DNA from: Propioniciclava coleopterorum
Lineage (GTDB): Bacteria > Actinomycetota > Actinomycetes > Propionibacteriales > Propionibacteriaceae
Direction: 5' to 3'
DNA length: 64,000 nt
Assembly (NCBI RefSeq): GCF_011393335.1
Contig: NZ_CP049865.1
Location: 2,622,722 to 2,686,721 of the forward strand
In this document: one piece after another, positions 1-64,000 of the stretch
How positions within the stretch are numbered: the stretch's first letter is position 1
How the letters are laid out: each line of letters opens with the position of its first letter
The notes under the pieces: generated by a model
The model's input: only the letters and a program-made list of their open reading frames with translations
The model's database searches: none
Told to the model about the DNA's origin: nothing
Position numbers and translations under genes: made by a program

Positions 1-26
1 CCCGCAGCCCGTCGGCGGGGCTGAAC

Positions 27-32
27 TAGGGT
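27..32 (+). promoter_or_regulatory. Predicted -10 box of metF (leaderless)
   Basis: TAGGGT fits the actinobacterial TAnnnT -10 pattern. Its last base lies 8 nt before the metF ATG at 40, so transcription would begin at or next to the start codon. There is no Shine-Dalgarno sequence in between. No clear -35 is visible. Inferred from spacing only. Confidence 0.45.
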
Positions 33-39
33 TGCCGGC

Positions 40-930
40 ATGCCATTCCCCTCCATCGCCGAGCGGTTGGCCCAGCGTGACGCACCGACCTTCAGCTTCG
101 AGTACTTCCCGCCGGCCGACGACGCCGGCATCCAGCAGCTCATCGGCACCGTCGATCAGCTGAGCCCGCTGCGTCCCGACTGGGTGTCGGTGACCTACGG
201 GGCGACCGGCGCGAGCCGCTACCGGACCTTCTCCGCGGTCGGTGCGATCCGCGGCCAGACCGCCGCCCGGACCATGGGGCACCTCACGGTCGCGGGCCAG
301 GACGAGGGCGAGATCCGCCGGGCGATCGAGGCCTACGAGCGGCTCGGCGTCACCCAGATCCTCGCGCTGCGCGGCGACCCGCCCGGCGGCGGCGCCTACG
401 AGCCGCGCTCGGACGGCCTCGCCACCGCGACCGACCTGGTCCGCCTGATCCGCTCGATGGGCGACTTCAGCGTCGGCGTGGCGGCGTTCCCCGCCGGCCA
501 TCCCGAGAGCGACCTCGACCTGGACGCCCGGATCCTGCTGGACAAGCAGGAAGCCGGCGCGGAGTTCGCGGTCACCCAGCTGTTCTTCGACGCCGAGGCG
601 TACTTCGCGCTCGTGGAGCGGTTCCGGGCGCTGGGCGGCACGATCCCGATCGTGGCGGGCATCATGCCCGTGACCGTCCCCAGCCAGATCGAGCGGTTCG
701 CCACCATGTCGGGCGCGCGGATGCCGGCGGCGTTCGAGGCGAAGCTGCGCGCCGTGGCCGACGACCGGGACCGGTTCCGGGCGGTGGGCCTGGAGCTGAT
801 GACCGCCCTGTGCGACGACGTCCTGGCCGGGGGAGCCCCCGGGCTGCAGTTCTTCACCCTGAACCGGTCCAAGGCCACGCAGGAGATCCTCGCCCGCCTG
901 CGGGAGATGCCCGCGCGGGTTCCGGCCTAG
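40..930 (+). CDS. metF: Methylenetetrahydrofolate reductase
   Basis: A 296-residue protein of the usual MetF length. It reduces 5,10-methylene-THF to 5-methyl-THF with FAD, feeding methionine synthesis in the cytoplasm. The N-terminal FSFEYFPP segment matches the family's FEFFPP strand with the active-site Glu. The LRGDPPGG loop near residue 110 is the classic RGDPP motif, and FAVTQLFFDAEAYF near residue 180 is the next barrel signature. The ATG at 40 is supported by a -10 box directly upstream and no Shine-Dalgarno, suggesting a leaderless message. The gene stands alone and converges on the methyltransferase gene downstream. Identification is secure. Confidence 0.95.
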   Translation: MPFPSIAERLAQRDAPTFSFEYFPPADDAGIQQLIGTVDQLSPLRPDWVSVTYGATGASRYRTFSAVGAIRGQTAARTMGHLTVAGQDEGEIRRAIEAYERLGVTQILALRGDPPGGGAYEPRSDGLATATDLVRLIRSMGDFSVGVAAFPAGHPESDLDLDARILLDKQEAGAEFAVTQLFFDAEAYFALVERFRALGGTIPIVAGIMPVTVPSQIERFATMSGARMPAAFEAKLRAVADDRDRFRAVGLELMTALCDDVLAGGAPGLQFFTLNRSKATQEILARLREMPARVPA

Positions 931-957
931 CCGCACCCGGCGCCCGGCGCGGCCCGG

Positions 958-1662
958 TCAGCCCGCGGCGGCGGGGCGCGTGTCGATGCAGCGCACCGTG
1001 CGGGTCGGTAGCCCGGCCAGCAGCACCGCCTGCGCGTCGGCCTCCCGGCCGCGCGGCGCGCGCACCATCCGCGCCACCTCGCGCGCGCCGGCGGCGGCGA
1101 GCCCGTCGGCCAGCGCGTCGGGGGAGCGGTGCCAGCGCGGCAGCGTGACGTCGAAGCCCAGCGGCGCGAACGCCCCGCCGACGTCGCGCATCCCCGCGCC
1201 GGCCTGGAAGCCGAGCAGGATCGCCCCGCCCGGGGCGGTCACCCGGACCAGTTCGGCCAGCGCGCCGGGCAGGTCCGCGTCGGGCAGGTGGATCGTGGAG
1301 TACCAGGCGAACACCCCCGCGAACGACGCGTCGGGGAAGGGCAGGTCGGTCAGCGAGCCGCGCACGAGCGGGACGTCGGGATGGTCGCGGCGCGCCCGGT
1401 CCAGCATGCCGGCGGAGGCGTCCAGCCCCGTCACGGCCAGCCCGGCCGCGGCCAGCGTGGGGAACATCCGGCCGGTGCCGCAGCCGGCGTCCAGCACCGT
1501 ACGGGGCGCGGGGACGCCGGCGCAGAACTCCGCGATCATGCCGTGGTCCGCCGGCGACTCGGGGGAGTCGGCGGCGGACCAGTGGTCGGCGTAGGCGTCC
1601 GCCACGGCGTCGTAGGCGGGCGCGACGGTGGCGTCCTCCGGCTCGCCGGGGCGCGCGCTCAC
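958..1662 (-). CDS. Class I SAM-dependent methyltransferase
   Basis: A 234-residue protein with a complete Rossmann methyltransferase core. Motif I is VLDAGCGTGRMFPTLAA near residue 55, followed by the acidic end of strand 2 (VTGLDAS) and the post-II region LPFPDASFAGVFAWYSTIHL. This resembles the UbiE/Methyltransf_11 group. The substrate cannot be told from sequence. The GTG start at 1662 overlaps the stop of the upstream HelD-type gene as GTGA, so the two are probably translationally coupled. The reading frame stays open far upstream of this start, but that extension is arginine-rich shadow sequence antisense to no gene and inside helD, and I do not include it. Confidence 0.85.
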   Translation of the reverse strand: MSARPGEPEDATVAPAYDAVADAYADHWSAADSPESPADHGMIAEFCAGVPAPRTVLDAGCGTGRMFPTLAAAGLAVTGLDASAGMLDRARRDHPDVPLVRGSLTDLPFPDASFAGVFAWYSTIHLPDADLPGALAELVRVTAPGGAILLGFQAGAGMRDVGGAFAPLGFDVTLPRWHRSPDALADGLAAAGAREVARMVRAPRGREADAQAVLLAGLPTRTVRCIDTRPAAAG

Positions 1663-3926
1663 GCCGGCTCGAGCTCCGGGGCCGGCACCGCGACCCCCTG
1701 GCGCCAGGCGCCGGGGCGGCCGACGTCGAGCGTCACCAGGCGCTGCGTGGGCCGGGTGAGCGCCACGTACAGCACGCGGATGCCGCCCGGGCTCTCGGCG
1801 ACGATGGCGTCCGGGTCGACGACCACGACGCCGTCGTACTCCAGCCCCTTGGCCTCCAGCGGGCTGGGGAACAGGATGCGGTCGAGGTTCGCCGGGTTCA
1901 TCCGGGTCGCCAGCCGGCGCTGCAGCGCGCCGCGCAGCGCCTCGCGGCGCGACGGCGGCGCGATGACGCCGACCGTGCCGCCCACCTCGTCGGTGAGCCG
2001 GTCGATGACGTCGGCCAGGTCGGCGACCAGGGCCGCCTCGGTGGTGGTGAGCAGTTCGGGTTCGTGGCCCGTCGAACGGACCGCGCGGGGCAGGTCGGCG
2101 TCCGGGTAGTGCGGCTCGACGACCTGCTTGGCGAGGTTGAACACCTCGGCCGGCGAGCGGTAGTTCACCGACAGCCGGAAGTCGCGGTGCGGGGCGTTGC
2201 CGATCAGCTCGCGCACCGCGCGGCCGACCTCCTCCAGGTCGGGCCAGCTCGACTGCGCCAGGTCGCCGACGACGGTCCAGGACGCCTGCGAGCCGCGGCG
2301 CCGCAGCATCCGCCACTGCATCGGGGTGACGTCCTGCGCCTCGTCGACCAGCACGTGCGCGTAGGTCTCGTGGGTGTCCTCGCGCAGGTCGGGATCGGCC
2401 TTGCGCTCCCAGACGTCGGAGGTCGTGACGAACTCGGCGACCGACTCCCCGCCCTCGATGAAGACCGGCTGTTCGGCGTCCGGCTCCGATGGCACGGGGC
2501 CCAGGATCGCGACGAGTTCGTCGAGCAGCGCGGTGTCGGCGACGGTCCAGGGCGCCTCGCGGGCGTAGGACTCGCTCAGCAGCCGCTGCTGTTCGGGCCG
2601 CAGGACGCCCTCGGCGGCGCGCGCCGTCACGGCGGGATCCGCGAGCCGGCGCAACACCTGCGGCGCCGACAGCGACGGCCACCAGGCGTCCATGAACGTC
2701 CGGAACGCGGCCTGGTCGGCGATCATGTCGGGCACCTGGTCGGCCTCGACGTCGGTCTCCTCGGGCACCTGCTGGGCCAGGGCGGCGACCACGGCCTTCT
2801 GCGCCGACTCGCGCGCCAGGTTGACCCGCTGGTGGCTCAGGATCCCGGCGCGGATGCGGGCGACCTGGTCCGCCGACAGGCTCAGCACCTCGCCCTTGAT
2901 CGTGACGCGGACGCTCGGCGCCAGCCCGGTGGTGAGGTCGAGCGGCAGGTTCACCAGGGTGCGCAGCACCGTCACCATCTTGAGGCTGCCCTTGACGACG
3001 GCGGTGTCGGCGTCGTCGACGGTGTCGCTGGCCACTCCGGGCAGGACGTCGGAGACGATCGACCCGATGGAGCGCAGGGTGACCGAGTCCTCGCCGAGGC
3101 TGGGCAGCACCCGCTCGATGTAGTTCATGAAGACGGGGCCGGGGCCGACGACGAGCACGCCGCCGCGCTCGAACCGGCGCCGGTGGGAGTAGAGCAGGTA
3201 GGCGGCGCGGTGCAGCGCCACGACGGTCTTGCCGGTGCCCGGCCCGCCGCTGATGACGGTCACGCCCGGGTAGTCGGCGCGGATCGCCTCGTCCTGCTCG
3301 CTCTGGATCGTGGCGACGATGTCGCGCATCCTCGTGCCGCGCGCCCGCGCCAGGGACGCCATCAGCGCGCCCTCGCCGACCACGGGCAGGTTGTGGACGT
3401 TGGACTCGGCGTCCAGCAGGTCGTCCTCGATCCCGACGACCCGGTCGTTGCGGCAGCGCAGCACGCGGCGGCGCACCACGTCCATGGGACGCTGCGGCGT
3501 GGCCCGGTAGAACGGCTCGGCGGCCCGGGCGCGCCAGTCGATCACCAGCGGCTCGTACTCGTCGTCGCGGACGCCGATGCGCCCGATGTAGCGGACCTCC
3601 CGGTCCTCGGGGTCGTCCAGGTCGAGGCGCCCGAAGACGAGGCCCTCGTGCTCGGCGTCCAGTTCGGCGAGCCGGCGCGCCGCCTGGTAGGAGAACGCGT
3701 CGCGCTCGAACAGGGCGGTGCCGTCCTCCTCGCGCATCCAGGTGTCGCGTTCGGAGCGGAACAGGTTCTGGCCACTGCGCGCGGCGTTGCGGGCGGTGTC
3801 GGTCGCCTGGTCGAGTCGGGCGTAGACGGCGTCCACGTGGGCCTGTTCGGTGGCCAGTTCGTGGGCGAGCAGTTCGGCTTCGGTCAAGGTGGAGTCTTCC
3901 TCGTCTCTTTTCGGCCAGTGGTCCAC
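1659..3926 (-). CDS. HelD-type SF1 ATPase (RNA polymerase-recycling)
   Basis: A 755-residue UvrD/Rep-like ATPase. Residues 15-60 form a helical arm, and Walker A is GGPGTGKT at 227-234. Walker B is VLVDEAQDVTPMQW, the UvrD DEAQD motif, and a C-terminal motor segment ends in LYVALTRPTQRL. The N-terminal arm followed by the conserved VRYIGRIGVRD and VIDWRARAAEPFYRA segments is typical of HelD proteins. These bind RNA polymerase, remove it from stalled complexes and, in some actinobacteria (HelR), protect against rifamycins. The GTG start at 3926 has a weak GGAG. A TTG at 3887 behind AGGAAG is an equally good start. Calling it HelD is family inference; the precise subclass is open. Confidence 0.85.
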   Translation of the reverse strand: MDHWPKRDEEDSTLTEAELLAHELATEQAHVDAVYARLDQATDTARNAARSGQNLFRSERDTWMREEDGTALFERDAFSYQAARRLAELDAEHEGLVFGRLDLDDPEDREVRYIGRIGVRDDEYEPLVIDWRARAAEPFYRATPQRPMDVVRRRVLRCRNDRVVGIEDDLLDAESNVHNLPVVGEGALMASLARARGTRMRDIVATIQSEQDEAIRADYPGVTVISGGPGTGKTVVALHRAAYLLYSHRRRFERGGVLVVGPGPVFMNYIERVLPSLGEDSVTLRSIGSIVSDVLPGVASDTVDDADTAVVKGSLKMVTVLRTLVNLPLDLTTGLAPSVRVTIKGEVLSLSADQVARIRAGILSHQRVNLARESAQKAVVAALAQQVPEETDVEADQVPDMIADQAAFRTFMDAWWPSLSAPQVLRRLADPAVTARAAEGVLRPEQQRLLSESYAREAPWTVADTALLDELVAILGPVPSEPDAEQPVFIEGGESVAEFVTTSDVWERKADPDLREDTHETYAHVLVDEAQDVTPMQWRMLRRRGSQASWTVVGDLAQSSWPDLEEVGRAVRELIGNAPHRDFRLSVNYRSPAEVFNLAKQVVEPHYPDADLPRAVRSTGHEPELLTTTEAALVADLADVIDRLTDEVGGTVGVIAPPSRREALRGALQRRLATRMNPANLDRILFPSPLEAKGLEYDGVVVVDPDAIVAESPGGIRVLYVALTRPTQRLVTLDVGRPGAWRQGVAVPAPELEPA

Positions 3927-3984
3927 TTTACTCCAGCCCGCGCGCGAAAGCGGCGGTTCCCGCCGACCCGTCCGGCGGTCGGCC

Positions 3985-4962
3985 TCAGCGCGCGAGCGCC
4001 TTGTTGGTGGGGCGGATGTCCTCCCCGGTCAGGTGGGCGTGCGCGGCGTAGGCCGCCAGGGCCCCCGAGAGCAGCTGCGCCCACGGCTCCGCGCCCGCGG
4101 CGCTGGACGCCGAGGCCAGGAACAACCCGGGTGCTGCCGGGTCGCTGACGAGGGGACGCCGCCGGAGCTGGTCGAAGAAGGTGCCCTCGCGGCGCAGCGG
4201 CCGGGGCCGGCGCCAGGCCACGCCGGGGTCGCGGGCGTCCACCACGGCGCGGGCCGGCGACGGGTCGGCGGGGGCGGCGTCGGCCAGGGCGACGCCGCGG
4301 TCGGCGATCCGGTCGCGCAGCACGTCGACGAGTTCGGAGGCGGGGCGGGCCGCGCCCGCGGCGTCCAGGAGGCGCCAGCGGCCGAACGTCCGCTCGACGG
4401 CGAGCCGGGAGATGAGCCAGGCCGGGGCGGCGCGCGGGTCGAGGCCGCGGTCGGTCGCCAGGGCGGTCACGCGGGCGGCGAGCGTGGGGTGCGGCAGCGT
4501 CCGGGCGACGTCGGCGAGGCTGCGGCGCGGGTGCAGGCCGGCGCGCGTCAGGGCGGCGTCCGACCCGGTGGCCGCGGTGATCTCCGCCTCGACGCCGAGC
4601 GGGCGTAGCGCCTGCCAGGTCGCGTCCGCGGCGTCCACGAAGGAGCGCCAGGCGTCGGCGTGGGCCGCCCCGAGGGCGTCGCGGTCGGCGTACCAGCGCT
4701 GCCCGCGGTCGGTGGGCGGGTCCGGGTCGGCGACGAGTTCCAGGCCGTGCAGGCCCAGGGCGCCCGCGGCCGGGCGTCCGGACTTCTTGAACAGGTCGCG
4801 CCACGGGGCGGGGAAGTCCAGGGTGGGGCCCAGTTCGGCGCGCAGCGCCGCCGCCCAGTCGTCGCGCCCGGGCACCAGGACGACGGTGTGCCCGACGCGG
4901 GCCAGCCGGACGGCCGCCGCGACGCCGGCGAACGTGCCGCCCAGGACGGTGACGTCGGCCAC
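3985..4962 (-). CDS. NAD(P)/FAD-binding oxidoreductase of unknown substrate
   Basis: A 325-residue flavoprotein-like protein. It begins with a dinucleotide-binding fold, VTVLGGTFAGVAAAVRLARVGHTVVLV. That is close to the FAD/NAD GxGxxG fingerprint, but the third glycine position is Ala (GGTFAG). The C-terminal AAGAEPWAQLLSGALAAYAAH resembles the closing FAD segment of amine-oxidase/phytoene-desaturase-like proteins. No substrate motif is recognisable. The GTG start at 4962 lies 2 nt after the stop of the DUF4126 gene, so the pair is almost certainly co-transcribed. The frame is open upstream, but that extension is antisense shadow of the crp region and was excluded. Confidence 0.7.
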   Translation of the reverse strand: MADVTVLGGTFAGVAAAVRLARVGHTVVLVPGRDDWAAALRAELGPTLDFPAPWRDLFKKSGRPAAGALGLHGLELVADPDPPTDRGQRWYADRDALGAAHADAWRSFVDAADATWQALRPLGVEAEITAATGSDAALTRAGLHPRRSLADVARTLPHPTLAARVTALATDRGLDPRAAPAWLISRLAVERTFGRWRLLDAAGAARPASELVDVLRDRIADRGVALADAAPADPSPARAVVDARDPGVAWRRPRPLRREGTFFDQLRRRPLVSDPAAPGLFLASASSAAGAEPWAQLLSGALAAYAAHAHLTGEDIRPTNKALAR

Positions 4963-4964
4963 GG

Positions 4965-5564
4965 TCAGGCGGGCGCGGGGGTCTTGTTGCGGTCGCGCCA
5001 CTGCCGGAACTTCACCCAGCCGCGCTTGATGCGGCTGCTGATGGCGTACAGCACGATCAGGCCGGCGATCAGCAGGACCGCCACCACGACCGCCGCGGCG
5101 ATCGGGGCGAGCGCGACGAGGGTCGCGATGCCCGTGACCGCCACGTCGCCGGCCGAGGAGGCGGCCACGTTGGTGAACGGCTCGGGCGAGGTGTTGACCG
5201 CCAGCCGGATGCCCGCCTTGGTGAGGTGGCTGAGCAGCGCGGTCACCCCGCCGACCGTGGCCAGGGCGATGGTGGCCAGGTCGCCGCTCGCGCCCGCGTA
5301 CACCGCGCCGATGACGGCGCCAGCGATGGGACGCACGACGGTCGAGGCGGTGTCCCAGACCGAGTCGACATAGGGGATCTTGTCGGCGACGACCTCGATC
5401 AGGCACAGGATCCCCATCGCGATCAGGACGTCGGTGCGCTGGAACCCCGCGGGCACGCCCTCGATGCCGGCGAACCGGCCCAGGACGCCCAGCACCAGCA
5501 CGGTGCCCCACGCGTTGATCCCGCTGGCCCATCCCGAGGCGAACGCGGCCGGAAGCATCTCCAT
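4965..5564 (-). CDS. DUF4126 family membrane protein
   Basis: A 199-residue membrane protein. The conserved DUF4126 features are GWASGINAWGTVLVLGVLGRF at the N-terminus, EVVADKIPYVDSVWDTASTVVRPIAGAV in the first third, and alanine-rich hydrophobic segments around residues 70-100 and 140-165. A short basic cytoplasmic tail follows (SSRIKRGWVKFRQWRDRNK). The family's role is unknown. I chose the ATG at 5564 over a TTG at 5573, because the protein then starts MEMLPAAFASG like its relatives. It is followed after 2 nt by the flavoprotein gene, suggesting a membrane protein with a cytoplasmic redox partner. Confidence 0.75.
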   Translation of the reverse strand: MEMLPAAFASGWASGINAWGTVLVLGVLGRFAGIEGVPAGFQRTDVLIAMGILCLIEVVADKIPYVDSVWDTASTVVRPIAGAVIGAVYAGASGDLATIALATVGGVTALLSHLTKAGIRLAVNTSPEPFTNVAASSAGDVAVTGIATLVALAPIAAAVVVAVLLIAGLIVLYAISSRIKRGWVKFRQWRDRNKTPAPA

Positions 5565-5618
5565 GGCGGACAAGCGTAGCGACGTGCGCCGACGCGGCCC
5601 GCATCCGGGCCGCGCGCG

Positions 5619-6308
5619 TCAGCCGGGGGAGCCGGAGTCGAGGCGGTCGGGGGCCAGCAGCGTGACGCGCGCGCCGGAGACCGCGATCAGGCGCTCGCGC
5701 TCCAGCCGGGCCAGCGCCCGGCTCAGCGACTCGGGCGTGGTCCCCAGGTAGGCGGCGACGTCGCGCTTGGCCCACGGGAACTCCACCCACGGGCCGCCCG
5801 GGCCCGGCGTGGCGGGCAGGTCGAGCAGGTAGGCGGACAGGCGCTCGGCGACGTCGACCGTGGCCAGCGCCAGGCGGCGCTCGGCGTCGGCCAGGCGCCG
5901 GCTCTGGACGCGGAGCAGGCCCAGGGCGAGTTCGGGGTGCACCGTGAGGGCCCGCCGCAGCCCGGCGCGGTCGAACGCGCACATCTCGGCGTCGGCGAGC
6001 ACCTCGATGTGGTCGTCGGGGGCCTCGCCGGTGAAGAACGCGTGCTCGCCCACGACGTCGCCGGGCCCCGCGACGCGCAGCAGCCGGCGGCGTCCTGAGG
6101 TGTCGATCCGCTCGACGCGCAGGCGTCCGGTGTGGACGACGAACAGCCCGGCCGGCGGGTCGCCGGCGCGCTGCAGCACCGTCCCGCGGCGCAACCGGCG
6201 CGGCATCGCGAGGGCGCCCAGGGCGTCCTGCAGGGCGGGGTCGAGCTGCGCGAACGCCGGCACCCTGCGGACGCACGCGTGACCCGCGGCGTCGTTCGAG
6301 GTGGCCAT
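5619..6308 (-). CDS. Crp/Fnr family transcriptional regulator
   Basis: A 229-residue regulator with an N-terminal cyclic-nucleotide-binding-like beta-roll (GTVLQRAGDPPAGLFVVHTGRLRV, residues about 45-70), a dimer helix (VQSRRLADAERRLAL) and a C-terminal winged helix. The recognition helix TPESLSRALARLE carries E-x-x-S-R, the arrangement that lets FNR-type proteins read TTGAT half-sites. Only two cysteines are visible, so a classic four-Cys iron-sulfur cluster is not evident and the signal is unknown. The ATG at 6308 was preferred to an upstream TTG at 6356 that would run through the operator. It is divergent from the DUF6448 operon, with an FNR-like site between them, so it probably controls that operon. 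Confidence 0.85.
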   Translation of the reverse strand: MATSNDAAGHACVRRVPAFAQLDPALQDALGALAMPRRLRRGTVLQRAGDPPAGLFVVHTGRLRVERIDTSGRRRLLRVAGPGDVVGEHAFFTGEAPDDHIEVLADAEMCAFDRAGLRRALTVHPELALGLLRVQSRRLADAERRLALATVDVAERLSAYLLDLPATPGPGGPWVEFPWAKRDVAAYLGTTPESLSRALARLERERLIAVSGARVTLLAPDRLDSGSPG

Positions 6309-6340
6309 GCCCCACTGTGGCACGCGGCGCGGGCCCGCGG

Positions 6341-6384
6341 CCTTGATCGACGTCAAGGCGCCGCCCGCCGGCCCGACCTAGCGT
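6341..6384 (+). promoter_or_regulatory. FNR-like operator and -10 of the DUF6448 operon
   Basis: CCTTGA-N6-TCAAGG at 6341-6358 is a perfect inverted repeat. Its core TTGAT-CGAC-GTCAA differs from the FNR consensus TTGAT-N4-ATCAA at one position. A TAGCGT box at 6379-6384 would give a transcription start near 6391. The palindrome centre (6349.5) then lies at -41.5, the class II activator position for FNR/CRP proteins. The adjacent regulator has the matching E-x-x-S-R helix. Confidence 0.7.
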
Positions 6385-6418
6385 CGGCGGCAACCCACCA
6401 CGATGATGAGAGGTCACC

Positions 6419-7033
6419 ATGTTCCACCTGATCAGCGCCCTGTCGAAGCTCCTGCCCGCCGCCCGCGCGCACTGCGACACCGAGGGCGGCCCGGTCGTCA
6501 CCGACGGCCGCCGCTCGCTGTCCGACGGCGACCTGGACCACGCCCTGAAGTGGATCCCCGCCGACGCGGAGCCCGAACTGCGCGACGTGTTCGCCGACGC
6601 CATCGCGGTGCGCGCGATGGCCGCCCAGGCGCAGCGCGTGGCGGACCGGCTGTTCCTGGAGACCCTGGTGCGGCTGCACCGGGCCGGCGAGGGCGTGGCG
6701 TTCACCGGCATCGAGCGGGGAGCGGTGACGCTGCCGCCGGAGGTGGTCGCCGCGGACGAGGCGCTGGTCAGCGGCGACATCGTGCCGCTGCGCGAACTCG
6801 TCCCGCCCGAGCGCCGCGACGAGCTCGGCCGTCGGTTCGCCGCGGCGCGGGCGCTGCGCGGCTACGACCTGTCCGACGTGGCGGCCGGGCGCGCGTACGT
6901 CGCCGCCTACGTGGACTTCGTGCACTACGCCGAGGGCCACGAGCACGCCCACGAGCACGCGGCGCACGAGCATGCGCACGACCACGCGGGCCACGACGCG
7001 GACGCGCACCCCGAGCCGGCCCATGCGTCCTGA
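6419..7033 (+). CDS. DUF6448 protein with NiSOD-like N-terminal propeptide and His-rich tail
   Basis: A 204-residue protein. Residues 18-27 (HCDTEGGPVV), the segment LVRLHRAGEGVAFTGIE near 83-99, and AAGRAYVAAYVDFVHYAEG near the end match DUF6448, whose function is unknown. The first 17 residues (MFHLISALSKLLPAARA) are not a membrane signal peptide. They resemble the short propeptide of nickel superoxide dismutase, and removal after Ala17 would expose His18-Cys19-Asp20. The second hook Cys of NiSOD (position 6 of the mature form) is Gly here and the Tyr at position 9 is Val, so it is not an orthodox NiSOD. The last ~35 residues hold about a dozen His. The next gene, an S26 peptidase, overlaps it by 11 nt. 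An FNR-like site lies upstream. Metal binding is inferred. Confidence 0.75.
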   Translation: MFHLISALSKLLPAARAHCDTEGGPVVTDGRRSLSDGDLDHALKWIPADAEPELRDVFADAIAVRAMAAQAQRVADRLFLETLVRLHRAGEGVAFTGIERGAVTLPPEVVAADEALVSGDIVPLRELVPPERRDELGRRFAAARALRGYDLSDVAAGRAYVAAYVDFVHYAEGHEHAHEHAAHEHAHDHAGHDADAHPEPAHAS

Positions 7034-7457
7034 GGGTCGGAGCCGACGCCCGGGCTGGCTGCCGCTGGCCCGGGTCGAGGGCGCCTCGATGCTGCCCACG
7101 CTGCGTCCCGGGGACGTCGTCGCGACGCTGCCCGCGCTGGGACGCGTCCGGCGCGGCGAGGTGGTGCTGCTGCGGCGCGGCGGCGTCCTGCTGGTCAAGC
7201 GCGTGGCGGCCGGCCCCGGCGACCTGGTCGAGATGACCGCCGGACGCCTGCGCGTCCTGCCCGGCGGCCACGACGCCGACTCGGCGTCCGGCCCGGGCGC
7301 GCGCTGGGCGGTGCCGCCGGGGAGCTACTTCGTGGTCGGCGACGCCGCCGCCGCGTCCTCGGACTCGCGGAGCTGGCCCGATCCCTTCGTGGCGCGCGCC
7401 GACATCCTCGGACGCGTCCGGCGGCGGTTCTCCGGGGTGGGCACCGGCGTGCGTTGA
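7023..7457 (+). CDS. S26 family peptidase, SodX-like
   Basis: A compact 144-residue signal-peptidase-like serine protease. The catalytic Ser is in VEGASMLPTLRPGD (Ser22) and the general-base Lys in LLVKRVAAGPGD (Lys59). The C-terminal box YFVVGDAAAASSDSRSWP corresponds to box E of type I signal peptidases. There is no clear transmembrane anchor, as in the soluble NiSOD maturation proteases (SodX). It starts with ATG inside the end of the DUF6448 gene, an 11-nt overlap that implies coupled translation. The most economical reading is that it trims the 17-residue propeptide of its neighbour to create a His-Cys-Asp N-terminus. That pairing is inference; the peptidase fold is clear. Confidence 0.82.
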   Translation: MRPEGRSRRPGWLPLARVEGASMLPTLRPGDVVATLPALGRVRRGEVVLLRRGGVLLVKRVAAGPGDLVEMTAGRLRVLPGGHDADSASGPGARWAVPPGSYFVVGDAAAASSDSRSWPDPFVARADILGRVRRRFSGVGTGVR

Positions 7458-7483
7458 CTCCCCCCGGGGTGCGCGAGTAACGT
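7454..7483 (+). promoter_or_regulatory. Predicted promoter of the GNAT gene
   Basis: TTGACT (7454-7459) and TAACGT (7478-7483) are separated by 18 nt and resemble a housekeeping promoter. The -35 overlaps the stop codon of the S26 peptidase gene. A GGAAGG ribosome-binding site follows before the ATG at 7520. Confidence 0.55.
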
Positions 7484-7519
7484 CGCGCGGCTGCCCGTAC
7501 GCCGAGGGAAGGACGCAGC

Positions 7520-8608
7520 ATGCGCACGCCACCACCGGGGCTGGTCTTCCGCCGGCTCGAGGTACCCACCGACCTGGAGGGCCCCGCCGGCGACGACTTC
7601 CGGGCGTTCACCGCGGTCCGCAACGCCATCTACGCCGAGATCGCCGGCAACCACGACGAGGACGCCGACCCGGCGGAGATCCTGGCCAGCTACCGGCCGC
7701 ACGAGCACGCGGACAAGCGCGCCTGGCTGGTCGAGCTCGACGGCGAGGTCGTGGGGCGGCTCGCGGTGAACTTCCCGCAGGAGGAGGGGTCGCGGACCAG
7801 CTATCCGTTCGTCGAACTGCTGCGCGCGGTGTGGGGCCGCGGCATCGGCTCCGCCGCGCTGACCCTCCTGGAGGACCTCAGCGCCGAGAACGGCCGCCCC
7901 GTGGTGCAGCTGTGGGCCGAGCATCCCGACGCGCCCGGCGCGCGGATCACCCCGCCCACCGGTTACGGCAGCGTGCCCGACGACCACGTCGCCCGGTTCT
8001 TCGCGCACCGCGGCTACCGGCTGGAGCAGATCGAGCGCAAGAGCGTCCTGGACCTGGCGGCCTCCGCCGAGCGGGTCGCCGCGCTGCACGAGCAGGCGCG
8101 GGCGGCGTCCGGCGGCTACCGCGTCGTGTCGTGGGCGGGCACCACCCCGCCCGAGTTCGTCGAGGGCTACGCCTGGATGAAGTCGCGGATGTCGACCGAC
8201 GCGCCCTCGGCCGACCTGGAGATCGACGAGGAGGCCTGGGACGCCGCCCGGATCGCCGAGGAGGACGCCGACCAGGAGGCGGCCGGGCAGCTCGTGCTGG
8301 TGACCGCCGCGGTGCACGAGGTGAGCGGCGAGCTGGCGGCCTTCACCGAGCTCGTGATCGGCCCCGATCGGGGGGCCGCGACGCTGCAGGGCGACACCCT
8401 CGTGCTGCGCGAGCACCGCGGCCACCGCCTCGGCCTGCTGGTCAAGACGGCCTCGCTCCTGGAGTGGCGCCGCCGCGTGCCGGGATCGCCCCGCCAGCTC
8501 ACGTGGAACGCCGAGGAGAACCGCCCCATGCTGTCGATCAACGAGCTGATCGGCTACGTGCCCGCCGCCTACATCGGCGCCTGGAAGAAGGAGCTCCCCG
8601 CCGACTGA
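7520..8608 (+). CDS. Tandem GNAT acetyltransferase-like protein
   Basis: A 362-residue protein built of two GNAT-like halves. The first half has the acetyl-CoA loop in ELLRAVWGRGIGSAALTLLEDL (residues about 107-128). The second has LREHRGHRLGLLVKTASLLEWRRR (about 294-317), where the H/R-G-x-x-L pattern is the cofactor site. The second half ends with WNAEENRPMLSINELIGYVPA, which is common in actinobacterial tandem GNAT proteins, some of which acetylate small molecules. The substrate is unknown. It has its own promoter and ribosome-binding site and stands between the S26 peptidase gene and the convergent Nudix gene. Confidence 0.85.
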   Translation: MRTPPPGLVFRRLEVPTDLEGPAGDDFRAFTAVRNAIYAEIAGNHDEDADPAEILASYRPHEHADKRAWLVELDGEVVGRLAVNFPQEEGSRTSYPFVELLRAVWGRGIGSAALTLLEDLSAENGRPVVQLWAEHPDAPGARITPPTGYGSVPDDHVARFFAHRGYRLEQIERKSVLDLAASAERVAALHEQARAASGGYRVVSWAGTTPPEFVEGYAWMKSRMSTDAPSADLEIDEEAWDAARIAEEDADQEAAGQLVLVTAAVHEVSGELAAFTELVIGPDRGAATLQGDTLVLREHRGHRLGLLVKTASLLEWRRRVPGSPRQLTWNAEENRPMLSINELIGYVPAAYIGAWKKELPAD

Positions 8609-8643
8609 CCCGCCCGGGTCGGGACGCCACGCCCGGACCCGCG

Positions 8644-9354
8644 TCAGGACGCGGGCTCGGGCCGGGTGAGCGGCGGGGTGAGCGCCGTGGCCGGCCCCCG
8701 GCGGTAGAGCTGCGCGGGCCGGCCGCCGTCGCGGACGGTCGTCGCGCCGGTGGGCTCGATGAAGCCCGGAGCCCCGGTGACCTTGCGGTGGAAGTTGCGT
8801 GGGTCGACGCCGGCGCCCCACACGGCCTCGTACACCCGCCGGAGGTCCGCGATGGTGAACGGCTCGGCGCAGAACGCGGTGGCGAGGGTGCTGTACTCCA
8901 GCTTGGCCCGGGCGCGCTCCAGCCCGTCGCGCAGGATCGCGCCGTGGTCGAACGCGAGTGCGGGCTCGCCGCGCAGCAGTGCCTCGACCGGCACCCAGCG
9001 GGCGCCCGCGGCGTCCGTGCCGGCGACCGGCGTCGGGAGGTCGGGGAGCAGGGCGAGGTGCGCGACGCTGACGACCCGCATCCGGGGATCCCGGTCGGGG
9101 GCGCCGTAGCTGCCGAGTTGCTCGAGGTGGCCGCCCGCCAGGAGCAGGCCCGTCTCCTCGGCCAGCTCGCGGCGGGCCGCCCCGAGGAGGTCCTCGTCGG
9201 GGCGGACGAAGCCGCCGGGCAGCGCGGCGTCACCGGCGAACGGCTCGACGCCGCGGTCGATCACCAGGGCGTGCAGGACGCCGTCGCGGAGCGTGAACAC
9301 GACGAGGTCCACGGTGACGGCGAACGGTGGGAACGCGGTGTCGGGCTGGTCCAT
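8644..9354 (-). CDS. Nudix domain protein with C-terminal winged helix (NrtR-like)
   Basis: A 236-residue protein. The Nudix box is intact: G-x5-E-x7-R-E-L-A-E-E-T-G-L at residues about 48-70. After residue ~150 comes a winged-helix segment (FTIADLRRVYEAVWGAGVDPRNFHRKV) characteristic of NrtR-type regulators. In these, the Nudix fold senses ADP-ribose or related nucleotides and the C-terminus binds DNA near NAD-metabolism genes. Because the Nudix box is complete, hydrolase activity is also possible. The gene is divergent from an SPFH plus NAD-kinase-like pair, with an inverted repeat between them. A TAGCCT box ends 7 nt before the ATG, so it is probably leaderless. Confidence 0.85.
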   Translation of the reverse strand: MDQPDTAFPPFAVTVDLVVFTLRDGVLHALVIDRGVEPFAGDAALPGGFVRPDEDLLGAARRELAEETGLLLAGGHLEQLGSYGAPDRDPRMRVVSVAHLALLPDLPTPVAGTDAAGARWVPVEALLRGEPALAFDHGAILRDGLERARAKLEYSTLATAFCAEPFTIADLRRVYEAVWGAGVDPRNFHRKVTGAPGFIEPTGATTVRDGGRPAQLYRRGPATALTPPLTRPEPAS

Positions 9355-9360
9355 GGAGCC

Positions 9361-9436
9361 AGGCTAACCGGTGATCGTCACGATGACGACAACTACTAAG
9401 GGTCGAGTTGACGCTAAGCGCGGTGCGAGTTATCGT
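9361..9436. promoter_or_regulatory. Divergent promoter region with inverted repeat (Nudix regulator / SPFH)
   Basis: A perfect inverted repeat TCGTCA-CGA-TGACGA lies at 9375-9389. On the minus strand, TAGCCT (9366-9361) is the likely -10 of the Nudix gene and the repeat sits just upstream of it. On the plus strand, TTGACG (9408-9413) and TATCGT (9431-9436) are separated by exactly 17 nt and form a strong promoter for the SPFH gene. The repeat is the best candidate operator for the NrtR-like protein, though this is not proven. Confidence 0.6.
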
Positions 9437-9465
9437 CTAGGTGACGCGAAACAGAAGGAGGCGTC

Positions 9466-10476
9466 ATGGCCGACATCACCCGCTACCCGTTCTTCCGCCA
9501 CCTCCGGGGCACCCCGACCGCGTACGTGTCGCAGCTGCGCAACGGCGCCGTCGTCCGCGAGGGGGTTGGGCTCTCGTTCTGGTTCCGGCCGCTGAGCGCC
9601 GCGCTCAGCGAGGTCCCCGTCGACGACCGCGAGCTGCCGCTGCTCGTGCACGCCCGCACCGCCGACTTCCAGGACCTGACCGTGCAGGCCACGCTGACCT
9701 ACCGGCTCGCCGACCCCGCGCTGGCCGCGCGCCGCATCGACTTCTCCCTCGACCCGGACGCCGGCGGCTGGCACGGCAGCCCGCTCGACCAGGTCGCCGG
9801 GCTGCTCATCGACACCGCCCAGCAGCACGCGCTGGCCACGCTCGCCGGGCTCGACGTCACCACCGCCCTGACCCGGGGCGTCGCGCCGGTCCGCGACGCG
9901 CTGGCCGCCGGGTTGGCGTCCGACCCGCGCCTGGCCGAGACCGGCATCAGCGTCGTCGGCGTCCGGGTGGTGGCGCTGCGTCCCGAGCCGGACGTGGAGA
10001 AGGCGCTGCAGACCCCGACGCGCGAGCGGGTCCAGCAGGACGCCGACCGCGCCACGTACGAGCGGCGCGCGCTGGCGGTCGAGCGGGAGCGGGCCATCGG
10101 GGAGAACGAGCTGCAGACCCAGATCGAGCTCGCCCGGCGCCAGGAGCAGCTCGTCGCGCAGAAGGGGCTCAACCAGCGCCGGCAGGCCGAGGAGGCCGCG
10201 GCCGCCCAGGCGATCGCCTCCGACGCGGAGGCGTCGCGGACGCGCACCCTGGCCGCCGCCGGCGCCGACGCGACCCGGCTCACGGGCGCCGCGGAGGCCG
10301 AGGCGCAGGCCGCCAGCCTCGCCGCCCACGCCGCCACGCCCGAGGGCGTCCTGCTCGCCCTGGCGCTGAAGGAGCTGGCCGCCAACCTGCCCGCCATCGA
10401 GAACCTGGTGCTCACCCCGGACCTGCTCGCCCCGGTGTTGGCCCGGCTCGGGGTGGGCGCCAAGGACGCGGCGTGA
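9466..10476 (+). CDS. SPFH (band 7) domain protein
   Basis: A 336-residue protein without a membrane anchor. The SPFH domain covers about residues 15-190 ([25 protein letters not shown], then [20 protein letters not shown]). A long charged coiled coil follows (about 185-260, [24 protein letters not shown]), then an Ala-rich stretch and a C-terminal [26 protein letters not shown] proteins oligomerise into scaffolds. A strong promoter and AGGAGG site precede the ATG. The stop overlaps the GTG of the NAD-kinase-like gene, so the two proteins are made together. Their joint role is unknown. Confidence 0.85.
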
Positions 10477-11357
10477 CCGGCCTGCCGCCCCGGGCGGTGC
10501 TCGTGCACCGCCGCACCGAGTTCGCCGAGCTGCTCGCCCGGCACGGCACCCGGGGCCAGGCGGCGTTCTTCCTCGCCACCCGCGGCCGCGACCTGGCCGA
10601 GGTGGAAACCCGGCACGAGCGGATGGAGGCGGCGATCGCCCGGGTCGCCGCCTCCGTCCCGGCCGACTGGCGGCAGGGACGCGTCGAGCGCGCCGACCTC
10701 GACCGCTTCCTGTTCGCCCCCGAGGACCGCATCGTGGTGGTCGGGCAGGACGGCCTGGTCGCCAACGTCGCCAAGTACCTCGACGGCCAGCCCGTCATCG
10801 GCGTCGACCCCGAGCCGGGGCGCAACCCCGGCGTCCTGGTGCCGCACGCGCCCGACGACGTGGCGCGCCTGCTCGCGGAGTCGGGCCGGACGGCGCCGCT
10901 GACCATGGTCGAGGCCGTGGCCGACGACGGGCAGCGGCTGCTCGCCCTCAACGAGGTCTACCTCGGCCACCCGAGCCACCAGACCGCGCGCTGGACGCTG
11001 CGCGCCGACGGGGGCGACGAGCGGCAGGCGTCCTCGGGGCTGATCGTCTCGACGGGGACCGGCGCGACCGGGTGGTGCGCGTCCGTGGCCCGCTCGCGCC
11101 GGACGCCGCTGCGGCTGCCCGGCCCCACCGAGGCCGCCCTGGCGTGGTTCGTCCGCGAGGCCTGGCCCTCCCCGGCCACCGGCACCGACCGCGTCGAGGG
11201 GCTGCTCGGCCCTGACGCCGCCCTGGAGATCGTCGTCGAGACCGACGGCCTGGTCGCCTTCGGGGACGGCATCGAGGCCGACCGGCTCACCCTCGCCTGG
11301 GGTCAGCGCGTCCGGCTCGGGGTGGCGCGGCGGCGGCTCATGCTGGTCGCCGGCTAG
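10473..11357 (+). CDS. NAD kinase-like protein
   Basis: A 294-residue protein of the NAD/diacylglycerol-kinase superfamily. The segment [31 protein letters not shown] (residues about 88-118) corresponds to the GGDG nucleotide loop, here [26 protein letters not shown] (about 188-209) matches the second NAD-kinase motif. [15 protein letters not shown] near the end is also typical. The first Gly-Gly of GGDG is altered, so catalysis is uncertain and it may bind rather than phosphorylate NAD. It starts with a GTGA overlap on the SPFH gene. With the Nudix/wHTH gene next door this suggests a nucleotide-linked unit. Confidence 0.75.
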
Positions 11358-11369
11358 CGCGCCACGCCG

Positions 11370-11409
11370 CACAACGACGTTGTGAGGGCGCCGTGGCCGT
11401 GGTTAGTGT
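11370..11409 (+). promoter_or_regulatory. Inverted repeat and -10 before the lipoprotein gene
   Basis: CACAAC-GAC-GTTGTG at 11370-11384 is a perfect inverted repeat 81 nt before the lipoprotein start. TAGTGT at 11404-11409 could be the -10. The repeat overlaps the expected -35 area, so an operator role is plausible. No cognate regulator is identified. Confidence 0.4.
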
Positions 11410-11464
11410 GGCCGGGACCGCGCGGCGCGGAGCCGCCACCGACCGTTGAACGACCGGGGGACAC

Positions 11465-12073
11465 ATGACCACGACACCCAAGCACGCGCGCGGCGCGGGC
11501 CTGCTGGCGGCGGTGATCGCCGCCGCGACGCTGAGCGGCTGCGTCGGCGGCCCTGCGCCGGCGGGTCCCTCCGACACACCGCCGCCCGCGCCCGGGACGG
11601 CCTCGGCGACCCCGACCGACAGCGTCGCGCAGGAGTCCGCCAAGAAGGCCGGCATCGACCTCACCGAGCTCGGCGACCCGATCGGCTCGGCGACCATCCC
11701 GGCGCAGGGCACCGACTCGGCCGAGGACACCCTCACCGTCACGCTGCACCAGCTCAAGCGGGTCGGCCCCAGCGTGCTGGGCGTCTACTCGTTCGAGGTC
11801 GAGTCCTCCTCGACCGACGCGCAGACCCTGCGGGCCTACCTGGGCGGCCTGCCGTGGCGTCCCTACCTGATCGACCAGGTCAACCTCACCAAGCACGCCG
11901 TCCTGGAGGGCGGCACGGCCAGCGCGCGCACCGACTCCGACTCCGTCAGGTTCGCGCCCGGGCAGACCCACTACGCGTACGCCTACTTCGCGGGGCCGCC
12001 CGCCGACGTGACGGCCATGGACGCCATCATCACCGAGGGTGCGCCGCCGGTCACCCAGGTGAAGCTGTCGTGA
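11465..12073 (+). CDS. Secreted lipoprotein of unknown function
   Basis: A 202-residue protein with a classic lipoprotein signal. It has a basic start, a hydrophobic run LLAAVIAAATLSGC, and the lipobox L-S-G-C with Cys25 as the lipidated residue. A Pro/Ala/Thr-rich linker to about residue 50 follows. The mature part has no domain I recognise. Beta-strand-like patches (DTLTVTLHQLKRVGPSVLGVYSFEVESSS) suggest an extracellular beta fold. The stop overlaps the GTG of the OmpA-domain gene, so the two probably act together at the outside of the membrane, tethered to lipid and peptidoglycan respectively. Confidence 0.75.
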   Translation: MTTTPKHARGAGLLAAVIAAATLSGCVGGPAPAGPSDTPPPAPGTASATPTDSVAQESAKKAGIDLTELGDPIGSATIPAQGTDSAEDTLTVTLHQLKRVGPSVLGVYSFEVESSSTDAQTLRAYLGGLPWRPYLIDQVNLTKHAVLEGGTASARTDSDSVRFAPGQTHYAYAYFAGPPADVTAMDAIITEGAPPVTQVKLS

Positions 12074-12611
12074 GGCGCGCCGTCCTCGCCGCGGCGCTCG
12101 CCGCGGGATCGCGGCCGCGGGCACGACGCCGGCCCTCGCGTTGACCGGTGACGAGTGGACCGCCGAACAGCGCGCCGACAGCATCACCCCGCTCGAGAAG
12201 GGCATCACCCCGCTCGAGGGCGCCATCACCCCCGTCCAGACGGTCAGCACCGAGCAGGGGGCCACGACGATCAGCCTGCAGTCCGACGTGCTGTTCGCCT
12301 TCGGTTCGGCCGAGCTCAGCCCCACGGCGACCGCGAAGATCGGCGAGCTGGTCCGCGGCATCCCGGCCGGGACGACGGTGAAGGTCGACGGGCACACCGA
12401 CTCCATCGGGGACGACGCCTCCAACCTCGAGCTGTCGCGCCGGCGCGCCGAGACCGTCGCGGCGGCGATCCGCGCCTCCGGCCTGGATGTGACCCTGGAG
12501 GTCGCCGGCCACGGCGAGAGCCGGCCGGTGGCCCCGAACCAGAGCGCGGACAAGGACAACCCCGAGGGTCGCGAGAAGAACCGGCGGGTGACGATCTCCT
12601 ACGGCGGATGA
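12070..12611 (+). CDS. OmpA-family peptidoglycan-binding protein (frameshifted in signal peptide)
   Basis: With one G restored in the GGG run at 12105-12107, this is a 180-residue secreted protein. Its signal peptide begins VRRAVLAAALAAG and ends in TPALA. As given, the signal part and the body are in different frames. The body holds an OmpA C-terminal domain: VLFAFGSAELSPTATAKIGELV, then VDGHTDSIGDDASNLELSRRRAETV (the N-x-x-L-S-x-x-R-A peptidoglycan-binding signature) and VAGHGESRPV. Before it is a triplicated ITPLE-type stretch (SITPLEKGITPLEGAITPV). The GTG start overlaps the stop of the lipoprotein gene. The domain call is certain; the frameshift is most likely a sequencing error. Confidence 0.82.
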
Positions 12612-12651
12612 GGCGCGTCCCGCGGCGCGGAGCGGGCCTCCCGAGGCCTCC

Positions 12652-13683
12652 TCAGCGGGCGTCGGCGTCGAGCCAGTGCACCCAGCGGCCGTGCGACTGG
12701 GCGCGCGCCCGCACGACGCCGTCGAGGGCCACGATGAAGTGCGGGGTGTACGGACCCGGCGGGAGGGCGTCCACCGCCGGCCGCAGTTCTGTGATCACGG
12801 TGGGCCCCTCGAAGGAGAGCCAGTGCGCGCCGCCGGCGCGGATCGCGTCCACCACGGCGTCCCGGTCGTCCCGCTCCAGGTAGGCCAGCGCGGCCGAGTG
12901 CAGCACGACGGGGGTGGCGTCCGGCGCCTGCGCCCGCAGCGCGTCCAGGTGGCGGCGCAGCAGCCCGGCCGGATCCTCCGTCAGGTCCGCACGCGTCGTC
13001 GGCGCCGGGTCGGACGCCGCGGCGTCCAGCGCGGCCGCCAGCCGCCCCTCCCGGTCCTGCTCGCCCGGCCACACCAGCGCGCGCAGCCAGCGCCGGACGT
13101 CCGGGTCGGCCACCTCGAGCGGGTTGCGGTCCAGGCCGTGCCGGGCGGCGATCACCAGGCCGGCCGGATCGGCGGGCAGCGGATCGTCCGTCACGCAGGG
13201 GAACGTCGGGGCGTCCGCCGGGGCCGCCGCGGGGGCGGCGGTCAGCTCGACCGCGCCGGTGTAGGCGTACCGGTAGCGGTCGGCCAGCAGGCACAGCCCG
13301 CCCGAGGTGCCCAGCTCCAGCAGCGCGATCGGCTGCGGCAGGGACGCCAGCAGCGGCGCGAGCACCGTGCAGCGTCCGGGCTCGTTGGTCTGGGTGTTGC
13401 GGGTCAGCACGATCTCCTCGATCGTCGGCCAGTTCCGCTCGACCCAGGCCAGGAAGTCCGGGCCCGGCTCGGTGGGGCCGTCGAGGTAGCGGATCGCCGC
13501 CAGGAACCGGTTCGGCTGGCGGGCCTGCCCGGGCAGCGCGTCGAGCCGGTCGGCGATCGCGGGGGTTTCGGCGATCCAGGCGCACAGCCGCCCCCAGGTC
13601 GGCGACGTCGGCTCGGCCTCGGCGCCGAACCACTGGTAGAGCTCGTCGATCGGCGTCCGGACGAACGCGTGCGCATCCTTCAT
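12652..13683 (-). CDS. DUF2332 family protein
   Basis: A 343-residue cytoplasmic protein of the DUF2332 family, common in actinobacteria and of unknown function. Typical features are WGRLCAWIAETPAIADRLDALPG near the N-terminus, QPNRFLAAIRYL, and LLELGTSGGLCLLADRYRY near residue 120. The last resembles a methyltransferase motif I and hints at a Rossmann-like fold. WLSFEGPTVITELRP occurs in the C-terminal third. It is a single gene convergent with the OmpA-domain gene. Confidence 0.8.
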   Translation of the reverse strand: MKDAHAFVRTPIDELYQWFGAEAEPTSPTWGRLCAWIAETPAIADRLDALPGQARQPNRFLAAIRYLDGPTEPGPDFLAWVERNWPTIEEIVLTRNTQTNEPGRCTVLAPLLASLPQPIALLELGTSGGLCLLADRYRYAYTGAVELTAAPAAAPADAPTFPCVTDDPLPADPAGLVIAARHGLDRNPLEVADPDVRRWLRALVWPGEQDREGRLAAALDAAASDPAPTTRADLTEDPAGLLRRHLDALRAQAPDATPVVLHSAALAYLERDDRDAVVDAIRAGGAHWLSFEGPTVITELRPAVDALPPGPYTPHFIVALDGVVRARAQSHGRWVHWLDADAR

Positions 13684-13836
13684 CGGGGGATTATCGCGGC
13701 GCGAGCGGGCCGTCGGTCGGGTGCCCGGATCGTGGCGGGACGCCGCGTCGACCCGCGGGGTGGCCGCCCGGGTTCAGGCCCGCCGCCGGGGGCTGCCGCC
13801 CCCGTGTGCACCCGCGAGCCGGGCGCCGCGGCCCGG

Positions 13837-14010
13837 TCATCCGTACGAGCCGAAGTCCTGGGCCTGATGCATGCGTGCCCGCTGCTGGGCCTGGTGGCGG
13901 CGGGCGTCCAGGTCGGCCTCGAGCCGATCAGCCTCCCGCGGCGCGGCCGTGGGCGGCGTCGTCGAGGCGCGGCGGCTGAAGCGTCGGCGTAGGTCGGTCC
14001 ACCATCCCAT
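13837..14010 (-). CDS. Small hypothetical protein (57 aa)
   Basis: An ATG at 14010 preceded by a good GAGGAG site opens a 57-residue, highly charged frame: a basic, aromatic start (MGWWTDLRRRFSRRAS) followed by a long helix-forming segment (READRLEADLDARRHQAQQ). I do not recognise it. The good ribosome-binding site and the amphipathic character argue for a real gene. It could be a small membrane-surface or nucleic-acid-associated protein, but nothing in the sequence decides this. It is divergent from the SOS operon. The 153 nt between its stop and the DUF2332 start show no gene. Confidence 0.5.
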   Translation of the reverse strand: MGWWTDLRRRFSRRASTTPPTAAPREADRLEADLDARRHQAQQRARMHQAQDFGSYG

Positions 14011-14211
14011 GGTGACTCCTCGGGGTGTGGGCACCCTGAGGTGGGGCGCCGGTTGCGCTGAGGCTACCCCGGCGGACGGGGCGGGGGAACCCTCGAAGGA
14101 TGGGGTGTCCGTGGCCGCGCACCGACCGCCGTTCGGAGGGCGCTCGCCCGGGAGGGTGGCGTCCCATCCGGGACCGCGCACCGGCCCCTGGCGAGGGGGG
14201 TCGCGGCCGTC

Positions 14212-14268
14212 TTGACGCAGTGTCGGAGGCCCGGCTTATAGTGAATCTCCCATCGAACAGACGTTCGA
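14212..14268 (+). promoter_or_regulatory. LexA-controlled promoter of the dnaE2 operon
   Basis: TTGACG (14212-14217) and TATAGT (14237-14242) form a promoter with a 19-nt spacer. TCGAACAGACGTTCGA at 14253-14268 is a perfect palindromic match to the actinobacterial SOS box TCGAAC-N4-GTTCGA. It covers the predicted transcription start, so LexA binding would block initiation. The rest of the 281-nt gap before 14292 shows no gene. Confidence 0.85.
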
Positions 14269-14291
14269 ATGGTGGTTCCTTCGGGGTGGTC

Positions 14292-14576
14292 ATGCGGCGC
14301 TACGACGAGCCGATCGCGGTGCGGTCGGGCGAGGTGGACGGGGCTTTGGGGCCCGTGGAGTTCCTGTGGCGGCGGCGGCTGTGGAAGGTGCTCGACGTCG
14401 AGACCACCTGGCGCGAGACCGCCGACTGGTGGTCGGCGCCCGGGGACGACCTGCTGGCCGAGTCCGAGATCTGGCGGGTGCTCGCCGCCCCGAACCGGGC
14501 GATGGTGCCGGGGGTCTACGAGCTGGCGCATCCGGTCGCCGGCGACGAGTGGTTCCTGCGGGCGGTGATGGACTGA
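14292..14576 (+). CDS. DUF6504 family protein
   Basis: A 94-residue protein matching DUF6504, a small actinobacterial family usually found with dnaE2-type genes. YDEPIAVRSGEVDGALGPVEFLWRRRLWKVLDVETTWRETADWW gives a compact beta-rich N-terminus. VYELAHPVAGDEWFLRAVMD closes it. Its molecular role is unknown. It is the first gene after the LexA box, and its stop TGA overlaps the ATG of the next gene. An in-frame GTG at 14286 is an alternative start. Position and regulation point to a part in SOS mutagenesis. Confidence 0.75.
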   Translation: MRRYDEPIAVRSGEVDGALGPVEFLWRRRLWKVLDVETTWRETADWWSAPGDDLLAESEIWRVLAAPNRAMVPGVYELAHPVAGDEWFLRAVMD

Positions 14577-15187
14577 TGTCCCAGCCGATCCGTCCCGCCC
14601 GCGGCGAGCGGCCCCGCACCGACCGGCCGCGCGCCGACCGTCCCCGCGCGGGCCGTCCCCGCGGCGAGACCGTGCGTCCCGAGCCGGGGCGCCCCGAGTC
14701 CGGCCCCGCGCAGGACCGCGCCGAGCCAGGGCGGGACCGCGCCGAGGCCGCGCGGGAGGGCCGCGCCGAACCCGGGCGGGACCGCGCCGAGCCGGGCGTG
14801 GGCACGCCCCCCGCCGCAGCGACGCGTGACGCGCCGGCCCCGGCCGCCGTGCCCAGCGTCGACGCCACCCTGACCGCCGCCGAGGCCGCGGCGACGCCGG
14901 CGCGGCGGTTCCTGCTCGCGCACACCGCCGCGCTGCAGGTCGCCGCGCTGGTGCTGTCCCGGCGCCGCGCCGACGTGTCCGGGCGGCCCGGCGCGTGGGC
15001 GGCCCTGACCCGCGTCGCGCCCGAGCTGGGGGAGTGGGCCGCCTACTTCGACGCGTTGGCGCTCAAGCGCCGGGCCGTCGAGGCGGGCGCGGTCGGGCTC
15101 GTCACCAGCCGCGAGGCCGACGACCTGATCCGGGACGCCCACGCGTTCGCCCGCGCGGCCGGGGTGAGGGTGGGGGCGCATGGCTGA
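14576..15187 (+). CDS. SAV_6107-type HEPN domain protein with long Arg/Pro/Glu-rich N-terminus
   Basis: A 203-residue protein. The C-terminal ~100 residues (FLLAHTAALQVAALVLSRRRADVSG, then RVAPELGEWAAYFDALALKRRAVEAG and LIRDAHAFARAAG) match the SAV_6107-type HEPN helical bundle found beside DUF6504 and DnaE2. The first ~95 residues are low-complexity, built from repeated R-P-R-x-x-R-P and R-A-E-P-G-R-D units, and probably disordered. They are unusually long for this small family. The gene overlaps dnaE2 by 8 nt. It may be an accessory factor of the mutasome; a toxin-like RNase role, known for other HEPN proteins, has no supporting motif here. Confidence 0.7.
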   Translation: MSQPIRPARGERPRTDRPRADRPRAGRPRGETVRPEPGRPESGPAQDRAEPGRDRAEAAREGRAEPGRDRAEPGVGTPPAAATRDAPAPAAVPSVDATLTAAEAAATPARRFLLAHTAALQVAALVLSRRRADVSGRPGAWAALTRVAPELGEWAAYFDALALKRRAVEAGAVGLVTSREADDLIRDAHAFARAAGVRVGAHG

Positions 15188-18100
15188 CCCGTTCGTCCAC
15201 CTGCGTGTCGCGTCGGGCTACTCGCTGCAGTACGGCGCGAGCCACCCCAGCGCGCTCGTCGCCGCGGCGGCCGGCCATGACATGGACACCCTCGGGCTCA
15301 CCGACCGCGACGGCCTCTACGGCGCCGTCCGGTTCGCCAAGGCGTGCATGGTCGCCGGGGTGGCGCCCGTCGTCGGGGTCGACCTGGCCGTCGAGGACGC
15401 CGGCGCGCGCCCGCGCGGGCCGCGCGACCCCGCGCCGCCGCACCGCGCGGTGGTGCTGGCGCAGTCGCGGCGCGGCTGGGGCTCGCTGTGCCGCCTCGTC
15501 ACCGCCACCCACGCCCGCGGCGAGCGCGGCACCCCGGTCACCACCCGCGGCCTGATCGGGGAGCGCCGCGACGACACCGTCGTCGTGCTCGGCCCGGACT
15601 CCGACCTGGGCGCCGCGATCGCGGCCCGCGACGAGCCCCGCGCCGAACGGGTGCTGGGCACCTGGTTGGAGCGGCTCGAGCGCGACCAGCTCGTCGTCGG
15701 CGTCACGAACCACCACCTGGCCGGCGCGGGGCCGGGCTCCGCGCGGCTGGCCGGGCGCATGCTCGCCTTCGCCGACGCGCACGGGTTGACCGGCGTGCTG
15801 ACGAACGCGGTGCGGATGGCGCGCAAGTCCGACGCCCCCGTCGCCGACGTGCTGGACGCCGCCCGCCGGCTCGTCCCGCTGGACGCCCGCAACGTCGACC
15901 GCCGCAACGCCGAGGGGTACCTCAAGTCCGGCAAGGAGATGCTCGCCGGCGCGCAGGAGGTCACGCTGCTCGCCGGGCGCCGGGACGCGTCGCGCCTGAT
16001 CGGCGACACCCGCACCCTGGCGCTGCGCTGCGCGCTCGACCCGCGCGCCGACGTCGGGCTGGGTGAGATCCACCTGCCCGAGTTCGACGTCGTCGGCCGC
16101 GGCGGGGCGAACGCCTACGCCGAACTGCGCGCCCGCTGCCGGGCGGGCCTGGTCGCGCGCTACGGCGCCCCGAGCGAGGCGGCGTCCCAGCGCCTCGACG
16201 ACGAGCTGGCCGTCATCGGGCAGATGGGGTTCGCCGCCTACTTCCTCACCGTGGCGCACGTGGTGGAGCAGGTGCAGGGCATGGGCATCCGGGTCGCGGC
16301 GCGCGGGTCGGGCGCGGGCAGCCTGGTCAACTACTGCCTGGGCATCTCCGGGGTCGACCCGATCCGCTACGACCTCATCATGGAGCGGTTCCTCTCGCCG
16401 CTGCGCCGGGCGCTGCCCGACATCGACATCGACGTGGAGTCCGCCCGCCGGCTGGAGGTCTACGACAAGGTGTTCGCCGACTTCGGGGCGGAACGGGTCG
16501 CGGCGGTCGCGATGCTGGACACCTACCGCGTCCGGCACGCCATCCGCGACGTCGGCGCGGCGATGAGCCTGCCGCCGGGCGACATCGACGCCATCGCCAA
16601 GTCGTTCCCGCACATCCGCGCCCGCGACGTCCGGCACGCGCTGCGCGAACTGCCCGAGCTGCGGCGGGCCAACCTGAACGACTCCCAGCTGCGGGTGCTG
16701 TTCGAGCTGGTGGAGGGGCTGGACGGGCTGCCCCGGCACGTGTCGCTGCACCCGTGCGGCGTCATCCTGTCGGACGCCACCCTCGGCGACCGGACGCCGA
16801 CCGAGAGCTCGCTGGGCGGCTACCCGATGAGCCAGTTCGACAAGGACGACGTGGAGGACCTGGGGCTGCTCAAGCTCGACATCCTCGGCATCCGGATGCA
16901 GTCCTCGATGGCGCACGCCCTGACCGAGATCGAGCGGGTCGGCGGCGGCCGCGTCGACGTGGACGCCCTGGCCCCCTACGACGACGAGGACGTCTACGCG
17001 ATGATCTCCCGCGCCGAGACGATCGGCTGCTTCCAGATCGAGTCGCCCGGCCAGCGCGAACTCGTCGGCAAGTTCGGCCCCAGCGAGTTCAACGACCTCA
17101 TCATCGACATCAGCCTGTTCCGGCCCGGGCCGGTGAAGTCCGACATGGTCGTGCCCTTCCTGCGCGCCCGCAACGGCTGGGCGCAGGCGTCCTACCCGCA
17201 CCCCGACCTGATCCCGGCGCTGGCCGAGACCCGCGGCGTCATCGTGTTCCACGAGCAGGTGATCAAGGTCGTCGCGGCGATGACCGGCTGCTCGCTCGCC
17301 TACGGCGACGAGGCCCGGCGCGCGCTCGGCTCGCCCGCCGGCCAAGAAGACGTGAAGCGCTGGTTCTTCCCGGCGGCCCGGGAGCGCGGCTACGGCGAGC
17401 CCCTCATCGAGGACGTGTGGCGGATCCTGGTCTCGTTCGCGTCCTTCGGGTTCTGCAAGGCGCACGCCGCCGCGTTCGCGCTGCCCACCTACCAGTCGGC
17501 CTGGCTCAAGCACCACCACCCGGCGGCGTTCCTGGCCGGGGTGCTGACCCATGACCCGGGCATGTACCCCAAGCGCCTGATCCTGGCCGAGGCGCGCCGC
17601 GTCGGCGTCCCGGTGCTGGGGCTGGACGTCAACGCCAGCCGGGCCGTGTACCGCGTCGAGCCCGACGGGGACGCCCTCGGCATCCGGCTGGCGCTGACCG
17701 ACGTCAAGAACATCAGCACCGCCGAGGTGGAGCGCATCGAGGCCGGCCAGCCCTACGCCGGGCTGGTCGATTTCTGGCAGCGCGCCGCCCCGGGCGTCGA
17801 CGTCGCCGAGCACCTGGTGCTGGCCGGCGCGTTCGACTCCCTCTACGGCATCGGCGCCCCGCGCCGGATCACCGCGCACGGCCGGGTCACCCGCCGCGAC
17901 CTGCTGCTGACGGTCTCCGACCTGGAGCGCGCCGACCGCGTCCACGCCCGGGCGCACGGCCGGGCCCGGGGGCTGGCCGGCGACGGGGCGACGGGGAGGC
18001 AGGCCGTCCAGCTGGCGCTGGACCTGACCTCCGACGGGGCGGCGCCCGGCTGCGACGTCCGGGTCTCGGGGTTGCCCGAGATGACCGCGTCGGAGCGGAT

Positions 18101-18833
18101 GGCCGCCGAGCTGTCGGTGCTCGGCCTGGACGCCACCCGGCACGTGATGGAGGAGCACCGCGCCTTCCTGGCGGCGCTGGGGGCGACGTGGTCGGCCGAT
18201 CAGCTCTCCGCACGCAGCGGCGCCCGGCTGCTGGTGGGCGGGGTGAAGGTCGCCACGCAGACGCCGCCGGTGAAGTCCGGGCGCCGCGTCATCTTCCTCA
18301 CCCTCGACGACGGCACCGGGCCCGTCGACCTGACCTTCTTCGAGGACGCCCAGGGCGGCTTCGCCACCACGGTGTTCAACTCGTGGCTGCTCGTCGGGCT
18401 GGGCGAGCTGCGCCGGACCGGCGCCCGCGGCGTCTCGCTGCGCGCCCTGGGCGCCTGGGACCTGCTGCAGTTGGAGGCGCTGTGGCGCTCCACCCTGGAG
18501 GAGACGGGCGACGAGCGGGCGGCGATCGCGGCCGTCCGCGCGCTCATGGACGAGTCGCTGGCGCTGCAGGCGCAGCAGGAGGCCCGGGAGGCGGGGCCGG
18601 GGCGGACAGACTGGAACGCCAGGAGCCAGGACCGGCCCTACGCCGACACCGAACACGCCGGCGCCGCGGGCGGCATGGGGCAGCGCCGCGTCCTGGTGCA
18701 CCCCAGCGGTTTCGTGCAGTCGCCCTACACCGACGTCGCGCCGGCGGGGGAGTCGCCGCGCGCGATCCCGCAGCGCTACGCCGACCCGGGGCGCAAGCTG
18801 TGGCACTCCAGCCCGGGCTCCTCGGGGCGCTGA
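15180..18833 (+). CDS. dnaE2: Error-prone DNA polymerase III alpha-like subunit DnaE2
   Basis: A 1217-residue polymerase of the DnaE2 (ImuC) type. An N-terminal PHP domain covers about 1-200 (FVHLRVASGYSLQYGASHPSA). The palm holds the catalytic acidic motif PDIDIDVES near residue 415 and RGSGAGSLVNYCLGIS before it. A fingers region contains FRPGPVKSDMV. A C-terminal OB fold covers about 1020-1090 (VGGVKVATQTPPVKSGRRVIFLTLDDGTGPVDL). DnaE2 copies damaged DNA and causes induced mutations. It is the third gene of a LexA-controlled operon and is followed after 3 nt by dinB. Confidence 0.93.
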   Translation: MADPFVHLRVASGYSLQYGASHPSALVAAAAGHDMDTLGLTDRDGLYGAVRFAKACMVAGVAPVVGVDLAVEDAGARPRGPRDPAPPHRAVVLAQSRRGWGSLCRLVTATHARGERGTPVTTRGLIGERRDDTVVVLGPDSDLGAAIAARDEPRAERVLGTWLERLERDQLVVGVTNHHLAGAGPGSARLAGRMLAFADAHGLTGVLTNAVRMARKSDAPVADVLDAARRLVPLDARNVDRRNAEGYLKSGKEMLAGAQEVTLLAGRRDASRLIGDTRTLALRCALDPRADVGLGEIHLPEFDVVGRGGANAYAELRARCRAGLVARYGAPSEAASQRLDDELAVIGQMGFAAYFLTVAHVVEQVQGMGIRVAARGSGAGSLVNYCLGISGVDPIRYDLIMERFLSPLRRALPDIDIDVESARRLEVYDKVFADFGAERVAAVAMLDTYRVRHAIRDVGAAMSLPPGDIDAIAKSFPHIRARDVRHALRELPELRRANLNDSQLRVLFELVEGLDGLPRHVSLHPCGVILSDATLGDRTPTESSLGGYPMSQFDKDDVEDLGLLKLDILGIRMQSSMAHALTEIERVGGGRVDVDALAPYDDEDVYAMISRAETIGCFQIESPGQRELVGKFGPSEFNDLIIDISLFRPGPVKSDMVVPFLRARNGWAQASYPHPDLIPALAETRGVIVFHEQVIKVVAAMTGCSLAYGDEARRALGSPAGQEDVKRWFFPAARERGYGEPLIEDVWRILVSFASFGFCKAHAAAFALPTYQSAWLKHHHPAAFLAGVLTHDPGMYPKRLILAEARRVGVPVLGLDVNASRAVYRVEPDGDALGIRLALTDVKNISTAEVERIEAGQPYAGLVDFWQRAAPGVDVAEHLVLAGAFDSLYGIGAPRRITAHGRVTRRDLLLTVSDLERADRVHARAHGRARGLAGDGATGRQAVQLALDLTSDGAAPGCDVRVSGLPEMTASERMAAELSVLGLDATRHVMEEHRAFLAALGATWSADQLSARSGARLLVGGVKVATQTPPVKSGRRVIFLTLDDGTGPVDLTFFEDAQGGFATTVFNSWLLVGLGELRRTGARGVSLRALGAWDLLQLEALWRSTLEETGDERAAIAAVRALMDESLALQAQQEAREAGPGRTDWNARSQDRPYADTEHAGAAGGMGQRRVLVHPSGFVQSPYTDVAPAGESPRAIPQRYADPGRKLWHSSPGSSGR

Positions 18834-18836
18834 GCC

Positions 18837-20009
18837 GTGCCCGTCATCGCTCACGTCGACATGGACGCCTTCTACGTCGCGGTCGAACTGCGCCGCCGCC
18901 CCGAGCTGCGCGGTCGCCCCGTGTGGGTCGGCGGCGCGAACCGCGGCGTGGTGCTGTCGGCGTCCTATGAGGCGCGGGCGTTCGGGGTCGAGGGCGGCAT
19001 GTCCTCGACGCGGGCGCGGCGGCTGTGCCCCGACGCGGTGGCGATCCAGCCCGACTACGACGCCTACGAGGCGGCCTCGGAGGGCGTGTTCGCGATCTTC
19101 TCCACCATCACCCCGCAGGTGGAGAAGGTCTCCCTCGACGAGGGCTTCCTCGACATCACCGGCACGCGGCGGCTGCTGGGGGAGCCCGAGCAGGTCGGGG
19201 AGCTGATCCGGGCGCTGGTCGCCGACGAGCAGGGCATCCCGTGCTCGGTCGGCGTCGCGCCCACCAAGCTGATCGCGAAGATGTCGTCCAACCGCGCCAA
19301 ACCCAACGGGCTGTTCCGGGTGCTGCCCGGCGACGTGATCGCCTTCCTGCATCCGCTGCCGGTGGAGAAGGTGTGGGGCATCGGGCCGGCGACCACCGGC
19401 GCGCTGAACAAGCTGGGGCTCTACACCGTCGGCGACGTCGCGCACACTCCGAAGTCGACGCTGCAGCGGGCGTTCGGGGCGCGGGCCGGCGGCGAGTTGT
19501 GGGAGTTCTCCTGGGGCATCGACGGCCGGCGCGTCGTCGCCACCGAGGCGTCCGAGCGGAGCGTGGGCAGCCAGGAGACGTTCGGCAAGGACACCGACGA
19601 CCTGGGGCTGGTCACCACCGAACTGCTGCGGATCAGCGCGCGGGTCGCGTCCCGGATGCGGCAGGCGCGGGTGGTGGGCCGCACCGTCACGCTCAGCCTG
19701 CGGTTCGCCGACTTCCGGACGGTGCAGAAGTCCCTGACGCTGCCGTACCCGACCGACGTCACCTCCGAGATCCACGCCGCCGCCTGCCGGCTGCTGGCGG
19801 CGTACCGGCTGGAGCGGCCGCGGTTGCGGCGCGTCGGCGTCCGGGTGGAGAAGGTGCTGGACGTCGACCAGGTCGCCACGCAACCCGCCCTGGACGAGCC
19901 GGAGCACGGCTGGCGGGAGGCCGAGCGGGCCGCCGATGCGGCCATCGCGCGGTTCGGCCCGGACGCGGTGTCGCGTGCGACCTTGACCCGGCGCCGGGGT
20001 CAGGGCTGA
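18837..20009 (+). CDS. dinB: DNA polymerase IV (Y-family)
   Basis: A 390-residue Y-family polymerase of normal length. The catalytic motifs are HVDMDAFYVAVE at the N-terminus and VEKVSLDEGFLDITG near residue 100 (the usual S-x-D-E pair). The fingers/palm segment SVGVAPTKLIAKMSSNRAKPNG follows. A helix-hairpin-helix (VWGIGPATTGALNKLGL) and the little-finger domain complete it. It lies 3 nt after dnaE2. In most actinobacterial mutasomes this place is taken by the catalytically dead ImuB; here the acidic residues are intact, so this is an active DinB. Confidence 0.92.
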   Translation: MPVIAHVDMDAFYVAVELRRRPELRGRPVWVGGANRGVVLSASYEARAFGVEGGMSSTRARRLCPDAVAIQPDYDAYEAASEGVFAIFSTITPQVEKVSLDEGFLDITGTRRLLGEPEQVGELIRALVADEQGIPCSVGVAPTKLIAKMSSNRAKPNGLFRVLPGDVIAFLHPLPVEKVWGIGPATTGALNKLGLYTVGDVAHTPKSTLQRAFGARAGGELWEFSWGIDGRRVVATEASERSVGSQETFGKDTDDLGLVTTELLRISARVASRMRQARVVGRTVTLSLRFADFRTVQKSLTLPYPTDVTSEIHAAACRLLAAYRLERPRLRRVGVRVEKVLDVDQVATQPALDEPEHGWREAERAADAAIARFGPDAVSRATLTRRRGQG

Positions 20010-20087
20010 TCACGGTTCCGTTTGGCACTTTCGCCGCTTACACTTGGGGCCACAACCGGGGTAGCCCCACCGACGAAGGGAGGCGCG

Positions 20088-20440
20088 ATGGCACTGTCCG
20101 AGCACGAGCAGCGACTGCTCGACCAGCTGGGAGCGGCCCTTGCAGCCGAGGATCCCAAGCTCGCCAATACGTTGCGGGGGAATCGAGCGCGTACCCTTCA
20201 TCGCCGCCGAGCCGCCCTCGCGGGCCTCGGCTTCGTCGTCGGCGTGGTGGCCCTGCTGGCCGGCATGCAGTTCGGCTGGGTCATCAGCGTCGTCGGGTTC
20301 GTCGTGATGCTCGCCTCGACCGTCCTGGCGATCAGCGCCTGGCAGCACGTCGAGCGCGGCACCCAGGAGCAGGCCGGGACCCCGCACCGGGCGCCCACCG
20401 AACGCGACACCTGGCGTCACCGCCCGAGGACCGGCTCTGA
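20088..20440 (+). CDS. DUF3040 membrane protein (frameshifted near the end)
   Basis: A 117-residue protein if one C is added to the CCC run at 20423-20425. As given, the frame runs on for over a kilobase against the antisense transglutaminase gene. It starts with the DUF3040 signature MALSEHEQRLLDQLGAALAAEDPK and has two membrane helices at about residues 43-62 and 66-84 (LAGLGFVVGVVALLAGMQF and VISVVGFVVMLASTVLAI). The restored end is RPEDRL, directly before a terminator hairpin, which supports the correction. An AAGGGAGG site precedes the ATG. DUF3040 proteins are common in actinobacteria and their function is unknown. Confidence 0.78.
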
Positions 20441-20468
20441 CCGACCGCCCCGCCGGCACCTGATCTCC

Positions 20469-20490
20469 GACCGCCCCCGTGGGGGCGGTC
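20469..20490 (+). terminator. Terminator hairpin after the DUF3040 gene
   Basis: GACCGCCCCC and GGGGGCGGTC are perfect complements around a GT centre (in practice a 9-bp stem with a 4-nt loop). There is no U-tract, as is usual in high-GC actinobacteria. It lies 29 nt after the restored stop. The remaining ~107 nt to the convergent gene show nothing. Confidence 0.7.
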
Positions 20491-20597
20491 GCGCCGTCTC
20501 CGGACCCGATTCCGCCCCGCGTGCGTGGGGCCGGAACCGAGGCTTGACCGCGGGCGAGTTTCCCGGCGCGGTATCCCCGCGCCCGTTCCGGCTGTGG

Positions 20598-22706
20598 TCA
20601 GGCGACGCGGCGCGGGCGGGCGTCCTTGCGGGCCTCCGCGGCCGTCGTCAGGGCGGCGACCACCGTGGTCACCTCGTCGCGCCAGCCGCCGGGCAGGTCG
20701 TAGGTCTCCGACCGATCGAACAGCGCCCGCTCCGCCGCCGCGGCCAGCCGCCGCAGCGCCGCCAGGGCCTCCTCGTCGTCGCCGAACCGGGACGCGAGCC
20801 GCTCCGCCGCGAACCGCGGCGAGCCGTCGGGCCAGGGCAGCCTCAGGTCGGCGGCCGAGTCCCTCACCTCGTCCCACGCCGCCACGGTGTCGGCGCGCGC
20901 GTCGCCGGTGCCGGCCAGGCGCCGTTCGCGGCGCCGCGTGCGCCGCCAACCGGGCAGCAGCCGCGCCACCACGACGCCGCCCGCGACCACGACGGCAGCG
21001 GCCAGCAGCCAGGGCAGCAGGCCCAACAGCGAGGCCTCCTCGCCGGCGCCCTGCTCCTCGGGCTGCGGCTCCTCGCTGGGCTGCTCCTCCGGGGTGGGCT
21101 CGGCCGACGCGGTGACCTGCTCGGTGGGCTGCGCGGTCGAGGTCGGCGCGGAGGTCGGGTCGGTGCCGGCGGCGTCGCCGCGGGACGGCGTCGGCTCGAA
21201 GGCCACCCAACCCTGACCGTCCAGCCAGATCTCCGGCCAGGTGTGCATGTCGCGGGCGGTGACCTCCCACGCGTCGCCGACCCGCGTCCCGGGCACGAAC
21301 CCGACCGCCATCCGCGCCGGGATGCCGAGCGTGCGGGCCATCAGCGTCATCGCGCCGGCGAACTGCTCGCAGTAACCGCGGTGCGACCGGAACAGGAAGT
21401 CCTCGATCGTGGCGATCCCGTCGCCCACGCCGACCGCCGGCGCGGTGGAGTAGGTGAAGCGGTCCGAGCGCAGGTAGGCCTCGAGCGCCTGCGCCTTGGC
21501 GCCGGCGGTGCCCCGCCCCTCGGTGACCTGCTCGGCCAGCGTGCGGATGCTCGGCGGCACGCCCGCGGAGTTCGTGTTGAGCTCACGCCGCGGGGCGTCG
21601 TTGGCGGACGCCCCCGCGATGGCCCCGGCCGACGGTGAGACGTCCAGGCTCGTCACCGTGTACGAGATCCCCTCGGTGGCCGCGGCACGGTTCGTCCGGT
21701 TGAGCGCCATGACGTCGAGGGTGTCCAGCGCGAAGCCCCAGTCGCCGGGGGCGTCGATCCGTTCGGGGGCGTACGGCACCGGCAGCCACTCGCTGCGGAA
21801 CGCGCCGACCGCCACCTGGGTGGTGCGCCGCTCGCCGCTCGGTCCGCCCGGGACGGCGGGGAAGCGTCCCGAGCCGACGCGGACGTCGGCCAGCGCGAAG
21901 CCCTCGCGGGAGAACGCGGGCAGGGTGGCGAGCTTCAGGTAGGCGCCGTCGGGCGCGTCGGTGCGGTAGGACAGGATGACGTCGTCGGTGCCCTCGACCA
22001 GGTTGCGCTTGAGGTCGAGGCTCGGGTCGTTCATCTGCAGCGGCTCCTGCGAGCGCCGCGGCTCGAGCTGCGGGAACGCCTGCGCGACGGCGAAGGTCAG
22101 CGCGACCGCGACGATGCCGATCCCCACGGTCGTCAGCAGGGCGGCGGCGCGGGTCGCGAACTCGCCGCGCGGCAGGGCCGAGCCCGCCCACAGCACCGCC
22201 ACGACCGAGGCCGCCAGCAGCAGGAACTCGGTGAACAGCATCGGCGTGACGAGGATCACCGAGGGCACGAGGTAGAGGCAGATCAGCGGCAGGACGCCGA
22301 GCGCGGGCTGACGGCGCGGCACCGCCAGGCCGTACGCCAGCAGGGCCAGCAGCGCCGCCGACGTCGCCACGATGAGCGTGACGCCCGGGTTGGCGGCCAC
22401 GGGGGCGCTGGCGGACTGGATGAAGACCCAGCCGTGGGTGAGCGCGCCCGGCAGGTCGGCCAGCACGTCGGCCCCGAACGAGAACGCGAGCGTCGCGGCG
22501 ACCCCGACGGCACCCACCACGATCTGGATCGGCACCCGCGGGACGGGCCCGAGCCGCTCGGTGAGCGCGCCGGCCAGCAGGACCGCGGCGGCGGCCAGGA
22601 ACGAGCCGAGCAGCCCCCCGGTGTCGCGGGTCAGCTGCGTCCAGGGCCACAGCAGCAGCCCGAACGAAACGATGAGCGCCAGGGTGACGCGCCACGTGTA
22701 CCTCAT
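20598..22706 (-). CDS. Membrane-anchored transglutaminase-like protein (TgpA type)
   Basis: A 702-residue membrane protein. Several transmembrane helices occupy about residues 1-220. An extracellular domain contains a transglutaminase core: SHRGYCEQFAGAMTLMARTLGIPARMAVGFVPG carries the active Cys, DMHTWPEIWLDGQGWVAFEPTPSRG the His and Asp. A Thr/Pro/Glu-rich linker, one further helix (LGLLPWLLAAAVVVAGGVVVARLL) and a cytoplasmic DUF4129-like tail follow. Such proteins are regularly encoded with MoxR and DUF58 proteins. The ATG overlaps the stop of the DUF58 gene (ATGA). The natural substrate is unknown. Confidence 0.88.
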   Translation of the reverse strand: MRYTWRVTLALIVSFGLLLWPWTQLTRDTGGLLGSFLAAAAVLLAGALTERLGPVPRVPIQIVVGAVGVAATLAFSFGADVLADLPGALTHGWVFIQSASAPVAANPGVTLIVATSAALLALLAYGLAVPRRQPALGVLPLICLYLVPSVILVTPMLFTEFLLLAASVVAVLWAGSALPRGEFATRAAALLTTVGIGIVAVALTFAVAQAFPQLEPRRSQEPLQMNDPSLDLKRNLVEGTDDVILSYRTDAPDGAYLKLATLPAFSREGFALADVRVGSGRFPAVPGGPSGERRTTQVAVGAFRSEWLPVPYAPERIDAPGDWGFALDTLDVMALNRTNRAAATEGISYTVTSLDVSPSAGAIAGASANDAPRRELNTNSAGVPPSIRTLAEQVTEGRGTAGAKAQALEAYLRSDRFTYSTAPAVGVGDGIATIEDFLFRSHRGYCEQFAGAMTLMARTLGIPARMAVGFVPGTRVGDAWEVTARDMHTWPEIWLDGQGWVAFEPTPSRGDAAGTDPTSAPTSTAQPTEQVTASAEPTPEEQPSEEPQPEEQGAGEEASLLGLLPWLLAAAVVVAGGVVVARLLPGWRRTRRRERRLAGTGDARADTVAAWDEVRDSAADLRLPWPDGSPRFAAERLASRFGDDEEALAALRRLAAAAERALFDRSETYDLPGGWRDEVTTVVAALTTAAEARKDARPRRVA

Positions 22707-23923
22707 CGGACGCCCCCCTGGTCGGCCCAGGCGACGGCCAGCGCCTCGGCGGTGCCGGGCAGCGGCCGGACGGACCAGCCGTGGTCGGCGAGGATCGCGG
22801 CGCCCGTGTCCCAGGCGCCGCGCTGGTCGTCGGTGGGCGCAAGGACGAGGGCCATCCGGTTCTCCCGGGCGCCGGCCGCCGCCGCCAGCGACTCGGCCAC
22901 GCTCCGGTCCAACTCGCCGAGCAGGGCGACGATCAGGTGCTCCCCGCCGCTGCGGGACAGCGCGGCGGTGGCCTCCAGGAGGTCGGGGGCGCCGGTGAGG
23001 CCCACGTCGACCAGCGGGTCGAGCCAGCGGTCCTCGCCGTCGGGGCGGTCGGCGTCCACGTGGGTGGGCGAACCCTCGGCGTCCACCAGGGTGACGGCGT
23101 AGCCGTCGCGGACCAGCCGGACCCCGATCGACGCGGCGGCCGACACCAGCGCCTCGAAGCTGGGGCTGACCGGCCCCGTCGGGGGATGGACGCCCGCGCG
23201 GGAGTCGAGGATCACCCAGGCGGTCGGGTCCCAGGCGGCCTCCTCGCGGCGCACCATCAGGCTGCCGGTGCGCGCCGTGGAGGGCCAGTGGATGCGGCGG
23301 ACGTCGTCGCGCGCCTGGTACTCGCGCACCATGACGTCGTCGGGGCCGGAGATCGCCGTCTGCGGGATCGGGGTCTCACCGGTCGCGCCGTAGGACTGCG
23401 CGACCCGCCCGGGCAGCCACGTGAGCCACGGCCGGACGACGACCGTGGTGGCCGCGCTGCTGCGCACCGTGTGGACCCACAGCCCCAGGAAGTCGGCGAA
23501 CCGGTAGGCGAACCCGGTCAGCCGGAACCGGCCGCGCCGCCGCGGGTGCAGCGGGTAGCCGGCTTCGGTGACCTCGCCGACCCGGGAGGCCGCGAGCCGG
23601 AACGGCACGCCCCGCCCCAGTTCGGGATCGGGCACGTCCTCGGCGAACACCGAGGTGAGCGGGCTCGGCCGGACCGTCGTGACGTGGACCAGCACCTCCA
23701 GCGGCTCGCCCACCTCCGCGATCGGCGGCGTGAGCCGGCGCTGGACCCGGAACCGCGGCGGGCGCACCAGCACCGAGACGAGCGCCACGAGCGGAAGCAG
23801 GAGCAGGAACAGTCCCGGCCACACGAGGTCCTGGTTCCCGAGGCCGAACGCGACCACGAGCAGGAGGACGCCGACCACCCACAGGGTGACGGTGCGCCCG
23901 GTGGGACGGGGGAGCGAACGCAT
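22703..23923 (-). CDS. DUF58 domain protein
   Basis: A 406-residue protein with two N-terminal membrane helices (TLWVVGVLLLVVAFGLG and LVWPGLFLLLLPLVALVSVL). The DUF58 signature YQARDDVRRIHWPSTARTGSLMVRREE lies near residue 200, followed by a von Willebrand A-like region. DUF58 proteins are thought to act with MoxR ATPases in assembling or activating envelope proteins. It lies 5 nt after the MoxR stop and overlaps the transglutaminase gene by 4 nt, giving a tight operon. Confidence 0.87.
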   Translation of the reverse strand: MRSLPRPTGRTVTLWVVGVLLLVVAFGLGNQDLVWPGLFLLLLPLVALVSVLVRPPRFRVQRRLTPPIAEVGEPLEVLVHVTTVRPSPLTSVFAEDVPDPELGRGVPFRLAASRVGEVTEAGYPLHPRRRGRFRLTGFAYRFADFLGLWVHTVRSSAATTVVVRPWLTWLPGRVAQSYGATGETPIPQTAISGPDDVMVREYQARDDVRRIHWPSTARTGSLMVRREEAAWDPTAWVILDSRAGVHPPTGPVSPSFEALVSAAASIGVRLVRDGYAVTLVDAEGSPTHVDADRPDGEDRWLDPLVDVGLTGAPDLLEATAALSRSGGEHLIVALLGELDRSVAESLAAAAGARENRMALVLAPTDDQRGAWDTGAAILADHGWSVRPLPGTAEALAVAWADQGGVR

Positions 23924-23928
23924 CGGGA

Positions 23929-24893
<965 letters not shown>

Positions 24894-24958
24894 GGCAGAA
24901 ACCCTACCGGCACGCTCCAACGCCGGCGGGGGCCGGGTCCCGACGCCACCCGGGTGGG

Positions 24959-25460
24959 TCAGACGCCGAGGGCGCGGCGGTGCACCTCCTGCATGAGCGG
25001 CACGACGTCGACCGACATCAGCCGCAGGTCGGCGGGGACCTCGACGGTACGGATCTTGCCGTCGCTCTCCACCTTCACCGACGCGAGGTCGGGGCCGGCC
25101 TTCTGATGGATGACGCCGTAGCCGCGCACCGATGTCCACGGGTGCTCGGGCTTGCCGTCCACCGCGAAGCCCGTGCGCGTGAGCACGAGGCGATCCCGCA
25201 GCCGGGTGAACCGCACCCCGAGCGCGATCAGGTTGCCGACGAAGAAGGCCAGGATCGCCCCCCAGACGACGGCCGTGACCACGGTGGTGGTCGTGGCCCC
25301 GGCTCCTGCGCGCGGGGAGCGCCTGGCTGAACAGCCAGCCGAACATGGCGGCGAAGATCAGGCAGACGACCACCGAGACCATGCTCTTGACGCTGGCACG
25401 GTCGATCCCGACGCGGCCGGTCTGCTCGTACTGGGCGAGGGCGGATTCCTTGGTGGGCAT
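24959..25460 (-). CDS. Two-helix membrane protein with PH-like domain (frameshifted)
   Basis: About 166 residues if one surplus base is removed from the GGGG run near 25314-25317. As given, the N-terminal part (MPTKESALAQYEQTGRVGIDRASVKSM, then a helix VSVVVCLIFAAMFGWLFSQAL) and the rest are in different frames. The rest has a second helix (VVTAVVWGAILAFFVGNLIALGV) followed by a PH-like beta domain (RLRDRLVLTRTGFAVDGKPEHPWTSVRGYGV). No family function is known to me. It lies 65 nt before the MoxR gene and is probably the first gene of that operon. That the two pieces are one gene is inference. Confidence 0.6.
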
Positions 25461-25821
25461 GCTCGACACTAGCCCGGGCCCCGGGCGCGCCGCCCGGCGA
25501 CGCCCGCTCCGCAAGACGCTGTTTCCGCGCGCCGGAGCCGGGCGGCCCGCCTGCGGGTCCTGAGACGTGTCGGCGTCCCGTTCCGCTCCACTTCACTCCC
25601 CGCAACGACGCCGCGGCGCGGGCTCGCGGCCCTGGGCCGCCGTGGCGGCGCGGTGCGCCCGGCGCCGGGCGCCCGCGGGTGAGCCGCCCCGATCCCGTCG
25701 GAATCGGTCTTGACAAGGCCGTTCGCGCCTCGCCCCTGGGGGCCATTGATTCGAGTGGTGGATTGTGGGGTAATGTGGAGGGTAGTGGAGGAAATCGGCG
25801 GCCAGAGGGGAGGGGTGCTGC
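25461..25821. promoter_or_regulatory. Intergenic region with mraZ promoter and four 10-bp MraZ repeats
   Basis: No gene is visible in these 361 nt. GTGG occurs at 25755, 25765, 25775 and 25785, forming four 10-bp repeats of the type GTGG-N-GG-N-TA. MraZ is known to bind tandem TGGG/GTGG-type repeats before its own operon. TTGATT (25746-25751) and TAATGT (25771-25776) could be promoter elements with a 19-nt spacer, in which case the repeats overlap the promoter. A TTGACA at 25710-25715 has no convincing -10 partner. The 5' half (25461-25700) shows nothing. Confidence 0.65.
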
Positions 25822-26259
25822 ATGTTCTTGGGCACGCACTTCCCCAAGGTGGACGAGAAGGGTCGGTTCTTCCTCCCGGCGAAGTTCCGGGACGAGCTCG
25901 GGGCGGGGCTGATCATCGCCAAGGGGCAGGAACGCTGCTTGACGATCTATGCCCCCGACGAGTTCCAACGGCAGGCGCAGGCGGCCATGAGCGGCCCTTC
26001 GACCCTGAAGGGCATCCGTGACTTCCAGCGCATGTTCGCCGCCGGCGCCTCCGAGGAGACGCCGGACAAGCAGGGACGCGTGACCATCCCGCCGGTTCTC
26101 CGGAACTACGCGGGGCTGGACAAGGAGATCGCCGTCATCGGCGCCTTCAACCGCGTCGAGGTCTGGGACCTCGAGGCATGGGAGGCGTACTCGGCCAGGC
26201 AGGACGAGGCCTACGCCGAGATGGACGAGGAGATCTTCCCCGGTGGGGAGACCCGCTGA
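25822..26259 (+). CDS. mraZ: Transcriptional regulator MraZ
   Basis: A 145-residue protein with two AbrB/MazE-like repeats. The first is GTHFPKVDEKGRFFLPAKFRDEL at residues 4-26. The second is SEETPDKQGRVTIPPVLRNYAGL at about 75-97. MraZ forms rings and represses the division and cell-wall (dcw) cluster by binding repeats upstream of its own gene, which are visible here. It is the first gene of the dcw cluster, starting at an ATG 27 nt after the last repeat. Confidence 0.95.
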   Translation: MFLGTHFPKVDEKGRFFLPAKFRDELGAGLIIAKGQERCLTIYAPDEFQRQAQAAMSGPSTLKGIRDFQRMFAAGASEETPDKQGRVTIPPVLRNYAGLDKEIAVIGAFNRVEVWDLEAWEAYSARQDEAYAEMDEEIFPGGETR

Positions 26260-26379
26260 TGCGAAACCGCCCGCGCGGTGAGGCTTCGGTCCGACCGACG
26301 CCCTGACGCCACTTCCCCGGTGTCAGGTCGTCGGTACGGACCGGAACCCGACCGCACGGACCACACGAAGGAGGACCCC

Positions 26380-27339
26380 ATGGTGCAGCCGCCCGCGACG
26401 GGACACGTTCCCGTCATGCTGGGGCGCACCATCGAACTCCTCGCGCCCGCCCTCGCCGACGGGGGCACCTACGTCGACTGCACCCTCGGCCTGGGCGGCC
26501 ACGCCGAGGCGGTCCTGACCGCCTGCCCGAACGCCCGTCTGGTCGGCATCGACCGCGACCCGGACGCGCTGGCGATCGCGGGGGAGCGGCTGGCCCCCTT
26601 CGGCGACCGGGTCGCGCTGTACGAGGCCGTCTACGACGAGATCGCCGACGTGCTCGCCGAGGACGGGATGCCGCGGGTGCAGGCGATCCTGGCCGATCTG
26701 GGTCTGTCCTCGATGCAGATCGATCGCCGCGAGCGCGGCTTCGCCTACTCCGTCGACGCCCCCCTCGACATGCGGATGGGCCAGGGCCACGGGCTGAGCG
26801 CCGCCGACGTCGTCAACACCTACCCGGTCGCCGACCTGACCCGCATCCTGCGCGTCTACGGCGAGGAGCGCTTCGCCGACCGCGTGGCGCGCCGCATCGT
26901 CGCCGAGCGGGAGGTCGAGCCCTTCACCACCTCGGCTCGGCTGGTCGCGACCATCGACGCCGCGATCCCCGCCGCGACCAAGGCGACCGGCGGCCATCCC
27001 GCCAAGCGCACGTTCCAGGCGCTGCGGATCGAGGTCAACGGCGAACTGGTCGCGCTGGAGGGCCTGCTGCCCGCGGCCCTGGACGCCCTCGCGCCCGGCG
27101 GCCGGTTCGCGGTGCTGGCCTACCACTCGCTGGAGGACCGGCTCGTCAAGCGCTCCTTCGCCGCGGCGACCACCGACACCGCCCCGCGCGGGCTGCCGGT
27201 GGTGCCGCCGGAGCACCGGGCGCGCTTCATCAACCTGACGCGGGGGGCCGAGAAGCCCACCGGTGGCGAGGCGCAGGACAACCCGCGCGCGGCGTCCGCC
27301 CGCCTGCGCGCCGTGGAACGACGGGAGGTGCGGCCATGA
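26380..27339 (+). CDS. rsmH: 16S rRNA (cytosine-1402-N4)-methyltransferase
   Basis: A 319-residue protein of normal RsmH length. It contains [17 protein letters not shown] at the start, the SAM-binding motif [16 protein letters not shown] at about 28-43, [21 protein letters not shown] near 106, and [15 protein letters not shown] near 248. It methylates C1402 of 16S rRNA together with RsmI. The ATG at 26380 has an AAGGAGG site. The frame is open upstream, but no other start is as good. The stop overlaps the next ATG (ATGA). Confidence 0.95.
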
Positions 27340-28025
27340 CGGCCTGGGAGGCGATCAAGCAGGCCCCGCGGAAGCTCGGCCAGGCCGCGACCCGCCCGAA
27401 CCTGGTGGGGATCTCCAGCCCGCCGCAGCGCATGTCGGCGCTCATGTTCGGCGTGGTCATGGTGGCCGTGCTCGTCGCGGGGCTCGTGGGCGCGCTGGTG
27501 CTGAGCACCGCGCTGCAGACCCGCGAGTTCGAGCTCCGCGACGCCCAGCGCACCGCCGGCGAGTTGGGCTACCAGGTCTCGGACCTGGAGTCGCAGGTGA
27601 ACCGCGCCAAGGCTCCCCAGCAGCTCGGACGCCGCGCCACCGAACTCGGGATGGTGCCCAACCCGCACGCCGTGTTCATCGACCTGGGCACCGGCGAGAT
27701 CAAGGGCACCCCCACCGCCGCCAACGGCAACGAGATCCCCAGCCTGCGCATCCTTCCGCCCCCGCCGCCGTCGGTCGCGCCGACGCCCGGCGCGGAGGCC
27801 CAGCAGGAGGGCACGCCCACCGCCGAGGGGCAGGCAGGCGCCGAACCGGACGCCGCCACCCCCGCCGACCCGACCGCCCCGCCCACCGCGACGCCCTCGA
27901 CCTCCGCGACACCCTCGGCCACCGCGACGCCGTCGGGCGCAGCCACCCCCTCGCCCGGAACCGGCGGCGCCACGCCGCCCCCCGCCACCGGCGTCCGCCC
28001 GACCCCCACGGGAGCGCAGGGATGA
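27336..28025 (+). CDS. FtsL-like division protein with long Pro/Thr/Ala tail
   Basis: A 229-residue single-pass membrane protein in the ftsL position. A cytoplasmic start is followed by a transmembrane helix at about 39-61 ([21 protein letters not shown]). A short leucine-zipper-like coiled coil comes next ([24 protein letters not shown]), then [24 protein letters not shown], typical of FtsL/DivIC-like proteins. The remaining ~100 residues are an extracellular, low-complexity tail rich in Pro, Thr, Ala and Ser, much longer than in most relatives. It would link FtsQ and FtsI/FtsW in the divisome. It overlaps both neighbours by 4 nt. Confidence 0.85.
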
Positions 28026-30117
28026 GCCGCGACGAGCCCACCCGTCGCCCCCGCGGGGACGCCTCGGGCCGCGGGTCCTCGTCCGGACGCCGGCCCGAGC
28101 AGGGCGGTAAGCAGGCGTCCTCGTCCCGCAGCGGCCAGGCGGCCACCGGCCGCGGACGGCAGGGGACCGGGCGCGAGCGCCCGGCCGGCGCGGGCCGCGG
28201 CGAGCAGCCGACGGCGCGCTCGGGGGCCCGGCAGGCGCCCCGCTCCGCCGCGTCGCGTCCGGGAACCTCCCGGGCCGCCACGTCCCGGACGGCCGCCGGC
28301 CGCCCATCGACCCGGCGCCCGGGAGGGCGACGCCCGGGCCGCAAGCCGGCGTCCACGACCTTCCGGCTGCGCATCCTCATCATGCTGATCGCCGTCGTCT
28401 TCTCGTTCGTCGGGGCGCGCGCGGTCCAGATCCAGGTCTTCAACGGCAAGGAGACGGCCGCGCAGGCCGCGACGAAGATGACGGTCGCGCGCGATGTCCC
28501 CGCGGTGCGCGGCACCATCACCGGCCGCGACGGCCAGGTGATGGCGCTGACCGAGTCCACCGTCAACGTGATCGCCGACCCCAAGGCCATCTCGACCAAC
28601 GGCCGCGAGGCCGAGGCCATGAGCGCCAAGGACCGCGAACGGGCCGCCGTGCTGCCCGCCGAGATGGCCGCGATCATCGCGCCGCGGCTCGGCCTGGACG
28701 CCGCGGAGGTCGAGGCCAAGCTGCGCCGGTCGGACTCGCGCTACCAGGTGCTGGCCAAGCAGGTGCCCTCCAGCACGTGGGTCGACCTCAGCGCGTCGCT
28801 GTCCAAGTACCCCGGGATCACCCGGGAGTCCAACCCGCGCCGGATCTACCCGATGGGCACGGTCGGCAGCAACGTCGTCGGTTTCATGAGCGAGGGCAAG
28901 GGCGTGGCCGGGCTCGAGCGCAGCCAGGACCCGTCGCTGACCGGCACGCCCGGTCGGGAGATCTTCGAGACCTCTCCCATGGGCAAGATCCCGCTGGGCA
29001 ACCAGGTGCTCACCCCGGCCGTCGACGGCACCGACCTGCAGCTCACCCTGGATCCGGACATGCAGATGATGGTCGAGCAGCGGCTGGCCGCCCGCGTGCA
29101 GGAGGTCAGCGGCAACTGGGGCGTCGCCATCGTGATGGACGTCGAGACCGGCGAACTGCTCAGCCTGGCGAACTACCCCAGCTTCGACCCCAACGACCCG
29201 GGCAAGGCCAAGCCGGGCGACACCGGGAACCGGGCCGTCAACGCCGTGTACGAGCCCGGCTCGGTGCAGAAGGTGCTCACGCTGGCCTCGCTGCTGGACG
29301 CCGGCCTCACCACCCCCGACACCGAGTACCGCATCGACGGCACCATCGACGTCGGGACGCACACCGTCAACGACTCGTTCCGGCACGGCCCGATCGACAT
29401 CACCACCCGCGGCATCCTCGTGCGCTCCTCCAACGTGGGCGCGATCACGGCCGCCCGCGACATGGACTCCGACACGCTGCGCGACTACATGCTCAAGTTC
29501 GGGCTCGGCACCAAGACGAACCTCGGCCTGCCCGGCGAGCTGGGCGGCACCGTGCCCGGCGCGAACATGCCCCAGTTCCAGGCCGACTCGATGGCGTTCG
29601 GCTACGGCGTCTCCGTCAGCGCGGTCCAGATGGCGGCCGCGGTCGCCGCCGTCGCCAACGGGGCGTCTACACCGAGCCGACGATCGTCCGCGCCACCGGC
29701 ACCGACGGCGCCCTGACGCCGGCCGCGAAGCCGGAGTCGCACCGCGTCGTGTCGGAGGAGGCGGCCAAGCAGGTCGTGGACATGATGCAGCAGCGCACCC
29801 TGTACAACGACGCGCAGATCGGCATCCCCGGCTACAACTCCGGCGCGAAGACCGGGTCGGCACGGTTGGCGTCCACCACGGGCGGCTACTCGGGCCAGGT
29901 CGCGTCGATCGTCGGCGTCGCGCCCGTCGAGGACCCGCAGATCCTCGTGTACGTGCTCGTGGCGCGTCCCGACACCGAGGGCGCCGGCCTGGGCATGGCG
30001 GGCCCGGTGTACCGCGACATCATGTCCGTGGCGCTTCCGCGTTATGGCGTGACGCCCAGTGATGAGATCGTGAAGACGCAACTGCCCCTGATCAAGGAGG
30101 AGGAGAAGCGTCGATGA
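28022..30117 (+). CDS. ftsI: Septal peptidoglycan transpeptidase FtsI (PBP3; frameshifted)
   Basis: A 698-residue class B penicillin-binding protein when one G is restored in the GGGG run at 29660-29663. As given, the frame breaks after VAAVANG, and the rest (YTEPTIVRATGTDG onward) is in another frame. About 110 N-terminal residues are basic, Arg/Gly/Ser-rich and cytoplasmic. A membrane helix follows (LRILIMLIAVVFSFVGARAVQ). The transpeptidase motifs are EPGSVQK (SxxK), RSSN (SxN) and SGAKTGSAR (KTG). No PASTA domain is present. An essential gene, so the break is most likely a sequencing error. It overlaps murE by ATGA. Confidence 0.93.
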
Positions 30118-31595
30118 CCGACGACCCACGGCCGTCCGCGGTCGACGGCCTGCCCCTGGCATCCCTGGTGCCGGGGGCGTCCGGCGTCCTCACCGGTGTG
30201 ACGCTCGACTCGCGCCGCGTGCGCCCCGGTGACCTCTACGTCGGACTGCCCGGCGCCAGCACGCACGGGGCCAGGTTCGCCGACGCGGCGGCCGCCGCCG
30301 GGGCGCTTGCGGTGCTGACGGACGCCGAGGGCGCGTCGCTGGCCGCCGGGTCCGGCCTGCCGGTCGCCGTGGTCGAGGACCCGCGGGTCGCCATGGCCGA
30401 CGTGGCCGCCACCGTGTACGGGCGCCCCGGCGACCGCGTGGAACTGTTCGGCGTCACGGGGACCAACGGCAAGACGTCGACGGTCTTCCTCCTGGACGCC
30501 GCCCTCACCGCGCTGGGACGCACCGTCGCGACGATCGGCACCATCGGCTACCGCCTCGCGGGGGCGCCGGTGGAGTCCTCGCGCAGCACCATCACCACGC
30601 CCGAGTCCCCGGACCTCCAGGCGTTGCTCGGCGTCCTGGTCGAGGGCGGCGCCGACACCGTCGCGATGGAGGTGAGCAGCCACGCGCTGGCGCTGCACCG
30701 GGCCGACGGCATGGTCTTCGACGCCGCCGCCTTCACGATGCTGGGCCAGGACCACCTCGAGTTCCACCACACGATGGAGGAGTACTTCTCCGCCAAGGCG
30801 AAGCTGTTCACCGGCGGCCGGACGCGCGCCGCGGTCGTCAACACCGCCGACGACTGGGGGCGCCGGCTCGCCGCCATGGTGGCGGCCGAGGGGGCCGCGA
30901 CGCTGGTCACCACCCTCGGCGAGGACGCCGACTACCGCGTCCGGTGGGCCGAGCCGCTGCCCGCGGGCGGCTCGCGCGTCCTGCTCGACCACCCCGGCGG
31001 CGAGGTCGAGTTCACCCTGTCGATGCTGGGGGAGTTCAACGTCGCCAACGCCGTCACCGCGCTCGCCCTGATCGGCGCGACCGGGGGCGACGTCCGGGCC
31101 GCCGCGCGCGGCCTCGCGGACGCGCACGTCCCCGGACGCATGCAGCGCGTCGACCTGGGGGAGGGGCGCCCGCACGTCGTGGTCGACTTCGCCCACACGC
31201 CGCAGGCCGTCGCCGCCGCGCTCAACGCCCTGCCCGCCACCGGACGCCGGATCGCCGTGCTCGGGGCGGGCGGCGACCGGGACCCGAGCAAGCGGGGCCC
31301 GATGGGCCGCGCCGCCGCCCGCGGAGCCGACGTCGTCATCGTCACCGACGACAACCCGCGCAGCGAGGTGCCCGGCACCATCCGCGCGTCGGTGCTCGAG
31401 GGCGCGCGGGGCCGGGGCGCCGAGGTCGTCGACGGCGGCGACCGTCGCTCGGCCATCGCGCGCGCCCTGGCGATGGCCGGGCCGGACGACTGGGTCGCGG
31501 TGCTGGGCAAGGGACACGAGACGGGCCAGGACGTCGGGGGGACCGTCAGCCCGTTCGACGACGTCGCGGTGGTCCGCGAACTGGGAGGACAGTGA
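30114..31595 (+). CDS. murE: UDP-MurNAc-tripeptide synthetase
   Basis: A 493-residue Mur ligase. ATP loop [19 protein letters not shown] at about 113-131. Substrate segments STITTPESPDLQ and AMEVSSHALALHR. The C-terminal domain has FAHTPQAVAAAL and the amino-acid-selecting motif TDDNPRSE near residue 406. DNPR with Arg indicates diaminopimelate rather than lysine as the added third residue. It acts in the cytoplasm between MurD and MurF. The ATG overlaps the ftsI stop. Confidence 0.95.
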   Translation: MTDDPRPSAVDGLPLASLVPGASGVLTGVTLDSRRVRPGDLYVGLPGASTHGARFADAAAAAGALAVLTDAEGASLAAGSGLPVAVVEDPRVAMADVAATVYGRPGDRVELFGVTGTNGKTSTVFLLDAALTALGRTVATIGTIGYRLAGAPVESSRSTITTPESPDLQALLGVLVEGGADTVAMEVSSHALALHRADGMVFDAAAFTMLGQDHLEFHHTMEEYFSAKAKLFTGGRTRAAVVNTADDWGRRLAAMVAAEGAATLVTTLGEDADYRVRWAEPLPAGGSRVLLDHPGGEVEFTLSMLGEFNVANAVTALALIGATGGDVRAAARGLADAHVPGRMQRVDLGEGRPHVVVDFAHTPQAVAAALNALPATGRRIAVLGAGGDRDPSKRGPMGRAAARGADVVIVTDDNPRSEVPGTIRASVLEGARGRGAEVVDGGDRRSAIARALAMAGPDDWVAVLGKGHETGQDVGGTVSPFDDVAVVRELGGQ

Positions 31596-31596
31596 G

Positions 31597-33027
31597 ATGG
31601 AACCGGTGAGCCTGCAGCAGGTGGCGGCCGCCACGTCCGGACGCCTCGCGCGCGCAGCCGACCCGGCGGCGCCCGTCGGCCCGGACGTCGTCACGGACTC
31701 GCGCGCCGTCACCCCCGGTGCGCTGTTCGTCGCGTTCCTCGGGGAGCGGGTCGACGGCCATGACTACCTCGATGCCGCGGCGTCCGCGGGCGCCGTGGCC
31801 GCGCTCGTCGACCGCGAGGTGGACGCCGATCTGCCGCAGGTGGTCGTGCCCGACACCGTCGCCGCGCTGGCGCTGCTGGCCCGCGACGTCGTCACCCGCG
31901 CCGAGGCCGACGGCCTGGTCGTCGTGGGGATCACGGGGTCCTCGGGCAAGACCTCGACCAAGGACCTGCTCGCCCAGGTGCTCGCCGACGCCGCGCCGAC
32001 CATCGCGCCGCCGGGGTCGTTCAACAACGAGATCGGCGCGCCGCTGACCGCGTGCCGCGTCGGCGCGGACACCCGCTTCCTCGTCAGCGAGATGGGCGCC
32101 CGCGGCCCCGGCCACATCCGGGCGCTCGCCGAGGTGATGCGCCCGGGCATCGGCGCCGTCCTCAACGTGGGGCACGCCCACCTGGGCGAGTTCGGCTCGG
32201 TCGAGGGCATCGCCCTGGCCAAGGGCGAACTCGTCGAGGCGCTCGCGCCGGAGGGCTGGGCGGTGCTCAACGCCGACGACCCGCGCGTCATCGCGATGGC
32301 GCTGCGCACCGGTGCGAGGCTCGCCGCCTTCTCCAGCCACGCCGATCCGGTCGCCACCGACGCCGCGTTGCGCGTGTGGGCCGCCGACGTCCGGCCCGAC
32401 GACCTGCAGCGGTTCTCCTTCACGCTCCACGCGGCGGGCGCCGTGACGGGGTCGGCGCCGGTCAGCCTGCGCGTCCTGGGCGTGCACCAGGTGGACAACG
32501 CCCTGGCCGCCGCCGCCATCGCGCTGGCGGCCGGCCTCCCGTTGGAGGGATCGCGGCCTCGCTGTCGGCCGCGACGCCGCTGTCGCGCTGGCGGATGGAA
32601 CTCGTCGAGCGCGCGGACGGCCTGGCGATCCTCAACGACGCCTACAACGCCAACCCCGACTCGATGCACGCCGCGCTCGACACCCTGGCCGGCCTGCGCC
32701 GCGAGGGCGGGCGCCTGCTGGCCGGCCTGGGCGACATGCTCGAACTCGGCGAGGGCGCCGAGGAGCAGCACCGGCTGGTCGGGGAGCACGCGGCCCGCCT
32801 CGGGATCGAGGTCGTCGCGGTGGGCGAGTTCGGCCCCGCGATGGCCGCGGCGGCCACCGCGGCCGGGGCCGGGGCGAGTATGTTGCTGACGTGGCTGATC
32901 TCACCGAACGCCTCCGGGGGCGGCCGGGCACCGGGACACGGTGCTGGTCAAGGCGTCCCGCGGGCTGGCGCTGGAACGGGTCGCCGAGGCGCTCGCCGCC
33001 ACGACTGACGAAGGAGCCCTCCCGTGA
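31597..33027 (+). CDS. murF: UDP-MurNAc-tripeptide:D-Ala-D-Ala ligase (three frameshifts)
   Basis: Restoring one G in each of three runs (32547-32549, 32871-32874 and 32933-32935) gives a 477-residue MurF that ends in TGA overlapping the mraY start. Diagnostic parts are [22 protein letters not shown] (ATP loop), [49 protein letters not shown] and the restored end [20 protein letters not shown]. Each piece matches the family in its own frame. MurF adds D-Ala-D-Ala to finish the pentapeptide precursor and is essential, so a natural triple break is very unlikely. ATG at 31597 with a GGGAGG site, 1 nt after murE. Confidence 0.9.
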
Positions 33028-34094
33028 GGATGATTCTGCTGGCCGGCGCGCTCGGCCTGATCGGGACCCTGGTGGGGACGCGCCTGGCCATTCACGTGCT
33101 CGTGCTGAAGGGGTACGGGCAGTACGTGCGCGACGACGGCCCCAAGGAGCACCTCAAGAAGGCCGGGACCCCGACGATGGGCGGCATCGCCATCATCATC
33201 TCGGTGCTGCTGGCCTACGCCCTGGCCCACCTGATCACCTGGACGCCGCCCACGGCGTCCGGGTTGCTGCTGCTCGGGTTGTTCACCAGCCTGGGCTTCG
33301 TCGGCTTCCTCGACGACTGGATCAAGATCTCCCGCGCCCGCAGCCTGGGCCTGAACAGCCGCGCCAAGCTGATCCTGCAGACGCTGTTCGCCGTGCTGTT
33401 CGCGATCGGGTGCTTCCTGTTCCCGAACTCCCGCGGCGTGACGCCCGCGAGCCAGTACGTCTCGTTCCTGCGCGACATCCAGTGGCTGCACCTGCCGGTC
33501 GCGATCGCCGTGCTGTGGATCGTCTTCATCATCGCCGCGCTGTCCAACGGCGTGAACCTCTCCGACGGACTCGACGGGCTGGCGACCGGCCTGACCACGA
33601 TGGTCTTCGCCGCGTACGCGGTGGTGAACCTGTGGCAGAGCAGCCAGAGCTGCGCCTCGCTGTCGACCGCCGGGCCGCAGTGCTACGAGGTGCGCGACCC
33701 CGTCGACCTGGCCGCGGTGTCGCTGGCGCTGGCGGGCGCCTGCTTCGGCTTCCTGTGGTGGAACGCGTCCCCGGCCAAGATCTTCATGGGCGACTCCGGG
33801 TCGCTCGCCCTGGGCGGCGCCGTCGCCGGCCTGGCGATCCTGACGCGCACCGAGCTCCTGGTCGTCGTGCTGGGCGGCATGTTCGTCCTCATCACGCTGT
33901 CGGTCGTCCTTCAGGTCGGCTACTTCAAGCTCAGCGGCGGCAAACGGCTGTTCAAGATGGCGCCGCTGCACCACCACTTCGAAATGGTGGGGTGGGCCGA
34001 GCAGACGGTCGTCGTCCGGTTCTGGATCATCTGCGGCATCTTCATCGCCGCCGGCATGGGGTTGTTCTACGCGGAATGGGTGGTGGCGCAGTGA
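33024..34094 (+). CDS. mraY: Phospho-MurNAc-pentapeptide transferase
   Basis: A 356-residue integral membrane enzyme making lipid I. Conserved pieces are [10 protein letters not shown] near residue 50, [21 protein letters not shown] with the paired Asp, [15 protein letters not shown] near 182, and [25 protein letters not shown] near the end. About ten hydrophobic helices are visible. The GTG start overlaps the restored murF stop, and the stop overlaps the GTG of murD. Confidence 0.95.
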
Positions 34095-35563
34095 CCGTCA
34101 AGGACTGGATCGCCGGCGCCGACCGGCTCTCGCCCTGGGCCGAGGCGACGGTCGTCGTGGCGGGGTTCGGCGCCTCCGGGTTCGCCGCGGCCGACGGCCT
34201 CATGGCGCTCGGCGCCGGCACCATCATCGTCCTCGATGAGTCCGACAGCCCCGGTCACCGCGAGAAGGCCGACCTGCTGCGCCGCCTCGACGTCGACGTC
34301 CGGCTGGGCGCCGGCTCGACCGCGGAACTCCCCGAGGGCGTCGACCTGGTCGTCACGTCGCCGGGCTGGGCGCCGACCGCGCCGCTGCTCGCGCAGGCCG
34401 CCGCGCGCGGCGTCCCGGTCTGGGGCGAGGTCGAACTGGCCTGGCGCATGATGCAGCCCGACCGGGTCGTGCCCTGGCTGGGCGTGACGGGCACCAACGG
34501 CAAGACCACCACCACGCTGATGCTCGCCTCGATCCTGAGCGCGGACGGCCTGCGCACCGACGCCGTCGGCAACGTGGGGCGCCCGATCATCGAGGCACTG
34601 CTCGACGACATCGACTACGACGTGCTGGCCGTGGAGCTCTCGAGCTTCCAGCTGCACTGGACCGACTCGCTGGCGCTGCACTCCGCGGCGGTGCTCAACC
34701 TGCACCCCGACCACCTGGAGTGGTACGCCGACGAGCCGGACCCGATGGCGGCCTACACCGCCGACAAGGCCAAGATCTACTCCCGCGTCACCCACGCCTG
34801 CGTCTACAACGTCGCCGAGCCCGCCACCGAGAAGATGGTCGAGGACGCCGAGGTGACCGAGGGCGCCCGCGCCATCGGCTTCCGGCTCGCGACCCCCGCC
34901 CCGTCGATGGTCGGCATCGTCGACGACATGCTCGTGGACCGCGCCTTCGTCGAGCAGCGCCGGGACTCGGCCATGCCGCTGGCGCAGATCGAGGACGTCC
35001 AGCCGCCCGCCCCGCACAACCTGGAGAACGCCCTGGCCGCCGCCGCGTTGGCGCGCAGCTTCGGCGTGAAGCCGCAGGCGGTCGCCGAGGGGCTGAAGGC
35101 GCTGCCGGTCGGCGAGCACCGGATCCAGACGGTGGGCGAGGTCGGCGGCGTCGCCTACGTGGACGACTCCAAGGCGACCAACCCGCACGCGGCGGCGTCC
35201 TCGATGCGGGCGTTCGACTCGATCGTGTGGGTCGCCGGCGGGCAGGCCAAGGGCACGTCGTTCGACACCCTCGTGCAGGACTACGGCGACAAGCTCCGCG
35301 GTGCGGTGCTGCTGGGCGTCGACCGCGGGGTGATCGCGGACGCGCTGGCCCGACACGCGCCGCAGGTGCCCGTGGTCGTCCTCGACAGCGGCGACACTGG
35401 GGTGATGGCACGAGCCGTCGCAGCGGCGGCCGACCTGGCCGAGCCGGGGGACACCGTCCTCCTGGCGCCGGGGTGCGCGAGCCGCGACATCTGGTCCGGT
35501 TACGACGCCCGGGGCCGGGACTTCGCCGCTGCGGTGGCCGAACTGGAACAACGCGACGCGTGA
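34091..35563 (+). CDS. murD: UDP-MurNAc-L-alanine:D-glutamate ligase
   Basis: A 490-residue Mur ligase. It has an N-terminal Rossmann-like domain ([17 protein letters not shown]) and the ATP loop [19 protein letters not shown] at about 133. [22 protein letters not shown] and the C-terminal [17 protein letters not shown] are typical of MurD. It adds D-Glu to UDP-MurNAc-L-Ala in the cytoplasm. The GTG at 34091 overlaps the mraY stop (GTGA). Confidence 0.95.
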
Positions 35564-35576
35564 GGGGAGGACGGTT

Positions 35577-36872
35577 GTGGCGATCCTGACCCCGAGTCGC
35601 ACCACCCGTCCGGCGAGCGCGGCGCCCGGTCGGAAGGACCGCGCCGAGCGGGGCCTGCGGGCCTCGGCGTCGCACTGGCTGGCGCATCCGCTGGCGGACG
35701 TGTTCCTGGTGACCGTGCCGACGCTGATCCTGATCGGGCTGGGCACGCTGATGGTCTGGTCGGCGTCGACGCCGTACGGCCAGCGCCAGTTCGACAACCC
35801 CTACTACTTCGTCTTGCGGCACGGGATGTTCCTGCTGCTGGCGCTCATCGCCGGGGCCGTGACCGCCCGCATCCGGGTGCAGGCCTACGCCGGCGTGCTG
35901 TCGTGGGTCATCCTGTCCGGGACCGTCATCGCGCTCGCGCTCACCTTCACCCCGCTGGGGTACGGCGTGGGCGGCAACAAGAACTGGCTCAACTTCGGCG
36001 GCTCCAACACCATGCTGCGGCTGCAACCCGCGGAGTTCGCCAAGCTCGCCATCGTCGTGTGGGGCGCCGCCGTCCTGTCGACCAAGCGCAAGCTGCTGGG
36101 CAGCGTCAAGCACGTGCTCATGCCGTTCGTCGTCTTCTCGATGGGCCTGATCGGCCTGGTGGTGCTGCAGAAGGACCTCGGCACCGCGATCATCCTCGCG
36201 CTGCTCATGCTCGGCATGCTGTGGTGCGCCGGGGCCCCGCTGCGCGTGATCAGCCTGCTGGTCGCGTTGTTCGGCGCCGGAACCGCCGCGCTGGTTTATC
36301 TCGAGCCGAACCGCATGGCGCGCATCCTGGGGTTCCTGGACCCCACCGCCGATCCCACCGGCATCAACCACCAGCCCATCCGGGCGCTCTACGGGCTCGC
36401 CACCGGCGGCTGGCTCGGCGTCGGGCTGGGCGCGGGCCGGCAGAAGTGGGGCGCGCTGTCGGAGGCGCACACCGACTACATCCTCGCCGTCATCGGCGAG
36501 GAGCTCGGCCTGCTCGGCACGCTCATCGTCTTCGCGCTGTTCGTGGCGCTCGCCTGGGGCGGCTTCCGCATCGCCGTGCGCAGCTCGTCGTTCTTCGGAC
36601 GCCTCGCGGCGTCCGGCATCACCCTGTGGCTCACCCTGCAGGCGCTGATCAACATCCTCGTGGTGCTCCAGTGGGCGCCGGTGCTGGGCGTCCCGCTACC
36701 CTTCGTGTCGTACGGCGGGTCGGCGATGCTGGCCAACGTGATGGCCATCGGGGTGCTGGTGGCCTGCGCCCGGGACGAGCCCGGAGCCATCGCCTGGCGG
36801 CGCAAGCGGGCCAAGCGGAAGGCGCCGAGCCGCCGCTTCTCGACGGTCCTGCCGGGCCGTCGCCCATCCTGA
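35577..36872 (+). CDS. ftsW: Septal peptidoglycan glycosyltransferase FtsW
   Basis: A 431-residue SEDS protein with about ten membrane helices. It has a ~35-residue cytoplasmic start and a first helix VFLVTVPTLILIGLGTLMVWSAS. LQPAEFAKLAIVVWGA and the SEDS signature IGEELGLLGTLIVFALF follow. VPLPFVSYGGSAMLANVMAIGVL lies near the C-terminus. It polymerises lipid II at the septum together with FtsI, encoded in the same cluster. GTG start with a GGGAGG site 13 nt after murD. Confidence 0.94.
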   Translation: MAILTPSRTTRPASAAPGRKDRAERGLRASASHWLAHPLADVFLVTVPTLILIGLGTLMVWSASTPYGQRQFDNPYYFVLRHGMFLLLALIAGAVTARIRVQAYAGVLSWVILSGTVIALALTFTPLGYGVGGNKNWLNFGGSNTMLRLQPAEFAKLAIVVWGAAVLSTKRKLLGSVKHVLMPFVVFSMGLIGLVVLQKDLGTAIILALLMLGMLWCAGAPLRVISLLVALFGAGTAALVYLEPNRMARILGFLDPTADPTGINHQPIRALYGLATGGWLGVGLGAGRQKWGALSEAHTDYILAVIGEELGLLGTLIVFALFVALAWGGFRIAVRSSSFFGRLAASGITLWLTLQALINILVVLQWAPVLGVPLPFVSYGGSAMLANVMAIGVLVACARDEPGAIAWRRKRAKRKAPSRRFSTVLPGRRPS

Positions 36873-36885
36873 CGGAGGAACACCG

Positions 36886-37983
36886 ATGGTCTCGATCGTC
36901 CTCGCCGGCGGAGGCACCGCCGGCCACACGTCGCCCCTGATCGCGACGGCCGAACGGCTGCGCGAGCAGGAGCCCGACGTCCGCCTCACGGTGGTGGGGA
37001 CGCCCAAGGGCATCGAGTCGCGCGTGATCCCGGCCGCCGGCCTCGACCTGTGGATGATCCCGCCCGTGCCGCTGCCGCGCCGGCCCACCCCCGCGCTGCT
37101 GCGCGTCCCGGGCCGGCTGATGGGGGCGGTGCGCCAGTCCATCGCCATCCTCGACGAGGTCGGCGCGGACGCCGTGGTGGGCTTCGGCGGCTACGTGTCG
37201 CTGCCCGTGTACCTCGCCGCCCTCGCGCGGCGCGTCCCGGTCGTCATCCACGAGCAGAACGCCGTGCCCGGGCTGGCGAACAAGATCGCGACCCGGTTCG
37301 CCTCGGTCGTCGCCGTGTCGTTCCCCGACACCCCGCTCAAGGGCGCCCGCTACGTCGGCCTGCCGCTGCGCGCGGCCATCTCCCGGCTGGACGCGGACGC
37401 GGCCCGGGCGCAGGCGCGCGCCGACCTCGGCTTCGAGGGCGAGCGGCCGCTGCTGCTGGTCTCCGGCGGCTCGCAGGGCGCGGTCGCCATCAACGACGCC
37501 ACCCTGGCCGCCCGCGACGAACTGCTGGCCGCGGGCGTCGACGTCCTCCACGTGCTGGGGCCCCGGAACCTCACCGGCGACCACGTCGTCGTCACGGACC
37601 CCGACACGGGCGCGTCCTACCGGCCCGTCGGCTACGTGGACGCGATGGAGCAGGCCTACGCGGCCGCCGACCTGATGGTGGGCCGCTCCGGCGCCGGCAC
37701 CGTGATGGAGACCGCCACCGTCGGGCTGCCCGTGGTGTTCGTGCCCCTGCCGCACGGCAACGGCGAGCAGGCGCGCAACGCGACCTTCCTCGTCGAGGGC
37801 GGCGCCGGGGTCGTGGTGCCCAACGCCGAGTTCGACGGCCCGCGCCTCGTCCACGAGGTGCTGCCGCTCCTCAACGACCCCGAGCGGCTCGCCGCCGTCC
37901 GGGGGCGGCTGGCGGGGCTGGTGCCCAAGGACGCGGCCGCCGACCTGGCGGCCATGGTCCTCGACGTGGCCCGGGGGAAGTGA
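36886..37983 (+). CDS. murG: UDP-GlcNAc:lipid I N-acetylglucosaminyltransferase
   Basis: A 365-residue GT-B glycosyltransferase. The N-terminal glycine loop is LAGGGTAGHTSPL. GFGGYVSLPVYLAAL and VIHEQNAVPGLANKI are the acceptor-side motifs. LLVSGGSQGAVAIND and GRSGAGTVMETATVGLPVVFVPLPHGNGEQ form the UDP-GlcNAc site. It makes lipid II on the cytoplasmic face of the membrane. ATG with a GGAGG site, 13 nt after ftsW. Confidence 0.95.
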   Translation: MVSIVLAGGGTAGHTSPLIATAERLREQEPDVRLTVVGTPKGIESRVIPAAGLDLWMIPPVPLPRRPTPALLRVPGRLMGAVRQSIAILDEVGADAVVGFGGYVSLPVYLAALARRVPVVIHEQNAVPGLANKIATRFASVVAVSFPDTPLKGARYVGLPLRAAISRLDADAARAQARADLGFEGERPLLLVSGGSQGAVAINDATLAARDELLAAGVDVLHVLGPRNLTGDHVVVTDPDTGASYRPVGYVDAMEQAYAAADLMVGRSGAGTVMETATVGLPVVFVPLPHGNGEQARNATFLVEGGAGVVVPNAEFDGPRLVHEVLPLLNDPERLAAVRGRLAGLVPKDAAADLAAMVLDVARGK

Positions 37984-37984
37984 C

Positions 37985-39403
37985 ATGCCACTCATCACGC
38001 CCGTCGCCCTCGAACCCCTGGACGCGCTGGGCCCGGTCCACTTCATCGCCCTCGGCGGCGCCGGCATGAGTGGGATCGCCGCCGCCTACGCCGACAGCGG
38101 CCTGACCGTCTCGGGCAGCGACCGCGACGACTCCGCGGCCCTGCGGCGGCTCGCCGACCGCGGCGTCACCACCTACGTGGGCCACGACCCCGCCCAGCTG
38201 GGCGACGCGCGGACGGTGGTCGTCTCCTCCGCGATCAAGCCCGACAACGTGGAACTCGCGGAGGCCCGGCGTCGCGGCCTGCGGGTGTGGCACCGGTCGG
38301 CCGCGCTGGCGGCCCTGATGCTCGGCCGGCGCGGCGTCGCCGTGGCCGGCACGCACGGCAAGACGACCACCACCGGCATGATCGCCACGATGCTGATCGG
38401 CACCGACGCCGACCCCGGCTACGTCATCGGTTCGCCGCTGGCCACCACGGGGGAGAGCGCCGCGCTGGGGGGCGGGCCGGCGTTCGTGGTCGAGGCCGAC
38501 GAGTCGGACGGCTCGTTCCTGCAGTACCCCGCCGAGATCGTGGTGGTCACCAACATCGAGGCCGACCACCTCGACAACTGGGGGACCCGCGAGGCCTACG
38601 AGGACGGCTTCGTCCGGCTGGGCACGGCCCCGGGGGTCCGCACCGTCATCATGAACGCCGACGACCCGCGCTGCCTCGCGGTGGCCGACCGCGTCCGCGC
38701 CGCCGGCAAGGACGTCGTCCTGGTCGGCGAGTCCGAGGGCGCGGACGTGCGGCTGACGGCCGTCCGGCTCGGCCCGGGCGTCACCGAGGCGCAGCTCACC
38801 GCCGACGGCGACGCGGGGCTGCTGCGGCTGGCGGTGCCGGGCCGGTTCAACCTGGCGAACGCGGCGGCCGCGTACGCGGCCGGGCGCGCGCTGGGGCTGC
38901 CCGGCGCCGACCTGCGGGAGGCGCTGTCCGCCTTCACGGGCACGCACCGCCGCTTCGAGTTCCGCGGCGTGTGCGGGGGCGTGCGCGTCTACGACGACTA
39001 CGCCCATCACCCCACCGAGGTCGCCGCGATCCTCGCCGCCGCCCGCTCGTCGGTGCCCGAGGGCGGCCGGCTGGTCGCGTGCTTCCAGCCGCACCTGTTC
39101 AGCCGGACCCGCGACTTCGCCGACGAGTTCGCCGAGGCGCTCAAGCCCGCCGACCTGGTCGTGCTCGCCGGCATCTACCCGGCTCGGGAGGACGCCGCGG
39201 ACTTCCCCGGCGTGACCTCGACCGGACTGGGCGAACTGGCCGCCGGGCACGGGGTGGCCACGCGGGTGGTCGAGGACCTGGCCGAGGTCCCCGACGTGCT
39301 CGCGGCGCTCGTCGAGCCGGGCGACCTCGTCCTGACCATCGGCGCCGGCAGCGTGACGACGGTCGGCCCCGCCCTGCTCGCGCGCCTCGGGAGGGGTGCG
39401 TGA
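37985..39403 (+). CDS. murC: UDP-MurNAc:L-alanine ligase
   Basis: A 472-residue Mur ligase. An N-terminal Rossmann loop is FIALGGAGMSGIAAAYADSG. The ATP loop is AVAGTHGKTTTTGMIATML. EADESDGSFLQY, VTNIEADHLDNW and the C-terminal YDDYAHHPTEVAAILAAAR identify MurC. It adds the first residue, L-Ala, of the stem peptide. It begins 1 nt after murG, and its stop overlaps ftsQ. Confidence 0.95.
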   Translation: MPLITPVALEPLDALGPVHFIALGGAGMSGIAAAYADSGLTVSGSDRDDSAALRRLADRGVTTYVGHDPAQLGDARTVVVSSAIKPDNVELAEARRRGLRVWHRSAALAALMLGRRGVAVAGTHGKTTTTGMIATMLIGTDADPGYVIGSPLATTGESAALGGGPAFVVEADESDGSFLQYPAEIVVVTNIEADHLDNWGTREAYEDGFVRLGTAPGVRTVIMNADDPRCLAVADRVRAAGKDVVLVGESEGADVRLTAVRLGPGVTEAQLTADGDAGLLRLAVPGRFNLANAAAAYAAGRALGLPGADLREALSAFTGTHRRFEFRGVCGGVRVYDDYAHHPTEVAAILAAARSSVPEGGRLVACFQPHLFSRTRDFADEFAEALKPADLVVLAGIYPAREDAADFPGVTSTGLGELAAGHGVATRVVEDLAEVPDVLAALVEPGDLVLTIGAGSVTTVGPALLARLGRGA

Positions 39404-40122
39404 CCGAACCGCTCGTCGACGTGACCGGAGCGCGCAAGCGACGCGCGCAGGCGAAGCGACTCCGCACGCTGAAGCGCGTCGCGCTCGCGGTGGGGGTGCT
39501 GGCGCTGATCGGCGCGCTGGCCTGGGTCGTGTGGGGCTCCCCGTGGCTGCTCGCCCGCCAGGTCGAGGTGCGCGGCACGTCGCTGCTGAGCGTGCAGCAG
39601 GTCACCGACGCCGCGCAGGTGCCCTTGGACACGCCGCTCGCCGCGGTGGACACCGCCGGCGTCGAGCAGCGGATCACCACGGCGCTGCCCGCCGCGGCTT
39701 CGGCCAGGGCGGGGCGCTCCTGGCCCGGGACCGTCGTCATCGACGTCACCGAGCGGACGCCGGCGCTCAGCATCCCGCTGGGCCGGGAATACCTGTGGGT
39801 CGCCGGGGACGGCGTGATCTTCCACCGCACGGCGACCCCGCCCGAGGGCGTCCTGCTCGTGAACGGCAGCGTGACCGACGAGGAGACCATCACCGCGCTG
39901 GCGAAGGTCGCCGCGGCGCTCCCGCCGGCGGTGCGCGAGCGCGCCGAGGGCATCATCGCCGCCTCCCGCGACTCGGTCGTCATCAACCTGACCGACGGGC
40001 GCCGCGTCGTGTGGGGGAGTTCAGACGACAGCGAACTCAAGGCCCGCGTGGTCGTCCCGCTGCTCAAGGTGAAGGCCCGCGAGTACGACGTGTCGGCGCC
40101 GACGCACCCCATCACCCGCTGA
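39400..40122 (+). CDS. ftsQ: Division protein FtsQ
   Basis: A 240-residue single-pass membrane protein. A basic cytoplasmic part is followed by a helix at about 29-49 (VALAVGVLALIGALAWVVWG). An extracellular POTRA domain (LARQVEVRGTSLLSVQQVTDAAQ) and an FtsQ beta domain (PGTVVIDVTERTPALSIPLGREYLWVAGDGVIFH) follow. It links early and late divisome proteins. The GTG overlaps the murC stop. Confidence 0.92.
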   Translation: MTEPLVDVTGARKRRAQAKRLRTLKRVALAVGVLALIGALAWVVWGSPWLLARQVEVRGTSLLSVQQVTDAAQVPLDTPLAAVDTAGVEQRITTALPAAASARAGRSWPGTVVIDVTERTPALSIPLGREYLWVAGDGVIFHRTATPPEGVLLVNGSVTDEETITALAKVAAALPPAVRERAEGIIAASRDSVVINLTDGRRVVWGSSDDSELKARVVVPLLKVKAREYDVSAPTHPITR

Positions 40123-40222
40123 CGCGCCCGCCGGCACGGGGGCACTTCCCCGACCGACGGACGGCGGGGCCCGGCGCTGCGGCGTCCTCCCGCGGGGGAC
40201 AACCCTCGACCCTCGACCGAAG

Positions 40223-40241
40223 TCTCAACCCAAGGTTGAGA
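40223..40241. repeat. Inverted repeat in the ftsZ upstream region
   Basis: TCTCAACC-CAA-GGTTGAGA is a perfect 8-bp inverted repeat, 150 nt before the ftsZ start, inside the 268-nt gap between ftsQ and ftsZ. That gap is the longest within the cluster and must hold the ftsZ promoter(s). The repeat could be an operator or part of a transcript hairpin. No clear -10/-35 pair or strong ribosome-binding site is visible near 40391. Confidence 0.5.
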
Positions 40242-40390
40242 GGCGCGCCCGGGGGAACGTGGCACTGGGTCTGCGGGGCGAGCCTCGGATACCCTGAACG
40301 GCAGTCCCTCCCAGGTCGTTGTCTTCCCACGCCGGACGCCTGCGGTGCGAGGGGGCAACGAAGTTTCGACGACAGGATTGGGTACCGAAC

Positions 40391-41584
40391 GTGGCGAGTG
40401 CATCCCAGAACTACCTGGCGATCATCAAGGTGGTCGGCGTCGGTGGCGGCGGCGTCAACGCCGTGAACCGGATGATCGAGGCCGGCCTGCGCGGCGTGGA
40501 GTTCATCGCGGTGAACACCGACGCCCAGGCGCTCCTCATGAGCGACGCCGACGTCAAGCTCGACATCGGGCGCGACCTGACGCGCGGGCTCGGCGCCGGC
40601 GCCGACCCCGACAAGGGTCGCCAGGCCGCCGAGGATCACGCGGAGGAGATCGAGGAGGTCCTGAAGGGGGCCGACATGGTCTTCGTCACCGCGGGCGAGG
40701 GCGGCGGCACCGGCACCGGCGGCGCGCCCGTCGTGGCCCGCATCGCGCGCTCGCTGGGCGCGCTGACCATCGGCGTCGTGACGCGGCCGTTCTCCTTCGA
40801 GGGCAAGCGCCGCTCCACCCAGGCCGAGAACGGCATCGCCGCGCTGCGCGAAGAGGTCGACACCCTCATCGTCATCCCCAACGACAAGCTGCTGGAGATG
40901 ACCGACCACCACGTCGCGATCCTCGAGGCCTTCAAGCAGGCCGATCAGGTGCTGATGCAGGGCGTCTCGGGCATCACCGACCTCATCACCACGCCGGGTC
41001 TGATCAACCTCGACTTCGCGGACGTGAAGGCCGTCATGAGCAACGCCGGCTCCGCGCTGATGGGCATCGGCTCGGCCCGCGGCGAGGACCGCGCCCGCGC
41101 CGCCGCCGAGATGGCGGTGTCCAGCCCGCTGCTGGAGGCGTCCATCGACGGCGCCCACGGCATCCTGCTGGCGATCGCCGGCGGCTCCGACCTGGGCCTG
41201 TTCGAGGTGTCCGCCGCCGCCAACCTCATCGAGTCGGCCGCCCACGAGGACGCCAACATCATCTTCGGAACGGTCATCGACGACGCCCTGGGCGACGAGG
41301 TGCGCGTGACGGTGATCGCCGCCGGCTTCGACGGCGGCAGCCCGCCGCGGCGGCAGCCCGGCGTGACGCGGCAGCCCGACCTGGCCCGCCAGCGCCCGCC
41401 GCAGCCCGCGCCCTCGACCCCGTCGCCGGCGACGCCCGGGCTCCAGCAGCAGGCGCCCAGCCAGCCCCGGCCCGCGTCGCCCGCGCCGGACCCCTGGCAG
41501 CAGCCCGCTCCGGCCTCGCGCCCGGCTCCGCAGCCGTCGCCCGATGACGACGACGAACTCGACGTGCCGGACTTCCTGAAGTAG
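40391..41584 (+). CDS. ftsZ: Cell division GTPase FtsZ
   Basis: A 397-residue tubulin homologue forming the Z ring. N-terminal [22 protein letters not shown] and the tubulin signature [15 protein letters not shown] near residue 105 bind [22 protein letters not shown] and [25 protein letters not shown] provide the T7 loop. A Pro/Gln-rich linker leads to the C-terminal peptide [13 protein letters not shown], the docking site for SepF and other partners. I chose the GTG at 40391, which gives the usual [10 protein letters not shown] start. Confidence 0.96.
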
Positions 41585-41589
41585 GCCCG

Positions 41590-42303
41590 TTGTTCTGGTT
41601 CCGCCGCGACCCCGACGCCCGCCTGGGCGTCGGGGTCGCGTTCACCTCCGCCGACCTGGACCTGGGCGACCTGCGCGATCGGGCGGCCCGCGACGCCGAC
41701 CTGACGCGGCTGGGCGCTGCGCTCGGCGTCCCGGTCGGGATCGTGGCGCAGGTGCACGGCAACGCCGTGGTGCGCGCCGCCCACCCGCCGTCGCCCGGCG
41801 ACGTCGCCCCGCTGGATCTGACGTGCGAACGGGCCGACGCGCTCTGGACGAGCGAGCCCGGGCTGGCCGTCGCGGTGCGCGTGGCCGACTGCGTGCCGGT
41901 GTGCCTGGCCGCCGAGGACGCCTCGGTCGTCGCGGCGGTGCACGCGGGGCGCCCGGGGCTGCTCAACGGCGTGCTCGGCCGGGCCGTCGCGGACCTGCGC
42001 GCGGTCACGGACGCGCCGCTGCGGGCCTGGATCGGCCCGCACGTGTGCGCGTCCTGCTACGAGGTGCCCGCCGCGATGGCGCGCGAGGCGTCCGCGGCGT
42101 TGGGGATCGCGCCCGCCACGACCTCGTGGGGGACGCCGACGCTCGACCTCACCGCGGCGGCGGTGCGCCAGCTCGAGGCCGCCGGGGTGGCCACGGAGTT
42201 CGTCGGCGGCTGCACCCGGGAGGAGCCGCGGCTGCACTCGTACCGCCGCGACGGCGCGGACGCGGGCCGGCTCGTCGGCGCGATCTGGATCGCGGAGCGC
42301 TGA
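41590..42303 (+). CDS. pgeF: PgeF/YfiH-family protein (peptidoglycan editing factor)
   Basis: A 237-residue DUF152 (multicopper-oxidase-fold) protein. The metal/active-site residues are in [33 protein letters not shown] and [14 protein letters not shown]. Relatives act as purine nucleoside phosphorylases or remove wrongly inserted L-Ser from cell-wall precursors. It follows ftsZ by 5 nt, with a TTG start, as in many actinobacteria. Confidence 0.85.
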
Positions 42304-42383
42304 TCGCCCCGGCGCGCGGCGTGGCACGCGGGGCCGCACCGAGGCGCGCTAGTGTGTTGGCGACCCTGGAACGGAGGAACCCC

Positions 42384-42896
42384 ATGGCTGATGGTTTGAA
42401 GAAGGCTGCCGTGTGGCTTGGGCTGATGTCCGACACGCCCTACCCCGACGACGAGCGTGACGACGAGCTCACCGAGGCCGTTCCGGCGCGTGACGGTCGG
42501 GACGGCCGCGACAGCTACGAGCGCGAGGAGCGCGGCGCGATCGAGCGCGTCGAGCACACCGACGCCAGCATCACGCCCCTGGAGGGACGCCGCCCCGCCG
42601 CGGTGCCCCGCACGGCCGACCTCACGCGCATCGTCACGGTGCACCCGCGCACCTACAACGAGGCGCGCACGATCGGCGAGCATTTCCGGGACGGAATCCC
42701 GGTGATCATGAATCTGTCCGATATGGAGGACGCCGACGCGAAACGCCTCGTGGATTTCGCGGCCGGCCTGATCTTCGGCCTGCGCGGCGCGATCGAACGC
42801 GTGACCAGCAAGGTCTTCCTGCTGTCGCCCGCCGACGTCGTGGTGACCGCCGAGGACAAGGAACGCATCGCCGGAGGATTCTTCAACCAGAGCTAG
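42384..42896 (+). CDS. sepF: Z-ring anchoring protein SepF
   Basis: A 170-residue protein. An N-terminal amphipathic membrane-targeting helix ([15 protein letters not shown]) is followed by an acidic linker. A C-terminal SepF domain starts at about residue 80 ([47 protein letters not shown]). It tethers FtsZ to the membrane in actinobacteria lacking FtsA; no ftsA is present here. The ATG has a GGAGG site, and a TAGTGT box at 42350-42355 may be its own -10. Confidence 0.93.
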
Positions 42897-43002
42897 AGGA
42901 TTCACCCGGCGGGTTGGCCGGGGAAATCCCGCTACAGTACCCTGACCCGTAGGGGCGCCCCCGCGCGCACCCACAACGATTGTCCATCACGTGAGGTGAA
43001 CG

Positions 43003-44301
43003 ATGACCCTGACCATCGAGCAGGTGCGCGACACGCGTTTCCACTTGGCCCGCCGGAACGGCTACGACCCGGCTGATGTCGACACGTTCGTCGACAAGGT
43101 CGAGACGACGCTGGTCGCCCTCGGCGAGGAGAACGCGACGCTGCAGCAGCAGGTCTCGACGCTCTCCGCGTCGGGCGGAGGCGCCGGCGACGCCGAGCTG
43201 AAGGAGGCCCTCGAGGCCAGGGAAGCCGAGATCGAGCGCCTCAAGGGCGAACTCTCGGCCGCCCGCTCCGGTCAGTCCGACGACGCCGCGGCCCTCCAGC
43301 GTCAACTGGACGAGCTGCGCGAGCAGGCCCAGGCCCGCGAGGCCGACCTGACCTCGCAGCTGCGCGCCAAGGACGAGGAGCTCGCCCAGCACCGCGGCGA
43401 CCTGTCGCAGCACGCCGACGCGCTGCGCGACAAGGACGAGGAACTGCAGCGCAAGCAGGACGAGATCGCCAACCTGCACAACTCGCTGGCCGGCGGCGGC
43501 GACAAGGCCGCCCACCTGGAGAGCGAGCTCGCGAACCGCGACCAGCAGATCGACGAGCTGCGCGGCCAGGTCCAGGAGCTGCGCGGCGAGGTCAACAGCC
43601 GCGACGCCCGCCTCGAGGGTCTCACCGGCGAGCTCGAGCAGCTCAAGCAGACCCTGGCCACCCCGGCGATGGCCGCGGCGGTCGACGCCCCCGTCGCCGT
43701 CGCGTCCGTGGGTGCGGGCCCGCAGGAGATCATCGTCCGCGCCGCGAGCGACGCCTCGCCGGCCGTGACGCGCCTGCTGCAGATGGCGACCGAGCAGGCC
43801 GAGCAGCTCGTCACCGAGGCCAAGAGCGAGGCCGAGAAGACGACGTCGGAGGCCAACGCGCTGGCCGAGAAGGTCACCTCCGAGGCCAAGGCCGCCGCGG
43901 AGAAGACCACCGCGGACGCGCAGGCCGCCGCCGAGAAGACGACCAACGACGCCCACGAGCTGGCCCAGAGCATCGAGAACGACGCCCGCGCCCAGGCCGA
44001 GAAGACCACCGGGGACGCCGACCAGCGTGCCGCCCAGGTCGACAAGGACGCCGTGTCCCGTCGCTCGGAGCTGTTCAGCACGCTCGAGCAGGAGCGCGAC
44101 GAGCTCTCGGGCCGCGTCGATCACCTGCGCGACTTCGAGAAGCGGTTCCGCGACTCGTTCACCTCGCACCTGGAGAAGCAGATCGCCGCGCTGCGCGACA
44201 ACAAGCTGACGCCGGAGGACACCCCCGACCTGATGAAGGACGGCGTCCGCGGCACCTCGGCGACGCCGCGTCTGGATGCGCTGCTGAACGACGAGCACTG
44301 A
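43003..44301 (+). CDS. wag31: DivIVA/Wag31-like polar growth protein
   Basis: A 432-residue coiled-coil protein, longer than many Wag31 proteins. Residues 1-60 hold the DivIVA membrane-binding domain (MTLTIEQVRDTRFHLARRNGYDPADVDTFVDKVETTL). Residues about 60-220 form a charged coiled coil. A segment at about 275-345 is built of 11-residue units around A-E-K-T-T, then a final helix FEKRFRDSFTSHLEKQIAAL follows. DivIVA marks curved membrane and directs wall synthesis at poles. The YggT gene often found between sepF and wag31 is absent; 106 nt separate them, with a possible -10 TACAGT at 42933-42938. Confidence 0.9.
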   Translation: MTLTIEQVRDTRFHLARRNGYDPADVDTFVDKVETTLVALGEENATLQQQVSTLSASGGGAGDAELKEALEAREAEIERLKGELSAARSGQSDDAAALQRQLDELREQAQAREADLTSQLRAKDEELAQHRGDLSQHADALRDKDEELQRKQDEIANLHNSLAGGGDKAAHLESELANRDQQIDELRGQVQELRGEVNSRDARLEGLTGELEQLKQTLATPAMAAAVDAPVAVASVGAGPQEIIVRAASDASPAVTRLLQMATEQAEQLVTEAKSEAEKTTSEANALAEKVTSEAKAAAEKTTADAQAAAEKTTNDAHELAQSIENDARAQAEKTTGDADQRAAQVDKDAVSRRSELFSTLEQERDELSGRVDHLRDFEKRFRDSFTSHLEKQIAALRDNKLTPEDTPDLMKDGVRGTSATPRLDALLNDEH

Positions 44302-44318
44302 GCCGACACGCACGCCTC

Positions 44319-44350
44319 GACGCCCCGGACGGTCCGCCGTCCGGGGCGTC
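44319..44350 (+). terminator. Terminator hairpin after wag31
   Basis: GACGCCCCGGACGG pairs perfectly with CCGTCCGGGGCGTC around a TCCG loop, a 14-bp stem 17 nt after the wag31 stop. It closes the division cluster. No U-tract is present. Confidence 0.8.
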
Positions 44351-44468
44351 GTCGCGTCCGCCGGTGAAACGTCCGTGTCACCCGGGCGTTCCCGGGAGGC
44401 GCGCCGGGGCTCGATGGTGGTACTGTCTGCGCTCAACGTTGTCGCCACACACCATTCGGGGGTAATAG

Positions 44469-44888
44469 ATGCCCAAGCCGGCCAAGGGGAACGAGGTCGC
44501 GGTTCCCGTCCTGGACGGGGAGGATCCCTGGACCCAGGACGAGCTCGACGAGGTCCGCGAGGACCTGGTCTTCGACGTCCAGCGCATGGAGCGCGCCATC
44601 CGCACCGCCGAGCGGGGCCTGGAGCGGCTCTTCGACGACGGGACCGAGGGCGCCGGCCGCGACCCGGCCGACGTCGGCTCCACCAACTTCGAGCGCGACC
44701 AGGAGATGTCGCTGGTGCAGAACGCCCGCGACATGCTCGACCAGGCGCAGAACGCCCTGCGCCGACTGGACTCCGGGCAGTACGGCTGGTGCGAGGTGTG
44801 CGGCGAGCCCATCGGCAAGGACCGGCTGATCGCGTTCCCGCGCGCGACGCTGTGCATGGCGTGCAAGCAGCGGGAGGAACGGCGATAA
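44469..44888 (+). CDS. DksA/TraR family zinc-finger protein
   Basis: A 139-residue protein with a central helical pair and a C-terminal zinc finger. [27 protein letters not shown] provides the C-x2-C...C-x2-C ligands. LDDVREDL-type acidic helices precede it (WTQDELDEVREDLVFDVQRMERAI). DksA/TraR proteins bind the secondary channel of RNA polymerase. Actinobacterial members between wag31 and lspA are common and little studied. A TACTGT at 44421-44426 may be the -10. Confidence 0.85.
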   Translation: MPKPAKGNEVAVPVLDGEDPWTQDELDEVREDLVFDVQRMERAIRTAERGLERLFDDGTEGAGRDPADVGSTNFERDQEMSLVQNARDMLDQAQNALRRLDSGQYGWCEVCGEPIGKDRLIAFPRATLCMACKQREERR

Positions 44889-45426
44889 CCGCTCCCGCGC
44901 CGCACCGCACCGTCTCGCCGAAGGTCGCCTGGGGCCTCGCCCTGGGCGTGGCGCTGGTCGGCTACCTGATCGACCTGGGCACCAAGACGCTCGCCCTGGC
45001 GTACCTCGACCCGCAGAACCCCCGGTGCTGCTGGGCGGCCTGCTCCGGCTGCAGCTGATCTTCAACCCCGGAGCGGCGTTCAGCATGGGGGAGTCGGTGA
45101 CCCCGGTGTTCACCGTCATCTCGATCGTGGCGCTGGTGTTCGTGCTGGGGCGGCTCCTGCCGCGCACCCGCCACGTGGGCTGGGTCGTCGCGCTGGGCCT
45201 GGTGCTGGCGGGCATCCTCGGGAACCTGACCGACCGGATCTTCCGCCCGCCGGGCTTCCTGCACGGGCACGTGGTCGACTTCCTGCAGCTGCCCAACTTC
45301 GCGATCTTCAACGTGGCCGACATGTGCATCACGTTCGCGGCCGTACTCATCATCTGGCTCGTCGCCATCACCCAGGTCGACCTGGCGGGCCGCTCGACGC
45401 GGGACGCGGACAAGGCCGAGGCGTGA
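44861..45426 (+). CDS. lspA: Lipoprotein signal peptidase II (frameshifted, unusual start)
   Basis: About 188 residues when one C is restored in the CCCCC run at 45019-45023. As given, the frame breaks after LAYLDPQNP. The first helix is [25 protein letters not shown]. The second frame carries [37 protein letters not shown] and [19 protein letters not shown], with the two catalytic Asp. It removes signal peptides of lipoproteins. No ATG/GTG/TTG follows the GGGAGGA site at correct spacing. The in-frame GTG at 44861 overlaps the DksA-type gene by 28 nt; an ATA at 44885 sits 7 nt after the site. The start is therefore uncertain. Confidence 0.85.
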
Positions 45427-46340
45427 GCATCCACCTGGTGCCGGACGGCCTCGCGGGCGACCGGGTGGACGCCGCGGCGTCCCGGATGACCGGGGTGAGC
45501 CGTTCACGGCTCGCCGAGCTCATCGAGCAGGGCCTCGTGCGCCTCAACGGCACCGCCGTCACCAAGTCCACGCGCGTCGCGGCCGGGGACATGCTGGAGG
45601 TCGAGCTGCCCGAGCCGCGCGTCGCCCAGGTCACCCCGCAGCTGGTCGAGGGCATCCGGATCGTGCACGACGACGCCGACCTCGTCGTCATCGACAAGCC
45701 CGCCGGCGTCGCCGCGCACCCGTCGCTGGGGTGGGACGGCCCCGACGTGGTGTCGCACCTGGCGGCGGCGGGGTTCCGCATCTCGACCTCGGGGGCCGCC
45801 GAGCGGCAGGGCATCGTGCAGCGGCTCGACGTGGGCACGTCCGGGCTGATGGTCGTGGCCAAGAGCGAGCGGGCCTACACGGGCCTCAAGCGGGCCTTCC
45901 GGGACCGCACGGTCACGAAGATCTACCACGCGCTCGTGCAGGGCCACCCCGACCCGTTCACGGGCACGATCGACGCCCCCATCGCGCGCCACCCCGGTCA
46001 CGACTGGAAGATGGCGATCGTCGACGGCGGACGTCACAGCGTCACGCACTACGAGACGCTCGAGGCGTTCCGCGCCGCGACGCTGCTGGAGGTGCACCTG
46101 GAGACCGGCCGCACCCACCAGATCCGCGTCCACATGGCGGCCCTGAAGCACCCCTGCGTCGGCGACCCGCTCTACGGCGCCGACCCCACGCTGTCGGCGC
46201 GCCTGGGCCTGGAGCGGCAGTGGCTGCACGCCGTGGAGCTCGGGTTCGAGCACCCGGGCACGGGGGAGTGGGTCACGTTCACCTCACCGTACCCCGACGA
46301 TCTGCGCCGCGCGCTGGAGGTCGTGGAGCAGGGCGGCTGA
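45423..46340 (+). CDS. rluD: Pseudouridine synthase RluD-like
   Basis: A 305-residue RluA-family enzyme. The N-terminal S4 domain covers about residues 12-70 ([31 protein letters not shown]). The catalytic Asp lies in [17 protein letters not shown] near residue 140. [20 protein letters not shown] completes the signature. It forms pseudouridines in 23S rRNA. The GTG at 45423 overlaps the lspA stop, the usual lspA-rluD pairing. Confidence 0.93.
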
Positions 46341-46361
46341 GGGCCGCGCGTCCGGAAATAG

Positions 46362-46428
46362 TTGGTCGGACCAATTAATGCAAGCCGCTGCCTCCGAAGG
46401 GGGTGTGCGCCGGGCGTTGGGGTAATCT
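46362..46428 (+). promoter_or_regulatory. pyk control region: GntR/FadR-type palindrome and -10
   Basis: TTGGTC-G-GACCAA at 46362-46374 is a perfect palindrome of the TGGT-N3-ACCA type read by FadR/PdhR/LldR regulators of the GntR family. It is flanked by AT-rich bases, unusual here. TAATCT at 46423-46428 ends 8 nt before the pyk GTG, implying a leaderless transcript, and no Shine-Dalgarno is visible. The cognate regulator is not in the window. Confidence 0.55.
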
Positions 46429-46435
46429 TTGCCGC

Positions 46436-47875
46436 GTGGCAAACCTGAAGAACGATGGACTCCCCAACCGACGCGCGAAGATCGTCTGCACGCTCGGCCC
46501 GGCAACTGATTCCCCGGAGAAGGTGCTTGAGCTCATCGAGGCGGGGATGAACGTCGCCCGGTTGAACATGAGCCACGGCGACCACGAGACCCACCTGCGC
46601 CGGCTCAACGCGGTGCGCCAGGCGGCAGAGTCCGCCGGCCGCCCGATCGGCGTCTTCGCCGACCTCCAGGGCCCCAAGATCCGGCTGGGCAAGTTCGCCA
46701 ACGGCGAGGAGATGCTCACCGCCGGCGACCGGTTCACCATCACCACCGACGGCGACTTCCTGGGCACCCGCGAGCGGTCCGGCACGACGCTGGCCACCCT
46801 GACCAAGGACGTGAAGCCCGGCGACCAGATCCTCATCAACGACGGCGCCATCGAGCTCAGGGCGCTCGAGGTCACCGACACCGACGTGGTCACCGAGGTG
46901 ATCGTGGGCGGCCGCGTCAGCGACCACAAGGGCATCAACCTGCCCGGCGTCGCCGTGAGCGTCCCCGCGCTGAGCGAGAAGGACGCCGACGACCTGCGCT
47001 GGGCGCTGGAGAACAGCGTCGACATGGTGGCGCTGTCCTTCGTGCGTTCGGCCCGCGACGTCGACGACGTGCACGCCATCATGGACGAGTTCGGACGCCG
47101 CGTGCCGGTCATCGCCAAGATCGAGAAGCCGCAGGCCGTGGCCGCGCTCGACGACATCGTCATCGCGTTCGACGCGATCATGGTGGCGCGCGGCGACCTC
47201 GGCGTCGAACTGCCGCTCGAAGACGTCCCCGGCGTCCAGAAGCGGATCATCACCGCGGCCCGGCAGAACGCCAAGCCGGTCATCGTCGCCACGCAGATGC
47301 TGGAGTCGATGATCAGCGCGCCCCGCCCCACGCGCGCCGAGGCGTCCGACGTGGCCAACGCCATCCTGGACGGCGCCGACGCGGTCATGCTGTCGGGTGA
47401 GACCGCGGTCGGCCAGTGGCCGATCGTCACGGTCGACACGATGGGCCGGATCATCCGCAAGACCGAGTCGCTCGGCCTGGACCAGATCTTCAAGATCGAC
47501 TGGGACCCGCACACCACCTCGGGCATCATCGCGAAGGCCGCCGTCGAGGTCGCCGAGCGGATCGGCGCCAAGTACCTGGTGGCCTTCACCAAGACCGGCG
47601 ACACCGCCCTGCGCCTGGCCCGGCTGCGCTCGACGGTGCAGGTGTGCTCGTTCAGCCCCTACCTGGAGACCGCGCAGAAGATGACGGTCGCGTGGGGGAT
47701 CAAGTCGTTCACCACCCCGGAGTTCTACTCGATGGACGCCATGGTGGACGCCGTGCAGAACAGCCTCAAGGGCACCGGGATGGTCGAGTCGGGGGACCGC
47801 CTCGTCATCGTGGCGGGCAACCCGAAGCACACCGCGGGCAAGACCAACTCGCTCCGCGTGGCCGAGATCGCGTGA
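46436..47875 (+). CDS. pyk: Pyruvate kinase
   Basis: A 479-residue enzyme of normal length converting phosphoenolpyruvate and ADP to pyruvate and ATP. The barrel begins RRAKIVCTLGPATDSPEKVLELIEAGMNVARLNMSHG. The active site lies in VPVIAKIEKPQAVAALDDI, with MVARGDLGVELPLEDVPGVQK for metal and phosphate binding. KPVIVATQMLESMI and PTRAEASDVANAILDGADAVMLSGETAVG follow. The C-terminal allosteric domain runs from about residue 345. GTG start with a -10 immediately upstream. Confidence 0.96.
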   Translation: MANLKNDGLPNRRAKIVCTLGPATDSPEKVLELIEAGMNVARLNMSHGDHETHLRRLNAVRQAAESAGRPIGVFADLQGPKIRLGKFANGEEMLTAGDRFTITTDGDFLGTRERSGTTLATLTKDVKPGDQILINDGAIELRALEVTDTDVVTEVIVGGRVSDHKGINLPGVAVSVPALSEKDADDLRWALENSVDMVALSFVRSARDVDDVHAIMDEFGRRVPVIAKIEKPQAVAALDDIVIAFDAIMVARGDLGVELPLEDVPGVQKRIITAARQNAKPVIVATQMLESMISAPRPTRAEASDVANAILDGADAVMLSGETAVGQWPIVTVDTMGRIIRKTESLGLDQIFKIDWDPHTTSGIIAKAAVEVAERIGAKYLVAFTKTGDTALRLARLRSTVQVCSFSPYLETAQKMTVAWGIKSFTTPEFYSMDAMVDAVQNSLKGTGMVESGDRLVIVAGNPKHTAGKTNSLRVAEIA

Positions 47876-47883
47876 TCCGGCCG

Positions 47884-47966
47884 TACCGGGAAGGGGATTC
47901 GAACCCCTACGGGCTTGCGCCCAGACGGGTTTGAGCCGTCCGCGTATACCATTCCGCCACCCCGGC
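47884..47966 (-). tRNA. tRNA-Leu (anticodon CAA)
   Basis: An 83-nt tRNA. The acceptor arm GCCGGGG pairs with TCCCGGT plus discriminator A (two G-U pairs). The anticodon stem GACGG/CCGTC encloses CT-CAA-AC. A long variable arm (CTGGGCGCAAGCCCG) marks a class II tRNA. The T arm AGGGG-TTCGAAT-CCCCT is canonical. It reads UUG. The 3' CCA is not encoded. The gene is convergent with pyk. Confidence 0.95.
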
Positions 47967-48085
47967 GAGTGCGTCCAACATAGTGCCACACTGGTGCCGG
48001 ACACGTCGCATCGGGGCAGCGGGGCGGTACTCCGGGCACAGCAGAGCAGGAACGAGAAGAACGTGATGGAAGGAAGGTGATACCC

Positions 48086-48721
48086 GTGAGTGACACTCCC
48101 CCCAAGCAGCCGCGCGTGCTCGTCGCCGAGGACGAAGCGCTCATCCGTCTGGATCTCGTCGAGCTCCTCACCGGCGAGGGCTACGAGGTCGTCGGCGAGG
48201 CCGGCAACGGCGAAGAGGCGGTCAAGCTGGCGCGCGAACTGGAGCCCGACCTGGTCGTGCTCGACGTCAAGATGCCCGTCATGGACGGCATCACGGCGGC
48301 GACGATGATCGCGGAGGACCGGATCGCGCCCGTGGTGATGCTGACGGCGTTCAGCCAGCGTGAGCTGGTCGACCGCGCCCGCGAGGCCGGCGCCATGGCC
48401 TACGTCGTGAAGCCGTTCGACGCCTCCGACGTGGTCCCCGCGATCGAGCTGGCGATGGCGCGCTTCGCCGAGATCCGCGCCCTGGACGACGAGGTCGCCG
48501 ACCTGGAGGACCGCCTGGCGTCCCGCAAGGCCGTCGACCAGGCCAAGGGCATGCTGCAGGAGGGCCTGGGGCTGAGCGAGGCCGAGGCCTTCCGCTGGAT
48601 CCAGAAGACCGCCATGGACCTGCGCAAGTCGATGCGCGAGGTCGCCGAGGGCGTCATCGACCACAACTCGGCCGGCAAGGGCAAGAAGGGCAAGAAGAAG
48701 GCGCGTCCCGAGGAGGACTGA
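48086..48721 (+). CDS. pdtaR: Response regulator with ANTAR RNA-binding domain (PdtaR-like)
   Basis: A 211-residue protein. The receiver domain covers about 8-125, with acidic pocket VAEDEAL, phosphoryl Asp in LVVLDVKMPVMDG, and the switch residues in MLTAFSQ and YVVKPFDASD. A helical linker leads to an ANTAR domain at about 140-195 (LASRKAVDQAKGMLQEGLGLSEAEAFRWIQKTAMDL). A lysine-rich tail follows. ANTAR regulators bind paired hairpins in mRNA to prevent termination. The histidine kinase (PdtaS) is not in the window. The GTG at 48086 is favoured by the GGAAGG spacing over a GTG at 48077. Confidence 0.92.
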   Translation: MSDTPPKQPRVLVAEDEALIRLDLVELLTGEGYEVVGEAGNGEEAVKLARELEPDLVVLDVKMPVMDGITAATMIAEDRIAPVVMLTAFSQRELVDRAREAGAMAYVVKPFDASDVVPAIELAMARFAEIRALDDEVADLEDRLASRKAVDQAKGMLQEGLGLSEAEAFRWIQKTAMDLRKSMREVAEGVIDHNSAGKGKKGKKKARPEED

Positions 48722-48727
48722 GGCCGC

Positions 48728-49168
48728 TCAGGCTTCGCGAGCCCCGTCCGGTTCCGGGCGGGGCTTCGCGCGTCGCAGGGCGACCGTCACGCGCGCGGTG
48801 CACAGCCGCTGCCCGGCGTCGTCGGTGATCAGGACCTCCCAGGTGCCCAGCGTCCCGCCGATGCGGATCGCGCGCGCCTGGCCGTGCACCCAGCCCTCGC
48901 GCGCGGGGGCGTGATGGGTGGCGTTCAGGTCGACGCCGAAGGCGGCGCCCCCCTCACCCGCGGCCTCGTAGGCGGCCATGGACGCCAGCGTCTCGGCCAG
49001 CACGCAGGACGCCCCGCCGTGCCACAGCCCGAACGGCTGGGTGTTGCCGGCCACCGGCATCCGCCCGGACGCGCGCTCGGCGCTCAGCTCGGTGAGCTCG
49101 AAGCCCATCTTCTCGTCGAGGCCGCCGGCCGCCAGGGCCGGCCATCGCGCGATGTCCATGGGCCCCAT
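48728..49168 (-). CDS. PaaI-type hotdog-fold thioesterase
   Basis: A 146-residue hotdog-fold protein. FGLWHGGASCVLAETLASMAAYEAAG is the PaaI-type signature, and FGVDLNATHHAPAREGWVHGQARAIRIGGTLGTWEVLITDDAGQRLCTARVTVALR is the second half. Such enzymes cleave acyl-CoA thioesters. Relatives next to polA in actinobacteria have no established substrate. It is convergent with pdtaR and divergent from polA. Confidence 0.85.
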   Translation of the reverse strand: MGPMDIARWPALAAGGLDEKMGFELTELSAERASGRMPVAGNTQPFGLWHGGASCVLAETLASMAAYEAAGEGGAAFGVDLNATHHAPAREGWVHGQARAIRIGGTLGTWEVLITDDAGQRLCTARVTVALRRAKPRPEPDGAREA

Positions 49169-49256
49169 CGTGGCAGACCCCGCGCCCCGGACGCAGGGGC
49201 GGCCGGCGTCCCCGCGGCGTCCGGGAATGTCGGGGTCAGCGGCTAGGCTGCCGTCC

Positions 49257-51944
49257 GTGACCGAGACCGCCGCTCCCCGCCCGCGCCTGCTGTTGATCGA
49301 CGGCCATTCGGTCGCCTACCGCGCCTTCTTCGCCCTCCCGGTGGAGAACTTCTCCACCAGCACCGGGCAGCACACCAACGGCGTCTACGGCTTCACCTCG
49401 ATGCTCATCAACGTGCTCCGCGACGAGCAGCCCACCCACGTGGCCGTCGCCTTCGACCTGAGCCGCCAGACGTTCCGCACCGAGCGCTACTCCGAGTACA
49501 AGGCGAACCGCTCGACGTCGCCCGAGGAGTTCAAGGGGCAGGTGGGCCTGGTCCGCGAGGTGCTGGACGCGCTGCGCATCCGCCACCTGGATCTGGAGGG
49601 CTACGAGGCCGACGACATCATCGCCACCCTGTCCCGGCAGGCGGGCGAGCAGGGGTTCGAGACGCTGATCGTGACCGGCGACCGCGACGCGATGCAGCTC
49701 GTGGACGCCCACACCACGGTGCTGTACCCGCGCAAGGGCGTCAGCGACCTGCTCCGCCTCGACCCGGCGGGCGTCGAGGAGCGCTACCTGGTGGCCCCCA
49801 CGCGCTACCCCGAGCTGGCCGCCCTGGTCGGGGAGACCTCGGACAACCTGCCGGGCGTGCCGGGCGTCGGGCCGAAGACCGCGGCCAAGTGGCTCGCCGA
49901 GTACGACGGCCTGGAGAACCTCATCACCCACGCCGACGGGGTGCGCGGCAAGGCGGGGGAGTCGTTCCGGGCGCACCTGGACGACGTGAAGCGCAACCGG
50001 GAGCTCAACGCGCTGGTCCGCACGTTGGAGCTGCCCCTGGGCCCCGACGACTTCGCGCGCACCGACTGGGACCGCGAGGCGGTGCACACCCTGTTCGACG
50101 CGCTGGAGTTCCGCGTCCTGCGCGAGCGGCTGCTGGAGACCCTGCCGGCCAAGGACCTGGAGCCCGAGGGCGGGTTCGAGGTCGAGGCCACGGTGCTGGG
50201 GCCCGACGAGCTGGCCGGCTGGCTGGAGGAGCACGGCGGCGACCTGGTCGGGGTCCACCCCGAGGGCCGCTGGGCGGGCGGCACCGGCGACCTGACCGGC
50301 ATCGGCCTCGCCGCGCTCGACGGGTCGGCGGCCTGGCTCGACGTCGTCGCCCTCACCCCGGCCGACGACGCGGCCCTCGCCGCCTGGCTGGCCGCCGCGG
50401 ACGCCCCCAAGGCGCTGCACGACGCCAAGGGACCGCTGGAGGCGATCTGGGCGCGCGGCTGGGAACTGCACGGCCTGCAGTCCGACACCCACCTGGCGGC
50501 CTACCTGCTGCGCCCCGACCAGCGCACCTACGACCTGGCCGACCTCGCAGCCCGCCACCTGCGCCGCGAGCTCACCGTGGAGGGGGCCGCGCCCGCCGAC
50601 GACGGCCAACTCGCCCTCGACTTCGAGGATCCCGACGCCGGGCGGGACGCGATGCTGCGGGCGCGCGCGGTCGCCGAGCTCGCGAGCGTCCTGGACGACG
50701 AGCTCGCCGAGGCCGGCGGGGCGTCGCTGCTGCGCGAGGTCGAGCTGCCGCTGCAGCGCACCCTGGCCACGATGGAGCGCACCGGCATCGCGCTGGACAC
50801 CGACGCGCTCGACGCGCTCTGGTCGGACTTCGACGCCGAGGTGCGCCGCGCCGAGCAGGAGGCCTACGACGCCATCGGCAAGCCGATCAACCTCGGCTCG
50901 CCCAAGCAGCTCCAGGTGGTGCTGTTCGACGAGCTGCAGATGCCGAAGACCCGCAAGACCCGCACCGGCTACACCACCGACGCGGACGCGCTGGAGGGGC
51001 TGTACGAGAAGACCGAGCACCCGTTCCTGGCGGCCCTGCTGCGGCACCGCGACCAGATCCGGCTGCGGCAGACCGTCGAGGGGCTGCAGAAGTCGATCGC
51101 CGACGACGGCCGCGTGCACACCACCTACCTGCAGACGGTCGCCGCGACCGGACGCCTCAGCTCGACCGACCCCAACCTGCAGAACATCCCGATCCGCACC
51201 GAGGCGGGCCGTCGGATCCGGGACGCCTTCGTGGTCGGGCAGGGCTACGAGACGCTGCTGACGGCCGACTACAGCCAGATCGAGATGCGGATCATGGCCC
51301 ACGCGTCCGGCGACGCCGGCCTGATCGAGGCCTTCGCGTCCGGGGCCGACTTCCACTCCGCGATGGCGGCGCGCGTCTTCGGCGTCGAGCCGGACGCCGT
51401 GAGCGGGGCGATGCGCGCCAAGATCAAGGCGATGAACTACGGGCTGGCCTACGGGCTGTCCGCGTTCGGGCTCTCGGGGCAGCTCAAGATCTCCGTGAGC
51501 GAGGCCCGCGGCCTGATGGAGGAGTACTTCGAGCGGTTCGGGCACGTCCGGGAGTACCTGACGGGCATCGTGGCGCAGGCCCGCAAGACGGGCTACACCG
51601 AGACGATCCTGGGGCGGCGCCGCTACCTGCCGGACCTGACCTCCTCCAACCGGCAGCGCCGCGAGATGGCCGAGCGGATGGCGCTCAACGCGCCGATCCA
51701 GGGGTCGGCCGCCGACATCATCAAGCTGGCGATGCTCGACGTCGAGGCCGGGCTGGCGCAGCAGGGGCTCGACTCCCGGATGCTGCTGCAGGTGCACGAC
51801 GAACTGGTCTTCGAGGTGGCGCCCGGCGAGGCGTCGGCCCTGGAGGCCCTGGTGCGCGAGCGCATGGGGAACGCCGTCGACATGGCCGTCCCGCTCGACG
51901 TCAGCGTGGGGCTGGGCCGCAGTTGGCACGAGGCCGCGCACTGA
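49257..51944 (+). CDS. polA: DNA polymerase I
   Basis: An 895-residue enzyme. The N-terminal 5'-3' nuclease covers about 1-295 (LLLIDGHSVAYRAFFAL; ETLIVTGDRDAMQLVD). The middle domain has lost the DxE exonuclease motifs (VGVHPEGRWAGG stands where D-x-E would be), so no proofreading is expected. The polymerase domain has motif A LLTADYSQIEMRIMAHASG, motif B MRAKIKAMNYGLAYGLSAFG and motif C LLQVHDELVFEV. It fills repair and replication gaps. A TAGGCT box 8 nt before the GTG suggests a leaderless message. Confidence 0.96.
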   Translation: MTETAAPRPRLLLIDGHSVAYRAFFALPVENFSTSTGQHTNGVYGFTSMLINVLRDEQPTHVAVAFDLSRQTFRTERYSEYKANRSTSPEEFKGQVGLVREVLDALRIRHLDLEGYEADDIIATLSRQAGEQGFETLIVTGDRDAMQLVDAHTTVLYPRKGVSDLLRLDPAGVEERYLVAPTRYPELAALVGETSDNLPGVPGVGPKTAAKWLAEYDGLENLITHADGVRGKAGESFRAHLDDVKRNRELNALVRTLELPLGPDDFARTDWDREAVHTLFDALEFRVLRERLLETLPAKDLEPEGGFEVEATVLGPDELAGWLEEHGGDLVGVHPEGRWAGGTGDLTGIGLAALDGSAAWLDVVALTPADDAALAAWLAAADAPKALHDAKGPLEAIWARGWELHGLQSDTHLAAYLLRPDQRTYDLADLAARHLRRELTVEGAAPADDGQLALDFEDPDAGRDAMLRARAVAELASVLDDELAEAGGASLLREVELPLQRTLATMERTGIALDTDALDALWSDFDAEVRRAEQEAYDAIGKPINLGSPKQLQVVLFDELQMPKTRKTRTGYTTDADALEGLYEKTEHPFLAALLRHRDQIRLRQTVEGLQKSIADDGRVHTTYLQTVAATGRLSSTDPNLQNIPIRTEAGRRIRDAFVVGQGYETLLTADYSQIEMRIMAHASGDAGLIEAFASGADFHSAMAARVFGVEPDAVSGAMRAKIKAMNYGLAYGLSAFGLSGQLKISVSEARGLMEEYFERFGHVREYLTGIVAQARKTGYTETILGRRRYLPDLTSSNRQRREMAERMALNAPIQGSAADIIKLAMLDVEAGLAQQGLDSRMLLQVHDELVFEVAPGEASALEALVRERMGNAVDMAVPLDVSVGLGRSWHEAAH

Positions 51945-52498
51945 CCGCCGCGGTCGAGGGCGCCCTCGCCGGGGCTGCGATCGCCGCCTTGGCCGCGCGG
52001 GCGCGGCCGCGGTGCGGCGCCACCCTCGTGGTCGCCATCGACGGACCCTCCGGCGCGGGCAAGACGACGCTCGCCCAGGACGTGGTGGCGCTCCTGGGAT
52101 GCCCGGTCGTCCACATGGACGACTTGTATCCGGGGTGGGACGGCCTGCGCGAGGGCGTCGCGCTGCTGGTCTCCGAGGTGCTGGAACCGCTGGCGGCGGG
52201 GCGAGCGGCGCGCTACCGGGTCTGGGACTGGGCCGGACGCCGGCGCGGCGAGACCCGCGTCCTCGAGACGCCGCCGGTCCTGGTCATCGAGGGCTGCGGC
52301 GCGAGCGTGGGGGAGGCCGCCCGGTACGCGGCGGTCCGCGTCTGGGTGGACGCGCCGCGGGAGATCCGCCGGGCGCGCGGGCTGGCGCGCGACGGCGAGG
52401 CCTACCGCCCGTTCTGGGAGCGCTGGGCCGCCCAGGAGGACGCGCTGTTCGCCGCGGACGCGACGCGCGCCCGGGCCGACCTCGTCGTGTCGACCTGA
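51941..52498 (+). CDS. Small P-loop kinase (uridine kinase/AAA-like)
   Basis: About 185 residues. Walker A is VVAIDGPSGAGKTTLAQDV, a uridine/(d)CMP-kinase-like P-loop, followed by VVHMDDLYPGWDG and VLVIEGCGASVGEAARYAAVRVWVDAPREIRRAR. The substrate is not clear from sequence. No ATG or GTG exists before the P-loop. A CTG at 51941 overlaps the polA stop as CTGA, like the NTGA overlaps elsewhere; a TTG at 51989 is the alternative and would shorten it by 16 residues. The start is therefore uncertain, but the gene is convincing. Confidence 0.75.
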   Translation: MTAAVEGALAGAAIAALAARARPRCGATLVVAIDGPSGAGKTTLAQDVVALLGCPVVHMDDLYPGWDGLREGVALLVSEVLEPLAAGRAARYRVWDWAGRRRGETRVLETPPVLVIEGCGASVGEAARYAAVRVWVDAPREIRRARGLARDGEAYRPFWERWAAQEDALFAADATRARADLVVST

Positions 52499-52511
52499 GC
52501 GCGCCGTCACT

Positions 52512-52533
52512 CCCGGCGCCGGAGGGCGCCGGG
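52512..52533. terminator. Bidirectional terminator hairpin
   Basis: CCCGGCGCC-GGAG-GGCGCCGGG is a perfect 9-bp stem with a 4-nt loop between two convergent genes, and can serve both. Confidence 0.7.
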
Positions 52534-52541
52534 CCAAGTGG

Positions 52542-53120
52542 TCAGCGCAGGACGGCCAGGATGTCCTCGCGCGGCTCGTCCTGGAGCGTCCACGACACCG
52601 TGAGCAGGCCGCGGGCGGCCCGGGTGTCCTCGTGCTCGGGGTCGAGGACGCGGATGAGGCGGACCTGGCCCTGGGCGTCCACGGTGGGCGGCAGGCCCGT
52701 GCCCGCGATCACGGTCGGGTTGGGCAGCGCCTCCCCGGTGTCGGCCGACTCGATGTCGGCGCCGTTGTCGCCCTCGCGGATCACGCGCAGCAACTCGGAC
52801 ACGTAGATGGGGTCGGTCGTGGCGTCGTAGCCGTAGCGGGTGCCCAGGGCGCTGTGCTCGAGCGTCCCGATGAGGGAGCCCTCGTCCAGGGGCTCGCCGC
52901 GCCACGTGACCGGGACGTGGTAGACGACGTCTCCGCTGCGCACGAACATGCCGTCGAGGCCCACCTCGCCGTCGGGGTCGGCGAGCCGGTAGCGGGCGAC
53001 CTGCGTGAGGTCGGCGGGGTCGCCCTGGAACCAGGCCTGCTTGGGCAGCCAGCCGGCGAGAAGCTCGAGCTTGCTGGGGGACAGGGTGGCGCTGGGGTGG
53101 ACCTTCGCGGTGCCGCTCAT
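52542..53120 (-). CDS. Maltokinase N-terminal cap-like domain protein
   Basis: A 192-residue protein resembling the N-terminal cap of actinobacterial maltokinases and a family of stand-alone cap-like proteins. LELLAGWLPKQAWFQGDPADLTQVARYRLADPDGEVGLDGMFV at the N-terminus and VVYHVPVTWRGEPLDEGSLIGTLEHSALGTRYGYDATTDPIYV near residue 65 are the recognisable parts. No kinase domain follows. It is not clear what it does. ATG at 53120 with a GAGGAGAG site. Confidence 0.75.
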   Translation of the reverse strand: MSGTAKVHPSATLSPSKLELLAGWLPKQAWFQGDPADLTQVARYRLADPDGEVGLDGMFVRSGDVVYHVPVTWRGEPLDEGSLIGTLEHSALGTRYGYDATTDPIYVSELLRVIREGDNGADIESADTGEALPNPTVIAGTGLPPTVDAQGQVRLIRVLDPEHEDTRAARGLLTVSWTLQDEPREDILAVLR

Positions 53121-53186
53121 GGTGTTTCTCTCCTCGTGTATCGGTGACACCACGCTAGTCCCGACCGGGTGCCGGCGGGAGGTGTT

Positions 53187-53828
53187 TCACCGTGACCGGA
53201 CCAGCTGTCCGACCCCTGGACCCCGCAGCCGTTCCCACGCGGCCGGACGCCCCGCCCGCAGCATCAGCAACTCGACGACCGGGCCCTCGACAAGGGGGCC
53301 GGCGCCCCGATCGAAGTCGGTGTCGGACGCGACCATCCGGACGTCTCTCACCGCCCGGCGCGCGCCCAGCAGCCCGGCGACCGCCTCGCAGGCGCGCGCC
53401 GCCACCGCGGCCGCCGCAGCGGGCGGCTCGTAGTCGATGCCGAGCGGCCGGAGGATGTCCTGGGTGTGCACCAGGATGTCGATGAGGTTCTCGCGGTGCG
53501 TCACGACCGCCGGCCCGCGCCGGACCGGGGCCCACCGCTCCCACTGGGCGAGGATGTCGGCGACCGGGGCGCTGCCGCGGTGGCGCCCGTCCCACAGGGT
53601 CAGGCCGTTGTACCCCCGCCAGACCTGCGGGAGCAGCCGGGCGAGTTCGCCCCAGGTGAGCTGCGGCGCGGCGATGACGTGGGCGGCGACATCGCGGACC
53701 CGCCAGCCGGCGCACAGGGTCGGGTGGTCCCACTGCGCGGCGGTGAGTCCGTGCAGCCGGGAGGACAGCGCGGCCCGCTCGCCGACGATGACGTCCCAGG
53801 CCCATTCCGGATCGATGACTTGCCTCAT
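53187..53828 (-). CDS. Maleylpyruvate isomerase/DinB-like family protein
   Basis: A 213-residue protein of the TIGR03083 type (mycothiol-dependent maleylpyruvate isomerase N-terminal-like). The N-terminal helical bundle contains ERAALSSRLHGLTAAQWDHPTLCAGWRVRDVAAHVIAAPQL with the conserved metal-binding His. HRENLIDILVHTQDILRPLG supplies the second His segment. Members typically use mycothiol or other thiols, but the substrate here is unknown. It is divergent from a MarR gene across two matching operators, so it is probably the regulated gene. Confidence 0.82.
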   Translation of the reverse strand: MRQVIDPEWAWDVIVGERAALSSRLHGLTAAQWDHPTLCAGWRVRDVAAHVIAAPQLTWGELARLLPQVWRGYNGLTLWDGRHRGSAPVADILAQWERWAPVRRGPAVVTHRENLIDILVHTQDILRPLGIDYEPPAAAAAVAARACEAVAGLLGARRAVRDVRMVASDTDFDRGAGPLVEGPVVELLMLRAGRPAAWERLRGPGVGQLVRSR

Positions 53829-53845
53829 GGCGACCCCCCGTGATA

Positions 53846-53883
53846 GTCAGAGTATCTGACGATAATGGTCAGACTGCCTGACC
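53846..53883. promoter_or_regulatory. Two palindromic operators in the MarR divergon
   Basis: GTCAGA-GTA-TCTGAC (53846-53860) is a perfect palindrome. GTCAGA-CTG-CCTGAC (53868-53882) is a second copy differing in one arm base. The centres are 22 bp apart, about two helical turns, so both face the same side of the DNA. A GATAAT at 53861-53866 between them may be the -10 of the MarR gene. This is the expected layout for an autoregulated MarR pair. Confidence 0.7.
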
Positions 53884-53903
53884 GGTTCTGTCAAGGAGGA
53901 TCC

Positions 53904-54337
53904 ATGGACCCCCTGCCCCCCGCGACGCTCATGGGCATCGCCGCCCGCCACGTCGAGGCCCGCGTCCTCGAAGGGGTCCGGGCCGCCGGGTTCCCCGACC
54001 TGACCGCCGCCCAGGCCCGGATCGCCGCCCGGATCGCCGAGGGGGCAGCCGGCTGGTCGACCTGGCCGAGGCGGCCCGCGTCACCAAGCAGTCCGCCGCC
54101 GTCGCGGTCGACGGCCTGGAGCGGGGCGGCTACGTCCGGCGGGTGCCCGATCCCGACGACGGCCGCGCGCGCCTCATCCTGCTGGGGGAGCGGGGGGTGG
54201 CGGCGCGCGAGGTGGCCCGTCGCGTCGAGGCGGACGTCGCGGCCGAGTGGCGGGCGGCGCTCGGGGCGGACGGCTACGCCGCGCTGGGGGCCGCGCTGAC
54301 CCGGCTCCGGCCGCTCGTGGATCCCTGGATCGAGTGA
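53904..54337 (+). CDS. MarR-family regulator (frameshifted)
   Basis: A 144-residue regulator when one G is restored in the GGGGG run at 54041-54045. As given, the frame breaks after ARIAEG. The restored helix-turn-helix reads RLVDLAEAARVTKQSAAVAVDGLERGGYVRRVPDPDDGRARLI, with the wing tip D-D-G-R as in MarR proteins. The start ATG has a strong AAGGAGGA site. The inducing ligand is unknown. It probably binds the two repeats just upstream and represses itself and the divergent maleylpyruvate-isomerase-like gene. Confidence 0.82.
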
Positions 54338-54423
54338 GCCGTCTCGCCGCGCGTGGCGGATTGGTGGCCCCCGCCCGCCGGGCGTATGGTGGACGCATCA
54401 ACCAACCTGCGAGGGGGTGCTGC

Positions 54424-54492
54424 ATGCCGGGCTTCTGGCGTCGTCTGACGGTCGATCTGTGCCTGCGCAGCACCTGTGGTTGTCGGGGCTGA
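54424..54492 (+). CDS. Cysteine-containing leader peptide (22 aa)
   Basis: A 22-codon frame starting with ATG after GAGGGGG and ending TGA. It contains R-LTVDLCLRSTCGCR, with three Cys codons in the last eleven residues. It fits the actinobacterial leader-peptide pattern R-x-x-V-D-L-x-R...C-R known from sulfur- and cysteine-related operons, where ribosome stalling at Cys codons senses cysteine charging. The next gene is a symporter of the family that includes cystine carriers. The function is inferred from pattern and position. Confidence 0.65.
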   Translation: MPGFWRRLTVDLCLRSTCGCRG

Positions 54493-54505
54493 GCGCTGCC
54501 GCGCC

Positions 54506-54577
54506 CCCTTCGAACCTGCCCCGTTCTGCACCAACCTCCGCATCACGCGGCGCGCCGCGCCGCGCCTCCTCGAAAGG
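54506..54577 (+). promoter_or_regulatory. Possible Shine-Dalgarno-sequestering hairpin before the symporter
   Basis: CCCTTCGA at 54506-54513 can pair at seven of eight positions with TCGAAAGG at 54570-54577, which contains the symporter's ribosome-binding site. A self-complementary CGCGGCG/CGCCGCG block lies in the loop (54546-54559). If the hairpin forms when the leader is translated quickly, it would hide the site. This is a suggestion; no folding was computed. Confidence 0.4.
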
Positions 54578-54585
54578 CACCGTCC

Positions 54586-55941
54586 ATGTCCGCCTCAGCT
54601 TCTGCGAGCCCCGAGTCCAAGGCCCGCGTGCGCATCCCGTTCTGGGCCCAGGTCCTCATCGGCCTGGCCGTCGGCATCGTCCTGGGCTTCCTGGCCCGCA
54701 CCTTCTCGCTGGCCTGGCTCACCGAGATCCTCAACACCGTCGGGACGATCTTCGTGCAGTTGCTGCGCGTCATCGTCGTCCCGCTCGTCCTCACCGCGCT
54801 CATCGTCTCCATCACCCAGCTGCGTCACGTCGCCAACGCCGCGCGGCTGGCCGTCCAGACGCTGGTGTGGTTCGCCATCACCGCGTTCATCTCGGTCCTC
54901 ATCGGCATCGGGTTGGGCGTCCTGACCAACCCGGGATCCTCGGCGTCCATCAGCCTCGAGGGCGCCAAGGCGTCCGCGACCCAGGGCACCTGGCTCGACT
55001 TCCTCAAGGCGCTCGTCCCCTCGAACTTCCTCGGCCTGGAGGTCACCTCCAGGGCCACCCAGGCCGCCGGGGGAGCGGTGTCGGTCGCCAGCAGCGTCAA
55101 CTTCAACGTCCTGCAGCTCGTGGTCCTCGGGATCGCCCTGGGCGCCGCGGCCCTGGCCGTCGGCGCGAAGGCCGACCCGTTCATCAGCTTCGCCTCCTCC
55201 ACCCTGGAGATCCTCCAGAAGCTCGTGTGGTGGATCATCCTGCTGGCCCCGGTCGGCACCGCCGCGCTCATCGGCAAGGCGATCGCCACCTACGGCTGGG
55301 ACCTGCTCGCGCCGCTGGGCGTGTTCGCCCTCGACGTCTACATCGGCTGCGCCCTGGTGCTGTTCGGCCTGTACCCGGTGCTGCTGAAGCTGCACGGCCT
55401 GTCGGTGCGCCGGTTCTTCGCCGGCACCTGGGAGGCCATCACCTTCGCGTTCGTGTCCCGCAGCTCGCTGGGCACCCTGCCGGTGACCCAGAGCAACGCC
55501 ATCTACAAGCTGGGCGTCCCCCGCAGCTACGCCAGCTTCGCGGTGCCGCTGGGCGCCACGACCAAGATGGACGGCTGCGCCGCCATCTACCCCGCGCTCG
55601 CCGCCATCACGGTCGCGCAGCTGTTCGGCGTCCCGCTCACCCTGCAGCACTACGTCCTGATCGCGTTCGTCGCGGTCGTCGGCTCCGCCGCCACCGCGGG
55701 CCTGACCGGCGCCATCGTCATGCTGACCCTGACGCTGTCGACCCTGGGGCTGCCGCTGGAGGGCGTCGGCCTGCTGCTGGCCATCGACCCGATCCTCGAC
55801 ATGGTCCGCACCGCCACGAACGTGGCCGGGCAGGCGCTCGTCCCCACGATCGTCGCCAAGCGCGCCGGGATCCTGGACGAGGACGTCTACAACGGCCACC
55901 GCACCCTCGAGGCGCCCGAGCCCGAGCCGGCGCTCGCCTGA
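54586..55941 (+). CDS. Dicarboxylate/amino acid:cation (Na+ or H+) symporter, possible cystine carrier
   Basis: A 451-residue DAACS-family transporter with about eight helices and two re-entrant loops. The first helix region is IPFWAQVLIGLAVGIVLGFLAR. SRSSLGTLPVTQSNAIYKLGV is the serine-rich hairpin, followed by VPLGATTKMDGCAAIYPALAAI (the NMDG-like motif, here K-M-D-G) and LDMVRTATNVAGQAL, with the substrate-binding D-x-x-R-T-x-x-N. The family carries glutamate, dicarboxylates, serine or cystine (TcyP). The preceding Cys-rich leader peptide favours cystine, as inference. ATG with a GAAAGG site. Confidence 0.88.
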   Translation: MSASASASPESKARVRIPFWAQVLIGLAVGIVLGFLARTFSLAWLTEILNTVGTIFVQLLRVIVVPLVLTALIVSITQLRHVANAARLAVQTLVWFAITAFISVLIGIGLGVLTNPGSSASISLEGAKASATQGTWLDFLKALVPSNFLGLEVTSRATQAAGGAVSVASSVNFNVLQLVVLGIALGAAALAVGAKADPFISFASSTLEILQKLVWWIILLAPVGTAALIGKAIATYGWDLLAPLGVFALDVYIGCALVLFGLYPVLLKLHGLSVRRFFAGTWEAITFAFVSRSSLGTLPVTQSNAIYKLGVPRSYASFAVPLGATTKMDGCAAIYPALAAITVAQLFGVPLTLQHYVLIAFVAVVGSAATAGLTGAIVMLTLTLSTLGLPLEGVGLLLAIDPILDMVRTATNVAGQALVPTIVAKRAGILDEDVYNGHRTLEAPEPEPALA

Positions 55942-55948
55942 GTCGCGC

Positions 55949-56003
55949 GCCGATCCATCAGCTTTGCGCTAGCCCGGGGCGACGCGTAGGCTGGTGGATC
56001 GGC
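55949..56003 (+). repeat. Long inverted repeat between symporter and rpsA
   Basis: GCCGATCCATCAGC (55949-55962) pairs at all 14 positions (one G-U) with GCTGGTGGATCGGC (55990-56003) across a 27-nt loop. It may end the symporter transcript. Alternatively, it could lie in an rpsA leader; the 3' arm overlaps a TAGGCT (55987-55992) that could be an rpsA -10. The loop is longer than in an ordinary terminator. Confidence 0.55.
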
Positions 56004-56094
56004 GTGGTCTGTCCATCACCGGACCGAGTGTGGTGGACGCGACGGGCCGCATCGCACCACCATCATCAACTTCCAGTTATCGGAGCCCTACTAC

Positions 56095-57552
56095 ATGACC
56101 TCCACTCCTGAGGCCGCTCAGGTCGCCGTCGACGACTTCAGCTCGGACGATGAGTTCGCCAGCGCAGTCGACGCCACTATCAAGTACTTCAACGACGGGG
56201 ACATCGTCACCGGTACCGTCGTCAAGGTCGATCGGGACGAGGTCCTGCTCGACATCGGTTACAAGACCGAAGGTGTGATCCCCTCCAAGGAACTCTCCAT
56301 CAAGCACGACGTGGACCCGTTCGAGGTCGTCGCCGTCGGTGATGAGATCGAGGCCCTCGTTCAGCAGAAGGAGGACAAGGAGGGTCGTCTGATCCTGTCC
56401 AAGAAGCGTGCGCAGTACGAGCGCGCCTGGGGCACGATCGAGAAGATCAAGGAAGAGGACGGCGTCGTCACCGGCCGGGTCATCGAGGTGGTCAAGGGCG
56501 GCCTCATCGTCGACATCGGCCTGCGTGGCTTCCTGCCCGCGTCCCTGGTGGAGATGCGCCGCGTCCGCGATCTGCAGCCCTACGTGGGTCAGGAGATCGA
56601 GGCCAAGATCATCGAGCTGGACAAGAACCGCAACAACGTGGTGCTGTCCCGCCGTGCGTGGCTCGAGCAGACGCAGTCCGAGGTCCGTCACACGTTCCTC
56701 AACCAGCTGTCGAAGGGCCAGATCCGCAAGGGTGTCGTCTCCTCGATCGTCAACTTCGGCGCCTTCGTCGACCTGGGCGGCGTGGACGGCCTCGTGCACG
56801 TCTCCGAGCTGTCCTGGAAGCACATCGACCACCCGTCCGAGGTCGTCGAGGTCGGCCAGGACGTCACGGTCGAGGTGCTGGACGTCGACATGGACCGCGA
56901 GCGCGTCTCGCTGTCGCTGAAGGCGACCCAGGAGGATCCGTGGCAGACCTTCGCCCGGACCCACCAGATCGGTCACATCGTGCCCGGCAAGGTCACCAAG
57001 CTGGTGCCGTTCGGTGCGTTCGTCCGCGTGGGCGACGGCATCGAGGGCCTGGTCCACGTGTCCGAGCTCGCCGAGCGTCACGTCGAGATCCCCGAGCAGG
57101 TCGTGTCGGTCAACGACGAGGTCATGGTCAAGATCATCGACATCGACCTGGAGCGCCGCCGCATCTCGCTGAGCCTCAAGCAGGCCAACGAGGGCGTCGA
57201 CGTCGCGGCCGACGACTTCGACCCGTCGCTGTACGGCATGACCGCGTCCTACGACGACCAGGGCAACTACATCTACCCCGAGGGCTTCGATCCGGAGACC
57301 CAGGAGTGGAAGCCCGGCTACGAGGACCAGCAGCGCGCGTGGGAGCAGCAGTACGCCGAGGCCCAGGCCCGCTGGATGGCCCACAAGAAGCAGGTCGAGG
57401 ACGCCGAGGCGGCCGAGAGCGCCGCGGCGCTGGAGTCCAACAACTCCGCGTCCTACTCCGCGGGCGGTGCGGCCGCCACCTCCCCCGAGGGCTCGCTCGC
57501 CTCGGACGAGGCCCTGCAGGCCCTGCGCGAGAAGCTGACCGGCGGCAACTGA
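56095..57552 (+). CDS. rpsA: Ribosomal protein S1
   Basis: A 485-residue protein with four S1 RNA-binding domains, at about 37-105, 120-190, 205-275 and 290-360. Examples are GDIVTGTVVKVDRDEVLLDIGYKTEGVIP, EDGVVTGRVIEVVKGGLIVDIGLRGFLP and KGVVSSIVNFGAFVDLGGVDGLVHVSELSW. Each ends with a V-L-S-R/K-type strand. The ~120-residue C-terminal tail is acidic and Gln/Ala/Ser-rich. It brings mRNA to the ribosome. Codon use is less G/C-extreme at third positions than neighbours, as for a highly expressed gene. Confidence 0.96.
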   Translation: MTSTPEAAQVAVDDFSSDDEFASAVDATIKYFNDGDIVTGTVVKVDRDEVLLDIGYKTEGVIPSKELSIKHDVDPFEVVAVGDEIEALVQQKEDKEGRLILSKKRAQYERAWGTIEKIKEEDGVVTGRVIEVVKGGLIVDIGLRGFLPASLVEMRRVRDLQPYVGQEIEAKIIELDKNRNNVVLSRRAWLEQTQSEVRHTFLNQLSKGQIRKGVVSSIVNFGAFVDLGGVDGLVHVSELSWKHIDHPSEVVEVGQDVTVEVLDVDMDRERVSLSLKATQEDPWQTFARTHQIGHIVPGKVTKLVPFGAFVRVGDGIEGLVHVSELAERHVEIPEQVVSVNDEVMVKIIDIDLERRRISLSLKQANEGVDVAADDFDPSLYGMTASYDDQGNYIYPEGFDPETQEWKPGYEDQQRAWEQQYAEAQARWMAHKKQVEDAEAAESAAALESNNSASYSAGGAAATSPEGSLASDEALQALREKLTGGN

Positions 57553-57575
57553 ACCGCCTGACGCGCTGATCGAAC

Positions 57576-57614
57576 GCCGGCGCCCCCGCTCCTTCCCGGA
57601 GCGGGGGCGTCGGC
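57576..57614 (+). terminator. Terminator hairpin after rpsA
   Basis: CGCCCCCGCTCC (57581-57592) and GGAGCGGGGGCG (57598-57609) are perfect complements around TTCCC. The stem extends by five more pairs (one G-U) to 57576 and 57614, giving 17 bp. The rest of the gap to 57748 shows nothing. Confidence 0.8.
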
Positions 57615-57747
57615 GTCTGTGCGCGCACCCGGCGTCCGGGTTCGAGCGGCGCGGTCGGGTCGCCTCCGGCGGGGACGGAGCCCGACCACGCGCAGGACCC
57701 GCGAGGCCGCCTCCCCGCCCCGGCGACCGGCCCGGGGATACTGGGGC

Positions 57748-58154
57748 GTGATCGGACTGCTGATGGCCCAGGGACTGGACGCCGCGGGCGTGCGCTGGCA
57801 GCCCACCGCCGGGGACCGGTTCACCCTCCGGTCCTCGGAGATGGCGGGGTCGGTGTTCACGGTGGCCGAGATGGTGATCGAGGCGCGCGAGCGCCCGGGC
57901 GGCACGGTGCTCGCGTTCAACGGCACGACCGAGTGGGCGCTGGACTCGGTCGAGTTGGCCGACGCGCTGTGGCTGCCGCTGGAGCATCAACTGCGCGGCC
58001 TGTTGGGCGGCGCCTTCCGCGGCCTCCGCCGTGCCGGGGAGGGGTTCGAGGTGGCGATCGAACTCCCGGGCGCGGGGAGCGCAGCTTCGCGGCGCCCGAC
58101 CCCGCGGACGCCTACGCGGCGGCCCTGCTGGCGCTCGTGGCGGCGTCCCGATGA
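57748..58154 (+). CDS. Conserved actinobacterial hypothetical protein (frameshifted)
   Basis: About 135 residues when one G is restored in the GGGG run at 58074-58077. Recognisable parts are AAGVRWQPTAGDRFTLRSSEMAGSVFTVAEMVIEA, then LAFNGTTEWALDSVELADALWLPLEHQLRGLLGGAFRGL, and the restored end RSFAAPDPADAYAAALLALV. I recall the same pattern in proteins between rpsA and coaE in other actinobacteria, often mislabelled as pilus assembly proteins. The function is unknown. GTG start at 57748 without a good ribosome-binding site. Confidence 0.65.
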
Positions 58155-58191
58155 CCGCGCGTGCCGGGACCCGGCGTGACAGGATGGCGGC

Positions 58192-58785
58192 GTGACGGGA
58201 CGGATCGCGCTGACCGGGGGGATCGCCTCGGGCAAGTCGGCGGTCGCCGACCTGCTGGCCGAGCGGGGGGCGATCATCATCGACGCCGACGTGCTGGCCC
58301 GCGAGGTCGTCGAGCCGGGGACGCCGGGGCTGGACGCCATCGAGGCCCGCTTCGGGGCGGGCGTCCTGACCCCCGACGGCGCGCTCGACCGGGCCGCGCT
58401 GGGGCGGATCGTCTTCGCCGACCCGGATGCGCGGGCCGACCTGGAGTCGATCACGCACCCCGCCATCCGCGAGCGCGCCGAGTGGCTGCGCGCCGCGGCT
58501 CCGCCCGGGTCGGTGGTGATCGACGTGATCCCGCTGCTGGTCGAGGCGGGGCTGGCGGGCCGGTTCGACACCGTCGTGGTGGTCGACACCGACGAGGAGA
58601 CCCAGTTGGCACGGCTGCGGGCCCGCAACGGTCTGAGCCGCGAGGACGCCCTGGCCCGCCTGGACGCCCAGGCGTCGCGGGAGCGCCGGCTGGCCGCGGC
58701 CGATCTCGTGGTCGAGAACACCGGCGACCTGGACGCCCTGCGTCGCCGGGTCGCGGTGCTGTGGGGAGAACTCACCCGCGCCTGA
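58192..58785 (+). CDS. coaE: Dephospho-CoA kinase
   Basis: A 197-residue P-loop kinase carrying out the last step of coenzyme A synthesis. Walker A is [50 protein letters not shown] and [15 protein letters not shown] are the substrate segments, and [41 protein letters not shown] includes the lid region. Actinobacterial CoaE proteins often carry an extra C-terminal domain; this one does not. GTG start, rpsA-coaE-uvrB neighbourhood as is common. Confidence 0.94.
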
Positions 58786-58846
58786 GCCCTGTTCGCCCAC
58801 GGCTTGCGGCCCAGGTTTTGTCGGAGCGGACGCCTACGCTGGAGTC

Positions 58847-60916
<2,070 letters not shown>

Positions 60917-60993
60917 CGCTCCCCGGCGGCGCCGCGGGCTCGTGACCGCGCCCCGGGCCGGGGCGAAGCCTCAGCTGCCCGGGCGTGCACCCG

Positions 60994-61675
60994 TCACACC
61001 ACGGTGTCGCGCCCCTCGACCACCGCGTGGTTCGCCACCTGGAAGGGGGTCGGCCGCAGCGACGATCGCGATCGCGCCGGTGCCGGTGGTCCGCACGTCG
61101 CTGACCTCGAACGCGCCGGCCGGCGTCCCGGTGTCGAACAGCCGCTTGCCCGCCCCGACCACGGTCGGGAACTGGATCACGTGGTACTCGTCCACCAGCC
61201 CGTGCTCGGTCAGCGCCTGGATGAGCCGCCAACTGCCGTGCACCTGCAGGTTCCCCTCCCCGGACGCCTTCAGCGCGCGGATCCGCTCGGCGACGTCGTC
61301 GCCGATGACCTCCACGGTGTTGTTCCAGGTGGCGCGCTCCGGGGTCAGCGTGCGCGAGACCACGTGCTTGGGGGCGGCGTTCAGCCGCGCGGCGGTCGCG
61401 TCCTTCGGGTCGGTGACGTGCGGCCAGTAGGAGGCCATCACGTCGTAGGTGTGCCGTCCGAACAGCAGGGCGTCGGTGCGCGCGAACCAGCCGTCGACGA
61501 CCTCGCCGAACACCTCGTCGACGAAGCGCCCCATCCAGCCGCCGTGCTCGAAGCCGCCGCTGCGGTCCTCGTCGGGGCCGCCGGGGGACTGCAAGCGGCG
61601 GACCAGGTCGTCGGTGCGGGCGGAGACGGCGGCGGTGAGGTCCACGACGTCGGGGTGCGGCTGATCGGGTGGCAC
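60994..61675 (-). CDS. Dihydrofolate reductase-family (RibD C-terminal) protein (frameshifted)
   Basis: About 226 residues if one base is removed from the GGGGG run at 61045-61049. The restored end is DPFQVANHAVVEGRDTVV. As given, the frame runs past this stop. Core motifs are SPGGPDEDRSGGFEHGGWMGRF, FARTDALLFGRHTYDVMASYWP, NLQVHGSWRLIQALTEHGLVDEYHVIQFPTVVGAGKRLF and FEVSDVRTTGTGAIAIV. These proteins bind NADPH-like cofactors; substrates are rarely known. The usual first strand with T-L-D-G-V is missing: before SPGGPDED stands a different segment (VVDLTAAVSARTDDLVRRLQ). The GTG at 61675 is a guess. Confidence 0.7.
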
Positions 61676-61807
61676 CGGCTCATTCTGCGGCACGCCCCCC
61701 GATCCGCCCCGGTCGGGCCGGGAAACCAGAGGGCGGACACGCCCCTCGCCGCGGGCCGGGATCACCCCTACGATGCCGCCAGCCGAAATCTCGCCGTGGA
61801 GGTCGTT

Positions 61808-63109
61808 GTGGCAGCACCTGTGCTCATCATCGGAGCGGGCCCCGCCGGGCTCGCCGTCGCCCGCGCGCTGTCCGAGCGCGGGTTGGACTACGCGCACGTC
61901 GAACGTCACACGGGCGTCGGCGGCGTCTGGGACATCGACGCGCCGGGGACCCCGATGTACGAGTCGGCGCACTTCATCTCGTCGCGGACCGTGTCGGGCT
62001 TCAGCGGGTTCCCGATGCCGGACGACTACCCGGACTACCCGAGCCACCGGCAGATCCTCGGCTACCTGCGGGCGTTCGCCGACCACCACGGCCTGACCGG
62101 GCGGATCCGGTTCGGCACCGAGGTCACCTCGCTCGCGCCCGAGGCGTCGAGGTGGCGGGTCGGCTTCGCCGACGGCACCACGGCCGAGCACTCCGCGGTG
62201 ATCGTCTGCACGGGTGCCCAGTGGACGCCGCTGGCGCCGAGCATCGAGGGCTTCACCGGCGAGGTGCGGCACTCGGTGACCTACCGGTCGGCCGACGAGT
62301 TCGCCGGCCGGCGCGTCCTGATCGTGGGCGGGGGCAACTCGGCGTGCGACATCGCCTGCGACGCCGCCCGGACGGCGGCGCACGCCAGCATCAGCATGCG
62401 GCGCGGGTACTGGTTCATCCCCAAGCACGTGTTCGGCGTGCCGTCCGACATCGTCGGCGGTGCCGGCTCGTTCCTGCCCAAGCGCCTCGAGCGGGCCCTG
62501 CTGCAGCCGCTGCTGCGCCTCCTGGTGGGCGACCTGACGCGCGTGGGGCTGCAGAAGCCCGACCACAAGCTGTTCGAGACCCACCCCGTCCTCAACGACC
62601 AGTTGCTGCACCACCTGCGCCACGGCGACGTGACGCCGCGGGTGGGCGTCCGCGGGGCCGACGGCGCGACGGTGACCTTCACCGACGGCACCAGCGCGCC
62701 GTTCGACCTCATCCTGCTCGCCACCGGGTACCAGCACGCGGTGCCGTTCGCCCAGGACCTGTTCGGCGACCCGCAGCATCCCGACGACCTCTACCTGAAC
62801 GCGTTCTCGCGGCGGCACCCCGGCCTGTACGCCGTCGGGTTCACCGAGACGAACTCGGGCGCCTACCACCTGTTCGACAAGCAGGCGCACCTCGTCGCCG
62901 GCTACCTGGGCGAGCGGGCTGCCGGCACCCAGATGGCCGCGCGGTTCGCCGAGCGGATCCGCAGCGACCGGCCGCGCCTGAGCAACGGGCTGCGGTTCGA
63001 CTCCTCGCCGCGCCACCGCGGCTACGTGGACGCCGACGCCTTCGTCGCGTACCTGGACCGCACCGGCGCCGAGTTCGGGTGGGCCGTCGGCTCGGAGGCG
63101 GCCCGATGA
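61808..63109 (+). CDS. Flavin-containing monooxygenase
   Basis: A 433-residue FMO-type flavoprotein. The FAD fold is VLIIGAGPAGLAVARALSERGL at the N-terminus. The FMO-identifying motif is FTGEVRHSVTYR near residue 155, and the NADPH fold RVLIVGGGNSACDIACDAAR follows near residue 172. DLILLATGYQHAVPF is the conserved ATG-containing segment. It probably inserts oxygen into a ketone, amine or sulfide. GTG at 61808 with GGAGG 5 nt upstream and a TACGAT -10 at 61769-61774. The stop overlaps the next ATG (ATGA), so the dehydrogenase partner is co-translated. Confidence 0.88.
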   Translation: MAAPVLIIGAGPAGLAVARALSERGLDYAHVERHTGVGGVWDIDAPGTPMYESAHFISSRTVSGFSGFPMPDDYPDYPSHRQILGYLRAFADHHGLTGRIRFGTEVTSLAPEASRWRVGFADGTTAEHSAVIVCTGAQWTPLAPSIEGFTGEVRHSVTYRSADEFAGRRVLIVGGGNSACDIACDAARTAAHASISMRRGYWFIPKHVFGVPSDIVGGAGSFLPKRLERALLQPLLRLLVGDLTRVGLQKPDHKLFETHPVLNDQLLHHLRHGDVTPRVGVRGADGATVTFTDGTSAPFDLILLATGYQHAVPFAQDLFGDPQHPDDLYLNAFSRRHPGLYAVGFTETNSGAYHLFDKQAHLVAGYLGERAAGTQMAARFAERIRSDRPRLSNGLRFDSSPRHRGYVDADAFVAYLDRTGAEFGWAVGSEAAR

Positions 63110-63977
63110 GCTACGACTACCGGGGCAAGGTGATCGCGATCACGGGCGGGGCCGGGGGCATCGCGGCCGCGTTCCTCCACCCGGCCGCCGAGCGCGGCGC
63201 CACCCTGGCCGTCATCGACGTGCGCGCCGAGCGCGCCGGCGAGGCCGTCGCGGCGCTGCCCGGCGCCGGCCACCGCGCGTACGCGTGCGACCTGACCGAC
63301 GAGTCCCAGGTGGAGCGGCTGATCGCGGCGCTGCAGCGCGACTTCGGACGCCTCGACGTGCTCATCAACAACGTCGGCATGACCAGCGCGGAGCGGTTCG
63401 ACGAGCGCGACGTCGCGAGCATCCGCCGCGAACTGGAGGTCAACCTGATCTCGCCGCTGGTGCTGACCCGGCTGGCCGTCCCGCTGCTGCGGGCCGCGCC
63501 CGACCCGCGCGTCATCACCACGGTGTCGCTGGGCGGGATCATGCCGCTGGGGAGACCCCGATCTACACCGCGTCCAAGTTCGGGCTGCGCGGGGCGATGC
63601 TGTCCATCGGCCTGGACCTGGCGTCCAAGGGGATCACGGTGAGCTCGGTGCTGCCGTCGGCCACCGACACCCCGATGCTGCGGCGCGAGGCCGTCGAGGG
63701 CGGCAACAGCCTGCAGTTCCAGGACCCGCCGCTGCCGCCGGCCGCCGTCGCCCGGGCGATGATGGGGCTGCTGGACCGGCCGCGCCTGGAGGCGTACCCG
63801 CGGCTGTCGGAGTCGCTGCTGGTCCGGTTCGGCACCCTGTTCCCCAACCAGCTGCCGCGGCTCATGTCCCTGTTCCGGCGCAAGGGCGAGCGCGGCCTGG
63901 ACGCCTACCTGCGCGGGCTGGAGGCCCAGGGGCTGGCGCGCCGAACGGCGGCGGGGTGGGAACTCGTCGAAGGCTGA
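63106..63977 (+). CDS. Short-chain dehydrogenase/reductase (frameshifted)
   Basis: A 290-residue classical SDR when one G is restored in the GGGG run at 63549-63552. As given, the frame breaks after GGIMPLG. The NAD(P) loop is IAITGGAGGIAAAF, a variant of TGxxxGIG. LDVLINNVGMTSAERF has the NNxG motif, VITTVSLGG carries the catalytic Ser, and the second frame holds the Y-x-x-x-K pair (IYTASKFGLRGAML). It is co-translated with the monooxygenase, suggesting sequential oxidation of one substrate, such as alcohol to ketone to ester. Confidence 0.85.
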
Positions 63978-64000
63978 GGCGGTACCCGGCGGTCGGCCCG

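Follow-up and report, generated by a model that had tools for sequence, protein, structure and literature searches.

A stretch of 64,000 nucleotides from Propioniciclava coleopterorum (hereafter the window) carries what is probably a self-contained inducible cassette, comprising a regulator, a DUF6448 protein and a dedicated S26 peptidase that would expose an N-terminal His-Cys-Asp metal site, in convergence with NiSOD and SodX. NiSOD and SodX are the standard case of this kind, in which an S26-type peptidase frees the N-terminal His-Cys-Asp metal site of a cytoplasmic protein. The window pair appears to work in the same way, with cleavage and metal binding predicted, but it passes the membership test of neither NiSOD nor SodX. 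The gene order, its linkage, the sequence conservation, the promoter anatomy and the matching of leaders with membrane anchors are shown below. If the reading is true, this would be a second S26-exposed His-Cys-Asp metal site, carried by an unrelated fold and governed by a switch of its own, and there are sibling loci at which the whole pair is exported. The cassette gives the DUF6448 family a candidate function and suggests a hitherto unstudied type of metal protein.

In the route that we propose, a Crp/Fnr-type factor would bind a palindrome in front of the DUF6448 gene and activate transcription, as the promoter anatomy implies. The DUF6448 protein would be made in the cytoplasm with an amphipathic leader of 17-20 residues, and the soluble S26 peptidase would cut after [A/V]xA (Ala17 here) and expose His-Cys-Asp, as suggested by the linkage, the site consensus and the leader/anchor matching. 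The freed amine, the His1 imidazole, the Cys2 thiolate and perhaps Asp3 could then bind a transition metal, possibly with the aid of residues that do not vary in the helical domain (candidates are His70, Arg71 and Glu74), and the His-rich tail may feed or buffer this metal.

Layout of the locus and its promoter

The DUF6448 gene (start ATG 6419, stop TGA 7031-7033) is followed on the same strand by the S26 gene (ATG 7023, stop 7455-7457), with an overlap of 11 bases (Table 1). As described in the first-pass annotation, the former encodes a DUF6448 protein (159.5 bits against PF20046, for a cut-off of 27) with a 17-residue leader ending at Ala17; the leader reads MFHLISALSKLLPAARA and is followed by HCDTEGGPV, HCD beginning at precursor residue 18. 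In the open frame, ATG 6419 is preceded by just three codons, none of them a start codon, therefore the 17-residue leader is real. It had been called non-hydrophobic; according to our tabulation of leaders, it is rather moderately hydrophobic and amphipathic. The tail, credited with about a dozen His, has 11 past mature residue 155. The overlapping peptidase indeed retains the reported Ser22 and Lys59, and both residues are invariant among 8 aligned rows of linked S26, so the dyad of signal peptidase I is present.

Table 1. Positions in the window of the cassette and its parts.
Feature	Position	Strand	Basis
DUF6448 precursor, 204 aa	6419..7033	+	PF20046 159.5 bits
Leader, 17 residues, amphipathic, ends A-R-A, predicted cleavage after Ala17	6419..6469	+	[A/V]xA before HCD at 10/10 distinct linked family loci
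N-terminal hook H1-C2-D3-T-E-G-G7-P8 of the predicted mature protein	6470..6493	+	H1, C2, D3, G7, P8 in 39/39 hooks
Helical domain, two repeats (about mature residues 7-75 and 89-156)	6488..6937	+	hhalign of halves; AlphaFold2
His-rich C-terminal tail, 11 His	6935..7030	+	Tail His count
Soluble S26 peptidase, 144 aa; Ser22 (7086-7088), Lys59 (7197-7199)	7023..7457	+	PF10502 70.7 bits; TIGR02227 62.2 bits
Crp/Fnr-family regulator gene, divergent from DUF6448	5619..6308	-	Pfam cNMP_binding 63.1 bits, HTH_Crp_2 57.3 bits
Operator TTGATCGACGTCAA, core of palindrome CCTTGATCGACGTCAAGG	6343..6356		TTG-N8-CAA at 10/10 distinct S26-linked family loci
Predicted -10 element TAGCGT, 22 bases past the operator	6379..6384	+	TANNNT at that spacing at 10/10 family loci

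The Crp/Fnr gene, the operator and the class II type promoter were absent from the first-pass annotation. At each of the ten distinct loci with a linked S26, nine of them short-leader and one exported, a TTG-N8-CAA palindrome precedes DUF6448, and the sequence TTGAYNNNNRTCAA occurs at a single place in the 3.67-Mb genome, which is the DUF6448 promoter. Of 41 upstream regions, 11 contain TTGA-N6-TCAA, a count that takes in the duplicate L034 and a misplaced L042, against 0.2 expected (first-order shuffles; maximum 3 in 300). The spacing was checked on 15 chosen loci (10 of the family, L102, L104, L090, L096 and L091): TANNNT stands exactly 22 bases past the operator at 10/10 family loci and at the Bacillota loci L102, L104 and L090. 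In these regions the chance of TANNNT at one position is about 0.005, but the loci are related. L096 has an operator without a -10 at 22 bases and L091 has no operator; L033 and L038 carry one further TTG-N8-CAA each, without a -10. Given the 22-base spacing, the centre of the operator falls at -41.5 from the predicted start, as in a class II Crp/Fnr-activated promoter. The box of L096 (2867-2880), on a contig of a viral collection, is a perfect TTGAT-N4-ATCAA upstream of an exported DUF6448.

Because the operator reaches TTG 6356, where the open reading frame of the regulator opens, ATG 6306-6308 is its likelier start. Eight of the 10 distinct loci have a Crp/Fnr gene near DUF6448 and S26, on varying sides and about 2.5 kb off in L036; none was found for L042, and L037 ends at a contig edge. 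FNR-type sites in general resemble the DUF6448 operator. So do the nitrogen-oxide-response motifs of HcpR (wyTTGACnnnnGTCAArw) and DNR (CTTGATnnnnATCAAG), as given in the accessible part of PMC1274295. From these likenesses, the signal could be oxygen or NO.

The hook, the domain and the possible function

PF20046 begins at G7 of the hook (residue 24), and HCD lies outside the Pfam match. Yet all 24 rows found by PF20046 alone (L033-L056) have HCD ahead of G7, hence this motif is more than chance. H1, C2, D3, G7 and P8 are invariant in 39/39 hooks tabulated, counts that, like the 36/36 given below, lean on the choice of the 39 mature sequences by their HCD pattern and on one search pattern that also contained HCD. 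L089, L092 and L097 were left out of the hook table and of the alignment behind the 36/36, and a Marinobacter nauticus plasmid match, which starts only at query residue 24, was left out of the DUF6448 rows; L056 (pieces L031 and L032) is a truncated sequence, and L095 and L097 are one locus. At position 6 of the 39 hooks, Asp was found in 33, Glu in 3 and Asn, Gln and Gly in one each, the Gly in the window only. The second Cys of NiSOD is therefore missing, as had been claimed (Cys6 in 0/39, Cys2 in 39/39), and the Gly given for it is peculiar to the window copy, its relatives having mostly Asp. That the window copy differs here from nearly all relatives speaks against the cassette. The Tyr9 of NiSOD, also reported as lost, is indeed absent from the window hook.

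The domain (window 6488-6937) was duplicated internally in tandem and matched no known structure: hhalign pairs its two halves as repeats (96.9%, E 1.5e-10), and phmmer found no relative of known structure (best E 0.22). AlphaFold2, run with seven sequences, gave an all-helical model (pLDDT 86.7, pTM 0.80). His70, Arg71, Glu74, Gly75, Gly80 and Arg141 are invariant in 36/36 DUF6448 sequences.

A large subgroup of DUF6448 (L040, L043, L045-L048, L050-L055 and L095) begins M/V-P-P-HCD without a leader, or MAP-HCD in L050, and in 12 of its 13 members His replaces Glu at position 155. In these 13 distinct members of the MPP type, HCD is retained at residue 4 although there is neither a leader nor a linked S26, so that an exposed His1 may not be needed family-wide.

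Most likely, the DUF6448 protein is metal-dependent and serves in low-oxygen or nitrosative stress, which is the weakest step of our proposal. Nitrosative or low-oxygen genes near some plasmid copies were counted in its favor. On a Pelobacter plasmid, DUF6448 follows hcp, ric and a flavorubredoxin NO reductase; on a T. osmophilus plasmid it clusters with a Crp/Fnr gene, two ric and three Dps-type genes; it lies beside or near hemerythrin genes on a S. meliloti plasmid and with a divergent Crp/Fnr gene on a Peptoclostridium plasmid. L094, L090 and L087 are plasmid copies in nitric-oxide or low-oxygen clusters of this kind (hcp, ric, flavorubredoxin, hemerythrin, Crp/Fnr). No nitrosative genes were found at the plasmid loci of Citrobacter (L088), Shewanella (L089), Marinobacter (L092), Aerococcus (L102) and T. 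halophilus (L104), nor did any appear next to the DUF6448 and S26 genes of the window.

The same cassette and cleavage could also yield a metal buffer, chaperone or sequestering protein instead of an enzyme, as with DUF4198 and DUF6702, and we regard this as a serious possibility, although short of an even one. According to the accessible part of PMC12537917, the proteins of these two families bind Ni (Kd 18 nM and 5.6 pM) with weak or no activity. A Citrobacter plasmid (L103, 4914-6283) has DUF6448 directly before silE, and the nickel/cobalt efflux pair rcnRA lies about 2.7 kb upstream, with an insertion sequence between. Moreover, the tails of the 10 S26-linked family members hold 6-14 His; those of the 13 MPP-type members have only 1-6, which speaks against a buffering role, and the invariance of His70, Arg71, Glu74 and Gly75 suggests more than a sink. 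In the same source, as far as it was accessible, DUF4198, DUF6702 and the anglerases use the N-terminal His left by leader removal as a metal ligand, as we propose for DUF6448; theirs arise from signal peptides (signal strapping) on a beta-sandwich, whereas DUF6448 is predicted to be all-helical with His-Cys-Asp. The name DUF6448 does not occur in the main text of PMC12537917, as far as that text was available, nor in the literature searched. Among the matches listed for SodX, N-terminal His, the HCD motif and S26 propeptidases there was no such system, and a search on S. meliloti gave an off-subject match only.

Leaders and peptidases across genomes

In the cassette as proposed, the leader would be cut in the cytoplasm. 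Conceivably it is instead a degenerate Sec signal, with export of the protein and the S26 acting as an accessory signal peptidase, which we consider unlikely. Leaders were tabulated for nine distinct short-leader loci, 13 of about 20 exported DUF6448 and 9/30 NiSOD. Mean hydropathy overlaps (0.96-2.15 in short leaders, 1.29-3.39 in exported ones), which is in line with a Sec signal and speaks against the cassette. Three short leaders (L033, L037, L038) have an uncharged run of 8 residues, and exported relatives share the xxA|HCD type of junction, with A or V at -3 in 12 of the 13 tabulated. However, short leaders are charged mid-way and lack a long h-region: their longest run free of K, R, E, D, H, N and Q is 3-8 residues, against 11-20 in the exported leaders, and their helical moment is 1.08-1.89 against 0.14-0.93. 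All ten distinct linked members of the family read [A/V]xA ahead of HCD and have Pro at position -5 or -6; the nine NiSOD leaders also end in [A/V]xA, with the proline at -7.

The peptidases argue further against export at the short-leader loci. On inspection by eye, membrane segments are lacking in the S26 that accompany short leaders, and neither the window S26 nor that of the other soluble family loci has an N-terminal membrane anchor, whereas an anchor is present at L041, L102 and L104, where the DUF6448 leader resembles a real signal. L041 belongs to the bacterial family of the window; L102 (Aerococcus urinaeequi pT4302) and L104 (Tetragenococcus halophilus pTHF) are Bacillota plasmids, in which the gene following DUF6448 is annotated as signal peptidase I. 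Leader type and anchor type therefore change together, soluble with short and anchored with exported, and the loci offer a natural series for the possible passage from a membrane signal peptidase to a soluble propeptidase. By eye, the DUF6448 proteins of the two Bacillota plasmids look surface-anchored, with a LysM-like C-terminus in L104 (3902-4735) and a C-terminal membrane segment in L102 (3917-4660).

In a scan of the bacterial family of the window, DUF6448 was found at 13 places in 12 of 198 genomes, and at 11 of these an S26 gene lies directly downstream: at ten short-leader places (nine distinct, since the identical L033 and L034 make one entry in distinct counts) and at the export-leader locus L041. 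Thus every short-leader DUF6448 has an adjacent S26 (10/10 places), all within this one family. The two remaining places are its MPP-HCD genes, L040 and L043, beside which there is no S26, and a search of neighbourhoods found none at 14 MPP-start rows. The survey proposed in the first-pass annotation, of short propeptides versus Sec signals for co-occurrence with S26 peptidases, hence came out in its favor. As to another of its touchstones, a conserved N-terminus before HCD, outside the one family the short leader gives way to Sec-type signals or an MPP start; HCD itself is kept across leader types. Most exported DUF6448 loci examined have no adjacent S26, which speaks against the cassette; the exceptions are just L041, L102 and L104.

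For absence, phmmer with the window S26 as query was replaced by a profile, since it detected at most 7/30 NiSOD loci. The profile found SodX at 30/30 NiSOD loci and S26 at the 11 linked rows, a recovery that is by construction for the 30 SodX and the 9/11 linked S26 from which it was made. Its informative results are the later matches at L102 and L104, which are outside the profile, and the 30 other DUF6448 rows (15 MPP-type or truncated, 15 exported) where it found no S26, some of these stretches being short or cut by a contig end.

With a second profile, built on 8 linked soluble S26, we searched 197 genomes of the family, scoring at most 20 candidates per genome. All ten matches of 112-218 bits adjoin DUF6448. 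A partial second copy of the DUF6448-type S26 (G148:C60:6968-7201) scored 95 bits; its 7.2-kb contig already carries a pair, and the copy lies close to the contig end. The rest scored at most 75 bits and were taken, by score alone, as ordinary signal peptidases. In eight genomes of the same genus that lack DUF6448, S26 matches occurred at 1-3 places per genome, and none of these genomes reached the threshold of the second profile. In one genome (G089), a DUF6448/S26 pair is split across two frames at ambiguous bases.

We consider it very improbable that the S26 serves another substrate, or that the linkage is an inherited neighbourhood only. Since soluble pairs turned up in a single bacterial family, the linked loci are relatives and do not count as independent cases. 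Among 293 genomes sampled from the order, 396 from the phylum and 394 from the class, DUF6448 was present in 9, 9 and 3, some of them shared, and no further short-leader DUF6448 emerged. An inherited neighbourhood is nevertheless at odds with the patchy distribution of DUF6448 in the family, with a Crp gene that switches side while the DUF6448/S26 pair stays, with strong matches to the soluble S26 type that were seen only with DUF6448, and with the recurrence of the pairing on two Bacillota plasmids.

Comparison with NiSOD and SodX

Like NiSOD (SodN, PF09055) and SodX (TIGR02754), the cassette has a short leader ending in [A/V]xA, an N-terminal His-Cys-Asp with Gly at 7 and an adjacent soluble S26 peptidase with Ser/Lys; the cognate peptidase and the N-terminal hook of NiSOD are named in the accessible parts of PMC3919588 and PMC8346466. 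Homology with NiSOD was rejected on Pfam, hhalign and Foldseek results, and a diverged true NiSOD is barely credible: H1, C2, D3 and G7 are common to NiSOD hooks, but Cys6 and Tyr9 are absent, a Pfam scan of the window protein to E 10 returned DUF6448 and a weak HAMP match only, without the Sod_Ni that the first-pass annotation had proposed to look for, hhalign gave 0.6-0.8% against an alignment of 30 NiSOD, and Foldseek of the DUF6448 model against the PDB had no match at E <= 0.001 and no NiSOD among the best 50 of 79. The genome of the window itself has no Sod_Ni match; by the same search, 103/148 genomes of the class sample match.

DUF6448 thus differs from NiSOD in its domain and in its fold, which is predicted to be helical with two repeats, and has Asp/Glu in place of Cys6 in most members (Gly in the window) and no Tyr9. 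The cassette further differs from NiSOD/SodX in its Crp/Fnr-type promoter and in an S26 gene that follows on the same strand and overlaps. Where other DUF6448 (PF20046) have a Sec signal or an MPP start, the window subgroup pairs a short leader with a dedicated S26; its tail is also richer in His than that of the MPP type.

The identification of the protease as SodX was rejected. The window S26 matches PF10502 with 70.7 bits, in a match beginning at profile position 26 of 168, and it scores 62.2 bits against TIGR02227 (cut-off 47) and 33.4 bits against TIGR02754, below the curated cut-off of 63.25. Among the 10 distinct family loci, six linked S26 were scanned: all six pass TIGR02227 (54.0-100.5 bits) and remain at 17.5-34.4 bits for TIGR02754, the lowest being L042, whose input was cut before the Ser. 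Unlike SodX, the linked protease therefore scores as signal peptidase I (TIGR02227), yet its soluble forms lack the N-terminal membrane anchor, and in the family searched strong soluble-S26 matches adjoin DUF6448. From the earlier claim of a NiSOD/SodX-like route on an unrelated domain, the linkage and the non-NiSOD domain stand; the SodX label does not survive the curated score, and the cleavage is a prediction.

In an S26 tree without SodX, the soluble forms make one clade (99/98) with the membrane-anchored L041 beside them (97/94), and L102 and L104 are placed elsewhere with weak support; a single origin of all DUF6448-linked S26 is neither supported nor rejected (AU p 0.146 for all linked rows as one clade). 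We tentatively suggest, as a reading that we hold to be rather doubtful, that DUF6448 proteins form a new class of metalloenzymes acting in nitrosative or low-oxygen stress, with an exposed His-Cys-Asp-x-x-Asp-Gly-Pro hook as active site on a two-repeat helical fold, and that in one lineage the cytoplasmic NiSOD/SodX route was re-invented from signal-peptidase stock when protein and peptidase jointly lost their membrane parts. A common origin of SodX and the DUF6448-linked propeptidases is possible, and such a joint loss could even be where SodX came from. In the S26 tree that includes it, SodX, tentatively placed and with a long branch, falls within the soluble peptidases linked to DUF6448.
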